Source: Verrucomicrobiota bacterium (GTDB taxonomy: Bacteria > Verrucomicrobiota > Verrucomicrobiia > Limisphaerales > J093). From it: 61,932 bases of DNA. The notes under the pieces are model-generated. The model made no database searches. It saw only the letters and a list, made by a program, of their open reading frames with translations, and was not told where the DNA came from. Location: the NCBI GenBank assembly GCA_022710935.1, contig JAKLFY010000038.1:1-61932 (forward strand). Direction: 5' to 3'. Positions 1 to 61,932 of this stretch are shown in pieces. The position numbers and the translations under genes were made by a program. Positions within the stretch are counted from its first letter, which is position 1; the number at the start of each line of letters is the position of its first letter.

Positions 1-120
1 CGAAAACCAACCGAAGTCATCCTGACAACGCCCCCGTTAGACGTTACCGTAACCAAGAGGCGATGAAACCCGCGTTCCCTTCACAATCCCTGCTGAAAAA
101 CCCTACGCCCTTCACCAGAA

Positions 121-146
121 TCAACTACTTAGATGCGACCCCATTG
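121..146. repeat. RAYT-associated repeat end, copy 1
   Basis: The core TTAGATGCGACCCCATTG recurs at 36306-36331 (inverted) and 36630-36655, where the two copies flank a decayed RAYT transposase. Here it overlaps the 3' end of the malate dehydrogenase gene: read on the minus strand it encodes the last residues NGVASK and the TAG stop. It looks like a solo repeat end. Confidence 0.75.
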
Positions 147-1141
147 TCTGTTCGCCGCGGCAACAGGTCGGCGACCATCGCGCGTTCCTCCTCGAGCTCG
201 CGGATCGTGGCGTCGAGCTTCGAGCGGCCGAATTCGTCGAGGGACACGCCCGGGACGACTTCCCAGTTCCCGCCCCGGGCGCGGACCGGGAAGGAAGTGA
301 TCAGGCCGGACTCGACGCCGTAGCTGCCGTCGGAGCAGACGCAGACGCTGTGCCATTCTCCGGGTGGTGTCGGTTCGAGCAGGGAGCGGACTGTGTCGAT
401 GGCGGCGTTTGCGGCGCTGGCGGCGCTCGATGCGCCGCGGGCCTTGATGATCGAGGCGCCGCGCTGTTGGACCCGGGCGATGAACTCCCCTTTCAGCCAG
501 GCATCGTCCGCGATCACCTGGGCGGCCGGGCGGCCGCCGATCCGGGCGTTTTGGAAGTCCGGGTACTGGGTCGCGGAGTGGTTGCCCCAGATCGTCATGT
601 TGGTGACGGCGGTGACATCGGCGCCGGCTTTTCGTGCCAGTTGCGACTTCGCACGGTTCTCGTCGAGGCGGGTCATGGCGAAGAAGCGGCTGGGCGGCAC
701 GTCCGGGGCATTGCGCATGCAGATGAGGCAATTGGTGTTGCAGGGGTTGCCGACCACAAGGACGCGGACGTCGGAGGCGGCATTGTTCTGGATGGCCTGG
801 CCCTGGCCGACGAAGATCCGTCCGTTGATGCCGAGCAGATCCTTACGTTCCATGCCTTGCTTGCGCGGGACGCTGCCGACCAGCAAGGCCCAATCGACGT
901 CCCGGAAGCCGCGGTTGAGATCCGCGGTGGGGACCACGCCTTTGAGCAGGGGAAAGGCGCAGTCGTCCAGTTCCATGACCACGCCTTCGAGGGTGCCCAG
1001 GGCAGGCTCGATCTCAATCAAATGGAGGATGACCGGTTGTTCGGGACCGAAGAGGGCACCAGACGCAATACGGAACACGAGGGCGTATCCGATCTGACCG
1101 GCGGCGCCGGTGACCGCGACGCGAATGGGAGAACATCTCAT
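125..1141 (-). CDS. mdh: malate dehydrogenase
   Basis: NAD-dependent interconversion of malate and oxaloacetate in the TCA cycle; cytoplasmic. The 338-residue protein opens with a Rossmann motif [10 protein letters not shown] (residues 11-20). It keeps the mobile-loop arginines R93 and R99 ([13 protein letters not shown]), the NPCNTN loop, the substrate/relay residues R158 and D160 (MTRLDEN), and catalytic H188 ([12 protein letters not shown]). Length and motifs fit the roughly 330-residue MalDH type related to eukaryotic cytosolic enzymes, rather than the LDH-like type. The last six residues (NGVASK) and the stop come from an intergenic repeat, so the native C-terminus was probably replaced or extended. 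It stands alone, with no TCA partner beside it. Confidence 0.95.
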
Positions 1142-1222
1142 GCGAAAACAGGGATCGATCGGCAGGGGATAGGTTGAACGTTGGGAAACAGAGGGTGCTC
1201 AGGTTCCAACTTCCAACGCTCG

Positions 1223-1256
1223 ACTCTGAAATTTGAAATTTGAAATTTCAAATCGC
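1223..1256. repeat. AT-rich GAAATTT tandem/palindromic repeat
   Basis: The unit GAAATTT is repeated three times and closes with TTTGAAATTTCAAA, a 14-bp perfect palindrome, in otherwise GC-rich DNA. It overlaps the TGA of the upstream-transcribed Gfo/Idh gene (stop 1248-1250) and may act as a weak hairpin at the transcript end. There is no U-tract, so I do not call it a terminator. Confidence 0.6.
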
Positions 1257-2603
1257 AACTTCCGGATGGACCCACGGGGCGCGGTACGGGCGCCGCAGGA
1301 GGCGGTTGGCCTCGGGATCGCCGGCCACGTGTCCGAGGGCGGGATCCCATGCGAGGGATCGGCCCAGTTGGGTCGAGAGGTTGGCCATAATGCTCGAAGC
1401 GCTCGATATGTACCCCTGCTCGATGTCAGCCACGGGGCGCCCGCGCGAGACAATCGCGGCGAGAAAGTCCCGCATGTGCCAGCGGATGGCTGAGGCGCAA
1501 TGTTTTTCGAGGTCCTTCTCGGTCTGGTCTTCGGGATACTTGTCGTATTCGTAGAGCGGCTCGCCGTGGGCGGCGGCTTTGTCCTGGCCTCGGGGGAAGA
1601 AGTCGTAGCTGAAGACGCTGGTCTTGAGGGTGCCTTTCTCTCCGTAGAATGTGGCGCTCCAGGGGTACTTGGGGTCGACGGCGTCGCCCCAGGTGCGATG
1701 GGTCCAGACGACCTGGAGGTCGCCGTGGTCGAAGATCGCGGTCTGGGTATCGGAGATGTTGGCCTTGCTGGCCTTATCCACGAGGATGCCGCCGGAGGAA
1801 CTGATTCGCTGCGGCCAGCCCAGATCGAGCATCCAACGCACCATATCGTACATGTGGATGCACATGTCGCCGACGATGCCGTTGCCGTATTCCATGAAGG
1901 CGCGCCAGCCGCGCGGATGGGTCCATTGACAGAACGGGCGCATCGGGGCCGGGCCGGTCCACAGTTCGTAGTCCAGATGCTCGGGGGGCGCGATGTCGGG
2001 CGGGTTGCCGCGGGCTCGCATGTGCCAGTAGCAGCAGATATCGACGTGGCTGATCTTGCCCAGCAGGCCTTCGCGGAGGACGCGGTCGCGGGCTTCGATG
2101 AGGTGGGGCGTGCTGCGCCGCTGGGTGCCGACCTGGACAACTCGATTGAGTCTGCGGGCGGTGGCGAGCATGGCCTGGCCTTCGATGACGTCGACGCTGA
2201 TCGGCTTCTGCACCCAGACATCGGCGCCGGCGTTCATGGCGGCGACGCTGGCCAGGGCGTGCCAATGGTCGGGCGTCCCGACGAGCACGATGTCGAGATC
2301 CTTCTCCTCGAGCATTTCCCGGTAGTCGCCGTAGGTGCGGGGCTTGCGCCCGGATTTCTGGCGCCCGGCCACGATCTCCGCCGCCTCCGCCACCATCCGT
2401 TTGTCCACGTCGCACAGCGACACCACTTCGACCGGCGCGACCTGGATGAGGCGCAGCAGATCGCACTTGCCGTACCAGCCGGTGCCGATGAGGCCCACGC
2501 GCTTCTTGAGGTCGGCGAACTCCTCGGCGTAAATGCTGCGGGGTGCGAACATGAGACCGGCGGCGCCGAGACCGGCGGTTTGGAGGAATGTGCGGCGGTT
2601 CAT
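1248..2603 (-). CDS. Gfo/Idh/MocA family oxidoreductase with export signal
   Basis: Predicted NAD(P)-dependent sugar or polyol oxidoreductase, 451 residues. The N-terminus MNRRTFLQTAGLGAAGLMF is a twin-arginine-type signal, so the protein is probably exported already folded with its cofactor. The Rossmann motif VGLIGTGWYGK lies at residues 36-46, and the lysine of the EKP-like motif is K133 (VWVQKPISVD). The middle and C-terminal parts fit the GFO_IDH_MocA C-terminal fold of the long exported subfamily common in Planctomycetes and Verrucomicrobia. The substrate cannot be told from sequence. It precedes the larA-like gene in coordinates but is transcribed after it, with a 39-bp gap, so the two could share a transcript. 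Confidence 0.9.
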   Translation of the reverse strand: MNRRTFLQTAGLGAAGLMFAPRSIYAEEFADLKKRVGLIGTGWYGKCDLLRLIQVAPVEVVSLCDVDKRMVAEAAEIVAGRQKSGRKPRTYGDYREMLEEKDLDIVLVGTPDHWHALASVAAMNAGADVWVQKPISVDVIEGQAMLATARRLNRVVQVGTQRRSTPHLIEARDRVLREGLLGKISHVDICCYWHMRARGNPPDIAPPEHLDYELWTGPAPMRPFCQWTHPRGWRAFMEYGNGIVGDMCIHMYDMVRWMLDLGWPQRISSSGGILVDKASKANISDTQTAIFDHGDLQVVWTHRTWGDAVDPKYPWSATFYGEKGTLKTSVFSYDFFPRGQDKAAAHGEPLYEYDKYPEDQTEKDLEKHCASAIRWHMRDFLAAIVSRGRPVADIEQGYISSASSIMANLSTQLGRSLAWDPALGHVAGDPEANRLLRRPYRAPWVHPEVAI

Positions 2604-2642
2604 GGGTGTGTTCTTAGTCGAAAGCCGGGCGTCGTGACAAGC

Positions 2643-3905
2643 TTAGGCAACGTAAGGAATCGTCAGCGGTCCCTGGGGCAGGACGGCGACCTGGGCGGCC
2701 GGGCCGAGTTCGGCGAGTTTTTGGGCCACAGTCGCCCCGATGTCGCGGCACGGGGTGAAGAAGGCGGCCCGTGTGAGTTCGTCGGAGAGCGAGCTGTAAA
2801 GGAGGACCGATGCCCGGCGCTGGATCAGGGCCTGGATCTGGGCCTGCCACTGTTCGGGGCGCACGAACCCGGGCGTCGCGAGCATGGTCAGGATCGCCTC
2901 GGGACTCGATGCGCTGCGCAGGAGGCGGTCCAGGGGGCTGTTCGAGGGGATGCCCTCGCGGCATTCGCAGGCCAGGATGAGAGTGCCGCCCGTCTTCACA
3001 ATCCGGGCCCCGGCGCTGAGGCCTTTGACGCCCTGATAGAGGTTGAGGTCGAGCGGGTAGCCGCTGTTGGTGGTGACGACGATGTCGAACGGGGCCTCGA
3101 CGGGCTGCATGGCGGATTGGCGGACGAATTCGCAGCCGAGCTGATGCGCGGCGATGAGATCGCCGGCGAACACGCCGGTGATCTGGCGCTGCTCATTGAG
3201 CGCGACGTTCAGGAGGAAGCTCGGGCCGGCCCGGAGCGCGATGCGGCGAATGTCGTCCCAGAGGGGATTGCCTTCCGTGATGCCGAAGGTGGCCTTGGGA
3301 TCGCCGATGTTCCTGGCGCCGTGATTGCTCATGACGGTCGGCAGACCCGCGACCCCGGGCATGATGCCCTTGGGCCCGCCGCTGAATCCGGCGAAGAAAT
3401 GGGGCTCGATGAAGCCGGTGACGATTCGCACGTCCGCCTCGACGAGGTGGCGGTTGAGCAGGGCCGGCGTGCCGTCGCGGGTCTTGCCGCGTTGGACCAG
3501 CATGGCGGTGTTTTCGCACTCGTGATTGACGACGCGGTAGTTTCGCATCACCGCGGAGCCGAGCATGCGTTCGAGCTCCTCGGGCGTGTTGGGCCGGTGC
3601 GTGCCCGTGGCGTTCAACAGCGTGATCTGGTCGCGCGGGACGCCGTCCAGCTCTTCGAGCAGCCACGGGATCAGCCGGTCGTTCGGCGTGGCGCGCGTCA
3701 TGTCCGTGAACACGACACAGACCCGGGCCGAGGGGCGGAGCCACTGGCGGAGCGGCAGGCATCCGACCGGTTGGCGCAGCGCACCCCGCACGGCGGCACG
3801 CTCGTCGGGGAGGCCCGGGCGATGGGCCGGTGTGATCACAGTGGTGCGGCTGTCCGGCAGATCCACTGTCAGGTTTCCCTGACCATAGGCGAGATTGACG
3901 TTCAT
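2643..3905 (-). CDS. larA: LarA-like nickel-dependent racemase/epimerase
   Basis: A 420-residue DUF2088/LarA protein. Lactate racemase uses a nickel-pincer nucleotide attached to a lysine. The residues that hold and use this cofactor in the characterised enzyme (H108, H174, K184, H200) are all present here shifted by exactly five: H103 (GTHRP), H169 (IEPHFF), K179 (SGGPKG) and H195 (MSNHG). This supports an active enzyme. The substrate may be lactate or another 2-hydroxy acid, as the family is broad. No cofactor-synthesis genes (larB, larC, larE) lie in the window, so they must be elsewhere if the enzyme is nickel-charged. The gene runs divergently from the amidohydrolase gene, with a large palindromic element between them. 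Confidence 0.85.
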   Translation of the reverse strand: MNVNLAYGQGNLTVDLPDSRTTVITPAHRPGLPDERAAVRGALRQPVGCLPLRQWLRPSARVCVVFTDMTRATPNDRLIPWLLEELDGVPRDQITLLNATGTHRPNTPEELERMLGSAVMRNYRVVNHECENTAMLVQRGKTRDGTPALLNRHLVEADVRIVTGFIEPHFFAGFSGGPKGIMPGVAGLPTVMSNHGARNIGDPKATFGITEGNPLWDDIRRIALRAGPSFLLNVALNEQRQITGVFAGDLIAAHQLGCEFVRQSAMQPVEAPFDIVVTTNSGYPLDLNLYQGVKGLSAGARIVKTGGTLILACECREGIPSNSPLDRLLRSASSPEAILTMLATPGFVRPEQWQAQIQALIQRRASVLLYSSLSDELTRAAFFTPCRDIGATVAQKLAELGPAAQVAVLPQGPLTIPYVA

Positions 3906-3981
3906 GGCAGCAAAGGCGGATGCGATTTAAACGGCGCCTGGGCGCAGTGCCAAGGCGAAAGGCGGCGGCGGGCCAGTGTGT

Positions 3982-4018
3982 GGGAGATGGGAGATGGGAG
4001 ATGGGAGATCGGAGATCG
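3982..4018. repeat. 7-bp tandem repeat GGGAGAT
   Basis: Five head-to-tail units of GGGAGAT, the last changed to CGGAGAT, in the larA/amidohydrolase intergenic region immediately before the palindromic element. It is a simple-sequence tract that could vary in copy number; no function is visible. Confidence 0.8.
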
Positions 4019-4021
4019 TCA

Positions 4022-4256
4022 GTGTATTTGAACGTTGTCGGTGGGAATCGAGTATGCGCTGCGTGTGGGCACACAGCCTGGTGTGCTCTGCTCGCGCCCA
4101 CGAAGGCGTTGGAGTGGGGACGTCCTCGTCCCCGGCGATGAGAGTTGCAGACCCTGTTTGGCGGGCGACGAGGACGTCGCCCCTCCGGCAATTTCAATCC
4201 GTTGTAGACCCGGTGGCCTCACCGGGCGACAGAACACCGACAACAACCAGATGCAC
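4022..4256 (+). repeat. Palindromic element family 1, copy 1, interrupted
   Basis: The left end resembles GCATCTGGAGGTTGTCGGTG but has diverged; the right end is CACCGACAACAACCAGATGC, so the ends form a terminal inverted repeat. Inner hairpins (for example CCCGGTGGCCTCACCGGG) match the other four copies. At 235 bp it is about 100 bp longer than the others because extra DNA including 4111-4186 sits inside it. It occupies the divergent promoter region between larA and the amidohydrolase gene. Confidence 0.85.
4111..4186. repeat. Nested inverted-repeat element within family 1 copy 1
   Basis: GGAGTGGGGACGTCCTCGTC at the left pairs with GACGAGGACGTCGCCCCTCC at the right, giving a ~76-bp unit with ~22-bp imperfect terminal inverted repeats. 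It lies in DNA absent from the other four copies of the host element, so it is most likely a later insertion. Confidence 0.7.
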
Positions 4257-4306
4257 CGGCGGCGGGCTTGCGTGGGGGGTGGCCGAGGTTCATGCTGCGA
4301 GGCACT

Positions 4307-5767
4307 ATGAAGCCACGCATGTTCCTCTCCCGCCGCGCCGCCATCACCCGATTGAGCGCTGCCGGCGCGGCGCTGGCTGGCGTCGCCGCCGCGCGTGCCG
4401 CGGACGCGGATCAGCCCGTGCCTGCTCGCCGATCCACTGCCCGCTCCGGCAACGCCCGCCAGCTCATTGCCGAGCGTGTGAATCAGACACCGGTCATTGA
4501 CACCCACGAACACCTGGTTGACGAACCGGAACGATTGCGGGGCGCCGGACAATCCGGAATACGATGTGACGACTGGGCGTTGTTATTGAGTCATTACCTC
4601 GATTCGGACCTGCTCACGGCCGGCATGCCGAGGTCGGAGCTGGACCGGTTTCTCTCGGCGGAGGTTGGTCCGGACGCCAAGTGGACGCTCCTTGCGCCGT
4701 ACTGGCCGCTGGTCAAGCACACCGGTTACGCCCAGGCCGTTCGCATCGCGATGCGCGAATTGTACGGGGTGGACGACCTCTCCGCGGCGACCGTCGGGAG
4801 AGTTCAGGCCGAGTACGAGAAGACGCGGTGCGCCGGTTTTTACGAGCGCATTCTCCGCGACCGCGCGAACATCGAGTCGTGCCAGGTCAACTGCATTACC
4901 GGAGCGCCATTCAAGGAATCGGTTTCTCCGACCTTGCTGATGCAGGACTTGAGCATCGTGGGGATGTTTGCCGGCCCCAGTCTCGATGAATACGGGCGAC
5001 CAACGGGAATCGAGGTGAAAGCGTTGTCCGACTGGCACAGGGTCATCGACTGGTGGTTTGACCGCTACGCCAAGTACGCGGTGGCGGTGAAGTCGCAGAA
5101 TGCCTACAGCCGCGACATCGATTACGCGCGCGTGCCGCCGGAGCAGGCCGCCCCGGTCTTCAAGCGCGTGCTCGACAAGGAACCGGTCAGTTCCGAGGAG
5201 CGCAAGCTCATGCAGGACCACCTGTTCTGGTACGCGGTGGACCAGGCGACGCGGCACGGTGTGCCGGTGAAACTGCACACCGGCTACTATGCCGGGCAGA
5301 ACTCGATGCCACTCGAGCGCTTGGCGCGGAACGCGGCGTCGGCCGGCGAATTGTGCCGGCTCTCCCGCGACACGCAGTTTGTCTTCATGCATATTTGCTA
5401 TCCGTTTTACGAAGATCTGCTCGCCGTGGCCAAGCATTGGTCCAATGCCTGGGTCGACATGTGCTGGGCATGGATCATCAACCCCATCGCCGCGAAGGAC
5501 TACGTCAAGAAACACCTTGTAACTGCGCCGGCCAACAAGCTGCTGCCATTTGGGGGCGATTACATCCCCGTCGAGCCGGTGCTCGGACACGCCGTTCTGG
5601 CGCGGCGCGGCCTCGCGCGTGCCTTGTGGGAGCTGGTCAGCGAAGGCTGGCTGTCTCTGGCCGAGGCGCTCGACCTGGTCGAGCCCATTCTCAGGGGCAA
5701 TGCCCGCCGGCTCTTTCAGATCGACAAGAAGACCGAGGCCTTGCGCCAGGCGCCCTGGGTGCGCTGA
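4307..5767 (+). CDS. Exported amidohydrolase-superfamily protein
   Basis: A 486-residue protein with an N-terminal export signal (SRR followed by a hydrophobic Ala-rich stretch ending near ARAADA, residues 9-33). Shortly after, VIDTHEHL supplies the HxH metal ligands H67 and H69 of the amidohydrolase TIM-barrel. Further likely ligands are in KLHTGYYAG and FMHICYP, and a late GGDY segment supplies the aspartate. This layout resembles the uronate-isomerase/amidohydrolase-2 branch. The reaction is probably hydrolysis or decarboxylation of a small acid, but the substrate is unknown. I place the start at 4307 because the signal peptide begins there and no plausible signal precedes it; an in-frame start at 4268 is possible. 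Confidence 0.8.
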   Translation: MKPRMFLSRRAAITRLSAAGAALAGVAAARAADADQPVPARRSTARSGNARQLIAERVNQTPVIDTHEHLVDEPERLRGAGQSGIRCDDWALLLSHYLDSDLLTAGMPRSELDRFLSAEVGPDAKWTLLAPYWPLVKHTGYAQAVRIAMRELYGVDDLSAATVGRVQAEYEKTRCAGFYERILRDRANIESCQVNCITGAPFKESVSPTLLMQDLSIVGMFAGPSLDEYGRPTGIEVKALSDWHRVIDWWFDRYAKYAVAVKSQNAYSRDIDYARVPPEQAAPVFKRVLDKEPVSSEERKLMQDHLFWYAVDQATRHGVPVKLHTGYYAGQNSMPLERLARNAASAGELCRLSRDTQFVFMHICYPFYEDLLAVAKHWSNAWVDMCWAWIINPIAAKDYVKKHLVTAPANKLLPFGGDYIPVEPVLGHAVLARRGLARALWELVSEGWLSLAEALDLVEPILRGNARRLFQIDKKTEALRQAPWVR

Positions 5768-5842
5768 AGATATGAGAGAGACCCGACCGCGTCCGGGACG
5801 GCACGTTGACAGAGCAGTCGGTCAATCATAGAATGTGAAATT

Positions 5843-6541
5843 ATGGCGGGGACTGTTGAACGTGTGGACCGATTGGAAGCCGTCTTTGCTTCCTTCATGG
5901 AACGGACTGAAGAAGCACTGGCTGACATACGCGCCAGTACCGCCGAAATCCGCGCTAGCAACCAACGGACCGATGCTCTGCTGCTGAAGATGCAGCAACA
6001 GGCCGACAAGGAGCGGCAACAGGCCGACAAGGACCGGCAGCAGGCCGACAAGGACCGGCAACGGGCCGAGAAGGATCGGCAACAGGCCGAGAAGGACCGT
6101 AAGGACTTCAACAAGCGATTGGCCGAGCTATCCGACAGCATGGGCACGCTGGTCGAGGACATGGTGGCTCCCAACGCCCGTCGCATTGCCTCGGAAATCT
6201 TCGCCGGCGACCCGGTCGTCAGACTCGCCCAGCGGTTCCGACAGGTTCATCCTGCAGACGCGGGCCGGATGATGGAAATCGACCTGTTGGCGGCGGGTCG
6301 GGACCATTTGATGATTGTCGAGGCGAAGCGGCGGTTGAATCCGGACAAGATCCGTGAATTCGTCGAAAAGGTCCGTTCCATTCCAGAGTTCATGCCCGAG
6401 TATGCACGGCATGAACTTGTGCCTGTGGTGGCCAGCGTGACAATCGAGCCGTCTGTGATTGCCTTTCTGAACCGCCAGAAGGTCTATGGAGTGGCCATGG
6501 GTGACGAGACCATGGAACTGGTCAATCTCGGTCAGTTCTGA
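5843..6541 (+). CDS. Coiled-coil DUF3782-like PD-(D/E)XK protein
   Basis: A 232-residue cytoplasmic protein. Residues about 52-90 form a highly charged coiled coil of near-identical heptads (QQADKDR and QRAEKDR), encoded by a 21-bp DNA repeat. The C-terminal half has the PD-(D/E)XK nuclease-fold signature: E145-I-D147 on one strand and E160-A-K162 on the next (LMIVEAKRR). This architecture matches the DUF3782 group, often annotated as hypothetical nucleases. Whether it cuts DNA is not shown. The gene stands alone between opposing genes, with no restriction or toxin partner beside it. Confidence 0.75.
   Translation: MAGTVERVDRLEAVFASFMERTEEALADIRASTAEIRASNQRTDALLLKMQQQADKERQQADKDRQQADKDRQRAEKDRQQAEKDRKDFNKRLAELSDSMGTLVEDMVAPNARRIASEIFAGDPVVRLAQRFRQVHPADAGRMMEIDLLAAGRDHLMIVEAKRRLNPDKIREFVEKVRSIPEFMPEYARHELVPVVASVTIEPSVIAFLNRQKVYGVAMGDETMELVNLGQF
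5991..6100 (+). repeat. 21-bp tandem repeat encoding coiled-coil heptads
   Basis: Five in-phase copies of a ~21-bp unit around GGCAACAGGCCGACAAGGAC. Each codes for one heptad, so slippage would lengthen or shorten the coiled coil without breaking the frame. Confidence 0.85.
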
Positions 6542-6565
6542 CAGACCTCCGTGTTGCGGGGCCGT

Positions 6566-8038
6566 TTATTGGAACGGCTGTGCTGGACGAAACCGGAACG
6601 CATAGAGATCGGCGTCCTTCAACACGAACTTGAGGCGAACAGGATGTCCGGCGAGCGCGCTGAGATCGCCGCCGCGCGTCCACTTCACGATCCGATCGAT
6701 CTGATCGCCGATGATCTCGGGGCAGTCATTCAGCGCGAATCCGGGCAGCGGATTGCCCTCGGGATCCTGGATTTCCACGCGGAGAAAGCCGGCTGCGCCG
6801 GTTGACAGGTTGACTTCGAGTTCGCATCCGGAGAACCGCAGCGGCTTGGTGGTCAGCGCGCCGCCCTGGTAAGAAGCATGGGCGGAGGCGAACCCGTCGG
6901 GCCGCAGCGCGAGGCGTTCGATGAAGATGGACGGTTGCCCGTAGTGGCGGACGACGTAGAGAGACATCTCGAGGGGACCGGTCGGGACCACGCCCAAGGC
7001 GGGGTAATTCGCGCGCGCGACCCAATTGCGCGGATCAGGTCCGGGCCGGATAAAGCTTTCGAGGAAGGTCCGGTCGTAGTGCGTGCCGCCGCGGCTGGTG
7101 AGCAGGACGGCGTCGGAATCGTCGTTCTTGAGGCCGTCGTAATTGCGTGGGTTTTCCAGTTCGAGCGCCTTGACCTGCGCGTCGGTGAGGGCGCGGCGCC
7201 CCGGATTGAATCGCGCCGCGGTGGCGATGTGGATGTGCGGCGCCCGGAAGTACGGCTGGGTCTGGTTGATGTAGATGTGCTCGGGCGGCGCTCCGCCAAA
7301 GGACATGTCCTCGGGCTTGGTCCAATTGAGGAAGTCGGGCGATGTGGTGCGCGTCACCCAGCGGACGCCGTTTCTGAAGGTGCGGAAGTAGCAGAGGTAA
7401 CACTGTTCGCTCGACGACCAGAAGCCGATGTTCTGCGAGTCGAAAGCGCCTTCGGTGATCAGGGCGCGCTCGGACGCCTTGCTCCAATGCACGCCGTCCG
7501 GGGAAACGAATCCGAACAAACCGTCGGCACCGGTGCCGCCCAGCGCTTTGAAGCGTTCGGCCGCCGGCACGCCGGGACGGGTGTCGAGGAACGGCGCGAA
7601 GTTATGCGTGACGCTCTTGGGCTCGACCAGGACCACGTTGTTCTGGCGCGTGCCGGCGACCTCGTGGAGGCCGAGGCTGGGCCGTGTCCAGTGGATGCCA
7701 TCCGGGCTTTCGGCGCAGCAGGCGACTTCGCGGCTCTCGGGCGCGCCGTCGCCGCCGGTGGGCGAGGGGCGTCCGCGGTAGTACATGAGATAGCGGTTTG
7801 TGTCCTGGATCACCGTGACATAGGCGCTGACGATGCCTTCCCACGGCTGGTCCAGGCGGAGGGCGGCCCCGGCGGGCACCGGGTGATGCAGCCGCAGTTC
7901 GAGGCCGTCGAGCCGGTCGATCAGGAACCGGTCGACCATCAACTCGCGCCGGGTGCCGAGGTCGATCGGGTCCTGGGCATTGACGACACCTCCGGCGGCC
8001 AGGAGGCAGCCGGCCAACAACATCACGCGCGTCCTCAT
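6566..8038 (-). CDS. Exported five-bladed-propeller glycosidase-like protein
   Basis: A 490-residue protein with a Sec signal (MRTRVMLLAGCLLAAGGVVNA). The repeated elements SPDGIHWTRP and SPDGVHWSKA, together with YYRGRP and YLCYFRTF, are typical of the five-bladed propeller proteins related to glycoside hydrolase families 32/43/68 that abound in Planctomycetes and Verrucomicrobia. A C-terminal beta-sandwich (about residue 370 on, GALTTKPLRFSGCELEVN) follows. The catalytic acids cannot be assigned with confidence, so the activity is open. The start at 8038 is preferred over 8059 because it gives a clean signal peptide and avoids overlap with the acyl-CoA dehydrogenase stop. Confidence 0.75.
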   Translation of the reverse strand: MRTRVMLLAGCLLAAGGVVNAQDPIDLGTRRELMVDRFLIDRLDGLELRLHHPVPAGAALRLDQPWEGIVSAYVTVIQDTNRYLMYYRGRPSPTGGDGAPESREVACCAESPDGIHWTRPSLGLHEVAGTRQNNVVLVEPKSVTHNFAPFLDTRPGVPAAERFKALGGTGADGLFGFVSPDGVHWSKASERALITEGAFDSQNIGFWSSSEQCYLCYFRTFRNGVRWVTRTTSPDFLNWTKPEDMSFGGAPPEHIYINQTQPYFRAPHIHIATAARFNPGRRALTDAQVKALELENPRNYDGLKNDDSDAVLLTSRGGTHYDRTFLESFIRPGPDPRNWVARANYPALGVVPTGPLEMSLYVVRHYGQPSIFIERLALRPDGFASAHASYQGGALTTKPLRFSGCELEVNLSTGAAGFLRVEIQDPEGNPLPGFALNDCPEIIGDQIDRIVKWTRGGDLSALAGHPVRLKFVLKDADLYAFRFRPAQPFQ

Positions 8039-8042
8039 CAGA

Positions 8043-10280
8043 TCAGATCGGATAGTCAAGCGCTTCGGGGATCATGGTTTGGGTCAGGGCTTCGGCGGCG
8101 CGGTCTTTGGCGAGACGACAGCCGGTGAGGCATCCGTCGAGCTTGGCCCGCAGGCGCAGGAATGGTTCGAGGCTGACGTCCGCGGCGCAGGGACCGGCCT
8201 TGCGTGGGTGCGCGTCGCCTGGCTCCGTGACGTCGGAGCAGGCGCGTGCGGAGCTTTGGATGCCGGGGATGATGGCTTCGAGCGAGGCGAGTTCGTCATC
8301 GCCGTAGCAGGCGTGGCAAGCCTCGGCTGTCCAGGCCGGGTGGCGGTTGTAGCCAAACACGATCTCGGCGGCGATGCGCCCGGTCTCGCCGGCTGCGCGT
8401 GCGCTTTGGACGTGGCAGAGGTCGGTGAAGAAGCGGACGAAGCCCGGCAATCCTTCGGCGAGCGCCGGGTTTGCGGCCCCCTGGGTGTCGAGTTCGATGA
8501 CATCGAGGATGAACTGGCGGGCGGCGAGCAGCCAGCAGAGGGCGTCGGCCAGTGGGAACGTCACGCCCTGGCGTGTCTTGTGATAGAGCTTGTCGCCGTC
8601 GGCATCGGTCGCCTTCTGCACGTGTTCGAGGGTCCAGAGCCAGAGGCTCATGGCGGTGGCCAGGCTGCAGGCCCCGGTGCCGGGGCGGTCCGAGGCGATC
8701 CGGCGCATCTCGGCGATCCACTGTCGGAACTGGGCGAGGAAGAGTGGATTGGTCATGGTGATCGAGAGTTGGAGGCGCTGCACGGCCTCGGGGCCCTCGT
8801 AGGTGGCTTCGAGCTGGGCATCCATCCACTTCTGACCCAGGAAACCGGGGCAGTCTTCCGTGACGCCGTAGCCGCCCATGAGGCTGACGGCCTCGCGCAT
8901 CATGGTGGCGCCGTGTCCGGTGTTCCAGAGCTTGCAGGCCGGGCAGAGGACGTTGGCCAGGGCATCGAGGAGGACGAACCGGACCAGCGGCTGATCGCGC
9001 AGGGCGGCGAAGCGGGCGCTGTCGCGCCGGTCGTCCGACTGGCCGCAGAGGGCGAGGTATTCGAGAGCGTCGGTGTGCGTCGCCGCGAGGGCTTTGAACG
9101 CGGCGCGTCCAGTCAGCTTTTTCTCGGCGAGGTAGGCGTCGCGTTGTTTTTCGAGCGGATCGATTTCATCGAAGATCCGGGCGGCAGCGAACCCGAGCGA
9201 GGCGCTGGCCTCGCCGGCGGCCCAGATCTCGACAAGGCGCTGGACGGTATCCTGCTTCTGCTGAAGACCGAGTTCGTAACGCGGCGTGCCCGGCGCGCCT
9301 TCACCGCCGCGGAACCGGCGCCGCTGGTAAGCCATGATCGGCTCGATCGCGGAGAGCAGTTTGGCGGCGGTCATGAGCCCCACAGTCACGCGGGTGCGCC
9401 GGAACACGGCTTCGATCACTTCGCTGTGCGAGTAGCTCGGGATGATGACGCCATCCTTGACCGTGTACCCGCCCACAATCCGGTCTGCCGGCACGCGCAG
9501 GCTGAAGACGGGGTCGGTGGTCGAGGAGAGTTGGTGGACGAGTTTCTTGGTGGGCGTGCCCCGGTCCCAAGTCCCCGGATCGCCTTCTTCGAGGATCACC
9601 AGGCAACTGCCCTTGATGCGGGGATCGTCCGAGTCGACCGCGGCCGTCACCACGTTGGCGAATCCCATGTTGGTGATGAACCGGCCCCGCTTCTCGACCT
9701 GGAGAACCGGTTCCTGGCCCGCCGGCCAGTCCGCGACCCGCACCCGCCCGGCCAGCATCCCGGTCTCGACCCCGACGAATGGCAGAGGCTCGGTCAGGGC
9801 AAAGGCGGCGCGGACCTGGCGACGGTCTTTACCGGGCTGCACGGGCATTGCGCCGGCCAGGTAGCGGGCGCGCTGCTCGGGTGTGCCGCGCTCGTGAATC
9901 GGCGCGAGACCCAGGTTGCCGGCCAGACTGCACGTCGCCGCCCCCGCGTCGACCCACGACAACTCGAACGCGATCAGGGCCAGCGCGAGATTCTTGGGGC
10001 CCTGGATGAACCCGCCGTGTTCCGGATCGAGAAAGGCCGCGGTGATGCCGCTTTCGTCAAAGGCCGGCAGCAGGGCGGCTTTTTCGGGCGTCCAGTCATG
10101 GGCGTTGCGCCCCCCGTTTGCGACGAGGCGGGCGACGGGCCCGCGGGCCACCTGGCGGGACGACTGGACGAGCATCTGCAGATCATAGCGATCGGCAAAG
10201 CGCCACATGATCTGGCGCAGATCGTCTCCGGGCAGAGTGCGCAGGCTATCGGTCGACGGCGAGGCAGTGCGAGTTTCCAT
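8043..10280 (-). CDS. Acyl-CoA dehydrogenase-family protein, long form
   Basis: A flavoprotein of 745 residues, clearly longer than the ~380-residue classical enzymes. The N-terminal helical domain (GITAAFLDPEHGGF), the middle beta-domain (RAAFALTEP, GRFITNMGFANVV) and the C-terminal helical domain (GHGATMMREAVSLMGGYGV) follow the normal order. The QLEATYEGPEAVQ segment around residue 490 holds the usual catalytic-glutamate region. About 230 further residues form a helical C-terminal extension. It probably oxidises an acyl-CoA or acyl-ACP at C2-C3. It is transcribed in the same direction as the acyl carrier protein gene 194 bp upstream, so it may add or set a double bond in the product of this cluster. 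Confidence 0.85.
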   Translation of the reverse strand: METRTASPSTDSLRTLPGDDLRQIMWRFADRYDLQMLVQSSRQVARGPVARLVANGGRNAHDWTPEKAALLPAFDESGITAAFLDPEHGGFIQGPKNLALALIAFELSWVDAGAATCSLAGNLGLAPIHERGTPEQRARYLAGAMPVQPGKDRRQVRAAFALTEPLPFVGVETGMLAGRVRVADWPAGQEPVLQVEKRGRFITNMGFANVVTAAVDSDDPRIKGSCLVILEEGDPGTWDRGTPTKKLVHQLSSTTDPVFSLRVPADRIVGGYTVKDGVIIPSYSHSEVIEAVFRRTRVTVGLMTAAKLLSAIEPIMAYQRRRFRGGEGAPGTPRYELGLQQKQDTVQRLVEIWAAGEASASLGFAAARIFDEIDPLEKQRDAYLAEKKLTGRAAFKALAATHTDALEYLALCGQSDDRRDSARFAALRDQPLVRFVLLDALANVLCPACKLWNTGHGATMMREAVSLMGGYGVTEDCPGFLGQKWMDAQLEATYEGPEAVQRLQLSITMTNPLFLAQFRQWIAEMRRIASDRPGTGACSLATAMSLWLWTLEHVQKATDADGDKLYHKTRQGVTFPLADALCWLLAARQFILDVIELDTQGAANPALAEGLPGFVRFFTDLCHVQSARAAGETGRIAAEIVFGYNRHPAWTAEACHACYGDDELASLEAIIPGIQSSARACSDVTEPGDAHPRKAGPCAADVSLEPFLRLRAKLDGCLTGCRLAKDRAAEALTQTMIPEALDYPI

Positions 10281-10367
10281 GCGTCGATTCTAACGGTTGA
10301 CCCGGTCCGCGCACGCCCAAAAAACGCCGGGTCCAGCCGCCGTACGGCGCGGCGGACTCGCAGTGTT

Positions 10368-10437
10368 CAGCCCGTATACTGACACCCCGTCAGTGCACAG
10401 GCGGTCAGATTTCGCATGATGTCTGCTATGCGGGCTG
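10368..10437 (+). repeat. Palindromic element family 2, copy 1
   Basis: A 70-bp element with ends CAGCCCGTAT and ATGCGGGCTG that pair; the internal ACACCCCGTCAGTGCACAGG and GGTCAGATTTCGCATGATG match the other copies. The terminal base changes relative to copy 2 (CTAACCCGCAT/ATGCGGGTTAG) are compensatory, so pairing is kept. It sits between the dehydrogenase and acyl carrier protein genes. Confidence 0.8.
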
Positions 10438-10474
10438 GCCCGGTTACGGTTCCTGGCGCTAAGAAATAACCGGG

Positions 10475-10777
10475 TTACGATGGGGCGGTGCCCGCGGCCG
10501 GAGGACCGGTCTGGGCCTCCTGGTGTTTGCGGACGGCGGTTGCGATGGCGGAGACGCTTTCGAGCGCTTGTTTGGCGGCGGCCGGGTCGGAGAGTTTCAG
10601 GCCGTACTGTTTGTCGAGGGCGACCACGATCTGCAGAGCGTCCACGGAATCGAGTCCGAGACTGCCGGGGCCGAAGAGGGGGGTATTGTCGCCGATCTGG
10701 TCCTCGGTCACCTGGAGCATGAGGTTGGCAACGAGCAGTTGCTTGACTTCAGCCTTGAGCGCGTCTGTTGGTTCCAT
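10475..10777 (-). CDS. Acyl carrier protein
   Basis: A 100-residue ACP. The phosphopantetheine attachment serine is S44 in GLDSVDALQIVV, in the usual place between helices 1 and 2. It would carry the growing chain for the ketosynthase pair encoded just upstream. The start at 10777 gives the normal ACP N-terminus (MEPTDALKAEVKQLL); the open frame continues upstream into a repeat element and is not expected to be translated. The acidic core is followed by a short proline/alanine-rich tail. Confidence 0.93.
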   Translation of the reverse strand: MEPTDALKAEVKQLLVANLMLQVTEDQIGDNTPLFGPGSLGLDSVDALQIVVALDKQYGLKLSDPAAAKQALESVSAIATAVRKHQEAQTGPPAAGTAPS

Positions 10778-10866
10778 TGAGAAAGTGCCGCCGTCGGTTT
10801 CAGGCGCCGAGTCTGTGGCATGGACAGCCCTGCAACAAGCCAGAAACCGCAGCCAGACAACCGCCG

Positions 10867-11000
10867 GTGCATCTGGAGGTTGTCGGTGGGAATCGAGTTG
10901 CGCCGCGTGGGGGCACGCGGCCGACACCGGCAATCTCCATCCGTTGTAGGCCCGGTGCCCTCACCGGGCGACAGAACACCGACAACAATCAGAGATGTAC
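10867..11000 (+). repeat. Palindromic element family 1, copy 2
   Basis: A 134-bp element: left end GTGCATCTGGAGGTTGTCGG, right end CCGACAACAATCAGAGATGT, with inner hairpins CCGCGTGGGGGCACGCGG and GCCCGGTGCCCTCACCGGGC. It lies inside a run of co-directional genes (chain-length factor then ACP), so it would be transcribed and could fold in the mRNA. Confidence 0.9.
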
Positions 11001-11048
11001 CGGAAAACCGCAGGCGGTCGGGCTAGGGCCACGGGAGGGTGCGTGTTG

Positions 11049-12218
11049 TCACTCTTCAGCCAGCTCGAACCGGGCGCCGACTGACTGCAGGTTGGCGCCG
11101 ACGACGCTGATGTTCGCGGCGCGGGCCGAGCCGCATGTCAGCGCGGCGCGAGCGGCGACGAACTGCCAGGCGGTTGCCGCGCAGAGCCCCTCGCCGAGGG
11201 CGAGCCGGGGCGAGATCCTGGCGCCGCGCCAGTCGGCCCAGGCGAGGGTCTCCGCGCGGTCGAGGCGGGGAGCGCCGGAGCGCGAATCCACAAGCAGTTC
11301 ACCGGGGCTTTCGGCGGGCAACTGGCTGCGCATGGCGCGCGCGGCGGGCTCTTTGGTTGCGGCCGCCGCATAGAGGTGGGCGTCGGTGATGCATTTCAGT
11401 TCGACCGCGGGCGGGGTGCCGGGCTGCCGCGTGAGCAGGAGCGCCCCGGCCCCTTCGCTCACGGGGAGGCCGTGCGCGAAGTGGTCGAGCGCATCGGCCA
11501 GTGGCCACGCCGCCTCGTCCATGCCGACGACCAGGCAGGTGTCCACCCGCTCATCGACGAGCCATTGGCAGCCGACCACCAACGCCTGGACGAAGGCCGT
11601 TTGGTCGGCAACCAGGCTGTAACAAAGGCCAGTGCAGCCCAGGAAAGCCGCCATGTGGCTGGCGGGGGCGTTCATCACCGTCTCCGGAAAGAGCATCGGG
11701 CTGGCGGTCGCCGGGTTATCGAGGACCTCGCCGAAGAACCGCTCCGAGTAGCGGATCGAGGCGGTGTGAGTGCCGGTGACGATTCCCAGCCGTGTCGCGT
11801 CGAGGACCGTCCCCGGCGCGGACTCGATGGCTTCGAGCGCGGCGGACAATGCAAATTGTGAAATGCCGCTGGCCCGCCGCAAACGCGGGTGCGCGAGCCA
11901 GGCTGGACGCGGCACCGGGGTCGGGACGAGCCGGGCCGCGAAGCGGCGGCTGCCCGACGGCGCGCGCAGCTCATGCAGAAGGGCCTGGTCCTCTTTAAAC
12001 TGCTGAGTGGACTGGTACGCCGCAGCCGCCAACGTCGGTCGGCGGTGATCGTTCGGGTCTCTCTGTTCGGCGGCGCGAGATGGCGCGGACTCACGTCCGC
12101 GGCTACAGGACTCAACGGAAGGCAACGGATCTCCGGCGCGCAACGCAGTGAGCAGCGGTTCAACACCCCAGCCCGCGGGGGAGACGGCTCCGGCGCCTCG
12201 CACGAAGATGCGGGTCAT
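11049..12218 (-). CDS. Ketosynthase-like chain length factor (KS-beta)
   Basis: A 389-residue thiolase-fold protein paired with the true ketosynthase. At the site of the catalytic cysteine it has glutamine: SLVADQTAFVQAL (Q206) aligns with NACASGSNAL of the partner. This Cys-to-Gln change is the hallmark of chain length factors in type II polyketide synthases. The downstream KS histidine motifs are also degraded. Residues about 37-92 are a low-complexity, Arg-rich insertion encoded partly by a DNA hairpin (12083-12103). Its ATG overlaps the TGA of the ketosynthase gene (ATGA, 12215-12218), the typical coupling of a stoichiometric heterodimer. It should set chain length and may decarboxylate malonyl-ACP. 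Confidence 0.85.
   Translation of the reverse strand: MTRIFVRGAGAVSPAGWGVEPLLTALRAGDPLPSVESCSRGRESAPSRAAEQRDPNDHRRPTLAAAAYQSTQQFKEDQALLHELRAPSGSRRFAARLVPTPVPRPAWLAHPRLRRASGISQFALSAALEAIESAPGTVLDATRLGIVTGTHTASIRYSERFFGEVLDNPATASPMLFPETVMNAPASHMAAFLGCTGLCYSLVADQTAFVQALVVGCQWLVDERVDTCLVVGMDEAAWPLADALDHFAHGLPVSEGAGALLLTRQPGTPPAVELKCITDAHLYAAAATKEPAARAMRSQLPAESPGELLVDSRSGAPRLDRAETLAWADWRGARISPRLALGEGLCAATAWQFVAARAALTCGSARAANISVVGANLQSVGARFELAEE
12083..12103. repeat. Hairpin inside the chain length factor gene
   Basis: GCGCGGAC-TCAC-GTCCGCGGC forms a strong stem with a 4-base loop. It falls within the ~55-residue stretch not expected in this family, suggesting a palindromic repeat captured in-frame. 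Confidence 0.5.
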
Positions 12219-13453
12219 GGCCACCTCCGGAACAGCAGGGTGGCGTTGGCACCGCCAAACCCGAACGAGTTCGACAGGGCGATTTCGACGCGGGCGTCGC
12301 GCGGTTGACGCACCAGGGGGAAGGCGCAGGCGGGATCCGGGGTCTCGACGCATGGTGCGGGCGGGAGCCACTGCTCGCGCAGCACCATGAGGCAGACGAC
12401 GGCTTCGACTGCGCCGGAACCGCCCAGGAGATGGCCCACGGACCCCTTGGTCGAGCTCACCGGGAGATCCCGGGCCCGGAGGCCGGCCCAGCGATTGATG
12501 GCGAGAGCCTCGGACGCGTCGTTCAGGACCGTGCCTGTGCCGTGGGCATTGACGTAGCCGACCGATTCGGGTGCAACGCCCGCACGGGCACAGGCTTCCT
12601 GCATCGACAGAAACGCGGCTTGGCCTTCGGGGTGGGGTTGGGCGAGGTGATGGCAATCGGTGGCCGCGCCGTAGCCGATGATCTCGCCGAGGATGTCCGC
12701 GCCGCGGCGGCGGGCGGAGTCGAGCGATTCGAGGGTGAGAACGGCGGCGCCTTCGCCGAGCCCGAGTCCGTCACGCCGGGCATCGAAGGGGCGGCAGAGG
12801 GTTGTCGAGAGGGCCTGCAGCGAGTCGAATCCGGCGAAGGCCAACTGGCTCAGGGCATCGTAGCCGCCGGCGAGGACGCGCTCGGCGCGCCCGGTGAGGA
12901 CGAGTTCCCTGGCGTGGCCGAGGGCGTTCGATCCGGACGCGCAGGCGTTGGCGATCATCGTGACCGGGCCTTCGAAGCCGAAGGCCTCCGCGACATCGAG
13001 GGCCTGTCGCTGGCCTTGATGGCGAAGGGACCGGGTGGGTTGGCCGCGGCGGACCGGAGTCGGCTCGAGCGCAAGACGGTAGTACTGCTCGCCGGATTCG
13101 CTTCCGCATCCGGTTGTGCCCAGCACCAGCGGCAGACTGCCTCCCGCCTCCCAACCGGCCTGTCGCCAGGCCTCGGCTGCCGCCCAGAGCAGTTGCCGGC
13201 TGGCGCGGGTCAGCCGCCGCGATGTCCGGGCGCTCAGGCGAGTCTCGGGAAGCGCGTGCGGAAGATCCACCTCGGCGGCTTCCCTGGCCCTCTGGCGGGT
13301 GACGTCGAAAAGGGACACCGGACGGAAGGCGCGGCGTCCGACCCGGAAGCCGTCCGCGTTGGCCCGCCAGCCGAGGCCGAGCGCGGTGACGATGCCGGCG
13401 CCGGTGATAACCACCCGGTGCGGGCCTGTGCGAGTCAGGGAAGGAAAGAGCAC
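12215..13453 (-). CDS. Beta-ketoacyl synthase (FabF-type, KS-alpha)
   Basis: A 412-residue condensing enzyme that extends ACP-bound chains with malonyl-ACP. The catalytic triad is complete: C171 (NACASGSNAL), H304 (NAHGTGT) and H341 (GSVGHLLG). The GFGGANATLLF C-terminus is standard. I choose the GTG at 13453 because it gives the normal length and starts 10 bp after the upstream lipoprotein stop; the longer frame from 13549 would overlap that gene. It is followed at once by the chain length factor, with a 4-bp overlap. Together they form the minimal type II synthase of the cluster. Confidence 0.92.
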   Translation of the reverse strand: MLFPSLTRTGPHRVVITGAGIVTALGLGWRANADGFRVGRRAFRPVSLFDVTRQRAREAAEVDLPHALPETRLSARTSRRLTRASRQLLWAAAEAWRQAGWEAGGSLPLVLGTTGCGSESGEQYYRLALEPTPVRRGQPTRSLRHQGQRQALDVAEAFGFEGPVTMIANACASGSNALGHARELVLTGRAERVLAGGYDALSQLAFAGFDSLQALSTTLCRPFDARRDGLGLGEGAAVLTLESLDSARRRGADILGEIIGYGAATDCHHLAQPHPEGQAAFLSMQEACARAGVAPESVGYVNAHGTGTVLNDASEALAINRWAGLRARDLPVSSTKGSVGHLLGGSGAVEAVVCLMVLREQWLPPAPCVETPDPACAFPLVRQPRDARVEIALSNSFGFGGANATLLFRRWP

Positions 13454-13463
13454 GGTTGGCGCT

Positions 13464-13847
13464 TCACTTCCACTTGAGCACCACGGCTGTGGTGTGGGTT
13501 CCGCCAATCCCGAGTTCCTGGCGTGCTGCGGCGTCTGTCGGGGATGCATCGCTTGCTTTCGGGATCAGAACGACCGCGTCTCCCCCAGCTTCCTTGGCCT
13601 GGCGGGCCGCCATCTTAATGTCTCCGCGGTTCCAGTCGATGTTGGGGTTTGCGAACTGGATGCAGCCCAACACCGCGTAAGGCTTTTCAGGCCAGCCGTG
13701 GTAGACCGGCACGGCGAACACGCCGTCTGCAAACGCGTTGCCGGTCGGCCAGGCCCGTTGCTCACCCTGGTACCGCGAGAAGTCCATTGTGTCGCAACCC
13801 GTCAGGGTGATGGGAATCAAGGCGCCGAACAGGAATAGTCGTTTCAT
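13464..13847 (-). CDS. Small lipoprotein of unknown function
   Basis: A 127-residue protein with a lipoprotein signal: MKRLFLFGALIPITLTGC, the lipobox cysteine at residue 18. The mature part (VFAVPVYHGWPEKPYAVLG, then AARQAKEAGGDAVVLI) is an alpha/beta pattern also seen in small envelope lipoproteins, but I recognise no named family. It lies in line between the radical SAM gene and the ketosynthase gene, 86 bp and 10 bp away, so it is probably co-expressed with the lipid cluster and may act at the envelope. Confidence 0.75.
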   Translation of the reverse strand: MKRLFLFGALIPITLTGCDTMDFSRYQGEQRAWPTGNAFADGVFAVPVYHGWPEKPYAVLGCIQFANPNIDWNRGDIKMAARQAKEAGGDAVVLIPKASDASPTDAAARQELGIGGTHTTAVVLKWK

Positions 13848-13932
13848 GGTCTGACGCGCCAGGAATCTCGCGATCGGCCGCGGCTTGGCAAGGAGATTCG
13901 TGGACGGTATCGAGCGACCGGGAGCTCCCTGG

Positions 13933-15348
13933 TCAGCCACCGCGCGCGGGCGGCGGGCTGCCGGTGACCGGCAGCCGCTGGAGCATGTCGAAGTAGGTCC
14001 AGAGCGGACCGACCACGCCGCGCCGGCGCAGGCGCTCGACGAGGTGGAGAAACGACGGTGGCGGTTCGCCGATGATCCAGTTCGGGTTGGTTCTGACGAA
14101 ATCCGAAAGGCTGTTGAGAATCCAGTGCTCGCTCAGTCCGGGGGCGATGTAGTGATAGGGCTCGAGCAGGTCGGTGTCCGCGGTGATGGCGCCTTCCGCC
14201 AGGGCGCGCGCGTGCAGCGCGGTGCCGGGATAGACGCGCATGCCCACGATGGGGAGCATCACGGCGCGCGGCAGCCGGCGCGAATTGGCCAGTGTCTCGG
14301 CGAGTGTGTCGCGCGTCTCCCCCGGCCCGCCCAGAATCAGGAAATGGCAATGGTCCACCTTCGCGTCCGACGCGAGCTGGGCCGAGTGCCGGATGTCTTC
14401 AAACCCGAGGTTCTTGTGGTAGGCTTCGAGCACCGGATCCGAAAAGCTGTCGGAACCGAACTCGATGTGTTTCAGGCCGGCGCGGGCCATGAGTGCCATC
14501 AGCTCGGCCGTGAGCCCTTGCGGGCGGAGGAAACAGCCCCACTGGATGGTGACGCCGCGTCGCAGGATGGCGTCACACGTCTCGACGACGTGCGTGGGCG
14601 ACGAGTTGAACACCGAGTCCACCACGAAGACGTAGCGCGCGCCGCGCGCCGCAAGCTGGGCCAATTCGTCGGCGACGAGTTCGGGCGGGCGGCGGCGGTG
14701 CCGATTCCCCTCGATCAGGGGGTAGGCGCAGTAGCAGCAATGGAGGGCGCAGCCGCGCTGGGTTTGCACGTTGAGCATCAGACTGCGCGAAAGGTAGAAA
14801 TCGACCAATCGCTCCGGACGATCCTCGGTCAGAACAGGGCGGTCGAGTCGATCGGGCTGTTGCGGATTGCGGCGGATCCGTCCGTTTTCGCGATAGACCA
14901 GGCCGGGAATGGCGCGGTGCTCGATTCCGGTTTCGAGGGCTGCGAGCAGCGCCAGCAGCCCGGCCTCGCCTTCGCCGTGGATGCCGAAGTCGGCCCCGCT
15001 GCGCTCGAGGAGGCTTTCCGGGAAGAGCGAGTATCCGCTTCCGCCCACGATGATGCGCGCGGCGCCGCGACGACGGACGCGCGCGCACAAGTCAAAGTGC
15101 GCGCCATAGAACGTCTCGCGCTTCTTGAACGCAACATCATCAATGTTCCGCAGCGAGACCCCCACGAAGTCCGGTTGGAACTCGTCGATCATTCGCTCGA
15201 TCGGGTCGGCGTCCGCCAGGCAATCCACCCAGCGCGTCTGGTGTCCGGCGGCGCGCAGGGCGGCGTTGATCTGCGCCAATCCCAGCGGGAACACGGCATA
15301 CGGCTCGGTGTAGCAGTTGGCGCTGATGAGCAGGACGCGACTGGACAT
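13933..15348 (-). CDS. B12-binding domain radical SAM protein
   Basis: A 471-residue enzyme with an N-terminal cobalamin-binding Rossmann-type domain (residues 1-140; PLGLAQINAALRAAGH, VGVSLRNID, IIVGGSGYSLFPE) and a radical SAM barrel. The [4Fe-4S] cluster motif is C200-x3-C204-x2-C207 (RGCALHCCYC), followed by the SAM-binding region (FLILGGPGETRDT). The cobalamin His motif DxHxxG is not evident, as in many relatives. Such enzymes catalyse methylations, cyclisations or C-C bond formation on unactivated carbons. Its place beside ketosynthases suggests it modifies the acyl chain. This enzyme type is not part of the usual aryl-polyene set. Confidence 0.9.
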   Translation of the reverse strand: MSSRVLLISANCYTEPYAVFPLGLAQINAALRAAGHQTRWVDCLADADPIERMIDEFQPDFVGVSLRNIDDVAFKKRETFYGAHFDLCARVRRRGAARIIVGGSGYSLFPESLLERSGADFGIHGEGEAGLLALLAALETGIEHRAIPGLVYRENGRIRRNPQQPDRLDRPVLTEDRPERLVDFYLSRSLMLNVQTQRGCALHCCYCAYPLIEGNRHRRRPPELVADELAQLAARGARYVFVVDSVFNSSPTHVVETCDAILRRGVTIQWGCFLRPQGLTAELMALMARAGLKHIEFGSDSFSDPVLEAYHKNLGFEDIRHSAQLASDAKVDHCHFLILGGPGETRDTLAETLANSRRLPRAVMLPIVGMRVYPGTALHARALAEGAITADTDLLEPYHYIAPGLSEHWILNSLSDFVRTNPNWIIGEPPPSFLHLVERLRRRGVVGPLWTYFDMLQRLPVTGSPPPARGG

Positions 15349-15523
15349 TGGGTGTGAAGTAGACTCGCGGGCCGGGCGGCTGGCAAAGAGAAACTGGCTG
15401 ACTCGGCCATTTCACAGGCTTCGACGAAGGCAACAGGATTGTCGGTTAGGACAGCCCACCCGAATGTGCGGACTCGGGAGCCGCCAACATGTTGTCGACA
15501 GTCCGCCGACAAGAACCTAGCGT

Positions 15524-16243
15524 GTGGCTGTGCACTCTGCCGCCGCGCATGTTGTCGTCATACCCTGCTGGAACGAGGCCGCCACCATCGGCCCGATCGT
15601 GGAGCGGGTGCGTGTTCATGTGCCGGACGTGATCGTCGTGGATGACGGTTCGACGGATGCGACCGGCTCGATTGCGCTTGATGCGGGAGCCGTGGTGGAA
15701 CGGCATCGAAACAACCTCGGCAAGGGCGCGGCGCTGCGGACCGGCCTTGCGCGGGCGAGTGCGGCGGGTTTTGCGTGGGCCCTGACGCTCGATGGGGATG
15801 GCCAGCACTTGCCCGAGGACATCCCCGCATTCGTCGAACGGGCCGCCAGGACCGGCGCGGCGCTGGTCGTCGGGGACCGCACCGCCGGCGCGGCGGGGAT
15901 GCCGTGGATCCGTCGGACGGCGAACTGGTGGATGAGCCGCCAGCTTTCCCGCCAGGCGGATTTCTCCCTGCCCGATTCCCAATGCGGATTCCGGCTGCTG
16001 CGCCTCGATGCCTGGAGACAGCTCCGGATCGAGTGCGATCATTTCGAAATCGAGTCGGAGACTATCCTGACATTTGCCCGGGCGGGATTCCGCATCGAGT
16101 TCGTTCCTGTGCCGGTGATTCGATCGGCGCGCCCCAGCCGGATTCGCGCCTTTGCCGATACCGTACGCTGGCTGCGCTGGTGGCGGGAGGCGTCGCAGCC
16201 GGCGAGCGCGCCGGTTGGCCACGGCCTGCCCCGGACCGTCTGA
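15524..16243 (+). CDS. Family 2 glycosyltransferase
   Basis: A 239-residue GT-A enzyme, probably at the inner membrane face. VIPCWNEAATI, the nucleotide-sugar aspartates VVDDGST (D40, D41) and TLDGDGQHLPED (residues 88-99, with the metal-binding DxD-like centre) are diagnostic. It starts with GTG at 15524, fitting the conserved N-terminus HVVVIPCWNE. It is transcribed away from the radical SAM gene and is followed by a small membrane-protein gene one base after its stop. Glycosyltransferases of this type occur in aryl-polyene loci, where they are thought to decorate the lipid carrier. Confidence 0.92.
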   Translation: MAVHSAAAHVVVIPCWNEAATIGPIVERVRVHVPDVIVVDDGSTDATGSIALDAGAVVERHRNNLGKGAALRTGLARASAAGFAWALTLDGDGQHLPEDIPAFVERAARTGAALVVGDRTAGAAGMPWIRRTANWWMSRQLSRQADFSLPDSQCGFRLLRLDAWRQLRIECDHFEIESETILTFARAGFRIEFVPVPVIRSARPSRIRAFADTVRWLRWWREASQPASAPVGHGLPRTV

Positions 16244-16244
16244 G

Positions 16245-16586
16245 ATGTCTCGGCCGCGATTTGCGAATCTGGTTCCGCCGGGCGCACCTGGCCGGTGGCT
16301 GCTCGGCGCCGCCAGGCTGTTCGTGATCGGCCTGTTGCTCGGCTGGATCTATGCCTGGGCGGGGCCGCGGCTCTACCCGGCGAACACGCGCTTCGGGTTC
16401 CCGTGGGGCATGGCGCACGGGGCCTGCATGCCGATGGCCCTGCCCGCCCTGGCGATGGGCCACGACGTGAGCATCTACGCGGCGGAGAACACCGGCCGAG
16501 GCTACAAACTCGGCTACATTGCCGGCATCAATCTCTGCGGGCTGGTCTTCTTTGGCGGGGCGTTCTGGAGACCCGGAAGGACTTAG
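16245..16586 (+). CDS. Small membrane protein of the lipid cluster
   Basis: A 113-residue protein with one clear membrane span near the N-terminus (LLGAARLFVIGLLLGWIYAW), a conserved-looking central part (RLYPANTRFGFPWGMAHGA, LPALAMGHDVSIYA) and a second hydrophobic stretch at the C-terminus (LGYIAGINLCGLVFFGGAFW). I do not recognise the family. The start codon lies one base after the glycosyltransferase stop, so the two are co-translated. A role in membrane anchoring or handling of the glycosylated lipid is inference from position. Confidence 0.7.
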   Translation: MSRPRFANLVPPGAPGRWLLGAARLFVIGLLLGWIYAWAGPRLYPANTRFGFPWGMAHGACMPMALPALAMGHDVSIYAAENTGRGYKLGYIAGINLCGLVFFGGAFWRPGRT

Positions 16587-16690
16587 ACGTCGTCGACAGG
16601 CATCAAGAATGTCCAAACTCCAGGGCCGGGTCCCCTGACCCGGCGCTGCATCATTGCTGTCGAGGATTGGATCGGTCAGGTGGCGGCTCG

Positions 16691-17428
16691 CTAAAACCAC
16701 CAACTCCGGCAGATCTCGAGCACGTCGAGCGTTCCCCCCGGCCAGTAGCGGTTGGCCGGCAGCCGGAAGCTCCCAGACGCCTCGTCAAAGGCGAGTGTGG
16801 CCGGGCGCGAGGGATCGTTTGGGTCGTAGGCTGCAAAGCGCGTCTCACCCCGGCCCGCCTCGGCGGACATCAGCAACATGCCGTGATTGATCGTGAGCCG
16901 CGGGAACCGGACCAGATGGACGATGGGGGGCGCGCCGTGCGCGAGCCGTTCGACGAGTCGGGCGCAGGTCCGTTGCTGGTGCGCCCGCGAGATCGGGAGC
17001 ACCATCCGCCAGTGGCTCCGCAGCACGTACGAGCGCCAGGCGCCCCCGCACTCGGCTTTGAGCAATGGCTCGTGCGCGTGGCTCAACGCCCGCAACCCCG
17101 CGAAGCCGGAAAAGGTCACTCGGCGTTCCGGCGGGGACGGCACGCGCGGATTGCGGGACACGACCTCCCGGACGCGCCGCCGGAGATGGGATTGGGCGAC
17201 CTGTGTTTCCTCCGGCAGGAAATCGGCATGGAAGAAAAATGACCGGGCTGCGCGCACCATGACGAAGCAGCGCAGGGCATAATCGGGCCGCGGCCGGCGC
17301 GCGACGAGTTTGGGACGCCCGCGCCCGGGATCGAACTCATACGCGCAGACCAGTTCGTTAGCGAAGGCAAACGCGTCGCGCTCGAAGTCGAATCGGCGCG
17401 GCGGTGCGATGATGAGCGGTTGCGGCAT
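16691..17428 (-). CDS. Unknown protein with possible papain-like fold
   Basis: A 245-residue soluble protein with no signal peptide. I do not recognise it. The C-terminal third carries LTINHGMLLMSAEAG followed by FAAYDPNDPSRP, an arrangement of His then Asp/Asn after beta-strands that resembles cysteine-peptidase/transglutaminase-fold proteins. No convincing nucleophile cysteine stands out, so this is weak. It is divergent from the AMP-ligase gene and lies within the lipid cluster on both sides. The start at 17428 (MPQPLIIAPPRRFDFERD) is preferred over 17521 because the extra 31 residues look non-coding. Confidence 0.65.
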   Translation of the reverse strand: MPQPLIIAPPRRFDFERDAFAFANELVCAYEFDPGRGRPKLVARRPRPDYALRCFVMVRAARSFFFHADFLPEETQVAQSHLRRRVREVVSRNPRVPSPPERRVTFSGFAGLRALSHAHEPLLKAECGGAWRSYVLRSHWRMVLPISRAHQQRTCARLVERLAHGAPPIVHLVRFPRLTINHGMLLMSAEAGRGETRFAAYDPNDPSRPATLAFDEASGSFRLPANRYWPGGTLDVLEICRSWWF

Positions 17429-17613
17429 TCGGATCGGATCGGCAGGGTGGACCGTGCAAGGCCACGAGCCCGTGACGACCGGGTCAAGTCCTCTTTTGCC
17501 TCGATCTGTCGGCTTGTTCAAGGATTCTGCGGAGGCATCGCTTCGGGAGGTTGCCCGCCAGGATCGGTTTTGGGATGCTCCGGGGCGCGGCTGGCGGACA
17601 ATGGACCTCGAAG

Positions 17614-18864
17614 ATGATGGCGCTTTACGAACGTTGGCGGACAGTGGCGGACGAACATCGGGACGAGCTTGCGTTGCGCGACCTCGCTTCCGATGTGCGT
17701 TGGACCTTTGCCGAACTGGCGGCGCACGCCGAGAGGGGCTCGAACGAGCCCGGTCCGGCCGCGTTCCCCCAGGGCGCGGGGGCCGGCTTCATCCTCAGCG
17801 TGCTTCGCGCCTGGCGGGCCGGCCAGGTTGTCTGCCCCCTCGAACCCGACCAACCGCGTCCCGACGTCCCGTGGCCGGACGCGCCAATCGTCCACGTCAA
17901 GACGACCTCGGCGACCACGGGGCGCCCGCGTCTGATTGCGTTCACGGCGAAGCAACTGGCCGCCGATGCCGCGAATCTCACTCGAACGATGGGCTTGCGG
18001 CCCGAGTGGCCGAACCTCGCCGTGATATCCTTGGCCCATTCCTACGGGTTTTCGAACTTCGTCACCCCGCTCCTGCTCCAGGGGATTCCGCTGATCCTGG
18101 GCGTGGCGGCCCTGCCCGAGGCGATCCGCCTGGCGGCGCGGGACGAGGCCGGATTGACACTTCCCGGCGTGCCTGCTCTGTGGCGCGTGTGGCATGAGGC
18201 GAAGGCCATCCCGTCCAATACCCGGCTGGCCATCTCCGCCGGGGCGCCGCTGCCGATCGCGCTGGAAACCGCCGTCTACGAGGCCACAGGAATCAAGATT
18301 CACAATTTCTACGGATCTTCCGAGTGCGGCGGGATCGCCTATGATGCCACCAGCACACCGCGGCAGGAGGCTGCGCTCGCGGGCGCTCCGATCGAGAACG
18401 TGACGCTGGCCGTGGCCGAGGACGGCTGTCTTGAAGTGCGCGGGCACAATGTGGCGGAGGGGTACTGGCCGGAACCGGCCCCGGCGCTTCGAGGGGGAGT
18501 CTTCCGCACCTGCGACCTGGGGAGCATTCGAAACGGCCGGGTCTATGTCACGGGCCGTGCCGGTGATGTCATTCATGTCGCGGGGCGCAAGGTGGCGCCG
18601 GAATCGATCGAGCGCGAGTTGCTACGGCACCCCGAGGTGCGCGAAGCGGCTGTGCTTGGGGTGTTGCAGCCCGATGCCCACGAGGAGACCATCGCGGCAG
18701 TGGTCGTGTGCGATGCGCGCGTGACGGAAGGCGCCCTGCGCCAGTTCCTCCTCGAGCGCCTTCCGGCATGGCAGGTGCCGCGGCTCTGGCGCATCCAGAA
18801 CGAGTCCCTGACCAACGCCCGCGGCAAGATCGCCCGCGCCCAGTGGCGCCGCGCATTTGTGTGA
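17614..18864 (+). CDS. AMP-dependent acyl/aryl-CoA or -ACP ligase
   Basis: A 416-residue ANL-superfamily adenylating enzyme, shorter than the usual ~500. The P-loop-like motif is TTSATTGRPRLI, the A5 region is NFYGSSECGG, the A7 region GGVFRTCDLG and the A8 hinge GRAGDVIHVAGRKVAPESIE. The terminal catalytic lysine lies in NARGKIARAQWR. It should activate the starter acid as an acyl-AMP and load it on the ACP, as in aryl-polyene clusters. It faces the FabZ-like gene convergently. Either ATG of the pair at 17614/17617 could start translation. Confidence 0.9.
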   Translation: MMALYERWRTVADEHRDELALRDLASDVRWTFAELAAHAERGSNEPGPAAFPQGAGAGFILSVLRAWRAGQVVCPLEPDQPRPDVPWPDAPIVHVKTTSATTGRPRLIAFTAKQLAADAANLTRTMGLRPEWPNLAVISLAHSYGFSNFVTPLLLQGIPLILGVAALPEAIRLAARDEAGLTLPGVPALWRVWHEAKAIPSNTRLAISAGAPLPIALETAVYEATGIKIHNFYGSSECGGIAYDATSTPRQEAALAGAPIENVTLAVAEDGCLEVRGHNVAEGYWPEPAPALRGGVFRTCDLGSIRNGRVYVTGRAGDVIHVAGRKVAPESIERELLRHPEVREAAVLGVLQPDAHEETIAAVVVCDARVTEGALRQFLLERLPAWQVPRLWRIQNESLTNARGKIARAQWRRAFV

Positions 18865-18933
18865 GCTTGTGGGGCCGGGCTCCGGGTCTCGGGACTGCGG
18901 CGCGGCCCTCGCGCCAGGCAGGCCCGGCCCGGT

Positions 18934-19413
18934 TTACCCGGGTCGGTTGCGCGTGATCGCGTCGCGCAGGCCGGCGCTGACGCCGCTCAACGCCAGGGTT
19001 GCTTTCAACAGCGGTCTTCCGGTCAGTGTGACTTCCACTTCGCCTTGGATCAAAGGTCCCAGCCGCCCTGTGACGCGCGCGGCGATCTCGATGGTCTCTC
19101 CCGGTCGGGCCGAGCCGGTGATCTTTGCGGCGCGGACGGCTGTGAGCTTGAGGTCCGCCAGCGGCCCGGTCTCGGGATCGGTCTGCGCCACAATCCCGGC
19201 AAGCTGCGCGCCGGCCTCGATCAGGAGCACTCCCGGCATGAGGGGTTGCCCTGGGAAATGGCCCCGCAGAAACGGTTCGTCGCCGCGCACCCGGTACTCG
19301 GCCACGGCCTCCTTGCCGGGCGTGAGGCGCAACACGCGGTCCAGAAACCGAAACTCGGGCCCGTGCGGCAGCAATTGGAGGGCCGCGGCGAGATCGATGG
19401 GGGCGGGGGTCAT
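18934..19413 (-). CDS. FabZ-like 3-hydroxyacyl-ACP dehydratase
   Basis: A 159-residue hotdog-fold protein. LPHGPEFRFLDRVL corresponds to the FabZ LPHRYPFLLVDRV motif, and the catalytic pair is H52 (GHFPGQPLMPG) and E66 (VLLIEAGAQ). It removes water from 3-hydroxyacyl-ACP to give trans-2-enoyl chains. Its ATG overlaps the stop of the LolA-like gene (ATGA, 19410-19413), making it the last gene of a four-gene overlapping operon. No ketoreductase is seen in the cluster, so the 3-hydroxyacyl substrate would have to come from a housekeeping FabG. Confidence 0.92.
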   Translation of the reverse strand: MTPAPIDLAAALQLLPHGPEFRFLDRVLRLTPGKEAVAEYRVRGDEPFLRGHFPGQPLMPGVLLIEAGAQLAGIVAQTDPETGPLADLKLTAVRAAKITGSARPGETIEIAARVTGRLGPLIQGEVEVTLTGRPLLKATLALSGVSAGLRDAITRNRPG

Positions 19414-20099
19414 GGCGCGAGCGGTTTGGAGATGAGAAAGTCGGGCGGGATGGCGGGCCTGAACAGGTCGTTCGGGAGATCGCGGTTGAACGCGGCGCCG
19501 CGATAATCGCTGCGCATTCGCGACCCATCGAGAAACTGCATTTCGGTGGCCAGCAACGAAAAGTCCGTGGCGGCCAGAACCACGCGGAGCGTCGGCATCA
19601 CGCGCCGGGCGGACGCGTTCGAGGGCTCGAGTTCGATCTGCCAGGCCTGATCGACGGACTCGAGAGAGCGCACCCGGAAACGGGCGTCGAAATCAGCGCG
19701 ATCCCGTGGAAAACCGGCGTCCAACAAGCCAAGCGCTTCGCTCATCGGGCCGGATTGGGCGGCATCGAGCGGGTAGTGCTCGACCCGTTTGAGGCGGGGA
19801 TAGATCACCTGGAGCAATTGGTCGTCTCGGACCGCGATGGTCTGGGCGGGGACGCCCAATTCCCAGCGGAAGCGATTTGGCCTGGCGAACCAGACGTGGC
19901 CGGTGGACACCAGCGGTTGGTTGAGCGCCTTGAGCCGGCGCGTCTGAACGAATTCCGCCGTCCAGGTGGTGAAGTTGGTCTGCGCGGCAAGCCAGGCCTC
20001 GATCACTCCGTTGGTATCCGCTGCGCGGAGCACTGCCGGCTCGAGGAGGAAGGCGAGCAGGACCACGCCAAACAACGAGCGGCTTTCCGATGTCCTCAT
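19410..20099 (-). CDS. LolA-like outer-membrane carrier protein
   Basis: A 229-residue periplasmic protein. A Sec signal (residues 1-27, LFGVVLLAFLLEPAVLRAAD) is followed by a LolA-type half-barrel: TWTAEFVQTRRLKAL, GHVWFARPNRFRWEL and TLRVVLAATDFSLLA. LolA-like proteins in aryl-polyene clusters are thought to ferry the lipid product to the outer membrane. The ATG start at 20099 overlaps the stop of the exporter-acyltransferase gene by 4 bp; the longer frame from 20162 adds residues inside that gene and lacks a signal. It is not the housekeeping LolA, given its context. Confidence 0.88.
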   Translation of the reverse strand: MRTSESRSLFGVVLLAFLLEPAVLRAADTNGVIEAWLAAQTNFTTWTAEFVQTRRLKALNQPLVSTGHVWFARPNRFRWELGVPAQTIAVRDDQLLQVIYPRLKRVEHYPLDAAQSGPMSEALGLLDAGFPRDRADFDARFRVRSLESVDQAWQIELEPSNASARRVMPTLRVVLAATDFSLLATEMQFLDGSRMRSDYRGAAFNRDLPNDLFRPAIPPDFLISKPLAP

Positions 20100-23000
20100 T
20101 CGATCTCCCGGTTTCTTGTTTTCGGGGCGCCCTCGCCCCACAACGGGACGAAGTGATACCACTGGTCGGCATGTTGCCGGACGACCGGTTCGAAGACACG
20201 CAGGATCTGCTCCGCCAACCGGCGTCGCGCCTCGCGGTCACCGATCGCTCGACGGTCGTACAGGATTTCCGGCAGGACGTGGGCGGCGTAGGCGTCGCCG
20301 TCGGCAACCACATATACTGGCACCAGAGCGCACCCGGAGGCGCGGGCGAGTTCCGCGGGGGCGATCGAGGCCTGGAAGGGGCGGCCGAAGAACTCGACCG
20401 TGACCGCGGTCGGTGGGGGCGGCCGATCGACCAGGAGCGCGACGACGGCTCCGTCCTGCAAGCGCTTGATGACCTCGACAAACGCGAAGGCGTCCTGGCC
20501 GATGACGAGCGTTTCGACGCCCCATCGAGCCCTGGCCTGCTGGCGCAGTTCGGTGAAACCGCGGCCGGGTTCGGCCTGGGTGAGAACGAGGAGTCGGACG
20601 CCTCTTTGGGCGAGCAGCCAGCCGCCAATCTCCCAGTTCCCGAGATGGGGCGTGACCAACAACACACCCTGGCGGCGCTCGAGAGCGGCCTGGAATATTT
20701 CGTAGCCGCTCCAGTGCGAAAGGGAGATTCCTTCTGACGCGCCGCTTTCGTGGCGCAGCAGGTCGGTGATCTTCGAGGAGAAATTGGCGAGCAACCGCCG
20801 CGCTGCCACTCGCGCCGCCACTCGATCGCTTCGATGGATCGGCAGCAGATTCGCCTCGATGACGCGGAGCCGCTTGGGTCGGAACGCGCCATAGGCCGTT
20901 GCGCACAGCCGACCGATGGCCCAACAGGCCGGGCGGGGCAGCAGGCGAACGCCCCGGAGCCCAAGCCGCCACACCCGCGGCCCGTACGTCGCCGAGGGGC
21001 GTGCCAGCGCGGCCTGACCGACGGCATCCAGGTTCGGTCCGTTCGAATCCCCGTCGCCACTCCCCTGTTGTTCGTCCCGCCCGATGCAGATCCACCATGC
21101 CGGCACCACAAACAGCGCGGTGATGCAGGCCGTTGCGACGCCCAGCGCACAGATGAGGCCCAGGCTTGCCAGGCCTGGATTGCCCGACAGGCCATTCGAG
21201 CCGAATCCGGCGATGGTGGTTGCGGCGCACAGCGCCAGGGCGCGTCCGGTGATGCGCCGGACGGCGCCGAGGTCGCCACGATGACGCCGCAGGGCCATCT
21301 GGATGTGAATCGTGTAGTCCACCGCGGCTCCGAGCAGGAGCGGCACGGCCGCCAGGCTCATCAGGTTCCAGGCGATTCCCGCCGCGCTCATCACAGCCTG
21401 GAGCACGAGCACGGTGAAGCCGAGCGCCCCGAGGCCGATTGCGACCTCCGTCCAGCGCCGGAACGCGAGCCAGAGACAGAGCGTCACCACCGCGGCAATG
21501 CCCAGCGCCACCCATGCCATGCGCCGCTCGACGTGGGACACCAGGCTCTCGCCCAAGAGCGGCCACCCCGTCAGCCAGACGCCCGGCATGCCCGGATCCA
21601 GTTCCGCGGCCCGCCGCGCGGGGGAATCGGATGTCGGATCGAGAGCGCCCAGGGCCAGCCAACCGTCGGCGCTTCGGGCCGAGACGCGTTCGAGAAGCCA
21701 GCGGGAGGTCTCGTTTGTGGGCCATGAGCCGGTGCGGGACGACGCTCGGTTGCTCCAGACAGCCAGCACTTGTTCGGCAAGTGCGGTGGCTTCGGGCGTG
21801 AATCCAGCCTGATGCGCGGCGCCGCGGATCGCTGGCGCCCGCCGCGCCAGCTCGATGGCGGCAGCTTGGTTGATGTCGTGCCAATCCGGGCGCGGCCAGA
21901 TCGTCGTGGGAAGCCTCACGGAGTAATCGACGGCGTGTGCCCGAGCATCGGCCTTGCCCGCCGCCCGGACGCGTTCTTCCGTCGCATGCGAAGGAGACGC
22001 GGCGTGGGCGCTGCGCGGTGTCTTCTCGTGATCGACCCGGGGGCCGAGTGGCACATCGCGATCCAGGACACGCTCGAAGTGCGTCTCGAGATTGCGCAGC
22101 GTGCGCCCGACCTCCGCCTCGTCCTGCCCGGACACCACGAGCAACAGCGGTTCGCCGTACCGGCTCATTTCTTGGCGCAGCTCGGTCAGCGCCGCGTTGG
22201 CGTGAAGGTTGCGCGGTTCGAGCGCCACGTTCCCTCGCTCGACCCGGATTCCGCAGCGCAGGAGCGTGGCCAGCGCGATGGCGGTCGCGAGAAAGGATGC
22301 GATGCGCCAGCCTGCGAGGTTGCCGGCTGGCCGTGACATCTCACAGGCCTGCGCGCGGTCTGATGTATGTCCTGGCCCGGACCGATCGCGGGCTCCGCGC
22401 TGAACCTGATCCGGGCCGGTTGGCAAAGCCGCGCCTGGATGGGCTCCAGAAGGCAAGTGCCGATCGATCGGAGAGCCTCTCGATCCCGATATTCCGGACG
22501 CGCGGCGCTCGACGCCGCGCCTGGCTGCCGGCAGGAAGAGAAAGAGCATGATCGGCGGCGTCAGCAGCACGCCTGCGCCGACGAGCGTGCCGAGTTGCGA
22601 GAGCCCGGGCAGGCCGGCGAAGTTCAACATCAGGAAGGCGGTTGCCGTCGTCAGGGCCGCCCAGGTCAGCGACGGGAGCAGAAGCCGGCGCAGTGCGCTG
22701 GGGTTCAGGTTCGGACGCGCCGCGGCGTGTTCGTAAACGACAAGACCGTAATCGGCCGCCAGGCCGGCCAGGATGGCTCCAAAGCCAAGGCTGAGGGCGT
22801 TGAGCGTGCCGAACACGAAACCGCAGGCTGCGAGCGCCCCCGTCATCACCAGGAGCAGCGCCGCGACGAGCCAGCACAACGGACGCCAGTTCCGGTGCGC
22901 CCACCAAAAGAGGGCCGCGATGACCGCGAGCGTAATCAGCACGGTCAGACGCATGTCACTCGCCATGCGTGTCGAAATCTCCGCCACGAATGCGGGTGGG

Positions 23001-23704
23001 CCCGTGTACCGGACGATGGTGTCAGGCGGCCAGTCCGGCGACCGGATGACCCGGTTGGCGGCCTCCTGAACCGCCGCAAGCCAGCGGGCGCACTCGCGAT
23101 AATTGCGGAACTCGGACATGGCCTCGAGAAACAGGACGCGGAAGGCGCCGTCGGCGGAGGCGAAGCCCTCCTGCCAGGTGTTCAGGAAGGCGTCATCCGT
23201 GGCCGCTCCGGCCAGTTGTGTGAATCCGAAGGGATCGTAACTGAGTCTTGCGATTTCCGTGGGCGACAGCGAGGTGGCCAGCCGATCGCGCGCTTCGAGG
23301 GCGACCGTGGCGAGGCGGTCGGGCGCGAGGCGATCGGTCAGTCGAGCCATCCCTTCGGGAGGTTGATTGAGCCAGAGGCAGGCGATGAACTCCGCCATTT
23401 GTTCCGGGTGCTCGATCCACGGCGGCTGCCACACGACGCGGTCGGCAAGGTTGGTTTCGCGTCGCAGCGCCTCCCCAAGCAACCGGGCCGCCGTCTCGGC
23501 GGAGTCGGCGCCGGGCGCGCGGATTGTGAGGATCAGTTCGCGGGAGTTGGCGAAGTGTTTCTGATAGAGCCGCAATCCGCGCACCGCCGGCACGGACTCG
23601 GGGAGGAGGTTCAACACTTCAGTGTCCAGTCGCACGCGGGCGAGCCCCGCGACGATCAGGAGTCCCGCAAGCACCCAAGCCCAACGCCGGCGGATCCGCG
23701 TCAT
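20096..23704 (-). CDS. MMPL/RND exporter fused to LpxL-type acyltransferase
   Basis: A single 1202-residue open frame with two parts. Residues 1-850 are an MMPL-type RND transporter in two halves, each with a periplasmic domain and a 5-6 helix bundle (for example LTVLITLAVIAALFWW and LSLAAVPLLLGAAVDYTIH), joined by a hydrophilic linker near 395-470. Residues about 870-1202 are a lysophospholipid/LpxL-family acyltransferase: HLGNWE (H1020 to E1025) is the HX4(D/E) catalytic motif, followed by LVDRPPPP and EFFGRPF. In aryl-polyene loci these are normally two proteins. The fusion would place acylation of the head group next to export. It overlaps its neighbours by ATGA on both sides. Confidence 0.9.
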   Translation of the reverse strand: MTRIRRRWAWVLAGLLIVAGLARVRLDTEVLNLLPESVPAVRGLRLYQKHFANSRELILTIRAPGADSAETAARLLGEALRRETNLADRVVWQPPWIEHPEQMAEFIACLWLNQPPEGMARLTDRLAPDRLATVALEARDRLATSLSPTEIARLSYDPFGFTQLAGAATDDAFLNTWQEGFASADGAFRVLFLEAMSEFRNYRECARWLAAVQEAANRVIRSPDWPPDTIVRYTGPPAFVAEISTRMASDMRLTVLITLAVIAALFWWAHRNWRPLCWLVAALLLVMTGALAACGFVFGTLNALSLGFGAILAGLAADYGLVVYEHAAARPNLNPSALRRLLLPSLTWAALTTATAFLMLNFAGLPGLSQLGTLVGAGVLLTPPIMLFLFLPAARRGVERRASGISGSRGSPIDRHLPSGAHPGAALPTGPDQVQRGARDRSGPGHTSDRAQACEMSRPAGNLAGWRIASFLATAIALATLLRCGIRVERGNVALEPRNLHANAALTELRQEMSRYGEPLLLVVSGQDEAEVGRTLRNLETHFERVLDRDVPLGPRVDHEKTPRSAHAASPSHATEERVRAAGKADARAHAVDYSVRLPTTIWPRPDWHDINQAAAIELARRAPAIRGAAHQAGFTPEATALAEQVLAVWSNRASSRTGSWPTNETSRWLLERVSARSADGWLALGALDPTSDSPARRAAELDPGMPGVWLTGWPLLGESLVSHVERRMAWVALGIAAVVTLCLWLAFRRWTEVAIGLGALGFTVLVLQAVMSAAGIAWNLMSLAAVPLLLGAAVDYTIHIQMALRRHRGDLGAVRRITGRALALCAATTIAGFGSNGLSGNPGLASLGLICALGVATACITALFVVPAWWICIGRDEQQGSGDGDSNGPNLDAVGQAALARPSATYGPRVWRLGLRGVRLLPRPACWAIGRLCATAYGAFRPKRLRVIEANLLPIHRSDRVAARVAARRLLANFSSKITDLLRHESGASEGISLSHWSGYEIFQAALERRQGVLLVTPHLGNWEIGGWLLAQRGVRLLVLTQAEPGRGFTELRQQARARWGVETLVIGQDAFAFVEVIKRLQDGAVVALLVDRPPPPTAVTVEFFGRPFQASIAPAELARASGCALVPVYVVADGDAYAAHVLPEILYDRRAIGDREARRRLAEQILRVFEPVVRQHADQWYHFVPLWGEGAPKTRNREIE

Positions 23705-24186
23705 GGCGCCAGAAAGCCTTCGAGCCCCTCGCCCGTGGCGACATTGGTCAGACGCCAGCCCGCCCCGGTCCGCCCTTCAAAACGCCAGCCGCGGCCAGCC
23801 GGCCGTCCGCGGATTTCCTCGGCTAGCGCGAACCAGACAACACGCGGCGGCGCGACACCGCATCCTTTGGATCGCCGACGCGAGGCGGCGGATTCGACCG
23901 ACCAGAGACCGGCCTCGGCGCGCGCCGTCGCGAGCGTGAAGGGCGGTTTGGCGAATTGCACGAAGCAGTCGCGGTCCGCGCGCGTCGCCAGCAGGATCTC
24001 GCCCGCCACGCCTCTCTCGGTCCGGGAGCGAGTCCAGACCGCCTGTCCATGTCGCAGCGACCAACCGGACTCCAAGTCGGCCGGGGGCAAAGACGGAACC
24101 GTGCGACAGTTGGTCAGCAGGCACGCGCAGACGAGCCAGGCCAGGGGGAGGGCCCGACGCCTGCGTGCGGCGCAGAGGCGGTTCAT
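23701..24186 (-). CDS. DUF3261-like lipoprotein
   Basis: A 161-residue outer-membrane lipoprotein candidate. The Arg-rich, then hydrophobic N-terminus (RRRRALPLAWLVCACLLTNC) ends in a lipobox-like LTNC, with Asn at -1, which is unusual. Its beta-rich body, position and size agree with the DUF3261 lipoproteins that accompany MMPL exporters in aryl-polyene clusters, but the sequence match is by eye and modest. Its stop overlaps the exporter start (23701-23704). It is the first gene of a four-gene operon, with a palindromic element just upstream. Confidence 0.7.
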   Translation of the reverse strand: MNRLCAARRRRALPLAWLVCACLLTNCRTVPSLPPADLESGWSLRHGQAVWTRSRTERGVAGEILLATRADRDCFVQFAKPPFTLATARAEAGLWSVESAASRRRSKGCGVAPPRVVWFALAEEIRGRPAGRGWRFEGRTGAGWRLTNVATGEGLEGFLAP

Positions 24187-24272
24187 CGTGAGCGGGTCGT
24201 CCATGCGCTCGGAAGTCTAGTCGGGGCACTGACATCAAGGCAAGGCGGTTGCCGCATGATCACCCGGCCCCA

Positions 24273-24405
24273 GTGCATCTGGAGGTTGTCGGTGGGAATC
24301 GAGCTTGCGCCGCGTGGGGGCACGCGGCCTACACCGGGAGTCTCCATCCTTTGCAGGCCCGGCGCCCTCGCCGGGCGACAGAACACCGACAACAACCAGA
24401 TGGAC
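24273..24405 (+). repeat. Palindromic element family 1, copy 3
   Basis: A 133-bp copy, left end GTGCATCTGGAGGTTGTCGG and right end CCGACAACAACCAGATGGAC. It lies in the divergent gap between the DUF3261 operon and the toxin-antitoxin pair, so it cannot be a simple terminator for either. Confidence 0.9.
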
Positions 24406-24457
24406 CGGCCCGGGCGACCGGCTTGACGGGATCCGGCATAAAACATAGTTTAACATC

Positions 24458-24685
24458 ATGACAAAGACCATTGCGAAGATTGGCAACTCGCAGGGGGTGA
24501 TCTTCGATTCCGCCCTGATGGACCTGGCGCGGCTCAAGGTGGGCGATCAGGTGACAGTCACCGTGCATAGAGGCGGGTCGATCGTGCTGACGCCAGTGCG
24601 TCCGGTGATCCAGCCGGACAAGGCGGCGGCCACGGCGAAGCGCTTGATCAGGAAGAACGCGGAGTTGTTCCGGCGATTGTCATGA
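24458..24685 (+). CDS. AbrB/MazE-type antitoxin
   Basis: A 75-residue DNA-binding protein with a swapped-hairpin AbrB fold: KTIAKIGNSQGVIFDSALMD, then LKVGDQVTVTVHRGGSIVLTP. The C-terminal tail (AATAKRLIRKNAELFRRLS) is the likely toxin-binding helix. It is followed by a Doc toxin gene with a 4-bp ATGA overlap, so it should neutralise that toxin and repress the shared promoter. Doc is classically paired with Phd; pairing with an AbrB-fold antitoxin is a known but less usual arrangement. Confidence 0.88.
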   Translation: MTKTIAKIGNSQGVIFDSALMDLARLKVGDQVTVTVHRGGSIVLTPVRPVIQPDKAAATAKRLIRKNAELFRRLS

Positions 24686-25086
24686 AACGGCCGCTGGCCC
24701 ATCCCACCGTGGACGCGGTGAAGGCGATCCACCGTGAGGTGCTGGCCGCGCATGGTGGGGCCGCGGTTGTGCGCGACGAGGCGTTGCTCGAGTCGGCGGT
24801 GGCCGCACCCCAGGCCACGACAGCGGGCAGACCGCTGTTCGCCGATCCCGTGGAGATCGCGGCGGCGTATCTGTTCTACCTTTGCAGGAACCATTCCTTC
24901 GTGGACGGCACCAAGCGGACGGCCCTGGCGACGTGCCTGGTCTTTTTGAGCGAAAACGGCCTGCTGCCGGACGACACGCTCGATGTGGACGCGTGGGAGG
25001 CGCTGACGCTGGATGTTTCGGCCAGCCGGCTTGACCGGGAGCAGACGACCAAACGGCTGCGGGGACTTCTTCGTGCACGGGAATAG
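24682..25086 (+). CDS. doc: Doc/Fic-type toxin
   Basis: A 134-residue death-on-curing protein. Doc of phage P1 inactivates EF-Tu by phosphorylation through a Fic active site. The motif here is H71-S-F-V-D75-G-T-K78-R79: catalytic H71 and the K/R pair remain, but threonine replaces the usual asparagine. The inner region VVRDEALLESAVAAPQAT is standard for the family. Expected to be kept silent by the overlapping antitoxin gene. Activity with the altered motif is open. Confidence 0.88.
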   Translation: MKRPLAHPTVDAVKAIHREVLAAHGGAAVVRDEALLESAVAAPQATTAGRPLFADPVEIAAAYLFYLCRNHSFVDGTKRTALATCLVFLSENGLLPDDTLDVDAWEALTLDVSASRLDREQTTKRLRGLLRARE

Positions 25087-25094
25087 AGCGATGT

Positions 25095-25167
25095 CTAACC
25101 CGCATATTTACACCCCGTCGGTCCACATGGCAGTCAGACTTCGCAGGAAGAGTGCTATGCGGGTTAG
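25095..25167 (+). repeat. Palindromic element family 2, copy 2 (complete)
   Basis: A 73-bp element bounded by perfect 11-bp inverted repeats CTAACCCGCAT and ATGCGGGTTAG, with internal ACACCCCGTCGGTCCACATG and CAGTCAGACTTCGCAGG. It begins 8 bp after the doc stop codon. It is the best-preserved copy and defines the family ends. Confidence 0.88.
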
Positions 25168-25219
25168 AGAAGCCGGGAGACACGGACTCACGTTGATCGA
25201 GACGAGCGGCCGCATTGCT

Positions 25220-25690
25220 TCAAGCGAGCGCGCGGTTGACGTAGTGGAGGATATCGAATTCGGGGTTTGTCTCGAGGATCTTCGCCAGGTCGAACCGATC
25301 TTCGAACGGGGGGAAGAACGTGTCGCCGTCGACCTCACGTTTCACGAGAGTCAGGTACAGATCCGAACACCGCGGCAGCGTCTGAGTGTAGATCTCCGCG
25401 CCGCCGCAGATGAAGAAATCGCGCGGGTCCGAGGTCGGATCGAGCGATGCAAGGTCGGACACCGTTCGGACGCCGGGGACCTGGAAACCGGAACGGCTCA
25501 GAACGATGGTCTCGCGACCGGGCAGGGGTCGACCGATCGACTCGAAGGTCCGGCGCCCCATCACCAGCACATGCCCCATGGTGAGGCGTTTGAACCAGCG
25601 GAAATCGTCCGGGAGATGCCAGGGAATGTGATGGTCTCGGCCTATGACGCGGTTGAGCGCCATTGCCGCGATGGCCTTGAAATGCTTCAA
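25220..25690 (-). CDS. folA: Dihydrofolate reductase
   Basis: A 156-residue enzyme reducing dihydrofolate with NADPH. Diagnostic parts are [20 protein letters not shown], the catalytic acid D29 in [25 protein letters not shown], and [14 protein letters not shown]. The start is best taken as TTG at 25690 ([13 protein letters not shown]), which overlaps the TGA of the broken sulfatase gene as TTGA. Nothing suggests a trimethoprim-resistance variant. No thymidylate synthase gene is adjacent, which is the usual partner. Confidence 0.92.
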
Positions 25691-26274
25691 GAGGTCAGTT
25701 TCTCCATGAGCAGTGCATCGACACACCAGTCGAGCTCGACGATCGCGTCGCCCCGGTAGCCGAGGCTGGTCTTGCCCTGGAACCGTTCGTGCGGCATGCG
25801 CGGGACATGGATGTCGTGCGAGGCGAAGAACAGGAAGAAGGGGCGGTTGCGGTTCTGCTCGATCCAGTGCTGGGCCTGCCGAAGCCAGGCATCGGCGAGA
25901 TCTTCGTCCCGAAGTCGGGCCTTCATGCCGCCGGTGTAGAATCCGATGCGTCCGATCCCGTTGTGGATGCTTTGGTTGTGCCTCGTGCCTGTCAGGAAGG
26001 AGTAGCGGGTGGGGGTGCAGGTCGAGGCGGAGCAATAGCCGCTGGTGAAGCGCACCCCTTCGAGTGCCAGGCGGTCGATGGCGGGCGTCTGCACCGCCGT
26101 GGCGCCATAGCATGACACATCGCCATAGCCGAGGTCATCCGCCATGATCACGATGATATTCGGTTTGGCGGCGGCTGCGCCCGGACTCGTGTCGGTGTTG
26201 GGGCCGGCGCTGGTGTGGGCGGCGCCGAGCGCGGTGAGCAGCGCCACAAGGGCCTTCGTTCGTTTCGGATCCAT
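25687..26274 (-). pseudogene. Sulfatase with internal and C-terminal deletions
   Basis: A 195-residue remnant of a ~450-500-residue arylsulfatase. It keeps the signal peptide, the metal-binding aspartates ([11 protein letters not shown]46-D47) and the formylglycine motif C86-T-P-T-R90 ([15 protein letters not shown]). Directly after this, at about residue 97-105 (near 25970), it jumps to [14 protein letters not shown] and [17 protein letters not shown], which normally come ~150 residues later; the Lys-Trp-His segment is missing. It ends soon after [11 protein letters not shown], so the C-terminal third is also lost. The reading frame is intact across the junction, which points to an in-frame deletion rather than a frameshift. 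It is unlikely to be active. Confidence 0.82.
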
Positions 26275-26415
26275 GCGTTGTCCTGGCTCCTGCGCAAAGA
26301 ACGGCGGTCTCGTCCCGCGGGGCTTGCGTGCCGGAGCGACCGCATGTTGTCGCCTGGGAGCGGACGGGAAAGGAGAAAATTCGATGAGCTTGACTTGGAG
26401 GTCTGGGGCGGGAAG

Positions 26416-26458
26416 ATGCGGGTTAGGCCCACTGACACCGCCCTGCACCGTTCGGGGA
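26416..26458 (-). repeat. Degenerate family 2 element, inverted
   Basis: Read on the minus strand this stretch gives CCCCGAACGGTGCAGGGCGG and CCTAACCCGCAT, matching parts of the 70-bp family with a scrambled order and losses. It is a decayed copy, in the gap upstream of the sulfatase remnant. Confidence 0.45.
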
Positions 26459-26501
26459 CGGGCATGCGCCCCAGAGAACACGAAGAGCACAACGAAGAGT
26501 G

Positions 26502-26578
26502 CCTCATGAATCGGGGCGGATCGTGAACGACGGATGACTTCCTGCGTTTCCCTTCATGTTCCGTTGTGATTCATGAGG
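26502..26578. repeat. 11-bp inverted repeat pair
   Basis: CCTCATGAATC (26502-26512) and GATTCATGAGG (26568-26578) are perfect inverted repeats 55 bp apart, in the 470-bp gap between the sulfatase remnant and the next gene. Apart from this and the degenerate family 2 copy, I see nothing coding in the gap. Confidence 0.6.
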
Positions 26579-26744
26579 GGGTTCGAATTGGACCCGGCTG
26601 TCGACCCGGCCCGGCAACAACGCGAGCACTTCGTCCGCCGTCACGGACGTGTTGACCGCCCAGGCCGGCAACGGGCCGCGCATTGCCCTTGGCAGAGGTC
26701 GAGGTTGGTGGCAGGGTCGGTCGGACACCCTCTGGAGGAGCGTT

Positions 26745-28106
26745 ATGGCAGGCAAAATGAAGCGAAGGGACTTTCTGAAAGGCGGCGCGTTGGCCGCGGG
26801 GACGTGGCTGGCCCTGCCCGCGATGGCGGGGACGCCCGGGACGGGCGAACAAACTGGCGGGGGCGGCGGGCCGCGGCGTTACCGCAACTCGTGGTATCCG
26901 TTCACGGGCCATCCGGACGCCGACACCTGCTGGTCGCTGTCGACGGGCCCGGACGGTCGGATCTATGCGGCGGCGTGCGCCGAGAGTGTTCCGGGCGGCG
27001 TCGTCAAAGTGGCGCGTTACAACGAGGAGAAGGACACGCTCGATTACCTGTTTGCTCTGGACGAGATGGTCGAGGACCCGGGCGATTCGGGGCGTGCGAC
27101 GCAGTGCAAGATCCATTACAGCTTTGCGCCCTCGATGGCGGACGGGGTTTTGTACATGGCGACGCATCTGTCGGGGCCGCCCATTGACCAGCCGGCGTAC
27201 TCCCCGTGGCGTTCGTGGCACGATCCGGAGCGCTGTTTTCGCGGCAGCGCGCTGCTGGCATTCGACACGCGCACGGACGAGGTGTTGTGGTGGGACACGA
27301 TGATCCCGAAGGAGGGTTGCCGCTGCCTGCTGCACGATGAGGAGCGCCATCTGCTCTATGCGTTGAGCTATCCGCGGGATCATTTCATCATCTATGACAC
27401 GCGCAAACGCACGCGACGGGACGCGGGCCGCATCGGGTCGATCAACGCCCAGACCCTGTTCCTCGATCGGAAGCATCGCGTCTGGACGACCGACGACTAC
27501 GGGCGTCTGGTGCGTTACGATCCGGAGACCGACCGGCTGGAGCGTTCGCCCTTCGTGCTGCCGCACAACCCGCAATTCCAGACCGGCTGGCACAGCGTGT
27601 TCTACGATGTGGCGGCGGCGCCGGATGGCGAGAGCGTCTTCGCGGTGACGTGGATTGCCCATCCCCGCCTGATGCGGATCTGGCCCAACGAAAGCCCGTG
27701 GCCGCGGGTCGAGGATTTGGGTGCAGTGACGCAGGACCGCGATCCGAGCATTCCCGTGGACACATTCACCGATCACTGCGGCGGATTGGCCTTCGCGGGA
27801 GACGGCCAGTTGTACTATGTGGCGTCGCGCTGGCGCGACCCGGTTTACCAGCCGAAGCTCGAGAGCGGGCATCCACGGGAGGGGGTGGTCTGGCGGCTGG
27901 ACCCAAAGACGCTTGAGCGCACCGAAGTGGCCATTCTCGAGCATCCGACCGACCCGGCCCAGTACGTGTCCCGGGGCGCGGTCGATCACAACGGGAACCT
28001 GTTCTTTGGCGTCGTCGGCACAAAACCGGTGGGCATTTTCCAGGTGCACCTGCCCGCGTCGCGGCGGAAGAAGAACGCGCATTTGCCGATCCGGATTTGG
28101 GGGTGA
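26745..28106 (+). CDS. Tat-exported beta-propeller protein
   Basis: A 453-residue protein. A strong ribosome-binding site GGAGGAG (26734-26740) precedes ATG 26745. The N-terminus KMKRRDFLKGGALAAGTWLA is a textbook twin-arginine signal, so it is exported folded. The mature protein shows repeated blade motifs such as LSTGPDGRIYAAAC, LLAFDTRTDEVLWWD, LFLDRKHRVWTTDDYGRLV and GLAFAGDGQLYYVAS, which suggest a seven- or eight-bladed propeller. No catalytic motif is recognised. The next gene, 8 bp on, encodes a second propeller lacking a signal, so the two probably work together. Confidence 0.8.
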   Translation: MAGKMKRRDFLKGGALAAGTWLALPAMAGTPGTGEQTGGGGGPRRYRNSWYPFTGHPDADTCWSLSTGPDGRIYAAACAESVPGGVVKVARYNEEKDTLDYLFALDEMVEDPGDSGRATQCKIHYSFAPSMADGVLYMATHLSGPPIDQPAYSPWRSWHDPERCFRGSALLAFDTRTDEVLWWDTMIPKEGCRCLLHDEERHLLYALSYPRDHFIIYDTRKRTRRDAGRIGSINAQTLFLDRKHRVWTTDDYGRLVRYDPETDRLERSPFVLPHNPQFQTGWHSVFYDVAAAPDGESVFAVTWIAHPRLMRIWPNESPWPRVEDLGAVTQDRDPSIPVDTFTDHCGGLAFAGDGQLYYVASRWRDPVYQPKLESGHPREGVVWRLDPKTLERTEVAILEHPTDPAQYVSRGAVDHNGNLFFGVVGTKPVGIFQVHLPASRRKKNAHLPIRIWG

Positions 28107-28114
28107 GGGATCTT

Positions 28115-29224
28115 ATGAGCGAGAAACCGAGGAAGCGATACGACATGAACTCGCCCGAGGCGCGGGCTGTCGTCGACGAGATCGTGCATGGAACGTTCAT
28201 GAAGGAAGGGACGATGGCGGCCTTCCCGACCTGTTTTCCGGGCGCCAGCACCCCAATCCCCGCGGACGAAGGCCATATCACCGCCCTGGCTGTGTCCGGG
28301 GATGGGATGATCTACGGCGGGACCAGCGGACGGGCGGCGCATCTGTTTGTCGGCATCTTTCATGGCGTGACGGGCATTGTTTTCGACCGGGGGACGGTGG
28401 CGGGCGCCGACCATTGCGCGGCGGTCTGCTGCGGCAAGACCAGGTTTACCGCCTGCGTCAACGGCGCGGGCGGCGGGCGGGTGATCACGGGGGCGTTGCA
28501 GAGATTGCCCTTTGATTTGATCCAAGAGTGGGGATTCACGCGTACGCCGCTGCGGGATCTCGGTCCGGTGAACGGCGAACGGATCGTCCACGCCATTGCG
28601 TCCGATGGGGGCCCTTCGCTTGTGGGCATCACCACCGGCGCGCTTTTCACGGCGGACGTCGACACGGGGGCGATCGCGGTCGTGGGGCCGGTGACGGGTG
28701 CCGGACGCATTGCCGCTGGGTCAAGAGGCGGGGTCTTCGGACAAGACGGGCCGGGTGATCTTTGGCGTTACGACACGGCGTCGCGTGCCATCACACGCGG
28801 CGCGTTGAAGTTGCCCGAGGGTGTCTGGGACACGTCGCCGATGACCTGGGCCCGTGACAATCAGAGCGGGCTGCTTTATACGGCGGACGGTGAGGGCAGG
28901 CTGTTTGCGCTGGACGAAAACCGGGGGTTCAGTCCTGTCCTGGGCCGGACGGCGCTGACGCCGGTCGGTCCGATGGCGGTCACGCACGATGGCCGGGTGT
29001 TTGGCTTTTGCGGGAGCGAGATGGCGAGGATGTTTTGCTACAATCCGGCGGCGCGGGCGGTGTCGGATCTGGGGGTGGCGGTGTCGGTGCTCGAGAGGCG
29101 GCGTTACGGCTATCTGTTTGGCGATGCCGTCGTTGGACGCGACGGCCAGGTCGTTTTCGGCGAGGACGACGATCTCGGCCATCTCTGGCTCTATTTCCCC
29201 AGGATCCAACGACTGAAAAGCTGA
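28115..29224 (+). CDS. Beta-propeller protein paired with upstream gene
   Basis: A 369-residue propeller-type protein with no clear signal peptide. Blade motifs include ITALAVSGDGMIYGGTSG, RIAAGSRGGVFGQDGPGDLW, GLLYTADGEGRLFALDENRG and MAVTHDGRVFGFCGSEMARM. A Cys pair, CAAVCCGKTRFTACV, lies near residue 110. The start at 28115 has GAGGGAT just upstream and sits 8 bp after the previous stop. Function unknown; co-transcription with the Tat-exported propeller is likely. Lack of a signal raises the option that it rides out with its partner, which is inference. Confidence 0.75.
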   Translation: MSEKPRKRYDMNSPEARAVVDEIVHGTFMKEGTMAAFPTCFPGASTPIPADEGHITALAVSGDGMIYGGTSGRAAHLFVGIFHGVTGIVFDRGTVAGADHCAAVCCGKTRFTACVNGAGGGRVITGALQRLPFDLIQEWGFTRTPLRDLGPVNGERIVHAIASDGGPSLVGITTGALFTADVDTGAIAVVGPVTGAGRIAAGSRGGVFGQDGPGDLWRYDTASRAITRGALKLPEGVWDTSPMTWARDNQSGLLYTADGEGRLFALDENRGFSPVLGRTALTPVGPMAVTHDGRVFGFCGSEMARMFCYNPAARAVSDLGVAVSVLERRRYGYLFGDAVVGRDGQVVFGEDDDLGHLWLYFPRIQRLKS

Positions 29225-29229
29225 AAACA

Positions 29230-29362
29230 GTGCATCTGGAGTTTGTCGGTTGGAATGGAGTTTGCGCCGCGTGGGGGCACGCGGCCTACACCGGGAGTCT
29301 CTATCCGGTGTAGGCCCGGTGCCCTCACCGGGCGACAGAACACCGACAACAACCGGATGCAC
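29230..29362 (+). repeat. Palindromic element family 1, copy 4
   Basis: A 133-bp copy between two co-directional genes: left end GTGCATCTGGAGTTTGTCGG, right end CCGACAACAACCGGATGCAC, same inner hairpins. It begins 5 bp after the propeller gene stop. Confidence 0.9.
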
Positions 29363-29452
29363 CGAGCTGCAAACCGGTCGAGACCCTTGGCTTGACTCGG
29401 GAGGCAAGGTTGGTTAGAGGACAGGGCGAAACGTCTCATCAGAGTCATCATT

Positions 29453-30460
29453 ATGGAGAATCGTCCTCTCGGTAAGTCAGGGATCGAGGCCTCGGTCGTC
29501 GGGTTCGGCACTTGGGTCTTGGGCGGCGGCACGGTTTGGGGCAGCGACACCGACGACCGCGAATCAATCTACACCCTTCAAGCGGCCATCGACGAAGGGG
29601 TCAATCTGATCGACACGGCTCCCGCCTATGGCTGGGGGCGGAGCGAGAAGGTTGTTGGCGAAGCCATCAAAGGCCGACGCGATCGAGTGGTCGTGGCCAC
29701 CAAGTGCGGCTTGTGGACCGACGACGAGCGCGGATCGTTCTTCACCGAGATGGCTGGACGGATCATGCGGCGGAGCCTGCGTCCCGACACGATCCAGATC
29801 GAGATCGATCGCAGCCTGCGGAATCTCGGCGTGGATTGCATTGATTTGTATCAGACCCATTGGCCCGCGTGTCCTCCGGACAAGACACCGATTGCCGACA
29901 CCATGGCCTGCCTGCTGAAACTCAAGGATCAGGGCAAGATCCGAGCCATTGGCGTCTGCAACGTCACGCTCGATGAGCTCAAGGAGCACTGCGCCTGCGG
30001 TCCAATCGCCAGCGACCAGTTCCGCTACAGCATGCTCTACCGCGACCCCGAACGCGACATCCTCCCCTTCTGTCAGGCCAACACGATTGCCACCTTGACC
30101 TACATGTCACTCGAACAGGGTCTGCTGACTGGCAAAGTGGGGATGGACCGCGTGTTCAAGCCGGAGGAGTTCCGGAGCAACGCCGATTGGAACACGTGGT
30201 TCCTGTTGCCCAATCGCAAGCGCGTGCTCGATCTCCTCGCCGGTTGGAGAGACCTTGCGGACAAGTACCACGCCTCCTTTGCCCAGTTGGTCATCGCGTG
30301 GACGGCTGCCCAGGCGGGCGCCACGCACGTGCTCTGCGGCATCCGCAATGTGGCGCAACTCCGCGACAACCTGGGCGCCGCCCGGATCAAGCTCGATCCC
30401 CCAGATCTCGCCCGGATGCGCCGCGATGTCGTGGCCCTGGGCGAACCGGCGCGGCCCTAA
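29453..30460 (+). CDS. Aldo/keto reductase
   Basis: A 335-residue (alpha/beta)8 NADPH-dependent oxidoreductase. The catalytic tetrad is complete: D54 and Y59 (LIDTAPAYGWG), K84 (VATKCG) and H136 (LYQTHWP). The C-terminal cofactor site is HVLCGIRNVAQLRDNLGA. It resembles the group acting on sugar-derived carbonyls, but the substrate is not deducible. The TAA stop lies inside a family 2 palindromic element that fills the gap to the next gene. Confidence 0.92.
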   Translation: MENRPLGKSGIEASVVGFGTWVLGGGTVWGSDTDDRESIYTLQAAIDEGVNLIDTAPAYGWGRSEKVVGEAIKGRRDRVVVATKCGLWTDDERGSFFTEMAGRIMRRSLRPDTIQIEIDRSLRNLGVDCIDLYQTHWPACPPDKTPIADTMACLLKLKDQGKIRAIGVCNVTLDELKEHCACGPIASDQFRYSMLYRDPERDILPFCQANTIATLTYMSLEQGLLTGKVGMDRVFKPEEFRSNADWNTWFLLPNRKRVLDLLAGWRDLADKYHASFAQLVIAWTAAQAGATHVLCGIRNVAQLRDNLGAARIKLDPPDLARMRRDVVALGEPARP

Positions 30461-30510
30461 CCCGCACCTTTCACACCCCGACGGTGCACAGGGCGATCAG
30501 ACTTCGCATG
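30457..30510 (+). repeat. Family 2 element, right-truncated, copy 3
   Basis: The left end CTAACCCGCA and the core CACACCCCGACGGTGCACAG and CAGACTTCGCATGA match the family, but the right end is missing. The left end contains the TAA stop of the aldo/keto reductase gene. The conserved CGCATGA provides the ATG used by the next gene. The element therefore makes up the whole intergenic region. Confidence 0.82.
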
Positions 30511-33384
30511 AATCTTGTTTGGACGGCGCTCGCGGCCTCGATCCTTGCTGTTGTGGCACTCGGGGCGGTCGAGAGGGTTGATCCGGATTCCTGGCAGCGG
30601 ATGCTCGAACGCGACTGGGTGTTGCGGGAAGAGATCCTGGCCGTCACGAACCGGATGGCCAAGCTCGAGCCGTCGGCTGATGCCCTGGGGGGGTGTGACG
30701 GCGTCAAGAACGGGCGCTGGGGCTTTCACACCGGACACGCTGAGAATCCGTGGTGGCAGGTCGACCTGGAACGATGCCATCCGCTCGAGAAGGTCCTGGT
30801 CTGGAACCGGTGCGATGCCGAGGAGTCCACGCGCCGCAGCACCAACCTGGTCGTGCGCCTTTCGGAGGACGGACATGCCTGGTGCACCGTCTACGAGCAT
30901 GGCGGCGATCTGTTCCGCGGATTCCCCGACGCCAAGCCCCTGGCGGTCGGCGTGCGGGGGCGTTCGGCGCGTTTTGTCCGGCTCGAATTGCCTGGGCGCA
31001 CGCACCTGCATCTCGACGAAGTGGAGGTTTTTGGCACGGAGGACCCCTCGAAGAACCTCGCCCTGCACCGTCCTGCGGATCAAGTGAGTGTTTCCAAATG
31101 GTCCGTCGATCACCGCCCGCCGCCGCCCGTAGACTGGGAGGCCGCCACGCGGGCAACACTCGATCGCTGCAGCCGCTTGCTGGCGGAACGGCGCGCCGAG
31201 GGCCGCGGGATCGAGAGTCACGCGCGGACCCTGGCCGATTTGTCGGCCCGGATTGCCGCGGCGGATGCGGCATGCGATTGGCAGGCCAGTTTCATCGAGA
31301 CGCGGCGTCTTCAGCGGCAGTTGGCTCTCGCCAATCCGGCGTTGGACTTCGACGCCATCCTGTTCGCCAAGCGCGTTCCCCCCAGCTTCAATCACATGTC
31401 GGATCAGTACTATGGCTGGTGGTCGCGACCCGGCGGCGGGCTCTACCTGCTGCGCGATTTTCGTGACGACCGCCCGTCGGTCGAGTGTCTCACCGGGTCG
31501 TTCGGCGAACCGGGCAGCTTCCTGCGCCCGAGCCTCTCGTCGGACGGGCAACGAGTCCTTTTCGCATGGTGCCGGTTTTACCCGCATCTGGCCGCCGAGA
31601 CCAACAAGCTCGAGAAAGCCAACGTCCCGGAGGACGCCTTCTACCACCTGTTCGAAATGAACCTCGACGGCAGCGGCCTCCGCCAACTGACGCGCGGAGC
31701 CTATGACGATTTCGACGGACGCTACCTGCCGGACGGACGGATTGTGTTTCTGTCCACCCGGCGCGGCCAGCACATCCAGGTGAATCGCCAGACCGCCGCG
31801 CGCACCCTGATCGACCCGCGCTTGCCGGACATCTACGTGCGCTGCGGCGGCGACGCCTCGAGGCCGGTGGCGGTCTACACGCTTCACACGATGAATGCCG
31901 ACGGCAGCGATCTGTGCGCGATCTCCCCGTTCGAGATGTTCGAGTGGACCCCCGAGATCGCGCATGACGGCACGATCCTCTACTCGCGTTGGGATTACGT
32001 CGATCGCGACAACATGCCCTACATGGGTTTGTGGAGCGTTCGACCCGACGGCACCCATGCGCGTCTTGTGTACAAGGGGTTCACGAGGAGCCCTCATTGC
32101 ACATTCGAGCCGGTGCCGGTCCCCAATTCGCGCAAGATTGTCTTCACCGCCTCCGCCCATCACTCGCAGACCATGGGCAGCCTGGTCCTGCTCGATCCGT
32201 CGGTTGGCACCGAAGGCGAGGCGTCTCTGAAACGCCTGACGCCCGAGGTCCCGTTTCCGGAAATCGACGGCTGGCCGACGACCTATTACGCCAATCCGTG
32301 GCCACTCTCGGAGCGCCACTTTCTGACCGTCTGGACCAAAGAAGGCGCAGACGTGCCCGGGCCGGACGACTGGAATCGCTGGCACGCCGTCCTGCGCCCG
32401 CCCAACGGCATGGGGCTCTATTTCTACGATGCGGACATCGGTCTCGAGATGCTGCATCGGGACGAGCAGATCGGGTGTTGCGAGCCAATCCCCGTCCGGC
32501 CCCGTTCCCGGCCGCCGGACGTGGCCAACACCGTTGCTTGGGACGGTCCACAGGAAGGGGCCTTTCTTCTCGCCGACGTCAGCCGCGGCCTCGGCGGCGT
32601 GGCGCCGGACACGATCAAAGCCCTGCGGATTGTCGCCGTTCCGCCCAAAACGCATCCCGTGATGAATTACCCGAACATCGGTCTGACTTCAGATGATCCG
32701 GGAAAGTGCGTGCTCGGCACCGTGCCCGTTGAGCCCGACGGCTCGGCCCATTTCCTTGTCCCGTCGGGCGTGATGCTCTTCTTCCAAGCCCTCGACGCCG
32801 ATGGGATGGCCGTCCAGACCATGCGCAGTTCGAGCCATGTCCAGCCGGGACAAACGCTCGGTTGCATCGGATGCCATGAGGAACGGATGCTCGCCCCGCC
32901 GGTTCGGACGGTGATGGCCAGCCGCCGCGCCCCTTCGAAGTTGACCCCCGGCCCCGAGGGCTCGTGGCCGTTGCGCTTCGATCGCCTGGTCCAACCGGTG
33001 CTCGACCGACACTGCGTCGAGTGTCATCGACCCGATGGAGGCAAGATCGAGGCCGCCAAGCTCGACCTGACACCCAACGCCGCCTACGAGACGCTGGTCT
33101 CAGCCGGCAAACCAAGCCTGCGCGACCATGTGAAAGAGGCGTACGCGCGCGGGGCTTCGCAGGCCGGCCACGGCGCAGCCCGGACCAGCGCGGTCCTCGA
33201 TGCGCTCCGGGAGAAGGAAGCGCACCGGGACGTCAGGGTCGATGCCGACAGTTGGAACCGCCTGGTCACCTGGATGGACACCTACGCCCAGCGCCTTGGG
33301 TCGTTTGACGAACGCCAGGAACGGCAGTTGATCGAATTGCGCGAGGTCATGGCGGGCCTGCTGGCCGCGCCCGGCGGGCAGTAA
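30508..33384 (+). CDS. Large exported di-heme protein, HzsA-like
   Basis: A 958-residue exported protein starting MNLVWTALAASILAVVALGA. Residues ~60-190 form a discoidin/F5-8 type C-like domain (WWQVDLERCHPLEKVLVWNR). The middle is a TolB/PD40-like propeller related to the hydrazine synthase alpha subunit middle domain (FEMNLDGSGLRQLTRGAYDD, ILYSRWDYVDRDNMPYMGLW). The C-terminal part binds two c-type hemes: C786-IG-C-H (LGCIGCHEER) and CVECH near residue 836 (RHCVECHRPDGGK). This architecture is widespread in Planctomycetes and Verrucomicrobia with no anammox metabolism, so it probably serves another electron-transfer or sugar-oxidation role. The start codon comes from the family 2 repeat. 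Confidence 0.85.
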   Translation: MNLVWTALAASILAVVALGAVERVDPDSWQRMLERDWVLREEILAVTNRMAKLEPSADALGGCDGVKNGRWGFHTGHAENPWWQVDLERCHPLEKVLVWNRCDAEESTRRSTNLVVRLSEDGHAWCTVYEHGGDLFRGFPDAKPLAVGVRGRSARFVRLELPGRTHLHLDEVEVFGTEDPSKNLALHRPADQVSVSKWSVDHRPPPPVDWEAATRATLDRCSRLLAERRAEGRGIESHARTLADLSARIAAADAACDWQASFIETRRLQRQLALANPALDFDAILFAKRVPPSFNHMSDQYYGWWSRPGGGLYLLRDFRDDRPSVECLTGSFGEPGSFLRPSLSSDGQRVLFAWCRFYPHLAAETNKLEKANVPEDAFYHLFEMNLDGSGLRQLTRGAYDDFDGRYLPDGRIVFLSTRRGQHIQVNRQTAARTLIDPRLPDIYVRCGGDASRPVAVYTLHTMNADGSDLCAISPFEMFEWTPEIAHDGTILYSRWDYVDRDNMPYMGLWSVRPDGTHARLVYKGFTRSPHCTFEPVPVPNSRKIVFTASAHHSQTMGSLVLLDPSVGTEGEASLKRLTPEVPFPEIDGWPTTYYANPWPLSERHFLTVWTKEGADVPGPDDWNRWHAVLRPPNGMGLYFYDADIGLEMLHRDEQIGCCEPIPVRPRSRPPDVANTVAWDGPQEGAFLLADVSRGLGGVAPDTIKALRIVAVPPKTHPVMNYPNIGLTSDDPGKCVLGTVPVEPDGSAHFLVPSGVMLFFQALDADGMAVQTMRSSSHVQPGQTLGCIGCHEERMLAPPVRTVMASRRAPSKLTPGPEGSWPLRFDRLVQPVLDRHCVECHRPDGGKIEAAKLDLTPNAAYETLVSAGKPSLRDHVKEAYARGASQAGHGAARTSAVLDALREKEAHRDVRVDADSWNRLVTWMDTYAQRLGSFDERQERQLIELREVMAGLLAAPGGQ

Positions 33385-33435
33385 CACGGGTGCTCCGCAA
33401 ACCTCGATTCGTTCGATCCACAAGCTGTTGAGGGG

Positions 33436-33563
33436 AATTCATCAAGTGGAGCGGCGACGCCTGCCTGCCGGCAGGCAGGGCCTCGTCGCCGACAGACACC
33501 TCTTCACTCGCGTCGGCGGGGGACGAGCCGTCCCCTCCTCCAGCCCTTTCGCCTTCATGAACT
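33436..33563 (+). repeat. Palindromic element family 3, copy 1
   Basis: A 128-bp unit also found at 48340-48447. Shared blocks: AAGTGGAGCGGCGACG, CTCGTCGCCGACAGACACC, TTCACTCGCGTCGGCGGGGG and CGCCTTCATGAACT. The ends (AATTCATCAAG and CTTCATGAACT) are imperfect inverted repeats, with inner hairpin GGGGACGAGCCGTCCCC. This copy has an additional 20-bp perfect palindrome CCTGCCTGCCGGCAGGCAGG. The rest of the 325-bp gap before leuB shows no gene. Confidence 0.8.
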
Positions 33564-33709
33564 GGCGGCAGGGCTGGGGCCGGGCTTGACTTCGGCGGGT
33601 GTTGGTTGGACGCTCACGGGCGCACAATCGCCTAAACACCAAAGCAACCTGGATCAATGAAAGGCTGGCTGTTGAGGCCGAGTTCACCGATTTCTCTCAA
33701 GGATGATTT

Positions 33710-34849
33710 ATGGGCAAAACCACACTCAAAGTTGCGGCGCTGGCCGGCGACGGCATCGGTCCGGAGATCATGCGGGAAGCGATCAAGGTGTTGCGAGCCG
33801 TCGAGAAGAAGCACGGCTTGAAGCTGGATATCACCGAGGCCCCGGTGGGCTGGGACGCCATCGACAAGGAGGGCAAGGCGCTGCCGGATCCCACGCTGGC
33901 GGTCTGCAAAAAGTCGGATGCCATCCTTCTGGGGGCCGTCGGACTGCATTATCGGGACGCCGAACTGCCCAAGGAGAAGCGTCCCGAGCGCGCTGCCTTC
34001 CTCCGACTGCGCCGCGAGTTCGGGCTGTTCGCCAATTTTCGTCCCATCCGCATGCACCCGGCTCTCGCCTCTGCCTCCCCCCTTCGCGCCGAGCGGTTGG
34101 GCGAAGGGATCGATCTGCTGGTGGTGCGGGAATCGACCGGCGGTCTCTACCACGCGTATCCCAAGAAGACCGAGGAGGTCCTGGACGTGCGGCGCCAAGG
34201 CACAAAGCCTCGGAAGATTGTGCGCGCAATCGACACCATGGCCATCACGGGTTCCGATGTCGAACGGATCGCCCACATGGCCTTTCGGGCGGCCTGGCTG
34301 CGCCGGAAGAAGGTCACGAGCGTCGACAAGGCCAACATCCTCGAAACGAGCATCCTCTGGCGTGACGTCGTGACCGACGTGAGCCGGCAGTACCCGGACG
34401 TGGTGCTCGAGCACATGCTGGTCGACACCGCCGCGATGCAGCTCGTTCTGCGTCCCACCCAATTCGACGTCATCCTCGGGGAGAACACGTTCGCCGAAAT
34501 CCTGGGCGATGAGGCGGCGGCCCTGGTGGGGTCTTTGGGCATGCTTCCCAGCGCCACGCTCGGAGCAACACAGCAGGGCCGGACCTTCGGCCTGTATGAA
34601 CCCGCCGGCGGCACCGCGCCCGACATTGCCGGCAAGAACCTCGCCAATCCGATTGCCCTGATCCGGGCCGCGGCGCTGATGCTGCGGTTCGGCCTCGGGG
34701 CGCCCGCCATCGCCAAGGCCATCGAAAGCGCGATCGACAAGGTCATCACAGAAGGCTATCGCACGAAAGACATCGCCAGCGCGCACGACGCCAAGGAACG
34801 TCCGGTGGGCACGTCGCAGATGGGCGACGCCGTCGCGGCGGCCATCTGA
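33710..34849 (+). CDS. leuB: 3-isopropylmalate dehydrogenase
   Basis: A 379-residue NAD-dependent beta-decarboxylating dehydrogenase of leucine synthesis. Evidence: ALAGDGIGPEIM, GAVGLHYRD, LRREFGLFANFRPIRMHP, the substrate loop RESTGGLYHA, VTSVDKANILETSILWRDVV with the catalytic lysine, LVDTAAMQL, and PAGGTAPDIAGKNLANPIA near the NAD site. The family includes isocitrate and tartrate dehydrogenases; the N-terminal loop and length favour LeuB. ATG 33710 is preceded by AAGGATG. It stands apart from leuA, leuC and leuD, which are not in the window. Confidence 0.9.
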   Translation: MGKTTLKVAALAGDGIGPEIMREAIKVLRAVEKKHGLKLDITEAPVGWDAIDKEGKALPDPTLAVCKKSDAILLGAVGLHYRDAELPKEKRPERAAFLRLRREFGLFANFRPIRMHPALASASPLRAERLGEGIDLLVVRESTGGLYHAYPKKTEEVLDVRRQGTKPRKIVRAIDTMAITGSDVERIAHMAFRAAWLRRKKVTSVDKANILETSILWRDVVTDVSRQYPDVVLEHMLVDTAAMQLVLRPTQFDVILGENTFAEILGDEAAALVGSLGMLPSATLGATQQGRTFGLYEPAGGTAPDIAGKNLANPIALIRAAALMLRFGLGAPAIAKAIESAIDKVITEGYRTKDIASAHDAKERPVGTSQMGDAVAAAI

Positions 34850-34982
34850 CCGGTCGGCGCCGTCCGGCTGAGGTGCAAGGCGAGCAGCGTATGGAGCGGC
34901 TCTTTTTCTGGCGGGGCGCCTCGGTGCGATGCCCGTCGTCAGCCGCAGGAACGGGCTGCGTTTTCTTTTGGCCCCCTCGGCC

Positions 34983-35063
34983 GCGCGGCTCCGCTGAGCT
35001 CGTCAAAGTCGGCTCGACCGAGCTTGCCGAGGTCGGCTCGGCTGAGCTCGCCGAATGCCTCGC
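34983..35063 (+). repeat. ~24-bp imperfect tandem repeat
   Basis: About three units built on GCTGAGCTCGTCAAAGTCGG, GACCGAGCTTGCCGAGGTCGG and GCTGAGCTCGCCGAATG, in the gap between leuB and the acyltransferase gene. Read in frame it gives SAELVKVG / TELAEVG / AELAE, but I doubt it is translated, because the best start with a ribosome site lies downstream at 35145. Confidence 0.7.
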
Positions 35064-35132
35064 TCCGGAGAATCCTCGACCTCTTTAACCCAGCAGACCA
35101 GCTTGGCTTGTCTGAAACATAATTCGCCGGTC

Positions 35133-35138
35133 GAGGAT
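35133..35138 (+). promoter_or_regulatory. Ribosome binding site deciding a GTG start
   Basis: GAGGAT is 6 bases upstream of GTG 35145 and is the only good Shine-Dalgarno site at the start of the acyltransferase-3 frame. Confidence 0.6.
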
Positions 35139-35144
35139 CTTCCT

Positions 35145-36323
35145 GTGACTGCTCCCACAGGCCGCATTGCCTGGCTGGACAACCTGCGCACCGCCATCAT
35201 TGTTTTGGTGGTGAACATGCACGCCTGCGTCACGTACAGCCATGTGGGCAGTTGGTATATCAAGGAGGATCCGGAGCCCGCGTTGGGTGTCAGACTGGCC
35301 TTCATCGCCTGGCAGTTGGGCTTGCAGTCGTTCTTCATGGGCCTCCTTTTCTTCGTGGCCGGCTTCTTCTCGCATCGGTCGTTGGGGCGCCGCGGCCCGG
35401 CCCACTTTCTCCGCGAACGGGCCTTTCGGCTTGGGCTGCCGGCCCTATTGTACATGCTGCTCATCCACCCCATCATGGCCTTCGTTCTTCTGGGGCATTC
35501 GCGCGTTCCCGATCGTCCGCCACTTGCCGTGCTCTATTCGGCCTACATCACGTCCGGCGATGTGCTCCGCGGCAGCGGACCGCTCTGGTTTGTGCTGGCC
35601 CTGCTGCTCTTCAGCGCGGTGCTCGCGGGCTGGCGATCGCTGTGCCCTGGGTCTTCTCAAGCGATGGACACGGGCAGCGCGGCGGCGGCGGGGCCCTGGG
35701 GACTGCTGAGTTTCGGGATCGTTTTGGGACTGGTCACGTTCGGCGTGCGATTGTTTCAGCCGATCGGGACGAGCGTGCTGAACTTCCAGCTCTGTTATTT
35801 TCCGCAGTATGTCGCGGCGTTCGTCGTGGGGGTGGCGGCGGGACGCAACGGCTGGCTCGAGGCGCTGGCGAATTCGCGGCGGGCGCGCGTGGCGGGTTGG
35901 CTGGGGGTCATTGCCGGACCTGCCCTGCTGGTGCTGCTGCTCGCACTGGGAGGCCCGCCCCCGGAAAGCGGCCCCTATCGCTACGAGGGCGGCGCCAATT
36001 GGCGCGCCTTCGGACTCGCCCTGTGGGAGCAACTGGCAGGCCTTGGCCTCGGCTTGGGCATGCTGGCGCTGTTTCGCAGACGATGGACCCAGGCAGGCCG
36101 TGTTGCGCGATGGTTGTCCGACCGATCGTTCGGCGTGTACGTGCTGCACGCGCCTGTGCTGGTGGCGCTGACCCCGCTGCTCCGACCGCTCGATGCCGGT
36201 CCGTTCGCCAAGGCGCTCCTGCTGACTCTGCTTGGTGTCGGCGCGACTCTGGCGGCCGCTGAAATCGCACACCGGTTGCCGGGGCTCCGCGGAGTTCGTA
36301 CAAGACAATGGGGTCGCATCTAA
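35145..36323 (+). CDS. Acyltransferase 3 family membrane protein
   Basis: A 392-residue integral membrane acyltransferase of the OafA/OpgC type. The first helix carries the family motif RIAWLDNLRTAIIVLVVNMHA, with the conserved Arg and His, and about ten hydrophobic spans follow (for example FFMGLLFFVAGFF, GPLWFVLALLLFSAVLAGW, SFGVYVLHAPVLVAL). Such proteins move an acyl group onto a polysaccharide, glucan or lipid at the cytoplasmic membrane. GTG 35145 is chosen because of the upstream GAGGAT; the frame is open from 35055. The last residues (QWGRI) and the stop lie in a RAYT repeat end. Confidence 0.88.
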   Translation: MTAPTGRIAWLDNLRTAIIVLVVNMHACVTYSHVGSWYIKEDPEPALGVRLAFIAWQLGLQSFFMGLLFFVAGFFSHRSLGRRGPAHFLRERAFRLGLPALLYMLLIHPIMAFVLLGHSRVPDRPPLAVLYSAYITSGDVLRGSGPLWFVLALLLFSAVLAGWRSLCPGSSQAMDTGSAAAAGPWGLLSFGIVLGLVTFGVRLFQPIGTSVLNFQLCYFPQYVAAFVVGVAAGRNGWLEALANSRRARVAGWLGVIAGPALLVLLLALGGPPPESGPYRYEGGANWRAFGLALWEQLAGLGLGLGMLALFRRRWTQAGRVARWLSDRSFGVYVLHAPVLVALTPLLRPLDAGPFAKALLLTLLGVGATLAAAEIAHRLPGLRGVRTRQWGRI

Positions 36324-36331
36324 AGAGTTGA
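36306..36331. repeat. RAYT repeat end, inverted copy
   Basis: CAATGGGGTCGCATCTAAAGAGTTGA, given here as its core GGGGTCGCATCTAAA, is the inverse of 36630-36655. It supplies the stop of the acyltransferase gene and is the left border of the decayed transposon. Confidence 0.8.
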
Positions 36332-36366
36332 CAAATCGATGCGCGCGGTGTTGCCATGTCTGGCCT

Positions 36367-36622
36367 GTGGCGAGGCCGTTGCGGAATGAGGTTGCGGGCG
36401 CCTGGTATCAGGTGATGAATTGGGAGCACCGAAGGGGGATGCGTTTCTACGGAATGAGAAGGATCGCAGCGGGGACTGGGGGGGCGACGGAGCGATGGAA
36501 CTGGCGGTTACGCATGGAGCGGTGCGGCCTCTCGATGGCATGCGGCACATGGGCATGCAGGGTCTGGCTGCGGCGCGGGGCGTGAAGCGCCGAGCGCAAG
36601 CCCTTCGTTGCGAGGTTCAGAA
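36367..36622 (+). pseudogene. RAYT (Y1 transposase-like) remnant, frameshifted
   Basis: The N-terminus VARPLRNEVAGAWYQVMN matches the opening of REP-associated tyrosine transposases (typically ARPLRIEYPGAWYHVMNRG). After HRR the frame shifts by one, and the other frame gives GDAFLRNEKDR, matching the following REAIFRDDxDR part. The HUH segment (normally PNHYHLL) and catalytic Tyr are gone. The remnant is non-functional. Confidence 0.75.
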
Positions 36623-36629
36623 GTGATTG

Positions 36630-36655
36630 TCAACTATTTAGATGCGACCCCATTG
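36630..36655. repeat. RAYT repeat end, right border
   Basis: Core TATTTAGATGCGACCCCATTG-like sequence, inverse of 36306-36331 and same orientation as 121-146. It lies 46 bp upstream of the ECF sigma start. Confidence 0.8.
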
Positions 36656-36701
36656 CTCAATGGAAAGCGCGTTGTGTCCAACGTGACCCCGGGGTTTGCA
36701 C

Positions 36702-37478
36702 ATGAGCACAGACAAGCCCAGCAACGATACGAGCCCGACACCTCCCTCATCCGGGGGCGGCATCGAGCGCGTCGTCTTCGCAACGACGCATTGGTCGGTG
36801 GTGCTTTCGGCTCGCGACCTCGAATCGCCCCAGTCGGCGGCGGCGCTCGAGACGCTCTGCCGGGCTTATTGGTATCCACTCTATGCCTTTGTGCGTCGCG
36901 CGGGCCACAGCCCCGCGGACGCCGAGGACCTGACCCAGGGCTTCTTCGAGCGGTTGCTGGAGAAGAGTTACCTGACCGCCGCATCGCGGGAGAAGGGCCG
37001 GTTCCGCACATTCCTCCTCACGGCCTTGCAGCGGTTTCTGGCCAACGCCTGGGACCGTCAACACGCCCGGAAACGGGGCGGATTTGCCGCGTCCGTGACC
37101 GTCGATCAGGCGTTGGCGGAATCGCGGCTGGCCGCCGACCTTTCCGACACGCTTCAGCCCGACGTGCTGTTCGACCGCCAATGGGCGATGACGCTGCTGG
37201 AGCGGACCATGGCCACGCTCGAAGCCGAGTATGCGGCGACGGGGCGGGCGAGCCTTTTCGAGCATCTGCGAGGCTGCCTGGCCAAGGAGGAATCGCGTTT
37301 GTCCTACGCGGAGATTGCCGCCCGGCTCAAGCTCACCGAGGCTGCAGTCAAGATGGCCGTACACCGCCTGCGCACGCGTTATCGCGCTCTCCTGCGCGCG
37401 GAAATCGCGCACACCGTGTCGGCGCCTGAGGAAATCGACCAGGAGATCCGGCACCTCTTCACGGCCTTCGGTCCCTGA
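36702..37478 (+). CDS. ECF-type sigma factor, Verrucomicrobia kinase-linked group
   Basis: A 258-residue RNA polymerase sigma factor. Region 2 is YWYPLYAFVRRAGHSPADAE then DLTQGFFERLL; region 4 is LSYAEIAARLKLTEAAVKM followed by AVHRLRTRYRALLR, the helix-turn-helix that reads the -35 box. It starts with the FATTHWSVVLSARD segment, seen also in the second sigma of this window, and has an extended linker. Its gene is followed 72 bp downstream by a Ser/Thr kinase gene, a standard pairing in this phylum; the kinase probably controls the sigma factor by phosphorylation. No anti-sigma factor is adjacent. Confidence 0.9.
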   Translation: MSTDKPSNDTSPTPPSSGGGIERVVFATTHWSVVLSARDLESPQSAAALETLCRAYWYPLYAFVRRAGHSPADAEDLTQGFFERLLEKSYLTAASREKGRFRTFLLTALQRFLANAWDRQHARKRGGFAASVTVDQALAESRLAADLSDTLQPDVLFDRQWAMTLLERTMATLEAEYAATGRASLFEHLRGCLAKEESRLSYAEIAARLKLTEAAVKMAVHRLRTRYRALLRAEIAHTVSAPEEIDQEIRHLFTAFGP

Positions 37479-37550
37479 ATCGAGCCCACTGACGGTGGCG
37501 TTACCTTGCCGCGCTTTTGCTTAAGAGGCTGATGGAAAGGACGCGATACA

Positions 37551-40500
37551 ATGTCTAAGCCTGAACAGCCTTCCTCGCCTCGCCGGTGCGCACAATGTGG
37601 GGCCGAGCTTCCCGGCAACGTGCCGGCGGACCTGTGTCCGAAATGCCTCCTGCGGGCCGGGTTGGACACTCAACCGATCGCAGCCGGTGATGGAACCGTC
37701 ATCGATTCGGAACAACCGAGACCGGCGCGCGGACTGCCCCAGCCGGGCGAACAGCTTGGGCATTACCAGATCGTGCGGCGGTTGGGCGAGGGCGGGATGG
37801 GGGCGGTGTATGAGGCGGAAGACCTCGAAAACGGGCGCCGGGTTGCGCTTAAGGTTCTGAGTCACACGCTGGATTCACCCGAGGCGCGCGAGCGGTTCTT
37901 CCGGGAAGGCCGGCTGGCGGCCTCGATCAATCATCCCAACAGCGTCTATGTCTTCGGCACCGAGGAGATCGGCGGCACGCCTGTCATCGCGATGGAACGG
38001 GTGGCGGGCGGCACGCTGCAAGAGCGGGTGCAGGCCGCGGGCCCGCTGCCGGTGGGGCGTGCGGTGGATGCCGTGCTCGAAGTCATCGCCGGCCTCGATG
38101 CCGCCCAGCGCATCGGCGTTCTGCACCGGGATGTGAAGCCGTCGAATTGCTTCATCGATGCCGACGGCACGGTGAAGATCGGCGACTTCGGCCTGTCGAT
38201 TTCCACGGCGATCCGCACCGAACCCGCTCTGACGGCGACCGGGATGTTTCTGGGCACGCCGGCGTTCTGTTCGCCGGAACAGTTGCGGGGCGACGAACTC
38301 AATGCGCGGTCGGACTTGTACTCGGTGGGCGCCACCTTGTTCTACCTGTTGACCGGCCACACGCCATTCGAGGGAAAGAACGCCGTGCAACTGCTGGCCA
38401 CCGTGCTCGAACAGCGCGCGCCCTCGCCCAGGAAACACCGCCCGAACATTCCCCGAGGTCTGGGCCAGGTCGTCTCCCGCTGTCTCGAGAAGCTGCCGGG
38501 CGACCGCTTCCGATCCTACGACGAACTGCGCCAGGCCCTCGCTCCCTACAGTTCGACGGCCCCGACGCCGGCGACGTTGGGATTTCGGTTCCTGGCCGGC
38601 GGGTTGGACCTGCTCATCCTCAACCTGGTCTTCCTGGCGGTCGTTGTGCCGTTGTCGGGCAGTCCGATGGAGTTCTTGAACCAGGCGCATCAGCGCTCGC
38701 CGGGGGCGTTGGCAGTGCTCGTCGGGGTTGGGGTGCTGTCAGTCCTCTACTACGCGCTGCTCGATGGCCTTCGAGGCGCGAGCCCCGGCAAGGCCCTGTG
38801 CGGCCTGCGCGTGATCGGGGCGGACCGGGGCACGCCGGGATTCGGGCGGGCGCTGGGACGGGCTCTGTGCTATGTCGTGCTGCCCCCGTTGCCGTTCTGG
38901 CTGGTTTACGGTCCAGACCCGACGGCTTACCTGAATGCGCCTTCGCCCATACGGCACCTGATGGGTTTCTCATTCTACATTGTGCTCGGGCTCCTCTTCT
39001 GCACTGTCCGGCGGAGCAACGGCTTCGCGGCCGTGCACGATCTCCTTACTCGAACACGCGTGGTTTCCCGACTCGCACTGCGGGCGCGTCCGACCCTGGG
39101 TGCCGCGCAAACGCCGTCGACGGAAACCGTCAGCGGGCCTGCTGTGGGCCCGTATCAGGTGCTCGAGACCCTCGAAACCTCCGCCGGCGCCGCTTGGCTG
39201 CTCTGTTATGATTTGCGCCTGCTCCGCAAGGTGTGGTTGCGCAAGGTCCCGTCCGGCACACCACCCATGCCGCCGCACCTGCGCAGCCTCGGGCGTGTGG
39301 GGCGCCTGCGTTGGATTGCGGGACGCCGCGCACCGGAGGAGAACTGGGACGCGTTCGAGGCGCTGGCGGGCCTACCGCTGGTCAGCCTGATCGGGGAACC
39401 ACAGCCTTGGGACCGGGTCAGGTTTTGGCTGCACGACCTGGCCAGCGAAATCAGTGCGGCGGAGAAGGACGGCACGCTGCCCGCCGTGCTCGGCTTGGAC
39501 AGGATCTGGATCACGGACGCCGGCCGCGCCAAGCTGCTCGATTTTCCCGCCCCGGGCGCGCTTTCCAGCGCGAATCGAGGGGAGGCGAATCGAGGGGAGG
39601 CGCTTGCGTCACCCGATCCAGAGCCACCGGCTAATCGGCGGACCGAAGCGCGTGATTTCCTGGGCCAGGTCGCTCGGGCGGCTCTCGAAGGGAGAGGCGC
39701 CGGGACAACCGGTCCGGCTGGCTTGTCCGCGGCCGTGCCGTTGCCGTTGCACGCCCGGAAGTTCATCGAGGCATTTGGCGAGTGGGCGAGCGCGCAGGCG
39801 ATCGCCACAGCCCTCGAACCATTGCTGTCACGGGTGACCGTCGTGTCCCGCGCGCGGCGTATGGGGGTGGTGGCCGCATGCGTGGCGGTGCCGGCGTTTA
39901 TGACACTGGGCATGGTGTTTGGCCTGAAGATGCTCGATCGGATGAACCGTGCCCAGCCAGGTATTGTCCAGTTGAATGCGCTGTTAGCGCAGCGGGCGGC
40001 GGGGCACTCGAAGTGGATGAAGAGCGGATCCGGCCCGGACGACCGCTTGATCGCCATCTACATCGCAGAGCACTTTCGCTCGACGATCACGAACACGGAA
40101 ACCTGGAGCAGTCCGTTTGTCGCGTCGATGATCAGCGGTGAGAATCGCCAGTTCGCCGAACGCAGCGTGCTCGAACATCCCCGCCCGACGGCGCAGGAGG
40201 TCGAGGAGGCTGGGAGGGCGCTGAAACCGTATGTTGAGGCGTCCAGTTCACCGGGCATTCTCCAGGAGCGATGGTTTCCTTTTATGGTGTTTCTCGTAGG
40301 TTTGTGTGTTTATGTGGGGCTGCCCGCCCTGCTGTGCGCGTTGGCCTTTCGTGGAGGGCTCGTGTTGAGGGCACTGGGGGTGGCCATCGTGCGTAAGGAC
40401 GGCGCGCCGGCCTCGCGCCTGCGGGTCTTCTGGCGTGGCCTGGTGGCGTGGTCACCCGTCCTGCTCGCGCCACTGCTGTTTGGGATGCTCAAAGGGCCGC

Positions 40501-40625
40501 TTGGCCCGGTCTGGGCCGCGGTGCTGCCGGGCCTGCTGGCGATTGGCCTGACCATTCTCTCGCTGGCGGATCGGCAGCGCAACCTGCAGGATCGGATCGC
40601 AGGCGCCTGGCTGGTCCCGCGCTAA
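37551..40625 (+). CDS. Ser/Thr protein kinase with zinc ribbon and RDD domains
   Basis: A 1024-residue membrane kinase. A zinc ribbon (C13, C16, C29, C32) is followed by a Hanks-type kinase domain: GEGGMGAVYEAED (P-loop, ~78-90), ALKVL (ATP lysine), HRDVKPSN (catalytic loop, ~192-199), IGDFGLS (~208-214) and GTPAFCSPEQL. Residues ~340-500 form an RDD membrane domain (FRFLAGGLDLLILNLVFLAV), a second degenerate kinase-like region follows (PYQVLETLE, about 530-760), and another RDD-like membrane part closes the protein (~910-1024). A 15-bp tandem duplication adds NRGEANRGEA near 39574-39604. It is the cognate kinase of the preceding sigma factor. Confidence 0.9.
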   Translation: MSKPEQPSSPRRCAQCGAELPGNVPADLCPKCLLRAGLDTQPIAAGDGTVIDSEQPRPARGLPQPGEQLGHYQIVRRLGEGGMGAVYEAEDLENGRRVALKVLSHTLDSPEARERFFREGRLAASINHPNSVYVFGTEEIGGTPVIAMERVAGGTLQERVQAAGPLPVGRAVDAVLEVIAGLDAAQRIGVLHRDVKPSNCFIDADGTVKIGDFGLSISTAIRTEPALTATGMFLGTPAFCSPEQLRGDELNARSDLYSVGATLFYLLTGHTPFEGKNAVQLLATVLEQRAPSPRKHRPNIPRGLGQVVSRCLEKLPGDRFRSYDELRQALAPYSSTAPTPATLGFRFLAGGLDLLILNLVFLAVVVPLSGSPMEFLNQAHQRSPGALAVLVGVGVLSVLYYALLDGLRGASPGKALCGLRVIGADRGTPGFGRALGRALCYVVLPPLPFWLVYGPDPTAYLNAPSPIRHLMGFSFYIVLGLLFCTVRRSNGFAAVHDLLTRTRVVSRLALRARPTLGAAQTPSTETVSGPAVGPYQVLETLETSAGAAWLLCYDLRLLRKVWLRKVPSGTPPMPPHLRSLGRVGRLRWIAGRRAPEENWDAFEALAGLPLVSLIGEPQPWDRVRFWLHDLASEISAAEKDGTLPAVLGLDRIWITDAGRAKLLDFPAPGALSSANRGEANRGEALASPDPEPPANRRTEARDFLGQVARAALEGRGAGTTGPAGLSAAVPLPLHARKFIEAFGEWASAQAIATALEPLLSRVTVVSRARRMGVVAACVAVPAFMTLGMVFGLKMLDRMNRAQPGIVQLNALLAQRAAGHSKWMKSGSGPDDRLIAIYIAEHFRSTITNTETWSSPFVASMISGENRQFAERSVLEHPRPTAQEVEEAGRALKPYVEASSSPGILQERWFPFMVFLVGLCVYVGLPALLCALAFRGGLVLRALGVAIVRKDGAPASRLRVFWRGLVAWSPVLLAPLLFGMLKGPLGPVWAAVLPGLLAIGLTILSLADRQRNLQDRIAGAWLVPR

Positions 40626-40629
40626 TAAC

Positions 40630-44477
<3,848 letters not shown>

Positions 44478-44481
<4 letters not shown>

Positions 44482-45734
44482 TCCAACGGGACGTACTGGA
44501 CACAGACGGGCGCGCCGATGTCAACGGTGACGCCGGCGGGCTGCAGAAGACCTCGCTCGGGGTCGATTCCAAACAGGACAAGGTTGTCCGACCCCTGGTT
44601 TGCCGCCCAGAGCCATGCGCCGCCGGGGGCGATCGCGAAGTTGCGCGGGACCTTGCCCTGGGTCGGGACGTTTGCGACGCGTTCGAGCGTGCCACGCTGC
44701 ATGTCCCGGGCGAACACGGCGATACTGTCGTGGCCGCGATTGGATCCGTAAACAAACCTGCCGGTCGGATGCACCTCGATCTCGGCGGTCGAGTTGTTGG
44801 CGTCGAGACCGTCCGGCAGTGTCGACAGAGTCTGCACTTCAGCGAGCGACCCTTTCGCACTGTCATAGGCGTAAACGGTGACAGTCGAGGACAGTTCGTT
44901 GATGCCATAGGCGTGCTTGCCGCCCGGTGCGAAAGCCAGATGACGCGGTCCGGACCCTGGCTTGACGGCGGCATAGGCCGGGTCATTGGGTGTCAACCGG
45001 CCCTCCGCGGCATCGAGTCGGTAGATCATGAGCCGGTCCAGGCCGAGATCCGGCACGATGGCGACGCGATTGGCGGGATCGAGCGTGACGCCATGCGCAT
45101 GCGGGCCTTCCTGCCGCTTCGCGTTCAGACTCGATCCCTGGTGTTGATGGAACGACACTGCCTCGCCAAGCGCGCCGTTGCCTTGAATTGGCAAGAGGGC
45201 CACGCTCCCGCCGCCGTAGTTTGCGACCAGCACCCATTTGCCCGTGGCATCCACGACGAGATGGCAGGGCCCGGGACCGCCGGACGACACCTGGTTGAGA
45301 AGTTCGAGCCTGCCCGTTGCGCGGTCGATGCTGAAGGCGCTGACGCCCCCGGCCTTCTTGCCCTGGAACGTCCCCAACTCGCCAACGGAATAGAGGAACC
45401 GCTTGTTCGGGGCCAGGGCCAGAAAGGTGGGGTGGGCCGTTTCAGCCGCCAGGAACGGGGCCTCGGCGCGGCCATCTTTGGCATTGAATCGGAAGGCATG
45501 GATGCCCTTGCTCTTGGGCCCGGTGTAGGTCCCGACATAGACCAGATACTCAGTCGATTCGGCCAACGCGCCCGGTGTCCAGGCCATCCAGGCGAGCACG
45601 AGCGCGGTGCAGCCCGCCATGATCCGACCGAGTCTGAACGAGGGCGTTTTCGCCTGCCGCGCGCCGTCGTGCGCGCCCTCGAGTCCGCCGGGAGCGGCCG
45701 TCGATTCGCGCGGCGTCGAGTTGCTCGAGTTCAT
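44478..45734 (-). CDS. Exported lactonase family (PF10282) propeller protein
   Basis: A 418-residue seven-bladed propeller of the 6-phosphogluconolactonase-like family. A long N-terminal part carries a signal/membrane segment (IMAGCTALVLAWMAWTPGALA, trimmed), then repeated blades: YVGTYTGPKSKGIHAFRF, HPTFLALAPNKRFLYSVGEL, GPCHLVVDATGKWVLVANYG, GPRHLAFAPGGKHAYGINEL and VPRNFAIAPGGAWLWAANQG. The presence of a signal means it is exported and may act on extracellular lactones rather than in the pentose phosphate pathway. ATG 45734 overlaps the stop of the Gfo/Idh gene (ATGA), and its own stop overlaps the mfd start. An oxidoreductase followed by a lactonase suggests oxidation of a sugar to a lactone and opening of that lactone. 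Confidence 0.88.
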
Positions 45735-47137
45735 AGCTCTGTCCAAGCTCCCGGCACAGGCACGGGGTATCGGCCCTGGGCGTCCGCCACGATTGGCGGC
45801 GGGCTGTCGGTGGTCAGTTGATCGATGTTCGGGCAGAACTGGAAACTCGAGTTCATCGCCTCGTCCCACGTCACCACCCGGCCCATGTGGACCGCCGCTC
45901 GTCCCATCATGTCGGCAAGATTGGACCGTGCGGCGCGGACGGCTTCGTTGTGTGGGCGGTCGAGACGGATGGATTCGAGGAGGGCATCCCACTCCGCCTG
46001 CCAGGGTGAAATGTCTTCCTTCGGGGCTCGCCAGGCGATGTTGTCGTTGGCGCAGCGCTGGTCGCGGTAGGTGTGGACGGTGCCTTCGTGGATATTGCCG
46101 GAGAACTGGGCGGCGCAGCGTGTGCCGTGCAGGTAGGTGGCAAACTCCTCGTGGCATTTCGGCAGCCAGCGCACCACATCGGTCGCCTTTGTGCCGTCGG
46201 CAAACGTCCACTCGATCGCCAGCGAGTCGAGGTTCTGGCCGCAATCGGCGCTGTTGGCCGCCCGGCCGCCGACGCCGTGGGCGGTCACGGGCCATTCGCC
46301 CTTGAGCCAGCAGATTTCGTCGATCTGATGGATGTTCATCTCGGCAAAGAGACCGCCCGAGACCCAGAGGAAGTGGACGAAATTCCGAATCTGCCAGTGC
46401 AAGTCCTTCTCGGTCTCCGGCCGCGGCCCCAGCCAGCCGCACGGTTGCATCCGGTACGCGCGGATGAGTTGGATTTGCCCCAGCTCGCCCTCGCGGATCC
46501 GCCGGATCAGTTCCTGACGGTTCTTCGAGTGGCGGCACTGGAGTCCGGCGGCGATCTTGAGGTTCTTGGCCGCGGCGGTTTCGCCTGCGCGGATCACGCG
46601 ACGCACGCCCGGAGGATCGGCGGCAAAGGACTTCTCCATGAACACGTTCACACCGCGCTCGACGGCGTACTCCAACTGGCCCGGACGAAATCCCGCATAC
46701 CCGCACAGCATGGCGATGTCACCCGTCCCCGGACGCAGCGTGTCGATGGCCTTGCGCCAGCCGTCGAAGCCCACAAAGCGGCGGTCTTGGGGCACATCCA
46801 TGCGGTCGGAGTACTTCGCGTGGAGATTCTGATACGAGCTCGACAATCGGTTCTCGAAGAAGTCGGCCATCGCCACGAGCTTGACCGGCCCCTGCTTCGA
46901 CTCGAAGGCGTCCGCGGCCGCGCCGCTGCCGCGTCCGCCGCATCCGATCAACGCCAGGCGGATCGTGTTGTCTTCGGCGGCATGGACGGCGGGGAGGGAG
47001 ACGCCCGCCAGGGCGGAGACGGCGACGGCCTTGCCGCTTTGGGCGAGAAACTCGCGACGCGAGCAGGTCGCCTCGCTGGGGGCAGATGCGTGGTGAGGAG
47101 GGTGTTCGGTGTGACTCGGTACGATGTGTTTATGCAT
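45731..47137 (-). CDS. Tat-exported Gfo/Idh/MocA oxidoreductase
   Basis: A 468-residue oxidoreductase. A long n-region is followed by CSRREFLAQSGKAVAVSAL, a twin-arginine signal with cleavage near AVHAAED. The Rossmann motif is LALIGCGGRGSGAA, and the EKP-type motif is VFMEKSFAADP. The LFAEMNIHQIDEICWLKGEW segment is typical of the exported subfamily. It is the first gene of an overlapping operon (oxidoreductase, lactonase, mfd). A NAD(P)-linked oxidation of a sugar substrate in the periplasm is likely, but the substrate is unknown. Confidence 0.9.
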   Translation of the reverse strand: MHKHIVPSHTEHPPHHASAPSEATCSRREFLAQSGKAVAVSALAGVSLPAVHAAEDNTIRLALIGCGGRGSGAAADAFESKQGPVKLVAMADFFENRLSSSYQNLHAKYSDRMDVPQDRRFVGFDGWRKAIDTLRPGTGDIAMLCGYAGFRPGQLEYAVERGVNVFMEKSFAADPPGVRRVIRAGETAAAKNLKIAAGLQCRHSKNRQELIRRIREGELGQIQLIRAYRMQPCGWLGPRPETEKDLHWQIRNFVHFLWVSGGLFAEMNIHQIDEICWLKGEWPVTAHGVGGRAANSADCGQNLDSLAIEWTFADGTKATDVVRWLPKCHEEFATYLHGTRCAAQFSGNIHEGTVHTYRDQRCANDNIAWRAPKEDISPWQAEWDALLESIRLDRPHNEAVRAARSNLADMMGRAAVHMGRVVTWDEAMNSSFQFCPNIDQLTTDSPPPIVADAQGRYPVPVPGAWTEL

Positions 47138-47298
47138 GCAGATGTTGTCGCCTCATGCAAGCGCGTTGTCGAGACGGATTCGACGGGGCTGGGTTGACGC
47201 GATTGCTGACTGTTAGCGTTTTTGACTTGAGTCTCGGGCTCGATCAGGGCAAGGTTCCGCCAGTCAAACAACAAATCCGGACCGCTTCTTAACGAGCC

Positions 47299-47304
47299 AG
47301 GAGA
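47299..47304 (+). promoter_or_regulatory. Ribosome binding site for GTG-started PEP-CTERM gene
   Basis: AGGAGA lies 7 bases before GTG 47312 and supports that non-ATG start. Confidence 0.6.
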
Positions 47305-47311
47305 ATCAACT

Positions 47312-48142
47312 GTGAATACACATACGACTTTGGGTTGGAGTACGAGGGTGGCACGCTTTGGCTTTGTTCTGTTCGTTGCCGGACAGACGGCATGGTCAGC
47401 CCAGTTTGACTTCAACGCGCCTGGATTTGTCCCGACGCTGGGGCCGGGCTCGATCGAGTTCTATTCGGCCACGACCGCGGCGGACGTCGAGTACGGCACG
47501 GCCAGTTCGTTTGGGCTGCCGGCGATGCCCGGAGGCGATGCCGCTGTGATGAAATTCCCGGCCTTCGCCGGCAATCAGGGGCTGCTGTTCAAGACTGGTG
47601 TCGGGCCGAATGGCGGCGGAGCCTACATCAACCAGTACACGATGGTCTGGGATCTTCTGCTGCCCTCAATACCCGAGTGGTTCTCCTTCTACAACAGCGA
47701 CGATGTTAACGGAAACGACGGCGACATGTTCATGAACTCGGCCGGCGGCATTGGCATCAGCTCGGTGTACGACGGAGCGGCGAGCGCCAACACCTGGCAC
47801 CGGATCGCGGCGAGCTTCGACCTCACAACATCGACGCTGTCGAAGTACATCGACGGGCAGCTTGTGGGTTCGCAGACGCTCAGTTCGGGCGTGGACGGCC
47901 GCTGGTCGCTCTATTCAGTCGATGATCCCGGGAACGGCCTTTTGCTGCTGACCGACAACGACGGCGAGACGGGCGCCGGGTACATCAACAGTTTCTACTT
48001 CGTCGATCGGGTGATGACAGGCGATGAGATCGGGGCTCTGGGCGGCCCGAATGCGGTGGGAATCGTGCCGGAGCCGAGCACGTGGGCCCTGTTGCTGGCA
48101 GGGGGAATGTTCATGGGGTTGTGGCGGCGCCGCCGGGAGTGA
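47312..48142 (+). CDS. PEP-CTERM protein with LamG-like fold
   Basis: A 276-residue secreted protein. The signal peptide (FGFVLFVAGQTAWSA) is followed by a concanavalin/LamG-like beta-sandwich (WHRIAASFDLTTSTLSKYID, then GYINSFYFVDRVMTGDEIGA). The C-terminal sorting signal is VPEPSTWALLLAGGMFMGLW followed by RRRR, the PEP-CTERM pattern recognised by exosortase. It starts at GTG with a clear ribosome site. It should be processed at the inner membrane and released to the cell surface or matrix. The exosortase gene is not in the window. Confidence 0.9.
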   Translation: MNTHTTLGWSTRVARFGFVLFVAGQTAWSAQFDFNAPGFVPTLGPGSIEFYSATTAADVEYGTASSFGLPAMPGGDAAVMKFPAFAGNQGLLFKTGVGPNGGGAYINQYTMVWDLLLPSIPEWFSFYNSDDVNGNDGDMFMNSAGGIGISSVYDGAASANTWHRIAASFDLTTSTLSKYIDGQLVGSQTLSSGVDGRWSLYSVDDPGNGLLLLTDNDGETGAGYINSFYFVDRVMTGDEIGALGGPNAVGIVPEPSTWALLLAGGMFMGLWRRRRE

Positions 48143-48271
48143 GCGGCATCACCGCCCGCGCGTCCGCCACATCCGGTAGCGGTCTTCACAACGACCGTGA
48201 TGGTGAATGAAGCCGTCGCGGTCTTTTCGTTTTTCGGTCAGGCCTGCTCCGTTTGCATCGAGGTGTCAGGG

Positions 48272-48573
48272 CTAACCCGCATGTCTCTTAGCGCGGCAAA
48301 GCCGCAACCAAAATGTGCAACCACGGGCGGCCCAGGGCCAATTCCTGAAGTGGAGCGGCGACGGCCTCGTCGCCGACAGACACCGTCTTCACTCGCGTCG
48401 TCGGGGGACGAGCCGTCCCCCCTCCAGCCTTTCCGCCTTCATGAACTGGCGGTGCTCACAGCCTTTGCGGAGATGACACTTCTTTCAAAAAGAAAGGAAG
48501 TTGACAGAGAGTGGTACACCCCGTCCGTGCACAGGGCGGTCAGACTTCGCAAGATGACTGCTATGCGGGTTAC
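48272..48573 (+). repeat. Family 2 element split by other DNA, copy 4
   Basis: A left end CTAACCCGCAT lies at 48272-48282, and the rest (ACACCCCGTCCGTGCACAGG, GGTCAGACTTCGCAAGATG, right end ATGCGGGTTA) at 48514-48573. Between them sits a family 3 element (48340-48447). The arrangement fits an insertion into a family 2 copy, though two independent fragments are possible. Confidence 0.6.
48340..48447 (+). repeat. Palindromic element family 3, copy 2
   Basis: A 108-bp copy of the unit at 33436-33563, lacking the extra 20-bp palindrome. Hairpins GGCGACGGCCTCGTCGCC and GGGGGACGAGCCGTCCCCC are intact. The remainder of the 538-bp gap 48143-48680 holds only family 2 pieces; no gene is seen. Confidence 0.82.
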
Positions 48574-48680
48574 AAAAGCAAAACCGCGCCAAGCCCGAGA
48601 GTCAGAGAAATGCAACACACTGTTCATACGGAAGAACATCGTGAAGACCGAGCGTGAACGAGCGCGTCCCCGGTTGGGCA

Positions 48681-50171
48681 TCAAGGCGGCATGACAGAAA
48701 TGAAGAAATAGCCCTGCGGATCCGGCCATGTGTTGGTGACGCTCATGAGTTCGCCGGTGCCGACCATCTCGTCGAACAGGTTCCAAACCGTGTCGCGGTC
48801 GTCCAGTTCGAGGGCGAAATAGACGGTGTAGTCGTGGCCCGCGGCCGTGGGGAAGTCGGCCGCGACCCCCTCTGGCACCTTGCGGCAACCCGCCATCAGG
48901 AGGACGTCCAGCGCGTTTTTGGGGTCGGTTCCGGCAGCCCATTCCTGCCAGTCCAGGAAGCCATCCGCATCGTAGTCCGTGACGCCATCGGCCCGGAACA
49001 ACTGTCCGAACTGTTCTCGCTCCCAGGCGTCCGCCAGGCCGTCGTTGTCGGTGTCGTCCGCCCGCGGCGCGGCGACGGTAAAGTGCCAAAGGGGACCATC
49101 GCGAAAACAGTCCGTGCCGCCCAGCGATCGGACCCACCAGTCATGGGTGCCGGCCGTGAAGGCGGCCGCGGGCATGAACGAGTTGTCCGGACCAGTGGCC
49201 CATCGGGTGAAGGGTTGGGTGATCGCGGTGCGCCCCCAGACCTCGTAGCCGGTGACTCCTTGGCATGCTTTCCAGCTCAGCGAAAGGGCGCCGTTATTGG
49301 TCAATGCGTAGTTGCCCAACACCGGTGCGCTGGGCAGTTCGGGGGCGACGACCAGTGTTTGTTGGGCGTCGGCCCAGGCGGTGGCGGCGTCGAAGAGCCA
49401 ATTCGTTCGGGCCGCATCGAGGTACCAGCCTTCCCGGGTGCTCCAACGCCCCAGGTTGTCCTGCACCCGCGCATAGAGCGGGTATTGGGCGCAGTAATTG
49501 GTGCCGACCGAGAGGGTAGTGTCCGTGGCTTGCAAGGTCACTTCGCCGACTGGCGAGTTGGGGACTTGTTTGATCTGCATCGGATGGCCTGTCCCGGCGG
49601 CTGCGTAGGGATTGTCGGTCCATTCGGCGGCGACGATGGCCAGTTCGTTTGCGACGTAAAAGACGGTTGCATTGGTCAGGCCCCAATCGCCATTCGAGTC
49701 CTTGCACCGGACAAAGAGCGTATGCCGGCCAGTCGAGAGATTCGTCGTCGCCACGTTCGGAATAACATAGTCCTCCGCGCTTCCGCCCCAGGCGCCATCC
49801 GCAGGGAGTGGGATGGGCGTGCCGTTGCCCGGCCCCGGATCGGCATCGACGAAGAGTTCGGCGGCGGTGAGCGAGGCGGGGCCCGACACGCGGAACCATT
49901 GTCCTTGCCAGGCGCACCAGACGCCGTTGGTGTCGGCCATGCGCACTTCGAGGTAATGGGGGCCGACGCTGAGGTTGGCGGCGCTGACGTCGAGTGCGAA
50001 GGATCCTTGCCAGTATTGGGTTCGGCTGGTGTCGCTGCTGACGAGCGGGAGGGCTTGGGCGGTCCCGCCATCAAGGCGGAACTGGGCTTCGAGTCGTGGT
50101 TGGGCGAGGGCCGGCAGGGCGGCGGCGGCCCACAACGCCACGGCGCACAAACAGAGAGGGAGGGGATTCAT
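48681..50171 (-). CDS. Secreted protein with Ca-binding type-3 repeats
   Basis: A 496-residue secreted protein. The signal is LCLCAVALWAAAALPALAQ. The body has repeated beta-sandwich units (VGPHYLEVRMADTNGVW, LSTGRHTLFVRCKDSNGDWG, LYARVQDNLGRWST), then an FN3-like region (GALSLSWKACQGVTGYEVWG). It has thrombospondin type-3/dockerin-like calcium motifs DTDNDGLADAWE and DYDADGFLDWQEWAAGTDP, and a C-terminal domain. No catalytic motif is seen; a surface or adhesive role is likely. ATG 50171 gives the signal peptide; the longer frame is spurious. It is 35 bp downstream of the beta-helix gene, probably in one transcript. Confidence 0.78.
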   Translation of the reverse strand: MNPLPLCLCAVALWAAAALPALAQPRLEAQFRLDGGTAQALPLVSSDTSRTQYWQGSFALDVSAANLSVGPHYLEVRMADTNGVWCAWQGQWFRVSGPASLTAAELFVDADPGPGNGTPIPLPADGAWGGSAEDYVIPNVATTNLSTGRHTLFVRCKDSNGDWGLTNATVFYVANELAIVAAEWTDNPYAAAGTGHPMQIKQVPNSPVGEVTLQATDTTLSVGTNYCAQYPLYARVQDNLGRWSTREGWYLDAARTNWLFDAATAWADAQQTLVVAPELPSAPVLGNYALTNNGALSLSWKACQGVTGYEVWGRTAITQPFTRWATGPDNSFMPAAAFTAGTHDWWVRSLGGTDCFRDGPLWHFTVAAPRADDTDNDGLADAWEREQFGQLFRADGVTDYDADGFLDWQEWAAGTDPKNALDVLLMAGCRKVPEGVAADFPTAAGHDYTVYFALELDDRDTVWNLFDEMVGTGELMSVTNTWPDPQGYFFISVMPP

Positions 50172-50206
50172 GGGAAACCTCCTGGCATAGGGGTGTTGGG
50201 GTGCAG

Positions 50207-51235
50207 TCAGCGCGCGGCGCCGGTGGCCCGGATGGTGAAGGTGCCGCCGCGGGGGACCATGCCCTGGTCGATGGTGACGCTGCGGATGAAGGGGCCGTCG
50301 TTGGGACTGGTGTAGAAGTTTTGAGCGCCTGGACCGCCGTACGCGCCGATGTCGTTGCACGTGCCGTCCGGGTCCAGGAAGCCAATGCCAGGGTGGCCCA
50401 TGTCCTTGCAGGGGGAGGTGGGAAGGAGGCGGAAATCGATGCCGCAAGAACTCACCATGCCGCCGACGAATTCGGGCGAGAGCTCGATCGAATGGCTTCC
50501 GGGATGGTACGGTGCCGTCGTCCCGATCGGGTAGACGTATTTCCCTACGATGTTCCCCACGTAACAGTTGTAATTCAGAGTGATGGACCCCGAATTGTCG
50601 TTGTCGCCGTTGCTGTTCGTCTCGATGGCGTAGCGGCTATTGCCGATGAAGATGTTGTTCATGGCGACAAGAGTCGGCCACCAGAAAGCCCCGTTATGGT
50701 ACAAGCCATTGAGCATCAGTCCACTGCCACCGTTGGCCACCATGATGCAGTTGTAAATCTGGACGTTGGGTGCGACGGCAGATTCCGAACGTTGGATGAG
50801 CAGCCCGTGTGAGGTATTGCCGCAAAACACACAATTCCGGAGGCGGAGAGTGCCCTCGGTCGGCTGCACCAGGCCGTAGCGCTTGCCGCTCGAGATGGCC
50901 AGGCCCTCGATTCGAACGGTGATCCCCCGGTTGATGCTGATCGTGTCGGTGCCCGCGGATCCATCGATCCGCGTCGTGTGCGGGCCGTCGTAGCCGTAGA
51001 TGGAGATCGCTTTGGTAACCGCCAGATTTTCCGCATACGTGCCTGGAAGCACGATGATTTCGGTCGCGCCGGCGTCGTTGATCGCCGCCTGGATGGTGTC
51101 GTAGGGCGCGCTCGGAGTTCCCGTGCCGCCGGGACCGTAGCGCTGGTCTACGTAGATCGTTTCGGCCATCGCGCCAGGCAGGAGGGTCGCCAGGGCGAGA
51201 GCACTGAATGCTACTGTCGTCGCTGTTCGCTTCAT
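50207..51235 (-). CDS. Secreted right-handed beta-helix protein
   Basis: A 342-residue exported protein with signal TTVAFSALALATLLPGAMA and a pectate-lyase/parallel-beta-helix body. It opens with IYVDQRYGPGGTGTPSAPYD and TIQAAINDAGATEIIVLPG, followed by helical rungs (RIEGLAISSGKRYGLV, LRLRNCVFCGNTSHGLLI, VQIYNCIMVANGGSGLML). It ends near a proline/cysteine-poor tail containing SPCKDMGHPG and NDIGAYGGPGAQ, typical of choice-of-anchor or polysaccharide-binding helix proteins. No polysaccharide lyase catalytic triad is visible. Precedes the type-3 repeat protein in the same direction. Confidence 0.82.
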   Translation of the reverse strand: MKRTATTVAFSALALATLLPGAMAETIYVDQRYGPGGTGTPSAPYDTIQAAINDAGATEIIVLPGTYAENLAVTKAISIYGYDGPHTTRIDGSAGTDTISINRGITVRIEGLAISSGKRYGLVQPTEGTLRLRNCVFCGNTSHGLLIQRSESAVAPNVQIYNCIMVANGGSGLMLNGLYHNGAFWWPTLVAMNNIFIGNSRYAIETNSNGDNDNSGSITLNYNCYVGNIVGKYVYPIGTTAPYHPGSHSIELSPEFVGGMVSSCGIDFRLLPTSPCKDMGHPGIGFLDPDGTCNDIGAYGGPGAQNFYTSPNDGPFIRSVTIDQGMVPRGGTFTIRATGAAR

Positions 51236-51495
51236 GGTTTGTCGTTCTTGTTGGCCGGAACCCTGACGCTGGCTGCCGCGGTCCGAGGGGGCGGGCGGGC
51301 CGGACGGCGCCCGCGCACGAGTCCGCGGCGGCAACCCGGATTCCGGGATTCAAAGGGTTACTACGGGAAAGCCAGCGGCCGATTACGCGAATTCGCGGAG
51401 GGAGTCTTTGCGGACTTGGCGCATTGAACTGGAAACGCACAAGTCGGTGCGAAGTGTCTGTTCCATTTCAGACGTGAGATCTCACATCTGAAGGA

Positions 51496-52608
51496 CTAGC
51501 GGAGGCGCCGCACCCAGCGGGCGGTCATCCAGAGGTCACAAGAGAACTTGTGGTCGGCCACCTGGCGGCGGTCCGTGCCGTCCGCAGCCATTGTCCACAG
51601 TTCGAGGTTCCCACCGCCAGGGGTGTCTTCGGTGACAAAGAGCAGCCGACGCCCGTCGGGTGAGGCGGCCAGCGGATAGTTGAATCCGTGCCAGCCGGTG
51701 AGCGCTTGGAGATTGGTCTGGCCCAACTCGCAGGCGACGATGGCCATATCTGGCACGCGATTGCCGGGACGTGCATGGCGGCACCAGGCCACGCGGTTTG
51801 TGCTCAGCCAGACGAGGCTTTCGTCCGCGGTGCCGGCGTTGCGGTCGAGGCGGTCGTCGTCCTCCCAGACCACCTGGACATTTTGGCCATCGAGATCGCA
51901 AATGAAGACATCCATCGTTGGCGCCCAGGCGCCATTCTGCGGGTTGCAGAGCAAGCGCGTGCGGTCCGGCGACAGGGCGATGCTGCCGGAGAATCCGTTG
52001 GGCGTGACGCTGGCCCAATCGAAGAGTTTCCTTTGGTTTCGGGTGTCGATGATGATGTTTGCCGGCTTGAGGTCGCGGTGAAGAACCCCGTGTTGGTGGG
52101 CATGGTGGACGGCCTCAGCGATCGCCTGCAGATAGCGCGCGGCTTGCCGGGCAGGCAGCGGTCCGCCGTCGGCCAGGCCCGACAAGGTCTGGCCCTCGAT
52201 GAAGTCCATCGAGAAGTAGTGGCGGCCTTCGTGGACGCCGATCTCGTGGATGGCCACGATGTTCGGGTGCTGGAGGCTGGCCGCCGCTTCCGCCTCGGTG
52301 TGGAATCGCCGCACAGATTCCTCAGTCGAGAAGTCGCCGTGCAGGAGCATCTTCACCGCGACCAAGCGGTTGAGACTGACCTGACGGGCCTTGAAGACCA
52401 CGCCCATGCTGCCGCGACCGATCTCCTCGAGCAGTTCGTAATCGCCGAAATAGCGGACACGCGGCGGATCGGTCCAGGCGGCGGGCGCGGCCAGCGCCAG
52501 TCTGGCAACGCAGTGCGGGCACAAACCGGCCAACAGGCCGGCGGAAACGGGGGCCCCACAGTGCGGGCAAGCCACAGGATGGCCGGCGGGCTCGGACACG
52601 CTCATCAT
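51496..52608 (-). pseudogene. Truncated Ser/Thr kinase fused to WD40-like propeller
   Basis: A 370-residue chimera in one open frame. Residues 1-191 are a kinase N-lobe plus catalytic loop: zinc ribbon (C14, C17, C30, C33), IGRGSMGVVFKAR, ATP lysine K86 (VAVKML), and HRDLKPANIIID (177-188). Then, where DFG should follow, the sequence runs on as RNQRKLFDWASVTPNG and becomes a PD40/TolB-type propeller (IALSPDRTRLLCNP, LAASPDGRRLLFVTED, ELWTMAADGTDRRQ). The DFG, activation loop and whole C-lobe are missing. This looks like a deletion that joined a kinase to a nearby propeller gene, near 52035. It cannot be an ordinary kinase, although a stable ATP-binding fusion is not excluded. Confidence 0.75.
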
Positions 52609-52650
52609 TCCCTACTACGGCATGGGCGCCGATGGATTACAGGCAACCGA

Positions 52651-53403
52651 TCACTGACACAACACTTGCAGCAAGTAGCACATCTCCTGAGCCACGTCAC
52701 CCGGCTCCCGCACCGTCTGCGCCACCTCGGCCCGAATGCACTCGCGGTAGCGCTGACGCAGCCGATGCACAGCCACCGCCACGGCTTCACCGCTCAAGCC
52801 GAGTGCGCGTCCGGCAGCGGCGTAATCCTGGGCGTTGCCTTCAGCCGCCAGAAACGCCCCCAGCGCGGCGAAGTGCAGGGCTTTGTCCCGCACCTCGAAT
52901 TCCTGCTGCAACGCGACAAAGGCGCGGTTGAGCGTCGTCGTGGCCCACGAGCGATCGTAGGTCATTTCAGGCGGGCGATCGCTGGCGGTTTCCTGGGCAC
53001 ACTGGTGCTCGGCGAGGTCGGAATCGAGCGGCAGGAGAGCCTGTTTGCCGCCGCGTTTTGCGCTGCGTTCGCGGTCGTGTTGGTCGGTCACGAAGTGCTG
53101 GAGCGACTTGAGCAGATACGAACGGAACTTGCCCTTTTCCGGACTCAGAGCGGCGAATGAATCGCGGGCCAGGAGGTGGGCGAAGAACGCCTGGGCGAGA
53201 TCCTGGGCGTCGGCCTGGTCGCGGCCCAATCGACGCAAGTAGGCGTAGACGGGTGGCCAGTAGGTTCGGCAGAGGGTGTCGAGTGCTTCGGCCCGGCGCG
53301 CCGCGTCCGCCTTGCCGATGGCGAGAACAACGCTCCAATGCGTGGCCGCGAACCACCCATCGGTGCGGCAGCCATTTTGGTCGATGCGGGCGTGGGTCTG
53401 CAT
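52651..53403 (-). CDS. ECF-type sigma factor, second copy
   Basis: A 250-residue sigma factor of the same group as the one at 36702: WFAATHWSVVLAIGKAD, region 2 TYWPPVYAYLRRLGRDQADAQ and LAQAFFAHLLARDSF, then region 4 QDYAAAGRALGLSGEAVAVA and VHRLRQRYRECIRAE. It normally pairs with the downstream kinase, but here the kinase is truncated and fused to a propeller. ATG 53403 is chosen; the upstream TTG at 53460 would add an unconserved segment. Its fate without a working kinase is unknown. Confidence 0.9.
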   Translation of the reverse strand: MQTHARIDQNGCRTDGWFAATHWSVVLAIGKADAARRAEALDTLCRTYWPPVYAYLRRLGRDQADAQDLAQAFFAHLLARDSFAALSPEKGKFRSYLLKSLQHFVTDQHDRERSAKRGGKQALLPLDSDLAEHQCAQETASDRPPEMTYDRSWATTTLNRAFVALQQEFEVRDKALHFAALGAFLAAEGNAQDYAAAGRALGLSGEAVAVAVHRLRQRYRECIRAEVAQTVREPGDVAQEMCYLLQVLCQ

Positions 53404-53524
53404 CGTTGGCTTCGAATGGTCAGGCTGACGGCTGCCAGCCTGCCGCAACGCCTCGGGCAAGTCAACGGCGTGCGGTGATGGACCGCGCCGGCAGACTCGA
53501 ACAAGAGAATTGCTGCGCGTGCCA

Positions 53525-53659
53525 GTGCATCTGGAGGTTGTCGGTGGGAATCGAGTTTGCGCCGCGTGGGGGCACGCGGCCTACAGCGGAAGAGTCTCCG
53601 TCCGCTGTAGGCCCGGTGCCCTCACCGGGCGGCAGAACACTGACAACAACCAGATACAC
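53525..53659 (+). repeat. Palindromic element family 1, copy 5
   Basis: A 135-bp copy: left end GTGCATCTGGAGGTTGTCGG, right end TGACAACAACCAGATACAC. The middle stem reads CTACAGCGGA and TCCGCTGTAG, different from the other copies but still paired. It lies in the 493-bp divergent gap between the second sigma gene and the next PEP-CTERM gene; the rest of that gap shows no gene. Confidence 0.9.
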
Positions 53660-53896
53660 CGACACTGCGGCACCGCGGCAGCGAATAGAGCTGTGAAAAG
53701 GGCTTGACTTGGGCGATGGAGCGAGTAACAGCTTTGAGCATCTCAAAAGAACCGGAGCGACGCACCTCCTTCGACGCATAGTCCTTCAGCAAGCGTGCTG
53801 GAGGGAAGGCGTCGGCGAATAGTATCGAGACGCTCCGGTTGCTGCGAGCGACAGTCGGCGTCAACAACGATATATGTGTTGGGAAAGGATGAAATC

Positions 53897-54703
53897 ATGA
53901 AGCACTCTGTGAACCGCTTCTTCTGGCCCGTCGTCGCGGCGGCGGCTCTGTTCAGCGCTCAGAACGGCTTGTGCGCCGACTGGGCCACCGAGGTCAGCAG
54001 CGCCAATCCGGTCAACTGGTTTCGATTCGACGAGCTTTCCGGCAGCGTGGTGAACGACCATGGCTCGGCAAACATTGACGGGAGCTATGTCGGCGCCGTG
54101 GGATTGGGAAGCGCGGGGCTTGTGGGCGGGGCTGCGGCCTTCGATGCGGGCAGCCACGTCTTTCTGGGTGCGGCAAACCTGCCGACGGACTGGACACTGG
54201 AAGCCATCTACAAAGCGGACACGGTGGCTGGGGGTGTGTCGATGGGTCTTGTGGGGGCTGATTTTGCGGCTGCCTCGGATCGGATGGCCATCAAGGCCGA
54301 GCAATGGAACGAGACGGGCCAGATGGGCTACACGGTTTTTGGGGTTGTGGATGTGACCTTCACGGATTCCCTGGCAGCCACGCCGGCGAGTTTTGCCCAC
54401 GTGGTGTTCGTCGGTCAGAGCTCGGGCGTCAGTCTTTATGTCAACGGCGCGTTAGCCGGAAGCGATGCGACAAGCACCCCGCTGGCCCGATGGGCTCTGG
54501 GAACAGGCGCGATCCGCGCCGATGGAACGCTTGTCGATCCGCTGACGGGCGTGATCGATGAGATTGTGATCTACGGACGGGCCCTGTCGCCTGCCGAAAT
54601 CTCCGCCCATTACAACGCAATCCCCGAGCCGACGGTCCTGACGCTGGGATTGCTGGGCGCGTTGTTGGTTCTTGGCGCGCGATACGGGGTGCGTCGGCGG
54701 TAA
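53897..54703 (+). CDS. PEP-CTERM protein with LamG domain
   Basis: A 268-residue secreted protein. Signal peptide: RFFWPVVAAAALFSAQNGLC. Residues ~30-230 form a LamG/concanavalin-like domain (PVNWFRFDELSGSVVNDHGS at the start; GVIDEIVIYGRALSPAEISA at the end). The C-terminal sorting signal is IPEPTVLTLGLLGALLVLG then ARYGVRRR. ATG 53897 is preceded by AAAGGA. Of the same class as the 47312 protein; the shared exosortase is elsewhere. Possibly part of the extracellular matrix. Confidence 0.9.
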   Translation: MKHSVNRFFWPVVAAAALFSAQNGLCADWATEVSSANPVNWFRFDELSGSVVNDHGSANIDGSYVGAVGLGSAGLVGGAAAFDAGSHVFLGAANLPTDWTLEAIYKADTVAGGVSMGLVGADFAAASDRMAIKAEQWNETGQMGYTVFGVVDVTFTDSLAATPASFAHVVFVGQSSGVSLYVNGALAGSDATSTPLARWALGTGAIRADGTLVDPLTGVIDEIVIYGRALSPAEISAHYNAIPEPTVLTLGLLGALLVLGARYGVRRR

Positions 54704-54726
54704 TGCCGTCTTCGTTACCGCTTCTT

Positions 54727-57087
54727 TCAGGGATCGACTGTCCACACTCGGGCTTCGAGGGGAGCCAGGGCAGGGCGAAGCTCCAGGTATCCTCCGTCGA
54801 ATCCGGTCTTGCACGCGATGGGAGGCGGTTCGCCGATCGGTTGAACGCGTGCGCGTCTGGACAGACCGCATCGGGCCGCATCGAGACGGATGGTGGGGGT
54901 CAGGGGCTGATCGGCGATGCTCGCAACGGCAAGCGCCAGCCTGCCGTCGACGGCGCGCCAGGCGGAGGCGAGGACGAGGGGCACTGTCATCTGGAACTCC
55001 TTCAGGGTCTCCTGTTGTCCCGCGTAGATCGAGAGGCGCGAGATTGGGATCTCGTGGTGTGGCGTCTCGACGTTGGGAGGGGGAAGCATGGTGCCGTCCT
55101 GGAGGTAGTCCAGGGCGAGTTTGCGCAGGCGTGCAAGGCGGATCACATAAGCGATTTCGTCCGAGCGCTCGCGGAACTGGGAGGGCTGGAAGTTGGCGAG
55201 GGTTGGCTGCTGTCCCCAGATGAACGAGCGGGCTTGTTCGAGGTAGAACTGGTGCGAGAAGCGGCGGTCGAGGAGTTCGAGCGGTTTCTGGGGCGCGAAC
55301 TCGGCGGGCCAAAGGTCGTCATAAGGCGGCATGGTGAGTGACGAGTAGTTGCCGTAGAAGATGCCGCATCCATGGTACACGGCATGGAAGAACGGGATCG
55401 GTTCCCAACCGTCCGGCGCCGCGTATCGCTCGCGGCTCACGTCCAGGGCGAGCATGAGATCGAGGTGTGGCAGCCAGTTTTCCGCGCACCCTTCGCCGGC
55501 CAAAGCCACGCCGCCGCGTGTCGGGCAGTGGTGCGGGATATCGCCTTCGAGGGCTTTGAAGCCGTTCATCCAGTAGGTGCCGCCGCCGGGGGGATGTCCG
55601 TGCTGCGAATCGAAGCAGGCGAGGCTGCTGCACGCCTGGTCCATGTAGATGCCGTCGACGCCGAGGCGGTTGAAGGCTTCGCTCGCCAATCCGGAGTACT
55701 TTGCGCGCCAGAATTGGGTCCCCAGGCACATCGTGGCACAGGGCAATCTGGTGAACACATTGTAGACCTCGGGCCGCACCCGTCCTTCGGCGGTCTTCAC
55801 GGCGTACGCCGCGGCGTTTTCATTGGTCCAACTCTCCGTGGTCATGCCCCAAAGGCGCTGGTTCATGTAGACCAACGTGCGCACGTCGCTGGCGTGCGCC
55901 CGATCCAGGGCGGCCATGAACGACGCATTTCCTTCGCGGGGCGGCAGGTACTCGGGGAATCCTGTGTCATAGGCGCAGCCGTGCCACCAGTGCCAGAAGA
56001 CGCTGACTGGCAGGCCGATCTCGCGTTGAAGGGCCACTGCGGGCTCGATGACCCCGGACGAACGACCGCGATTCCAGATCCAGAGGCCGGTGTCGGCAAT
56101 CCAGTGCGGGACGGCGCCGCGCTTCCATCGGCTTTCGCGGGCCCAGGTCTGGTTGGTGGCCCAGGCGCGATAGATCTCGGCGGCGTCAAACCACTCTCCC
56201 CGAAAAGCCCCGATGATGGCGGAGTAGGGCAGGGTGTAGCGCTGCCCAACCGCTTCCTGCCGGTCAGGCAGATGCACAATCTCGAGATTGAGATCGGGCG
56301 CACCGCCGCCGTCGGTTGAGAGACCCGGGTCCGTTCCTGTTTGCGGTCTCGGGCCCTGGTTTTCCGGCCCGCTGCTGAAGGCTGAAAAGGCCTTGCGATA
56401 GCCGGCTGTGTCGTCACAGGCGAAGTAGAGTCCGGGGCCCGATTCCGAGTAAAAGGCCAGGCATTGCATCGAGCAGTGGCCGGGGTAGTCATATTCGCGC
56501 CGCACGCCGCTCGAAGCGCGTCCGGCAAAGATGTGGCGGGGATTGCGGGCGAGCAGGCCGGCCCAGAATGGCACAGCCAGGCATTCGCGTTCGAGTCGGG
56601 GCAGGCGATGCACCTGTGGGAAGCGGATGCGTTGGATCGTTCGCTCGCCGGGGGCGTCGACAGCCAGTTGCCAGCGGCTCAGGGCTTGCCGTTGGTCGAG
56701 GCGGACGATGACCTCGACGCGGAGTGCAGGCGCGTCGGAAAGACCGAAGTCGCTCCAGTCGAGGCGCAAGCCCCTGTTCGAGCCGCGCAGTCTCTGGATG
56801 CGAAAGACGCGGGCGTCGGCTGGAGCAACGGTTTGGGGCGGTGCGCCGCCGAATTCGATCTCCCAGAGGCCTCCCGGATGGGCGGCATTTGCGAAATCCT
56901 GGCCCGAGTCGCGATCCGCCAACTCGACGATCCGGCCATTGTGGGAGTCGACGCCCAGGACGAGCGCCTGGTTCCCGATGCGGACACTGTCTGCCGACGC
57001 GTTCAGGACGGTGAGCAAAACGCAAAGACAGAAGCGGGGCGCGCGACGCGATGTGCAGAACGAGTTGATGGGAGGCGAATAGGTCAT
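54727..57087 (-). CDS. DUF6259-type glycosidase-like protein
   Basis: A 786-residue exported protein (signal FCLCVLLTVLNASADS). A beta-sandwich N-domain is followed by a TIM-barrel region with features of DUF6259 proteins related to alpha-galactosidase-like hydrolases: WIADTGLWIWNRGRSSG, VSVFWHWWHGCAYDTGFPEY, LVYMNQRLWGMTTESW and FNRLGVDGIYMDQACSS, where the aspartate is the likely nucleophile position. A C-terminal beta-domain closes it. It probably cleaves a glycan or glycoside outside the cell. It follows the epimerase gene, 16 bp away and in the same direction, so it may be the last gene of the sialic-acid operon. Confidence 0.82.
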   Translation of the reverse strand: MTYSPPINSFCTSRRAPRFCLCVLLTVLNASADSVRIGNQALVLGVDSHNGRIVELADRDSGQDFANAAHPGGLWEIEFGGAPPQTVAPADARVFRIQRLRGSNRGLRLDWSDFGLSDAPALRVEVIVRLDQRQALSRWQLAVDAPGERTIQRIRFPQVHRLPRLERECLAVPFWAGLLARNPRHIFAGRASSGVRREYDYPGHCSMQCLAFYSESGPGLYFACDDTAGYRKAFSAFSSGPENQGPRPQTGTDPGLSTDGGGAPDLNLEIVHLPDRQEAVGQRYTLPYSAIIGAFRGEWFDAAEIYRAWATNQTWARESRWKRGAVPHWIADTGLWIWNRGRSSGVIEPAVALQREIGLPVSVFWHWWHGCAYDTGFPEYLPPREGNASFMAALDRAHASDVRTLVYMNQRLWGMTTESWTNENAAAYAVKTAEGRVRPEVYNVFTRLPCATMCLGTQFWRAKYSGLASEAFNRLGVDGIYMDQACSSLACFDSQHGHPPGGGTYWMNGFKALEGDIPHHCPTRGGVALAGEGCAENWLPHLDLMLALDVSRERYAAPDGWEPIPFFHAVYHGCGIFYGNYSSLTMPPYDDLWPAEFAPQKPLELLDRRFSHQFYLEQARSFIWGQQPTLANFQPSQFRERSDEIAYVIRLARLRKLALDYLQDGTMLPPPNVETPHHEIPISRLSIYAGQQETLKEFQMTVPLVLASAWRAVDGRLALAVASIADQPLTPTIRLDAARCGLSRRARVQPIGEPPPIACKTGFDGGYLELRPALAPLEARVWTVDP

Positions 57088-57103
57088 ACGACAGGTGCGG
57101 AGA

Positions 57104-58306
57104 TCACTGCGGATGCGGTGTCAGGAGGCGGCTGCAATACCAGAGCATGCGGGGCAGGTGGAAAGGGCCTTTCCACAGTGTGCCTTTGGCGCGTGAGGAG
57201 ACCGTTCCGTCGCGGTGGAGGTAGCCGTACCATTCGCCGTACTCCGGGTCAGGAAACCGGGTGAAGCTCCAGTCGTGGACCAGGCGATGGCGCTGGGCGA
57301 AGCGCGGCTCGCGGGTGAGTTCCCAAGCCAGGAGGGTGGCGATGATGGCTTCGGCGTGGGGCCACCAGAATTTCATGTCGTGCCAGTACTCCTGCACCGG
57401 CAGGCCGCGCAGGTCGGTGAAGTAGAGCAAGCCGCCATGCTCGGGATCCCAGCCGCGCGTCCACATCCAGTCGACGATGGTTGCGCCGAGTTGGACGAGC
57501 CGGCGGTCCTGACGGAGGGCGCCTTCGTGGAGGACGAACCAGGCGCATTCGAGGGCGTGGCCGGGGTTGAGCGTGCGCCCGTCGTAGTGGTCGAGCAGCG
57601 CGCCGTCCGGGGCGACGGTTTCGAGCAACGCCTCGTGCTCGGGCTTGAGGAAATCGCGCTCGATTTCAGCGATGCTCGAGTCGATCCACTCGGTGCAGGA
57701 GCGCCCGGAGACCTTGACATCGCCCAGGTTCGCCCGCAGTTCCTGGGCTGCCCCGATGGCGATCATAAGCGGGCCGATCGCCTTTGCCGGGCGGGTCGGC
57801 TCGGACTTCGGCGGCATGACGCCGGGGGTGAAGCTGTGGCGCAGGTAAGCGGCAAAGGCTTTGACGGCGTCGTCCGCCGCGCGTGCGTCGTTCGCCGCTT
57901 TTGCGAAGGCGGCGCAGCCGATGGCGGCGAAGCTCTCGCTGAACACGTAGCGACGCATGCGCAGCGGGCGGCCTTCGCGGGTGACGGTGAAGTACATTTT
58001 GCCGTCCGGGGCGAAGCAGTGGCGGCGGCTGAACTCGACGCATGATCGTGACGCCGCCAGCCACTCGGCGTGCCTCTCGACGGTGTTGAACAGGGTCGCG
58101 AACATCCAGCCCGCGCGTCCCTGGAACCAGACCGACTTGTCGGTATCGAGGACCGTGCCGTCGCGGTCGAGCGCTGTGAGGATGCCGCCGTGTTCGGGAT
58201 CGAGTCCGTGATCGAGCCAAAAGGGGACCACATCATCGAGCAGCGCCGTCTGGTAGCAGGCGGAAAGCTGCGCGCGACTCGAGTGGTCAGTGAGGTCGGG
58301 ATTCAT
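57104..58306 (-). CDS. AGE-family N-acylglucosamine 2-epimerase
   Basis: A 400-residue (alpha/alpha)6-barrel protein. Motifs: VVPFWLDHGLDPEHGGILTA, SVWFQGRAGWMFATLFNTVE, LNPGHALECAWFVLH and YWHDMKFWWPHAEAIIATLL, with the two catalytic histidines in these last two segments. N-acylglucosamine 2-epimerase interconverts GlcNAc and ManNAc, the step after sialic acid cleavage by a lyase. The ATG at 58306 overlaps the sialidase stop (ATGA, 58303-58306). The family also includes cellobiose epimerase and mannose isomerase; the sialidase neighbour favours amino-sugar work. Confidence 0.88.
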   Translation of the reverse strand: MNPDLTDHSSRAQLSACYQTALLDDVVPFWLDHGLDPEHGGILTALDRDGTVLDTDKSVWFQGRAGWMFATLFNTVERHAEWLAASRSCVEFSRRHCFAPDGKMYFTVTREGRPLRMRRYVFSESFAAIGCAAFAKAANDARAADDAVKAFAAYLRHSFTPGVMPPKSEPTRPAKAIGPLMIAIGAAQELRANLGDVKVSGRSCTEWIDSSIAEIERDFLKPEHEALLETVAPDGALLDHYDGRTLNPGHALECAWFVLHEGALRQDRRLVQLGATIVDWMWTRGWDPEHGGLLYFTDLRGLPVQEYWHDMKFWWPHAEAIIATLLAWELTREPRFAQRHRLVHDWSFTRFPDPEYGEWYGYLHRDGTVSSRAKGTLWKGPFHLPRMLWYCSRLLTPHPQ

Positions 58307-59739
58307 GGGGTCTTTGGGGAACCGGTCGGGCCGTTCTCGAACCATTCCTCGCCAATCGTTCGTCCCAACAGGAAGAACTTGCGATCCGGGTACCAGAGGA
58401 CCGCCTTGCCTTGGCGGACGGTGAAACTCGAGTAGAGGGCCAGATCGAGCCGGCCGGGCGTGCCGGGTTTGCCCAGGCTCACTCCGCTGTGGTCCATGAA
58501 CAGTCTGGGCTCGTCGAACCAGACCGGTTGCTCCGCTCCCGGCTGAAAGCGGCCGGGGACAAGGCAGACCGGACGCCTGTGAAAGCCGGTGTCCGTGGGG
58601 CCGTAGCCTTGGAAATGGCCGTCGTGGTTATGGATGAACAGGGCGTAACGCCCACTGCCGGCGGTGGCGCCGCCCACATCGTACATCGGACACGGGGAGA
58701 GCGGATGCAACAGCGGTTCGGCGCCGTCCTTGCGCAGAAGACGCCGCGGCTGGGTCCACGTCTCGCCAAGATCGGCGCTGACACTCCAGAACGGGCTGCC
58801 GGACGCCGTGCGCATCACACAGAAGAGCCGTTCATCGGGGAGCTTGACGACACTTGGCTCCTGGCAGGCGCTGACCTCCGGATGCCCCGGAAACGGCACG
58901 GCCAACGCGTGCTCGTTCGCGGCGAACCAACGGATGGCCAGATCCTGGACGGCGGGGTTGTCGTCCACATTGTCGAAGCCCATGAACTCGACGCGCGAGT
59001 CGGCTGAGATCCACGACTTGGTGGGATTCTGGCGGACGGCAAAACTCGTCCAGCGGGTGAAACCGGCGAGGTACCGTCCGTCCTTGCCGAGGCGGAGTGG
59101 TTTTTGCCAGCAGAGCATGTTAGGGGGCATGGTGGCGTCCGGGTTGTCGCGGCTGCTGCGGGCGACCGGGATGTTCTGCGGCTTCGACCAGGTCTGTCCG
59201 AGATCGTCGCTGTGAATGCCGTGGAGCCAGCCGGTATGGTGGACAAAGTTGTCGTGTTTGCCGATGTGCTGGCTGTAGAGGACGTAGATGCGCCCGGAGC
59301 GGCTGACCAGCGGATAGCCCCAGCTTGCCATGAAACCGTCGCCCGGCTTCTTCGGCCCCGCGATGATGCGCGGCTTCGACCATGTCCGTCCCTCGTCCGC
59401 GCTCCGCGCGAACGCGATATGCTGGTCCGGTTGCGACTCCGCGGAACTCTGCGTCCAGACCGCCATCAGCGAGCCGTCCGGTCCGTCGAAGACGAGGAAG
59501 TGTTCGTTGCCGGTGTCGTTCACGCCGGCGTCGGTGACGGTGGGGACGAACACGATGAAGTCCGGCCGGGTCACGCGCAGTTCCGTCTTGATTCGCTCCT
59601 TCAACGCGGCTGGCGAGTCAATGAAGTGGGGGTTCGACGGCGCATCAGCGGCCGTGCCCCTGCCGGTTGCGCCGGCCATGGCGAAAAGCAGCGGCAGGGA
59701 TGGCAGTGTCCGTGTCATGGATGGGAACGGGTTGTTCAT
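58303..59739 (-). CDS. Exo-alpha-sialidase (BNR/Asp-box) family protein
   Basis: A 478-residue exported propeller. The N-terminal signal is LPSLPLLFAMAGATGRGTA. Three Asp boxes are visible: SADEGRTW, SDDLGQTW and SADLGETW. The body follows the neuraminidase pattern (AVWTQSSAESQPDQHIAFA, WGYPLVSRSGRIYVLYS, ACQEPSVVKLPDERLFCVM). The classical FRIP arginine triad is not fully clear by eye, so the sugar released need not be sialic acid. ATG 59739 overlaps the MFS transporter stop (ATGA). Genes for transport, cleavage and epimerisation in one overlapping operon point to scavenging of host or environmental sialoglycans. Confidence 0.85.
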   Translation of the reverse strand: MNNPFPSMTRTLPSLPLLFAMAGATGRGTAADAPSNPHFIDSPAALKERIKTELRVTRPDFIVFVPTVTDAGVNDTGNEHFLVFDGPDGSLMAVWTQSSAESQPDQHIAFARSADEGRTWSKPRIIAGPKKPGDGFMASWGYPLVSRSGRIYVLYSQHIGKHDNFVHHTGWLHGIHSDDLGQTWSKPQNIPVARSSRDNPDATMPPNMLCWQKPLRLGKDGRYLAGFTRWTSFAVRQNPTKSWISADSRVEFMGFDNVDDNPAVQDLAIRWFAANEHALAVPFPGHPEVSACQEPSVVKLPDERLFCVMRTASGSPFWSVSADLGETWTQPRRLLRKDGAEPLLHPLSPCPMYDVGGATAGSGRYALFIHNHDGHFQGYGPTDTGFHRRPVCLVPGRFQPGAEQPVWFDEPRLFMDHSGVSLGKPGTPGRLDLALYSSFTVRQGKAVLWYPDRKFFLLGRTIGEEWFENGPTGSPKTP

Positions 59740-61001
59740 GGAGTACTTGTTCGTTGAGGCGCATCCAGGTCGCGGGGGCGGATGAGGAGGACAAGCACGA
59801 CGGAGATCACGGCGGCGCTGGCGAAGATGCCGAAGATGCCAAAGAGCGGAACCTGCCGGTCGCGCAGGATGCCGAATCCCCAATCGGCCAGGCCGCCGCA
59901 ACTGATGCTGACGAGGTTCATGATGCCGTACCCGGTGGCGCGCAACTCGGGCCGCGCGATCTGGCAGAGGATGGGCATGTTGTTGCAGTCGAAGAAGCCC
60001 CAGCCGAGTCCGAAGAGGATGAGGAAGGCGATGGCGACCCCGAGCAATCCGGTCTGGGGCGCGTAGCCCACGCCGAACATGGCCGGCACGATAAGCGACA
60101 TGCCGATGGCGCTCACGTAGATGCGTCCCCGGACGGTGCGGCGCATCCAGCGGTCGGCCAGCCAGCCGCCGGTCACGGCGCCGATGATGGCGGCCACCTG
60201 CCAGTAGAGCGTGGCCGAGACGCCGGCCTTGCCCTGGCCGATGTTGAACTCGGCCTTGAGGATGGCAGGCATCCAGTCGCGGACGACCCACCCGGCGAGG
60301 GCCGGCAAAGTGAAGTAGAGGACCAGGAGGATAAACGAACTGTTGCCCAGCAGTTCACGGAGCGCGCCGGCCGGCGAGGTGTGTGGGCGTTCGATGCTGT
60401 CGGCGGGGCAGGGAGGATTGCGCAGGAGGAAGAACAGGGGGATGGCGTAGAGCACGCCGACAATGCCGCAGGTGTCGAACGCCCAGCGCCAGCCCAGGGC
60501 GGGGTTGTCGGCGGCGTAACCGCTGAAGCCCCCGATGATGACGCCGGCGTAGATGCCCATTTGGTGGAGTCCGATCGCGCGGGAACGGGTCGGGCCGAGG
60601 TGGAAATCGGCGATGAGCGCCAGCGCGGCGGGGATGTAGAAGGCCTCGCTCACGCCCATGACAGCCCGCGTGACGAGCAGTTGCTCGTAGGTGGCGACGT
60701 GGCCGGTGGTCCAGGTGACCGCCGACCAGACGAAGAGGCTTCCGGCGATGACATGGCGGCGGCTGAAACGATCGGCGAGGTAGCCGCCGATGGGGCTGAG
60801 GAAGGCGTAGACCCACTTGAAGAGGGCGAGGATCTTGCCCCAATTCTCCTCGAGCGCGATGTCCGGGATGTCCTCCATGACCGAGAACTTCATGGCGGCC
60901 AGCATCTGGCGGTCGAGGTAGTTCAGCAGCGCCACCGGCACCAGGAGGGCCACGATGAGCCAGGCGGTGCGCGAGGCGGAGGATTGCGAAGAGGTTTCCA
61001 T
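59736..61001 (-). CDS. MFS transporter (possible sialic acid/hexuronate type)
   Basis: A 421-residue major facilitator with about 12 membrane helices. The family motif between TM2 and TM3 is GGYLADRFSRRHVIAG, and LLNYLDRQMLAAMKFSVMED at the N-terminus is typical of the anion:cation symporter (ACS) and spinster-like sugar-acid carriers. Other helices: IGLHQMGIYAGVIIGGFSGY and LLGVAIAFLILFGLGWGFF. As first gene of the overlapping operon with sialidase and epimerase, it probably imports the released sugar acid. Confidence 0.88.
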   Translation of the reverse strand: METSSQSSASRTAWLIVALLVPVALLNYLDRQMLAAMKFSVMEDIPDIALEENWGKILALFKWVYAFLSPIGGYLADRFSRRHVIAGSLFVWSAVTWTTGHVATYEQLLVTRAVMGVSEAFYIPAALALIADFHLGPTRSRAIGLHQMGIYAGVIIGGFSGYAADNPALGWRWAFDTCGIVGVLYAIPLFFLLRNPPCPADSIERPHTSPAGALRELLGNSSFILLVLYFTLPALAGWVVRDWMPAILKAEFNIGQGKAGVSATLYWQVAAIIGAVTGGWLADRWMRRTVRGRIYVSAIGMSLIVPAMFGVGYAPQTGLLGVAIAFLILFGLGWGFFDCNNMPILCQIARPELRATGYGIMNLVSISCGGLADWGFGILRDRQVPLFGIFGIFASAAVISVVLVLLIRPRDLDAPQRTSTP

Positions 61002-61207
61002 AATCGGTTCCGTCGTGACGCTCGAGATGTTTGTGCGGGCGCAGTCTACAGGCGCGCGCCGTCAGGCGTCGACTCTCTCTTGAGCGGGATTGTCGGGTCA
61101 TTCTCTTTCACGAAGCGCGGCATCAAGGGTGTCGGGCGAGAGTGGCGGGCGGCGGGCTGTCCCGTTTTTCGGCTTGCGCACGCATAAGAAACGTCCATAA
61201 AACGCGC

Positions 61208-61932
61208 ATGAGCAATCACGACAACCAACCCTCCAGTCAGCTTCCGGATTACATTGCGAGTGCGAAAGCGAACCCGCCGACGAACCGTGCGCCGTGGTTC
61301 AAGAACACGGCGCCAACGTACGCCGGCATCTTCCTCTGGTTCGTGTTTTGGCAGGAGTCCCTCAAATCGGGAAACCTGGGCGGAACTCTGAGCCAGGGCG
61401 TGCTGCTGGCTTTGGTGGCGCTGGTCATTGCGGCTGCCATTTGCCACTACCTCTTTTACCTCGTGCCGGGCATGCTCGGTATGAAGACAGGTCTCCCACT
61501 CTATATTGTCGGCACGTCCACCTTTGGCGCGCAGGGTGGTTTTCTAATGCCGGGTTTCCTCATGGGTGTGCTGCAATTCGGCTGGCTGGGCGTCAATGTG
61601 TGTTTCTCGTCGTTGGCTTTGGCCGAGGTCATTCCCGTGTCCGCCAAGATCCTCATGGTCATCTGGGGTGTGCTCGCGGCATTTGTGGGGCTGAAAGGCA
61701 TTCAGTACGTCGCCAAAGTTGCGACATGGATGCCCCTGATCCCGGTTGTGACCCTTCTGTTGCTGGTTGGATCAACGATCGGGTCCGTGGGCAGTTTCGA
61801 CCCTCAGAAGCTGATCGAGACCCAGACACAGTTCCTCGCCGCGAACAGTCTTCCGGCCGCTGCGCCGCAGCTCGGTGTGTTCAGCGTGCTTGCCGTGATC
61901 ATTGCCAATGTGGTGGGCTTCTTCGCCACGGC
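61208..61932 (+). CDS. NCS1-type cytosine/purine permease, partial
   Basis: The gene runs off the right edge; 241 codons are seen. The start ATG 61208 gives MSNHDNQPSSQLPDYIASA, then NRAPWFKNTAPTYAGIFLWF, which matches the NCS1/cytosine permease opening. Six membrane helices follow (for example GVLLALVALVIAAAICHYLF, LPLYIVGTSTFGAQGGFLMP, FGWLGVNVCFSSLALAE, ILMVIWGVLAAFVGLKGIQY). Such sodium- or proton-linked carriers take up nucleobases, allantoin, hydantoins or related compounds. The gene is divergent from the MFS operon, with a 206-bp shared promoter region. Truncated by the window, not by mutation as far as seen. Confidence 0.88.
   Translation, partial: MSNHDNQPSSQLPDYIASAKANPPTNRAPWFKNTAPTYAGIFLWFVFWQESLKSGNLGGTLSQGVLLALVALVIAAAICHYLFYLVPGMLGMKTGLPLYIVGTSTFGAQGGFLMPGFLMGVLQFGWLGVNVCFSSLALAEVIPVSAKILMVIWGVLAAFVGLKGIQYVAKVATWMPLIPVVTLLLLVGSTIGSVGSFDPQKLIETQTQFLAANSLPAAAPQLGVFSVLAVIIANVVGFFAT

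Follow-up and report, generated by a model that had tools for sequence, protein, structure and literature searches.

What is a protein in which a kinase domain ends just after its catalytic loop and passes directly into a β-propeller? The question is raised by a gene within a stretch of 61,932 nucleotides (the window) from contig JAKLFY010000038.1 of a Verrucomicrobiota bacterium. An earlier note, made from the letters of the DNA, had proposed two answers, i.e., a pseudogene left by a deletion of about a kilobase, or a novel ATP-binding sensor. The features needed to address the question are the following.

52651–53460, minus strand: upstream ECF-type sigma factor gene, intact, with the sigma-2.2 motif DAQD (Pfam; TIGR02937; motif)
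51496–52608, minus strand: truncated sensor-kinase gene encoding 370 aa (ORF list; Pfam; alignment with a full-length ortholog)
52501–52575, minus strand: zinc-ribbon-like segment CPHC...CPHC, residues 12–36 (weak Pfam zinc-ribbon matches; alignments)
52048–52446, minus strand: retained kinase part, residues 55–187 (Pfam Pkinase; leave-one-out HMM; AF2)
52036–52047, minus strand: deletion junction, residues 188–191, DTRN (pairwise alignment and count)
51499–52035, minus strand: retained C-terminal propeller part, residues 192–370 (alignments with the relatives G013 and G096, see below)
51467–51492, minus strand: near-perfect hairpin just 3' of the stop codon (inverted repeat; RNA fold z = −3.0)
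50207–51334, minus strand: downstream gene for a right-handed β-helix protein, syntenic in G013, where its product is 53% identical (Pfam; synteny)

The open reading frame, which runs on the minus strand from 52608 to 51496, starts with ATG and comprises 370 codons, and its sequence includes HRDLKPANIIIDTRNQRKLFDWASVTPNGFSGSIALSPDR. The encoded protein consists, in this order, of the zinc ribbon, a kinase N-lobe, the segment HRDLKPANIIIDTRNQ and a propeller part beginning with RKLFDW. The zinc-ribbon-like segment is shared, according to alignments, with a full-length ortholog and with paralogous kinases. The retained kinase part contains the glycine-rich loop, the β3 lysine, helix C and the HRDLKPAN catalytic loop, and the combination of glycine-rich loop, β3 lysine and HRD loop places it among the Hanks-type Ser/Thr kinases. 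Residues 57–199 match positions 1–143 of the 263 positions of the Pfam Pkinase profile (PF00069; 5.5e-31); past position 143, no Pkinase match was found, and the DFG motif, the activation loop and the C-lobe are absent from the frame. The Pfam PD40 match in the propeller part is weak (residues 316–338; 8e-4, under the curated cut-off). No transmembrane helix was detected in the protein, the peak 19-residue hydropathy being 1.52 and lying within the zinc-ribbon region. In the AF2 model, only the kinase N-half was modelled, with pLDDT mostly above 90, and the tail remained below 50. The model was informed by three sequences only, for which reason the low confidence of the tail was set aside as a sign of misfolding.

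The DFG motif is found 20–23 residues past the start of HRD in all 52 of the other readable kinases of the window genome and its relatives; the count was restricted to readable sequences, and one short-frame kinase masked with N was left out. The window protein is the only kinase examined that lacks DFG at that spacing, and its absence cannot be ascribed to chance because every one of the 52 others carries the motif. The frame, the Pfam matches and this comparison bear out the description of the protein, in the earlier note, as a kinase that extends through HRDLKPAN and continues as a PD40-type propeller without DFG, activation loop or C-lobe. The same fusion was also sought among the relatives' short-frame kinases, and every readable one has DFG. 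In three paralogs in the window genome, the Pfam match halts near profile position 149 and DFG follows in frame. That the family normally has extra sequence separating the catalytic loop from DFG was considered and rejected, as the inserts of these three paralogs fall after DFG, in the activation loop. The inserts (L009, L010 and L011, on contigs C206, C211 and C13 of the window genome) are ~60–115 residues long, rich in low-complexity sequence, and located between DFG and an SPEQ/SPEM motif. The window itself contains a second sigma/kinase pair at 36702–40625, which consists of a plus-strand sigma gene followed by a gene for a 1025-aa kinase with DFG; the kinase N-half of this pair is the most divergent among those compared.

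A search for full-length kinase-propeller orthologs, as the earlier note had advised, yielded one. It is found in Verrucomicrobiales isolate H5_VER1 (contig JABTUJ010000008.1; G013), which belongs to the same family as the window genome. In this locus (G013:C79), a sigma gene, a gene for a 669-aa protein with zinc ribbon, kinase, transmembrane and propeller segments, and a β-helix gene follow each other in one orientation. The identities to the window proteins are 43% for the sigma factor, 59% for the kinase N-half, 50% for the propeller part, and 53% for the β-helix protein. The 669-aa protein shows a complete Pfam Pkinase match and has a hydrophobic segment at ~367–385 (19-residue hydropathy 1.84), which is deleted in the window protein. 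Its best PDB matches are PknB kinases, and its AF2 model displays a confident kinase domain, a low-confidence linker and transmembrane region, and then a series of strands, modelled with fair to good confidence and consistent with a propeller. Thus, the two genes agree in gene order, zinc ribbon, kinase N-half and C-terminal propeller part, but the G013 gene, unlike the window gene, still encodes DFG, a C-lobe, a transmembrane helix and an entire propeller.

The extent of the difference can be counted. The stretch between the flanking aligned residues is 285 residues long in the ortholog and four (DTRN) in the window protein, so that 281 aa net, or 843 bp, are missing and the reading frame is kept exactly. 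Along with DFG and the activation loop, the deletion has taken the C-lobe, the transmembrane helix and the first ~105 aa of the propeller. Hence, a complete propeller of the G013 type is not present in the window protein, as in the ortholog another ~105 aa of propeller precede the part retained here; the C-terminal ends of the two proteins lie near the same point in the alignment. Since the syntenic ortholog contains exactly the parts that are missing, the view that the gene is a pseudogene generated by a deletion of about a kilobase is now well supported. The relatives have the motifs D-x-[DN]-Q at the kinase-side edge and E-T-R-x-x-R-K at the propeller-side edge of the deletion. A few bases may have been common to both edges, though relatives at this distance do not allow such microhomology to be resolved.

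Read without its relatives, the protein appears chimeric, as if recombination had joined a kinase fragment to an unrelated propeller gene without any deletion within a gene. This possibility deserves hardly any credence, as a single G013 protein of 669 aa, encoded at the same locus between the same neighbours, aligns with both parts in the same order; barring convergence at the G013 locus, the syntenic ortholog refutes it.

The family to which the gene belongs is sparsely represented. The fusion, which the earlier note suggested looking for in related genomes, was not found in any of 320 genomes of the order or in the GTDB-r220 contigs. When the tail was used as a query against the same 320 genomes, only the G013 gene and a relic in G096 (65% identity) were retrieved, the remaining matches being weak propellers. 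A scan of the GTDB contigs with the window tail alone gave no match, and one with a three-sequence alignment returned only these two relatives. The relic is located in uncultured Verrucomicrobia Loclat_bin-20771 (CAINDV010000602.1; locus L046, 2262–4187; G096:C602), and it encodes in one frame the end of a C-lobe, a transmembrane helix and the start of a propeller; ahead of these lies other sequence, and beyond them the frame changes. Like the window gene, it is a broken copy, and its propeller is 63–65% identical to residues 192–370 of the window protein, but it has neither the N-lobe nor the end of the propeller, its break lying elsewhere. Judging from these searches, the kinase-propeller family appears to be rare, with two of its three known copies broken.

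The Pfam Beta_helix match of the β-helix gene (8.6e-5) is below its cut-off. This gene and the next downstream gene, which encodes TSP3 repeats and 'AEWFVD' repeats (window 48681–51334), also adjoin each other in G096 (L105), and more distant relatives of both were found in G047 (L106). In the stretches read at these two loci, no sigma/kinase pair lies beside the β-helix gene, and an intact kinase was sought, without success, on the contigs of G096 and G047 on which the β-helix gene is found. The hairpin at 51467–51492 is formed by the palindrome TTCAGACGTGAGATCTCACATCTGAA, which occurs as a single copy in the genome; it possibly represents a terminator without a T run. A scan for promoters and terminators gave no signal above chance.

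An apparent deletion could also be produced during assembly if the full gene were present in the genome and the assembler had skipped ~843 bp. With 259 contigs, the assembly is fragmented, and its contamination is estimated at 4.29%, which would leave room for such an error. However, the join is exactly in frame, the sequence shared between the edges, as inferred from the relatives, is at most ~12 bases, far below assembler k-mers, and codon usage is uniform apart from a few codons at the junction. Furthermore, the deleted propeller part has no match elsewhere in the window genome's assembly; a search of this genome with the missing piece retrieved only the C-lobes and transmembrane regions of other kinases. 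Misassembly at the junction is, therefore, unlikely, and an artefact of this kind is given only a small chance.

The retained half of the kinase shows no sign of decay. A leave-one-out profile of its relatives, built without the window sequence and without its duplicate locus L101, gives it 229 bits and rank 27 of 40. It deviates at one of 32 highly conserved sites, and third-position GC and codon usage do not differ between the two sides of the junction, apart from a few rare codons right at the join. As no decay is seen in this half, either the deletion is young or selection still acts on the remnant. In simulations, a neutral frame of the remnant's make-up stayed open in about half of the cases at 2% substitutions per site; at 5% neutral substitutions, ~20% stayed open when no indels were allowed, and 1.6% when indels made up 5% of the changes. 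Thus, if neutral, the remnant is young. Alternatively, the open frame and the intact-like N-half could reflect purifying selection, and in a single genome, recent loss and retention look alike. The earlier note had called the frame conserved over 370 codons; it is indeed open over that length, but conservation does not apply, as the fused form was found in no other genome searched.

Retention would mean that the short protein is functional, with the zinc ribbon and the N-lobe binding the sigma factor or another partner and the product acting as a soluble, non-catalytic scaffold or decoy. In favour of this possibility are the open frame, the intact ATP-site residues of the N-lobe, the intact catalytic loop, the unchanged codon usage and the adjoining intact sigma gene, and there are bacterial pseudokinases in which the DFG motif is altered or missing (PMC12599244). 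A functional pseudokinase, however, would be expected to have a fold across both lobes and to be conserved across genomes. In the window protein, the kinase domain is halved rather than merely catalytically mutated, with the C-lobe absent from DFG onward, the propeller is partial, and no second genome contains the fusion; the tail of the model has a pLDDT below 50, although only three sequences stand behind it. A functional short protein is accordingly considered improbable, and the more specific proposal that zinc ribbon and N-lobe were kept as a small soluble non-catalytic sigma regulator, so that a membrane sensor kinase became a decoy in the cytoplasm, slightly more so. In contrast, an intact ortholog and the loss of essential parts, two hallmarks of a pseudogene, are evident.

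Altogether, the window gene very probably derives, by an in-frame deletion, from a gene for a membrane sensor kinase that lay between the ECF-type sigma and β-helix genes. The ancestor, of the G013 type, would have consisted of a zinc ribbon and a Ser/Thr kinase in the cytoplasm, one transmembrane helix and, given this presumed topology, an outward-facing propeller, and by analogy with ECF43 systems it may have phosphorylated the neighbouring sigma factor. The net loss of ~843 bp would then have removed the Mg-binding DFG, the activation loop, the C-lobe, the membrane anchor and the first part of the propeller, leaving a remnant that is most likely recent and non-functional. Established kinase biochemistry predicts that the 370-aa product lacks phosphotransfer. 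To judge by its sequence, it can be neither a kinase nor a transmembrane sensor, and a membrane-spanning sensor cannot form because the transmembrane helix and the first propeller part are deleted. With these parts gone and the fusion found in no other genome searched, the suggestion of a novel ATP-binding sensor is not upheld. Since the gene is complete at the corresponding position in the relative G013, the case is one of ordinary gene loss, not of a new kind of protein, and it concerns a deletion in one of the many sigma/kinase pairs of this genome. More generally, a kinase N-half attached to a propeller should not be called a new architecture before a syntenic intact gene has been sought.

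The closest solved structures to the kinase part, by sequence and fold, are Ser/Thr kinases of the PknB/StkP type, from which it differs in stopping after the catalytic loop. The upstream sigma gene is intact, as the earlier note had stated, with matches to Pfam Sigma70_r2 (1.6e-8) and to NCBIfam TIGR02937, the latter above its cut-off. Its position beside a transmembrane kinase gene, as preserved in G013, is reminiscent of the ECF43-type pairs EcfP-PknT and EcfK-PknS, in which the sigma gene adjoins a gene for a Hanks-type transmembrane kinase (PMC8999054, PMC13147305). In the ECF43 type, the acidic motif of region 2.2 is replaced by phosphorylatable residues; EcfP has STTA at this position and is inactive until phosphorylated (PMC8999054). 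The window locus differs from these pairs in that its kinase is destroyed, in that the proteins belong to other sequence families, and in that the sigma factor has the acidic motif DAQD where EcfP has STTA (DAED in the G013 sigma factor), and thus does not conform to the ECF43 type. Since the sigma factor keeps this acidic motif, phosphorylation need not be a prerequisite for its binding to RNA polymerase, and it may be functional without the kinase. The locus thereby represents a natural knockout, in which the sigma gene remains and the presumed kinase is gone, and it marks a pair whose sigma factor, unlike EcfP, may act without its kinase.
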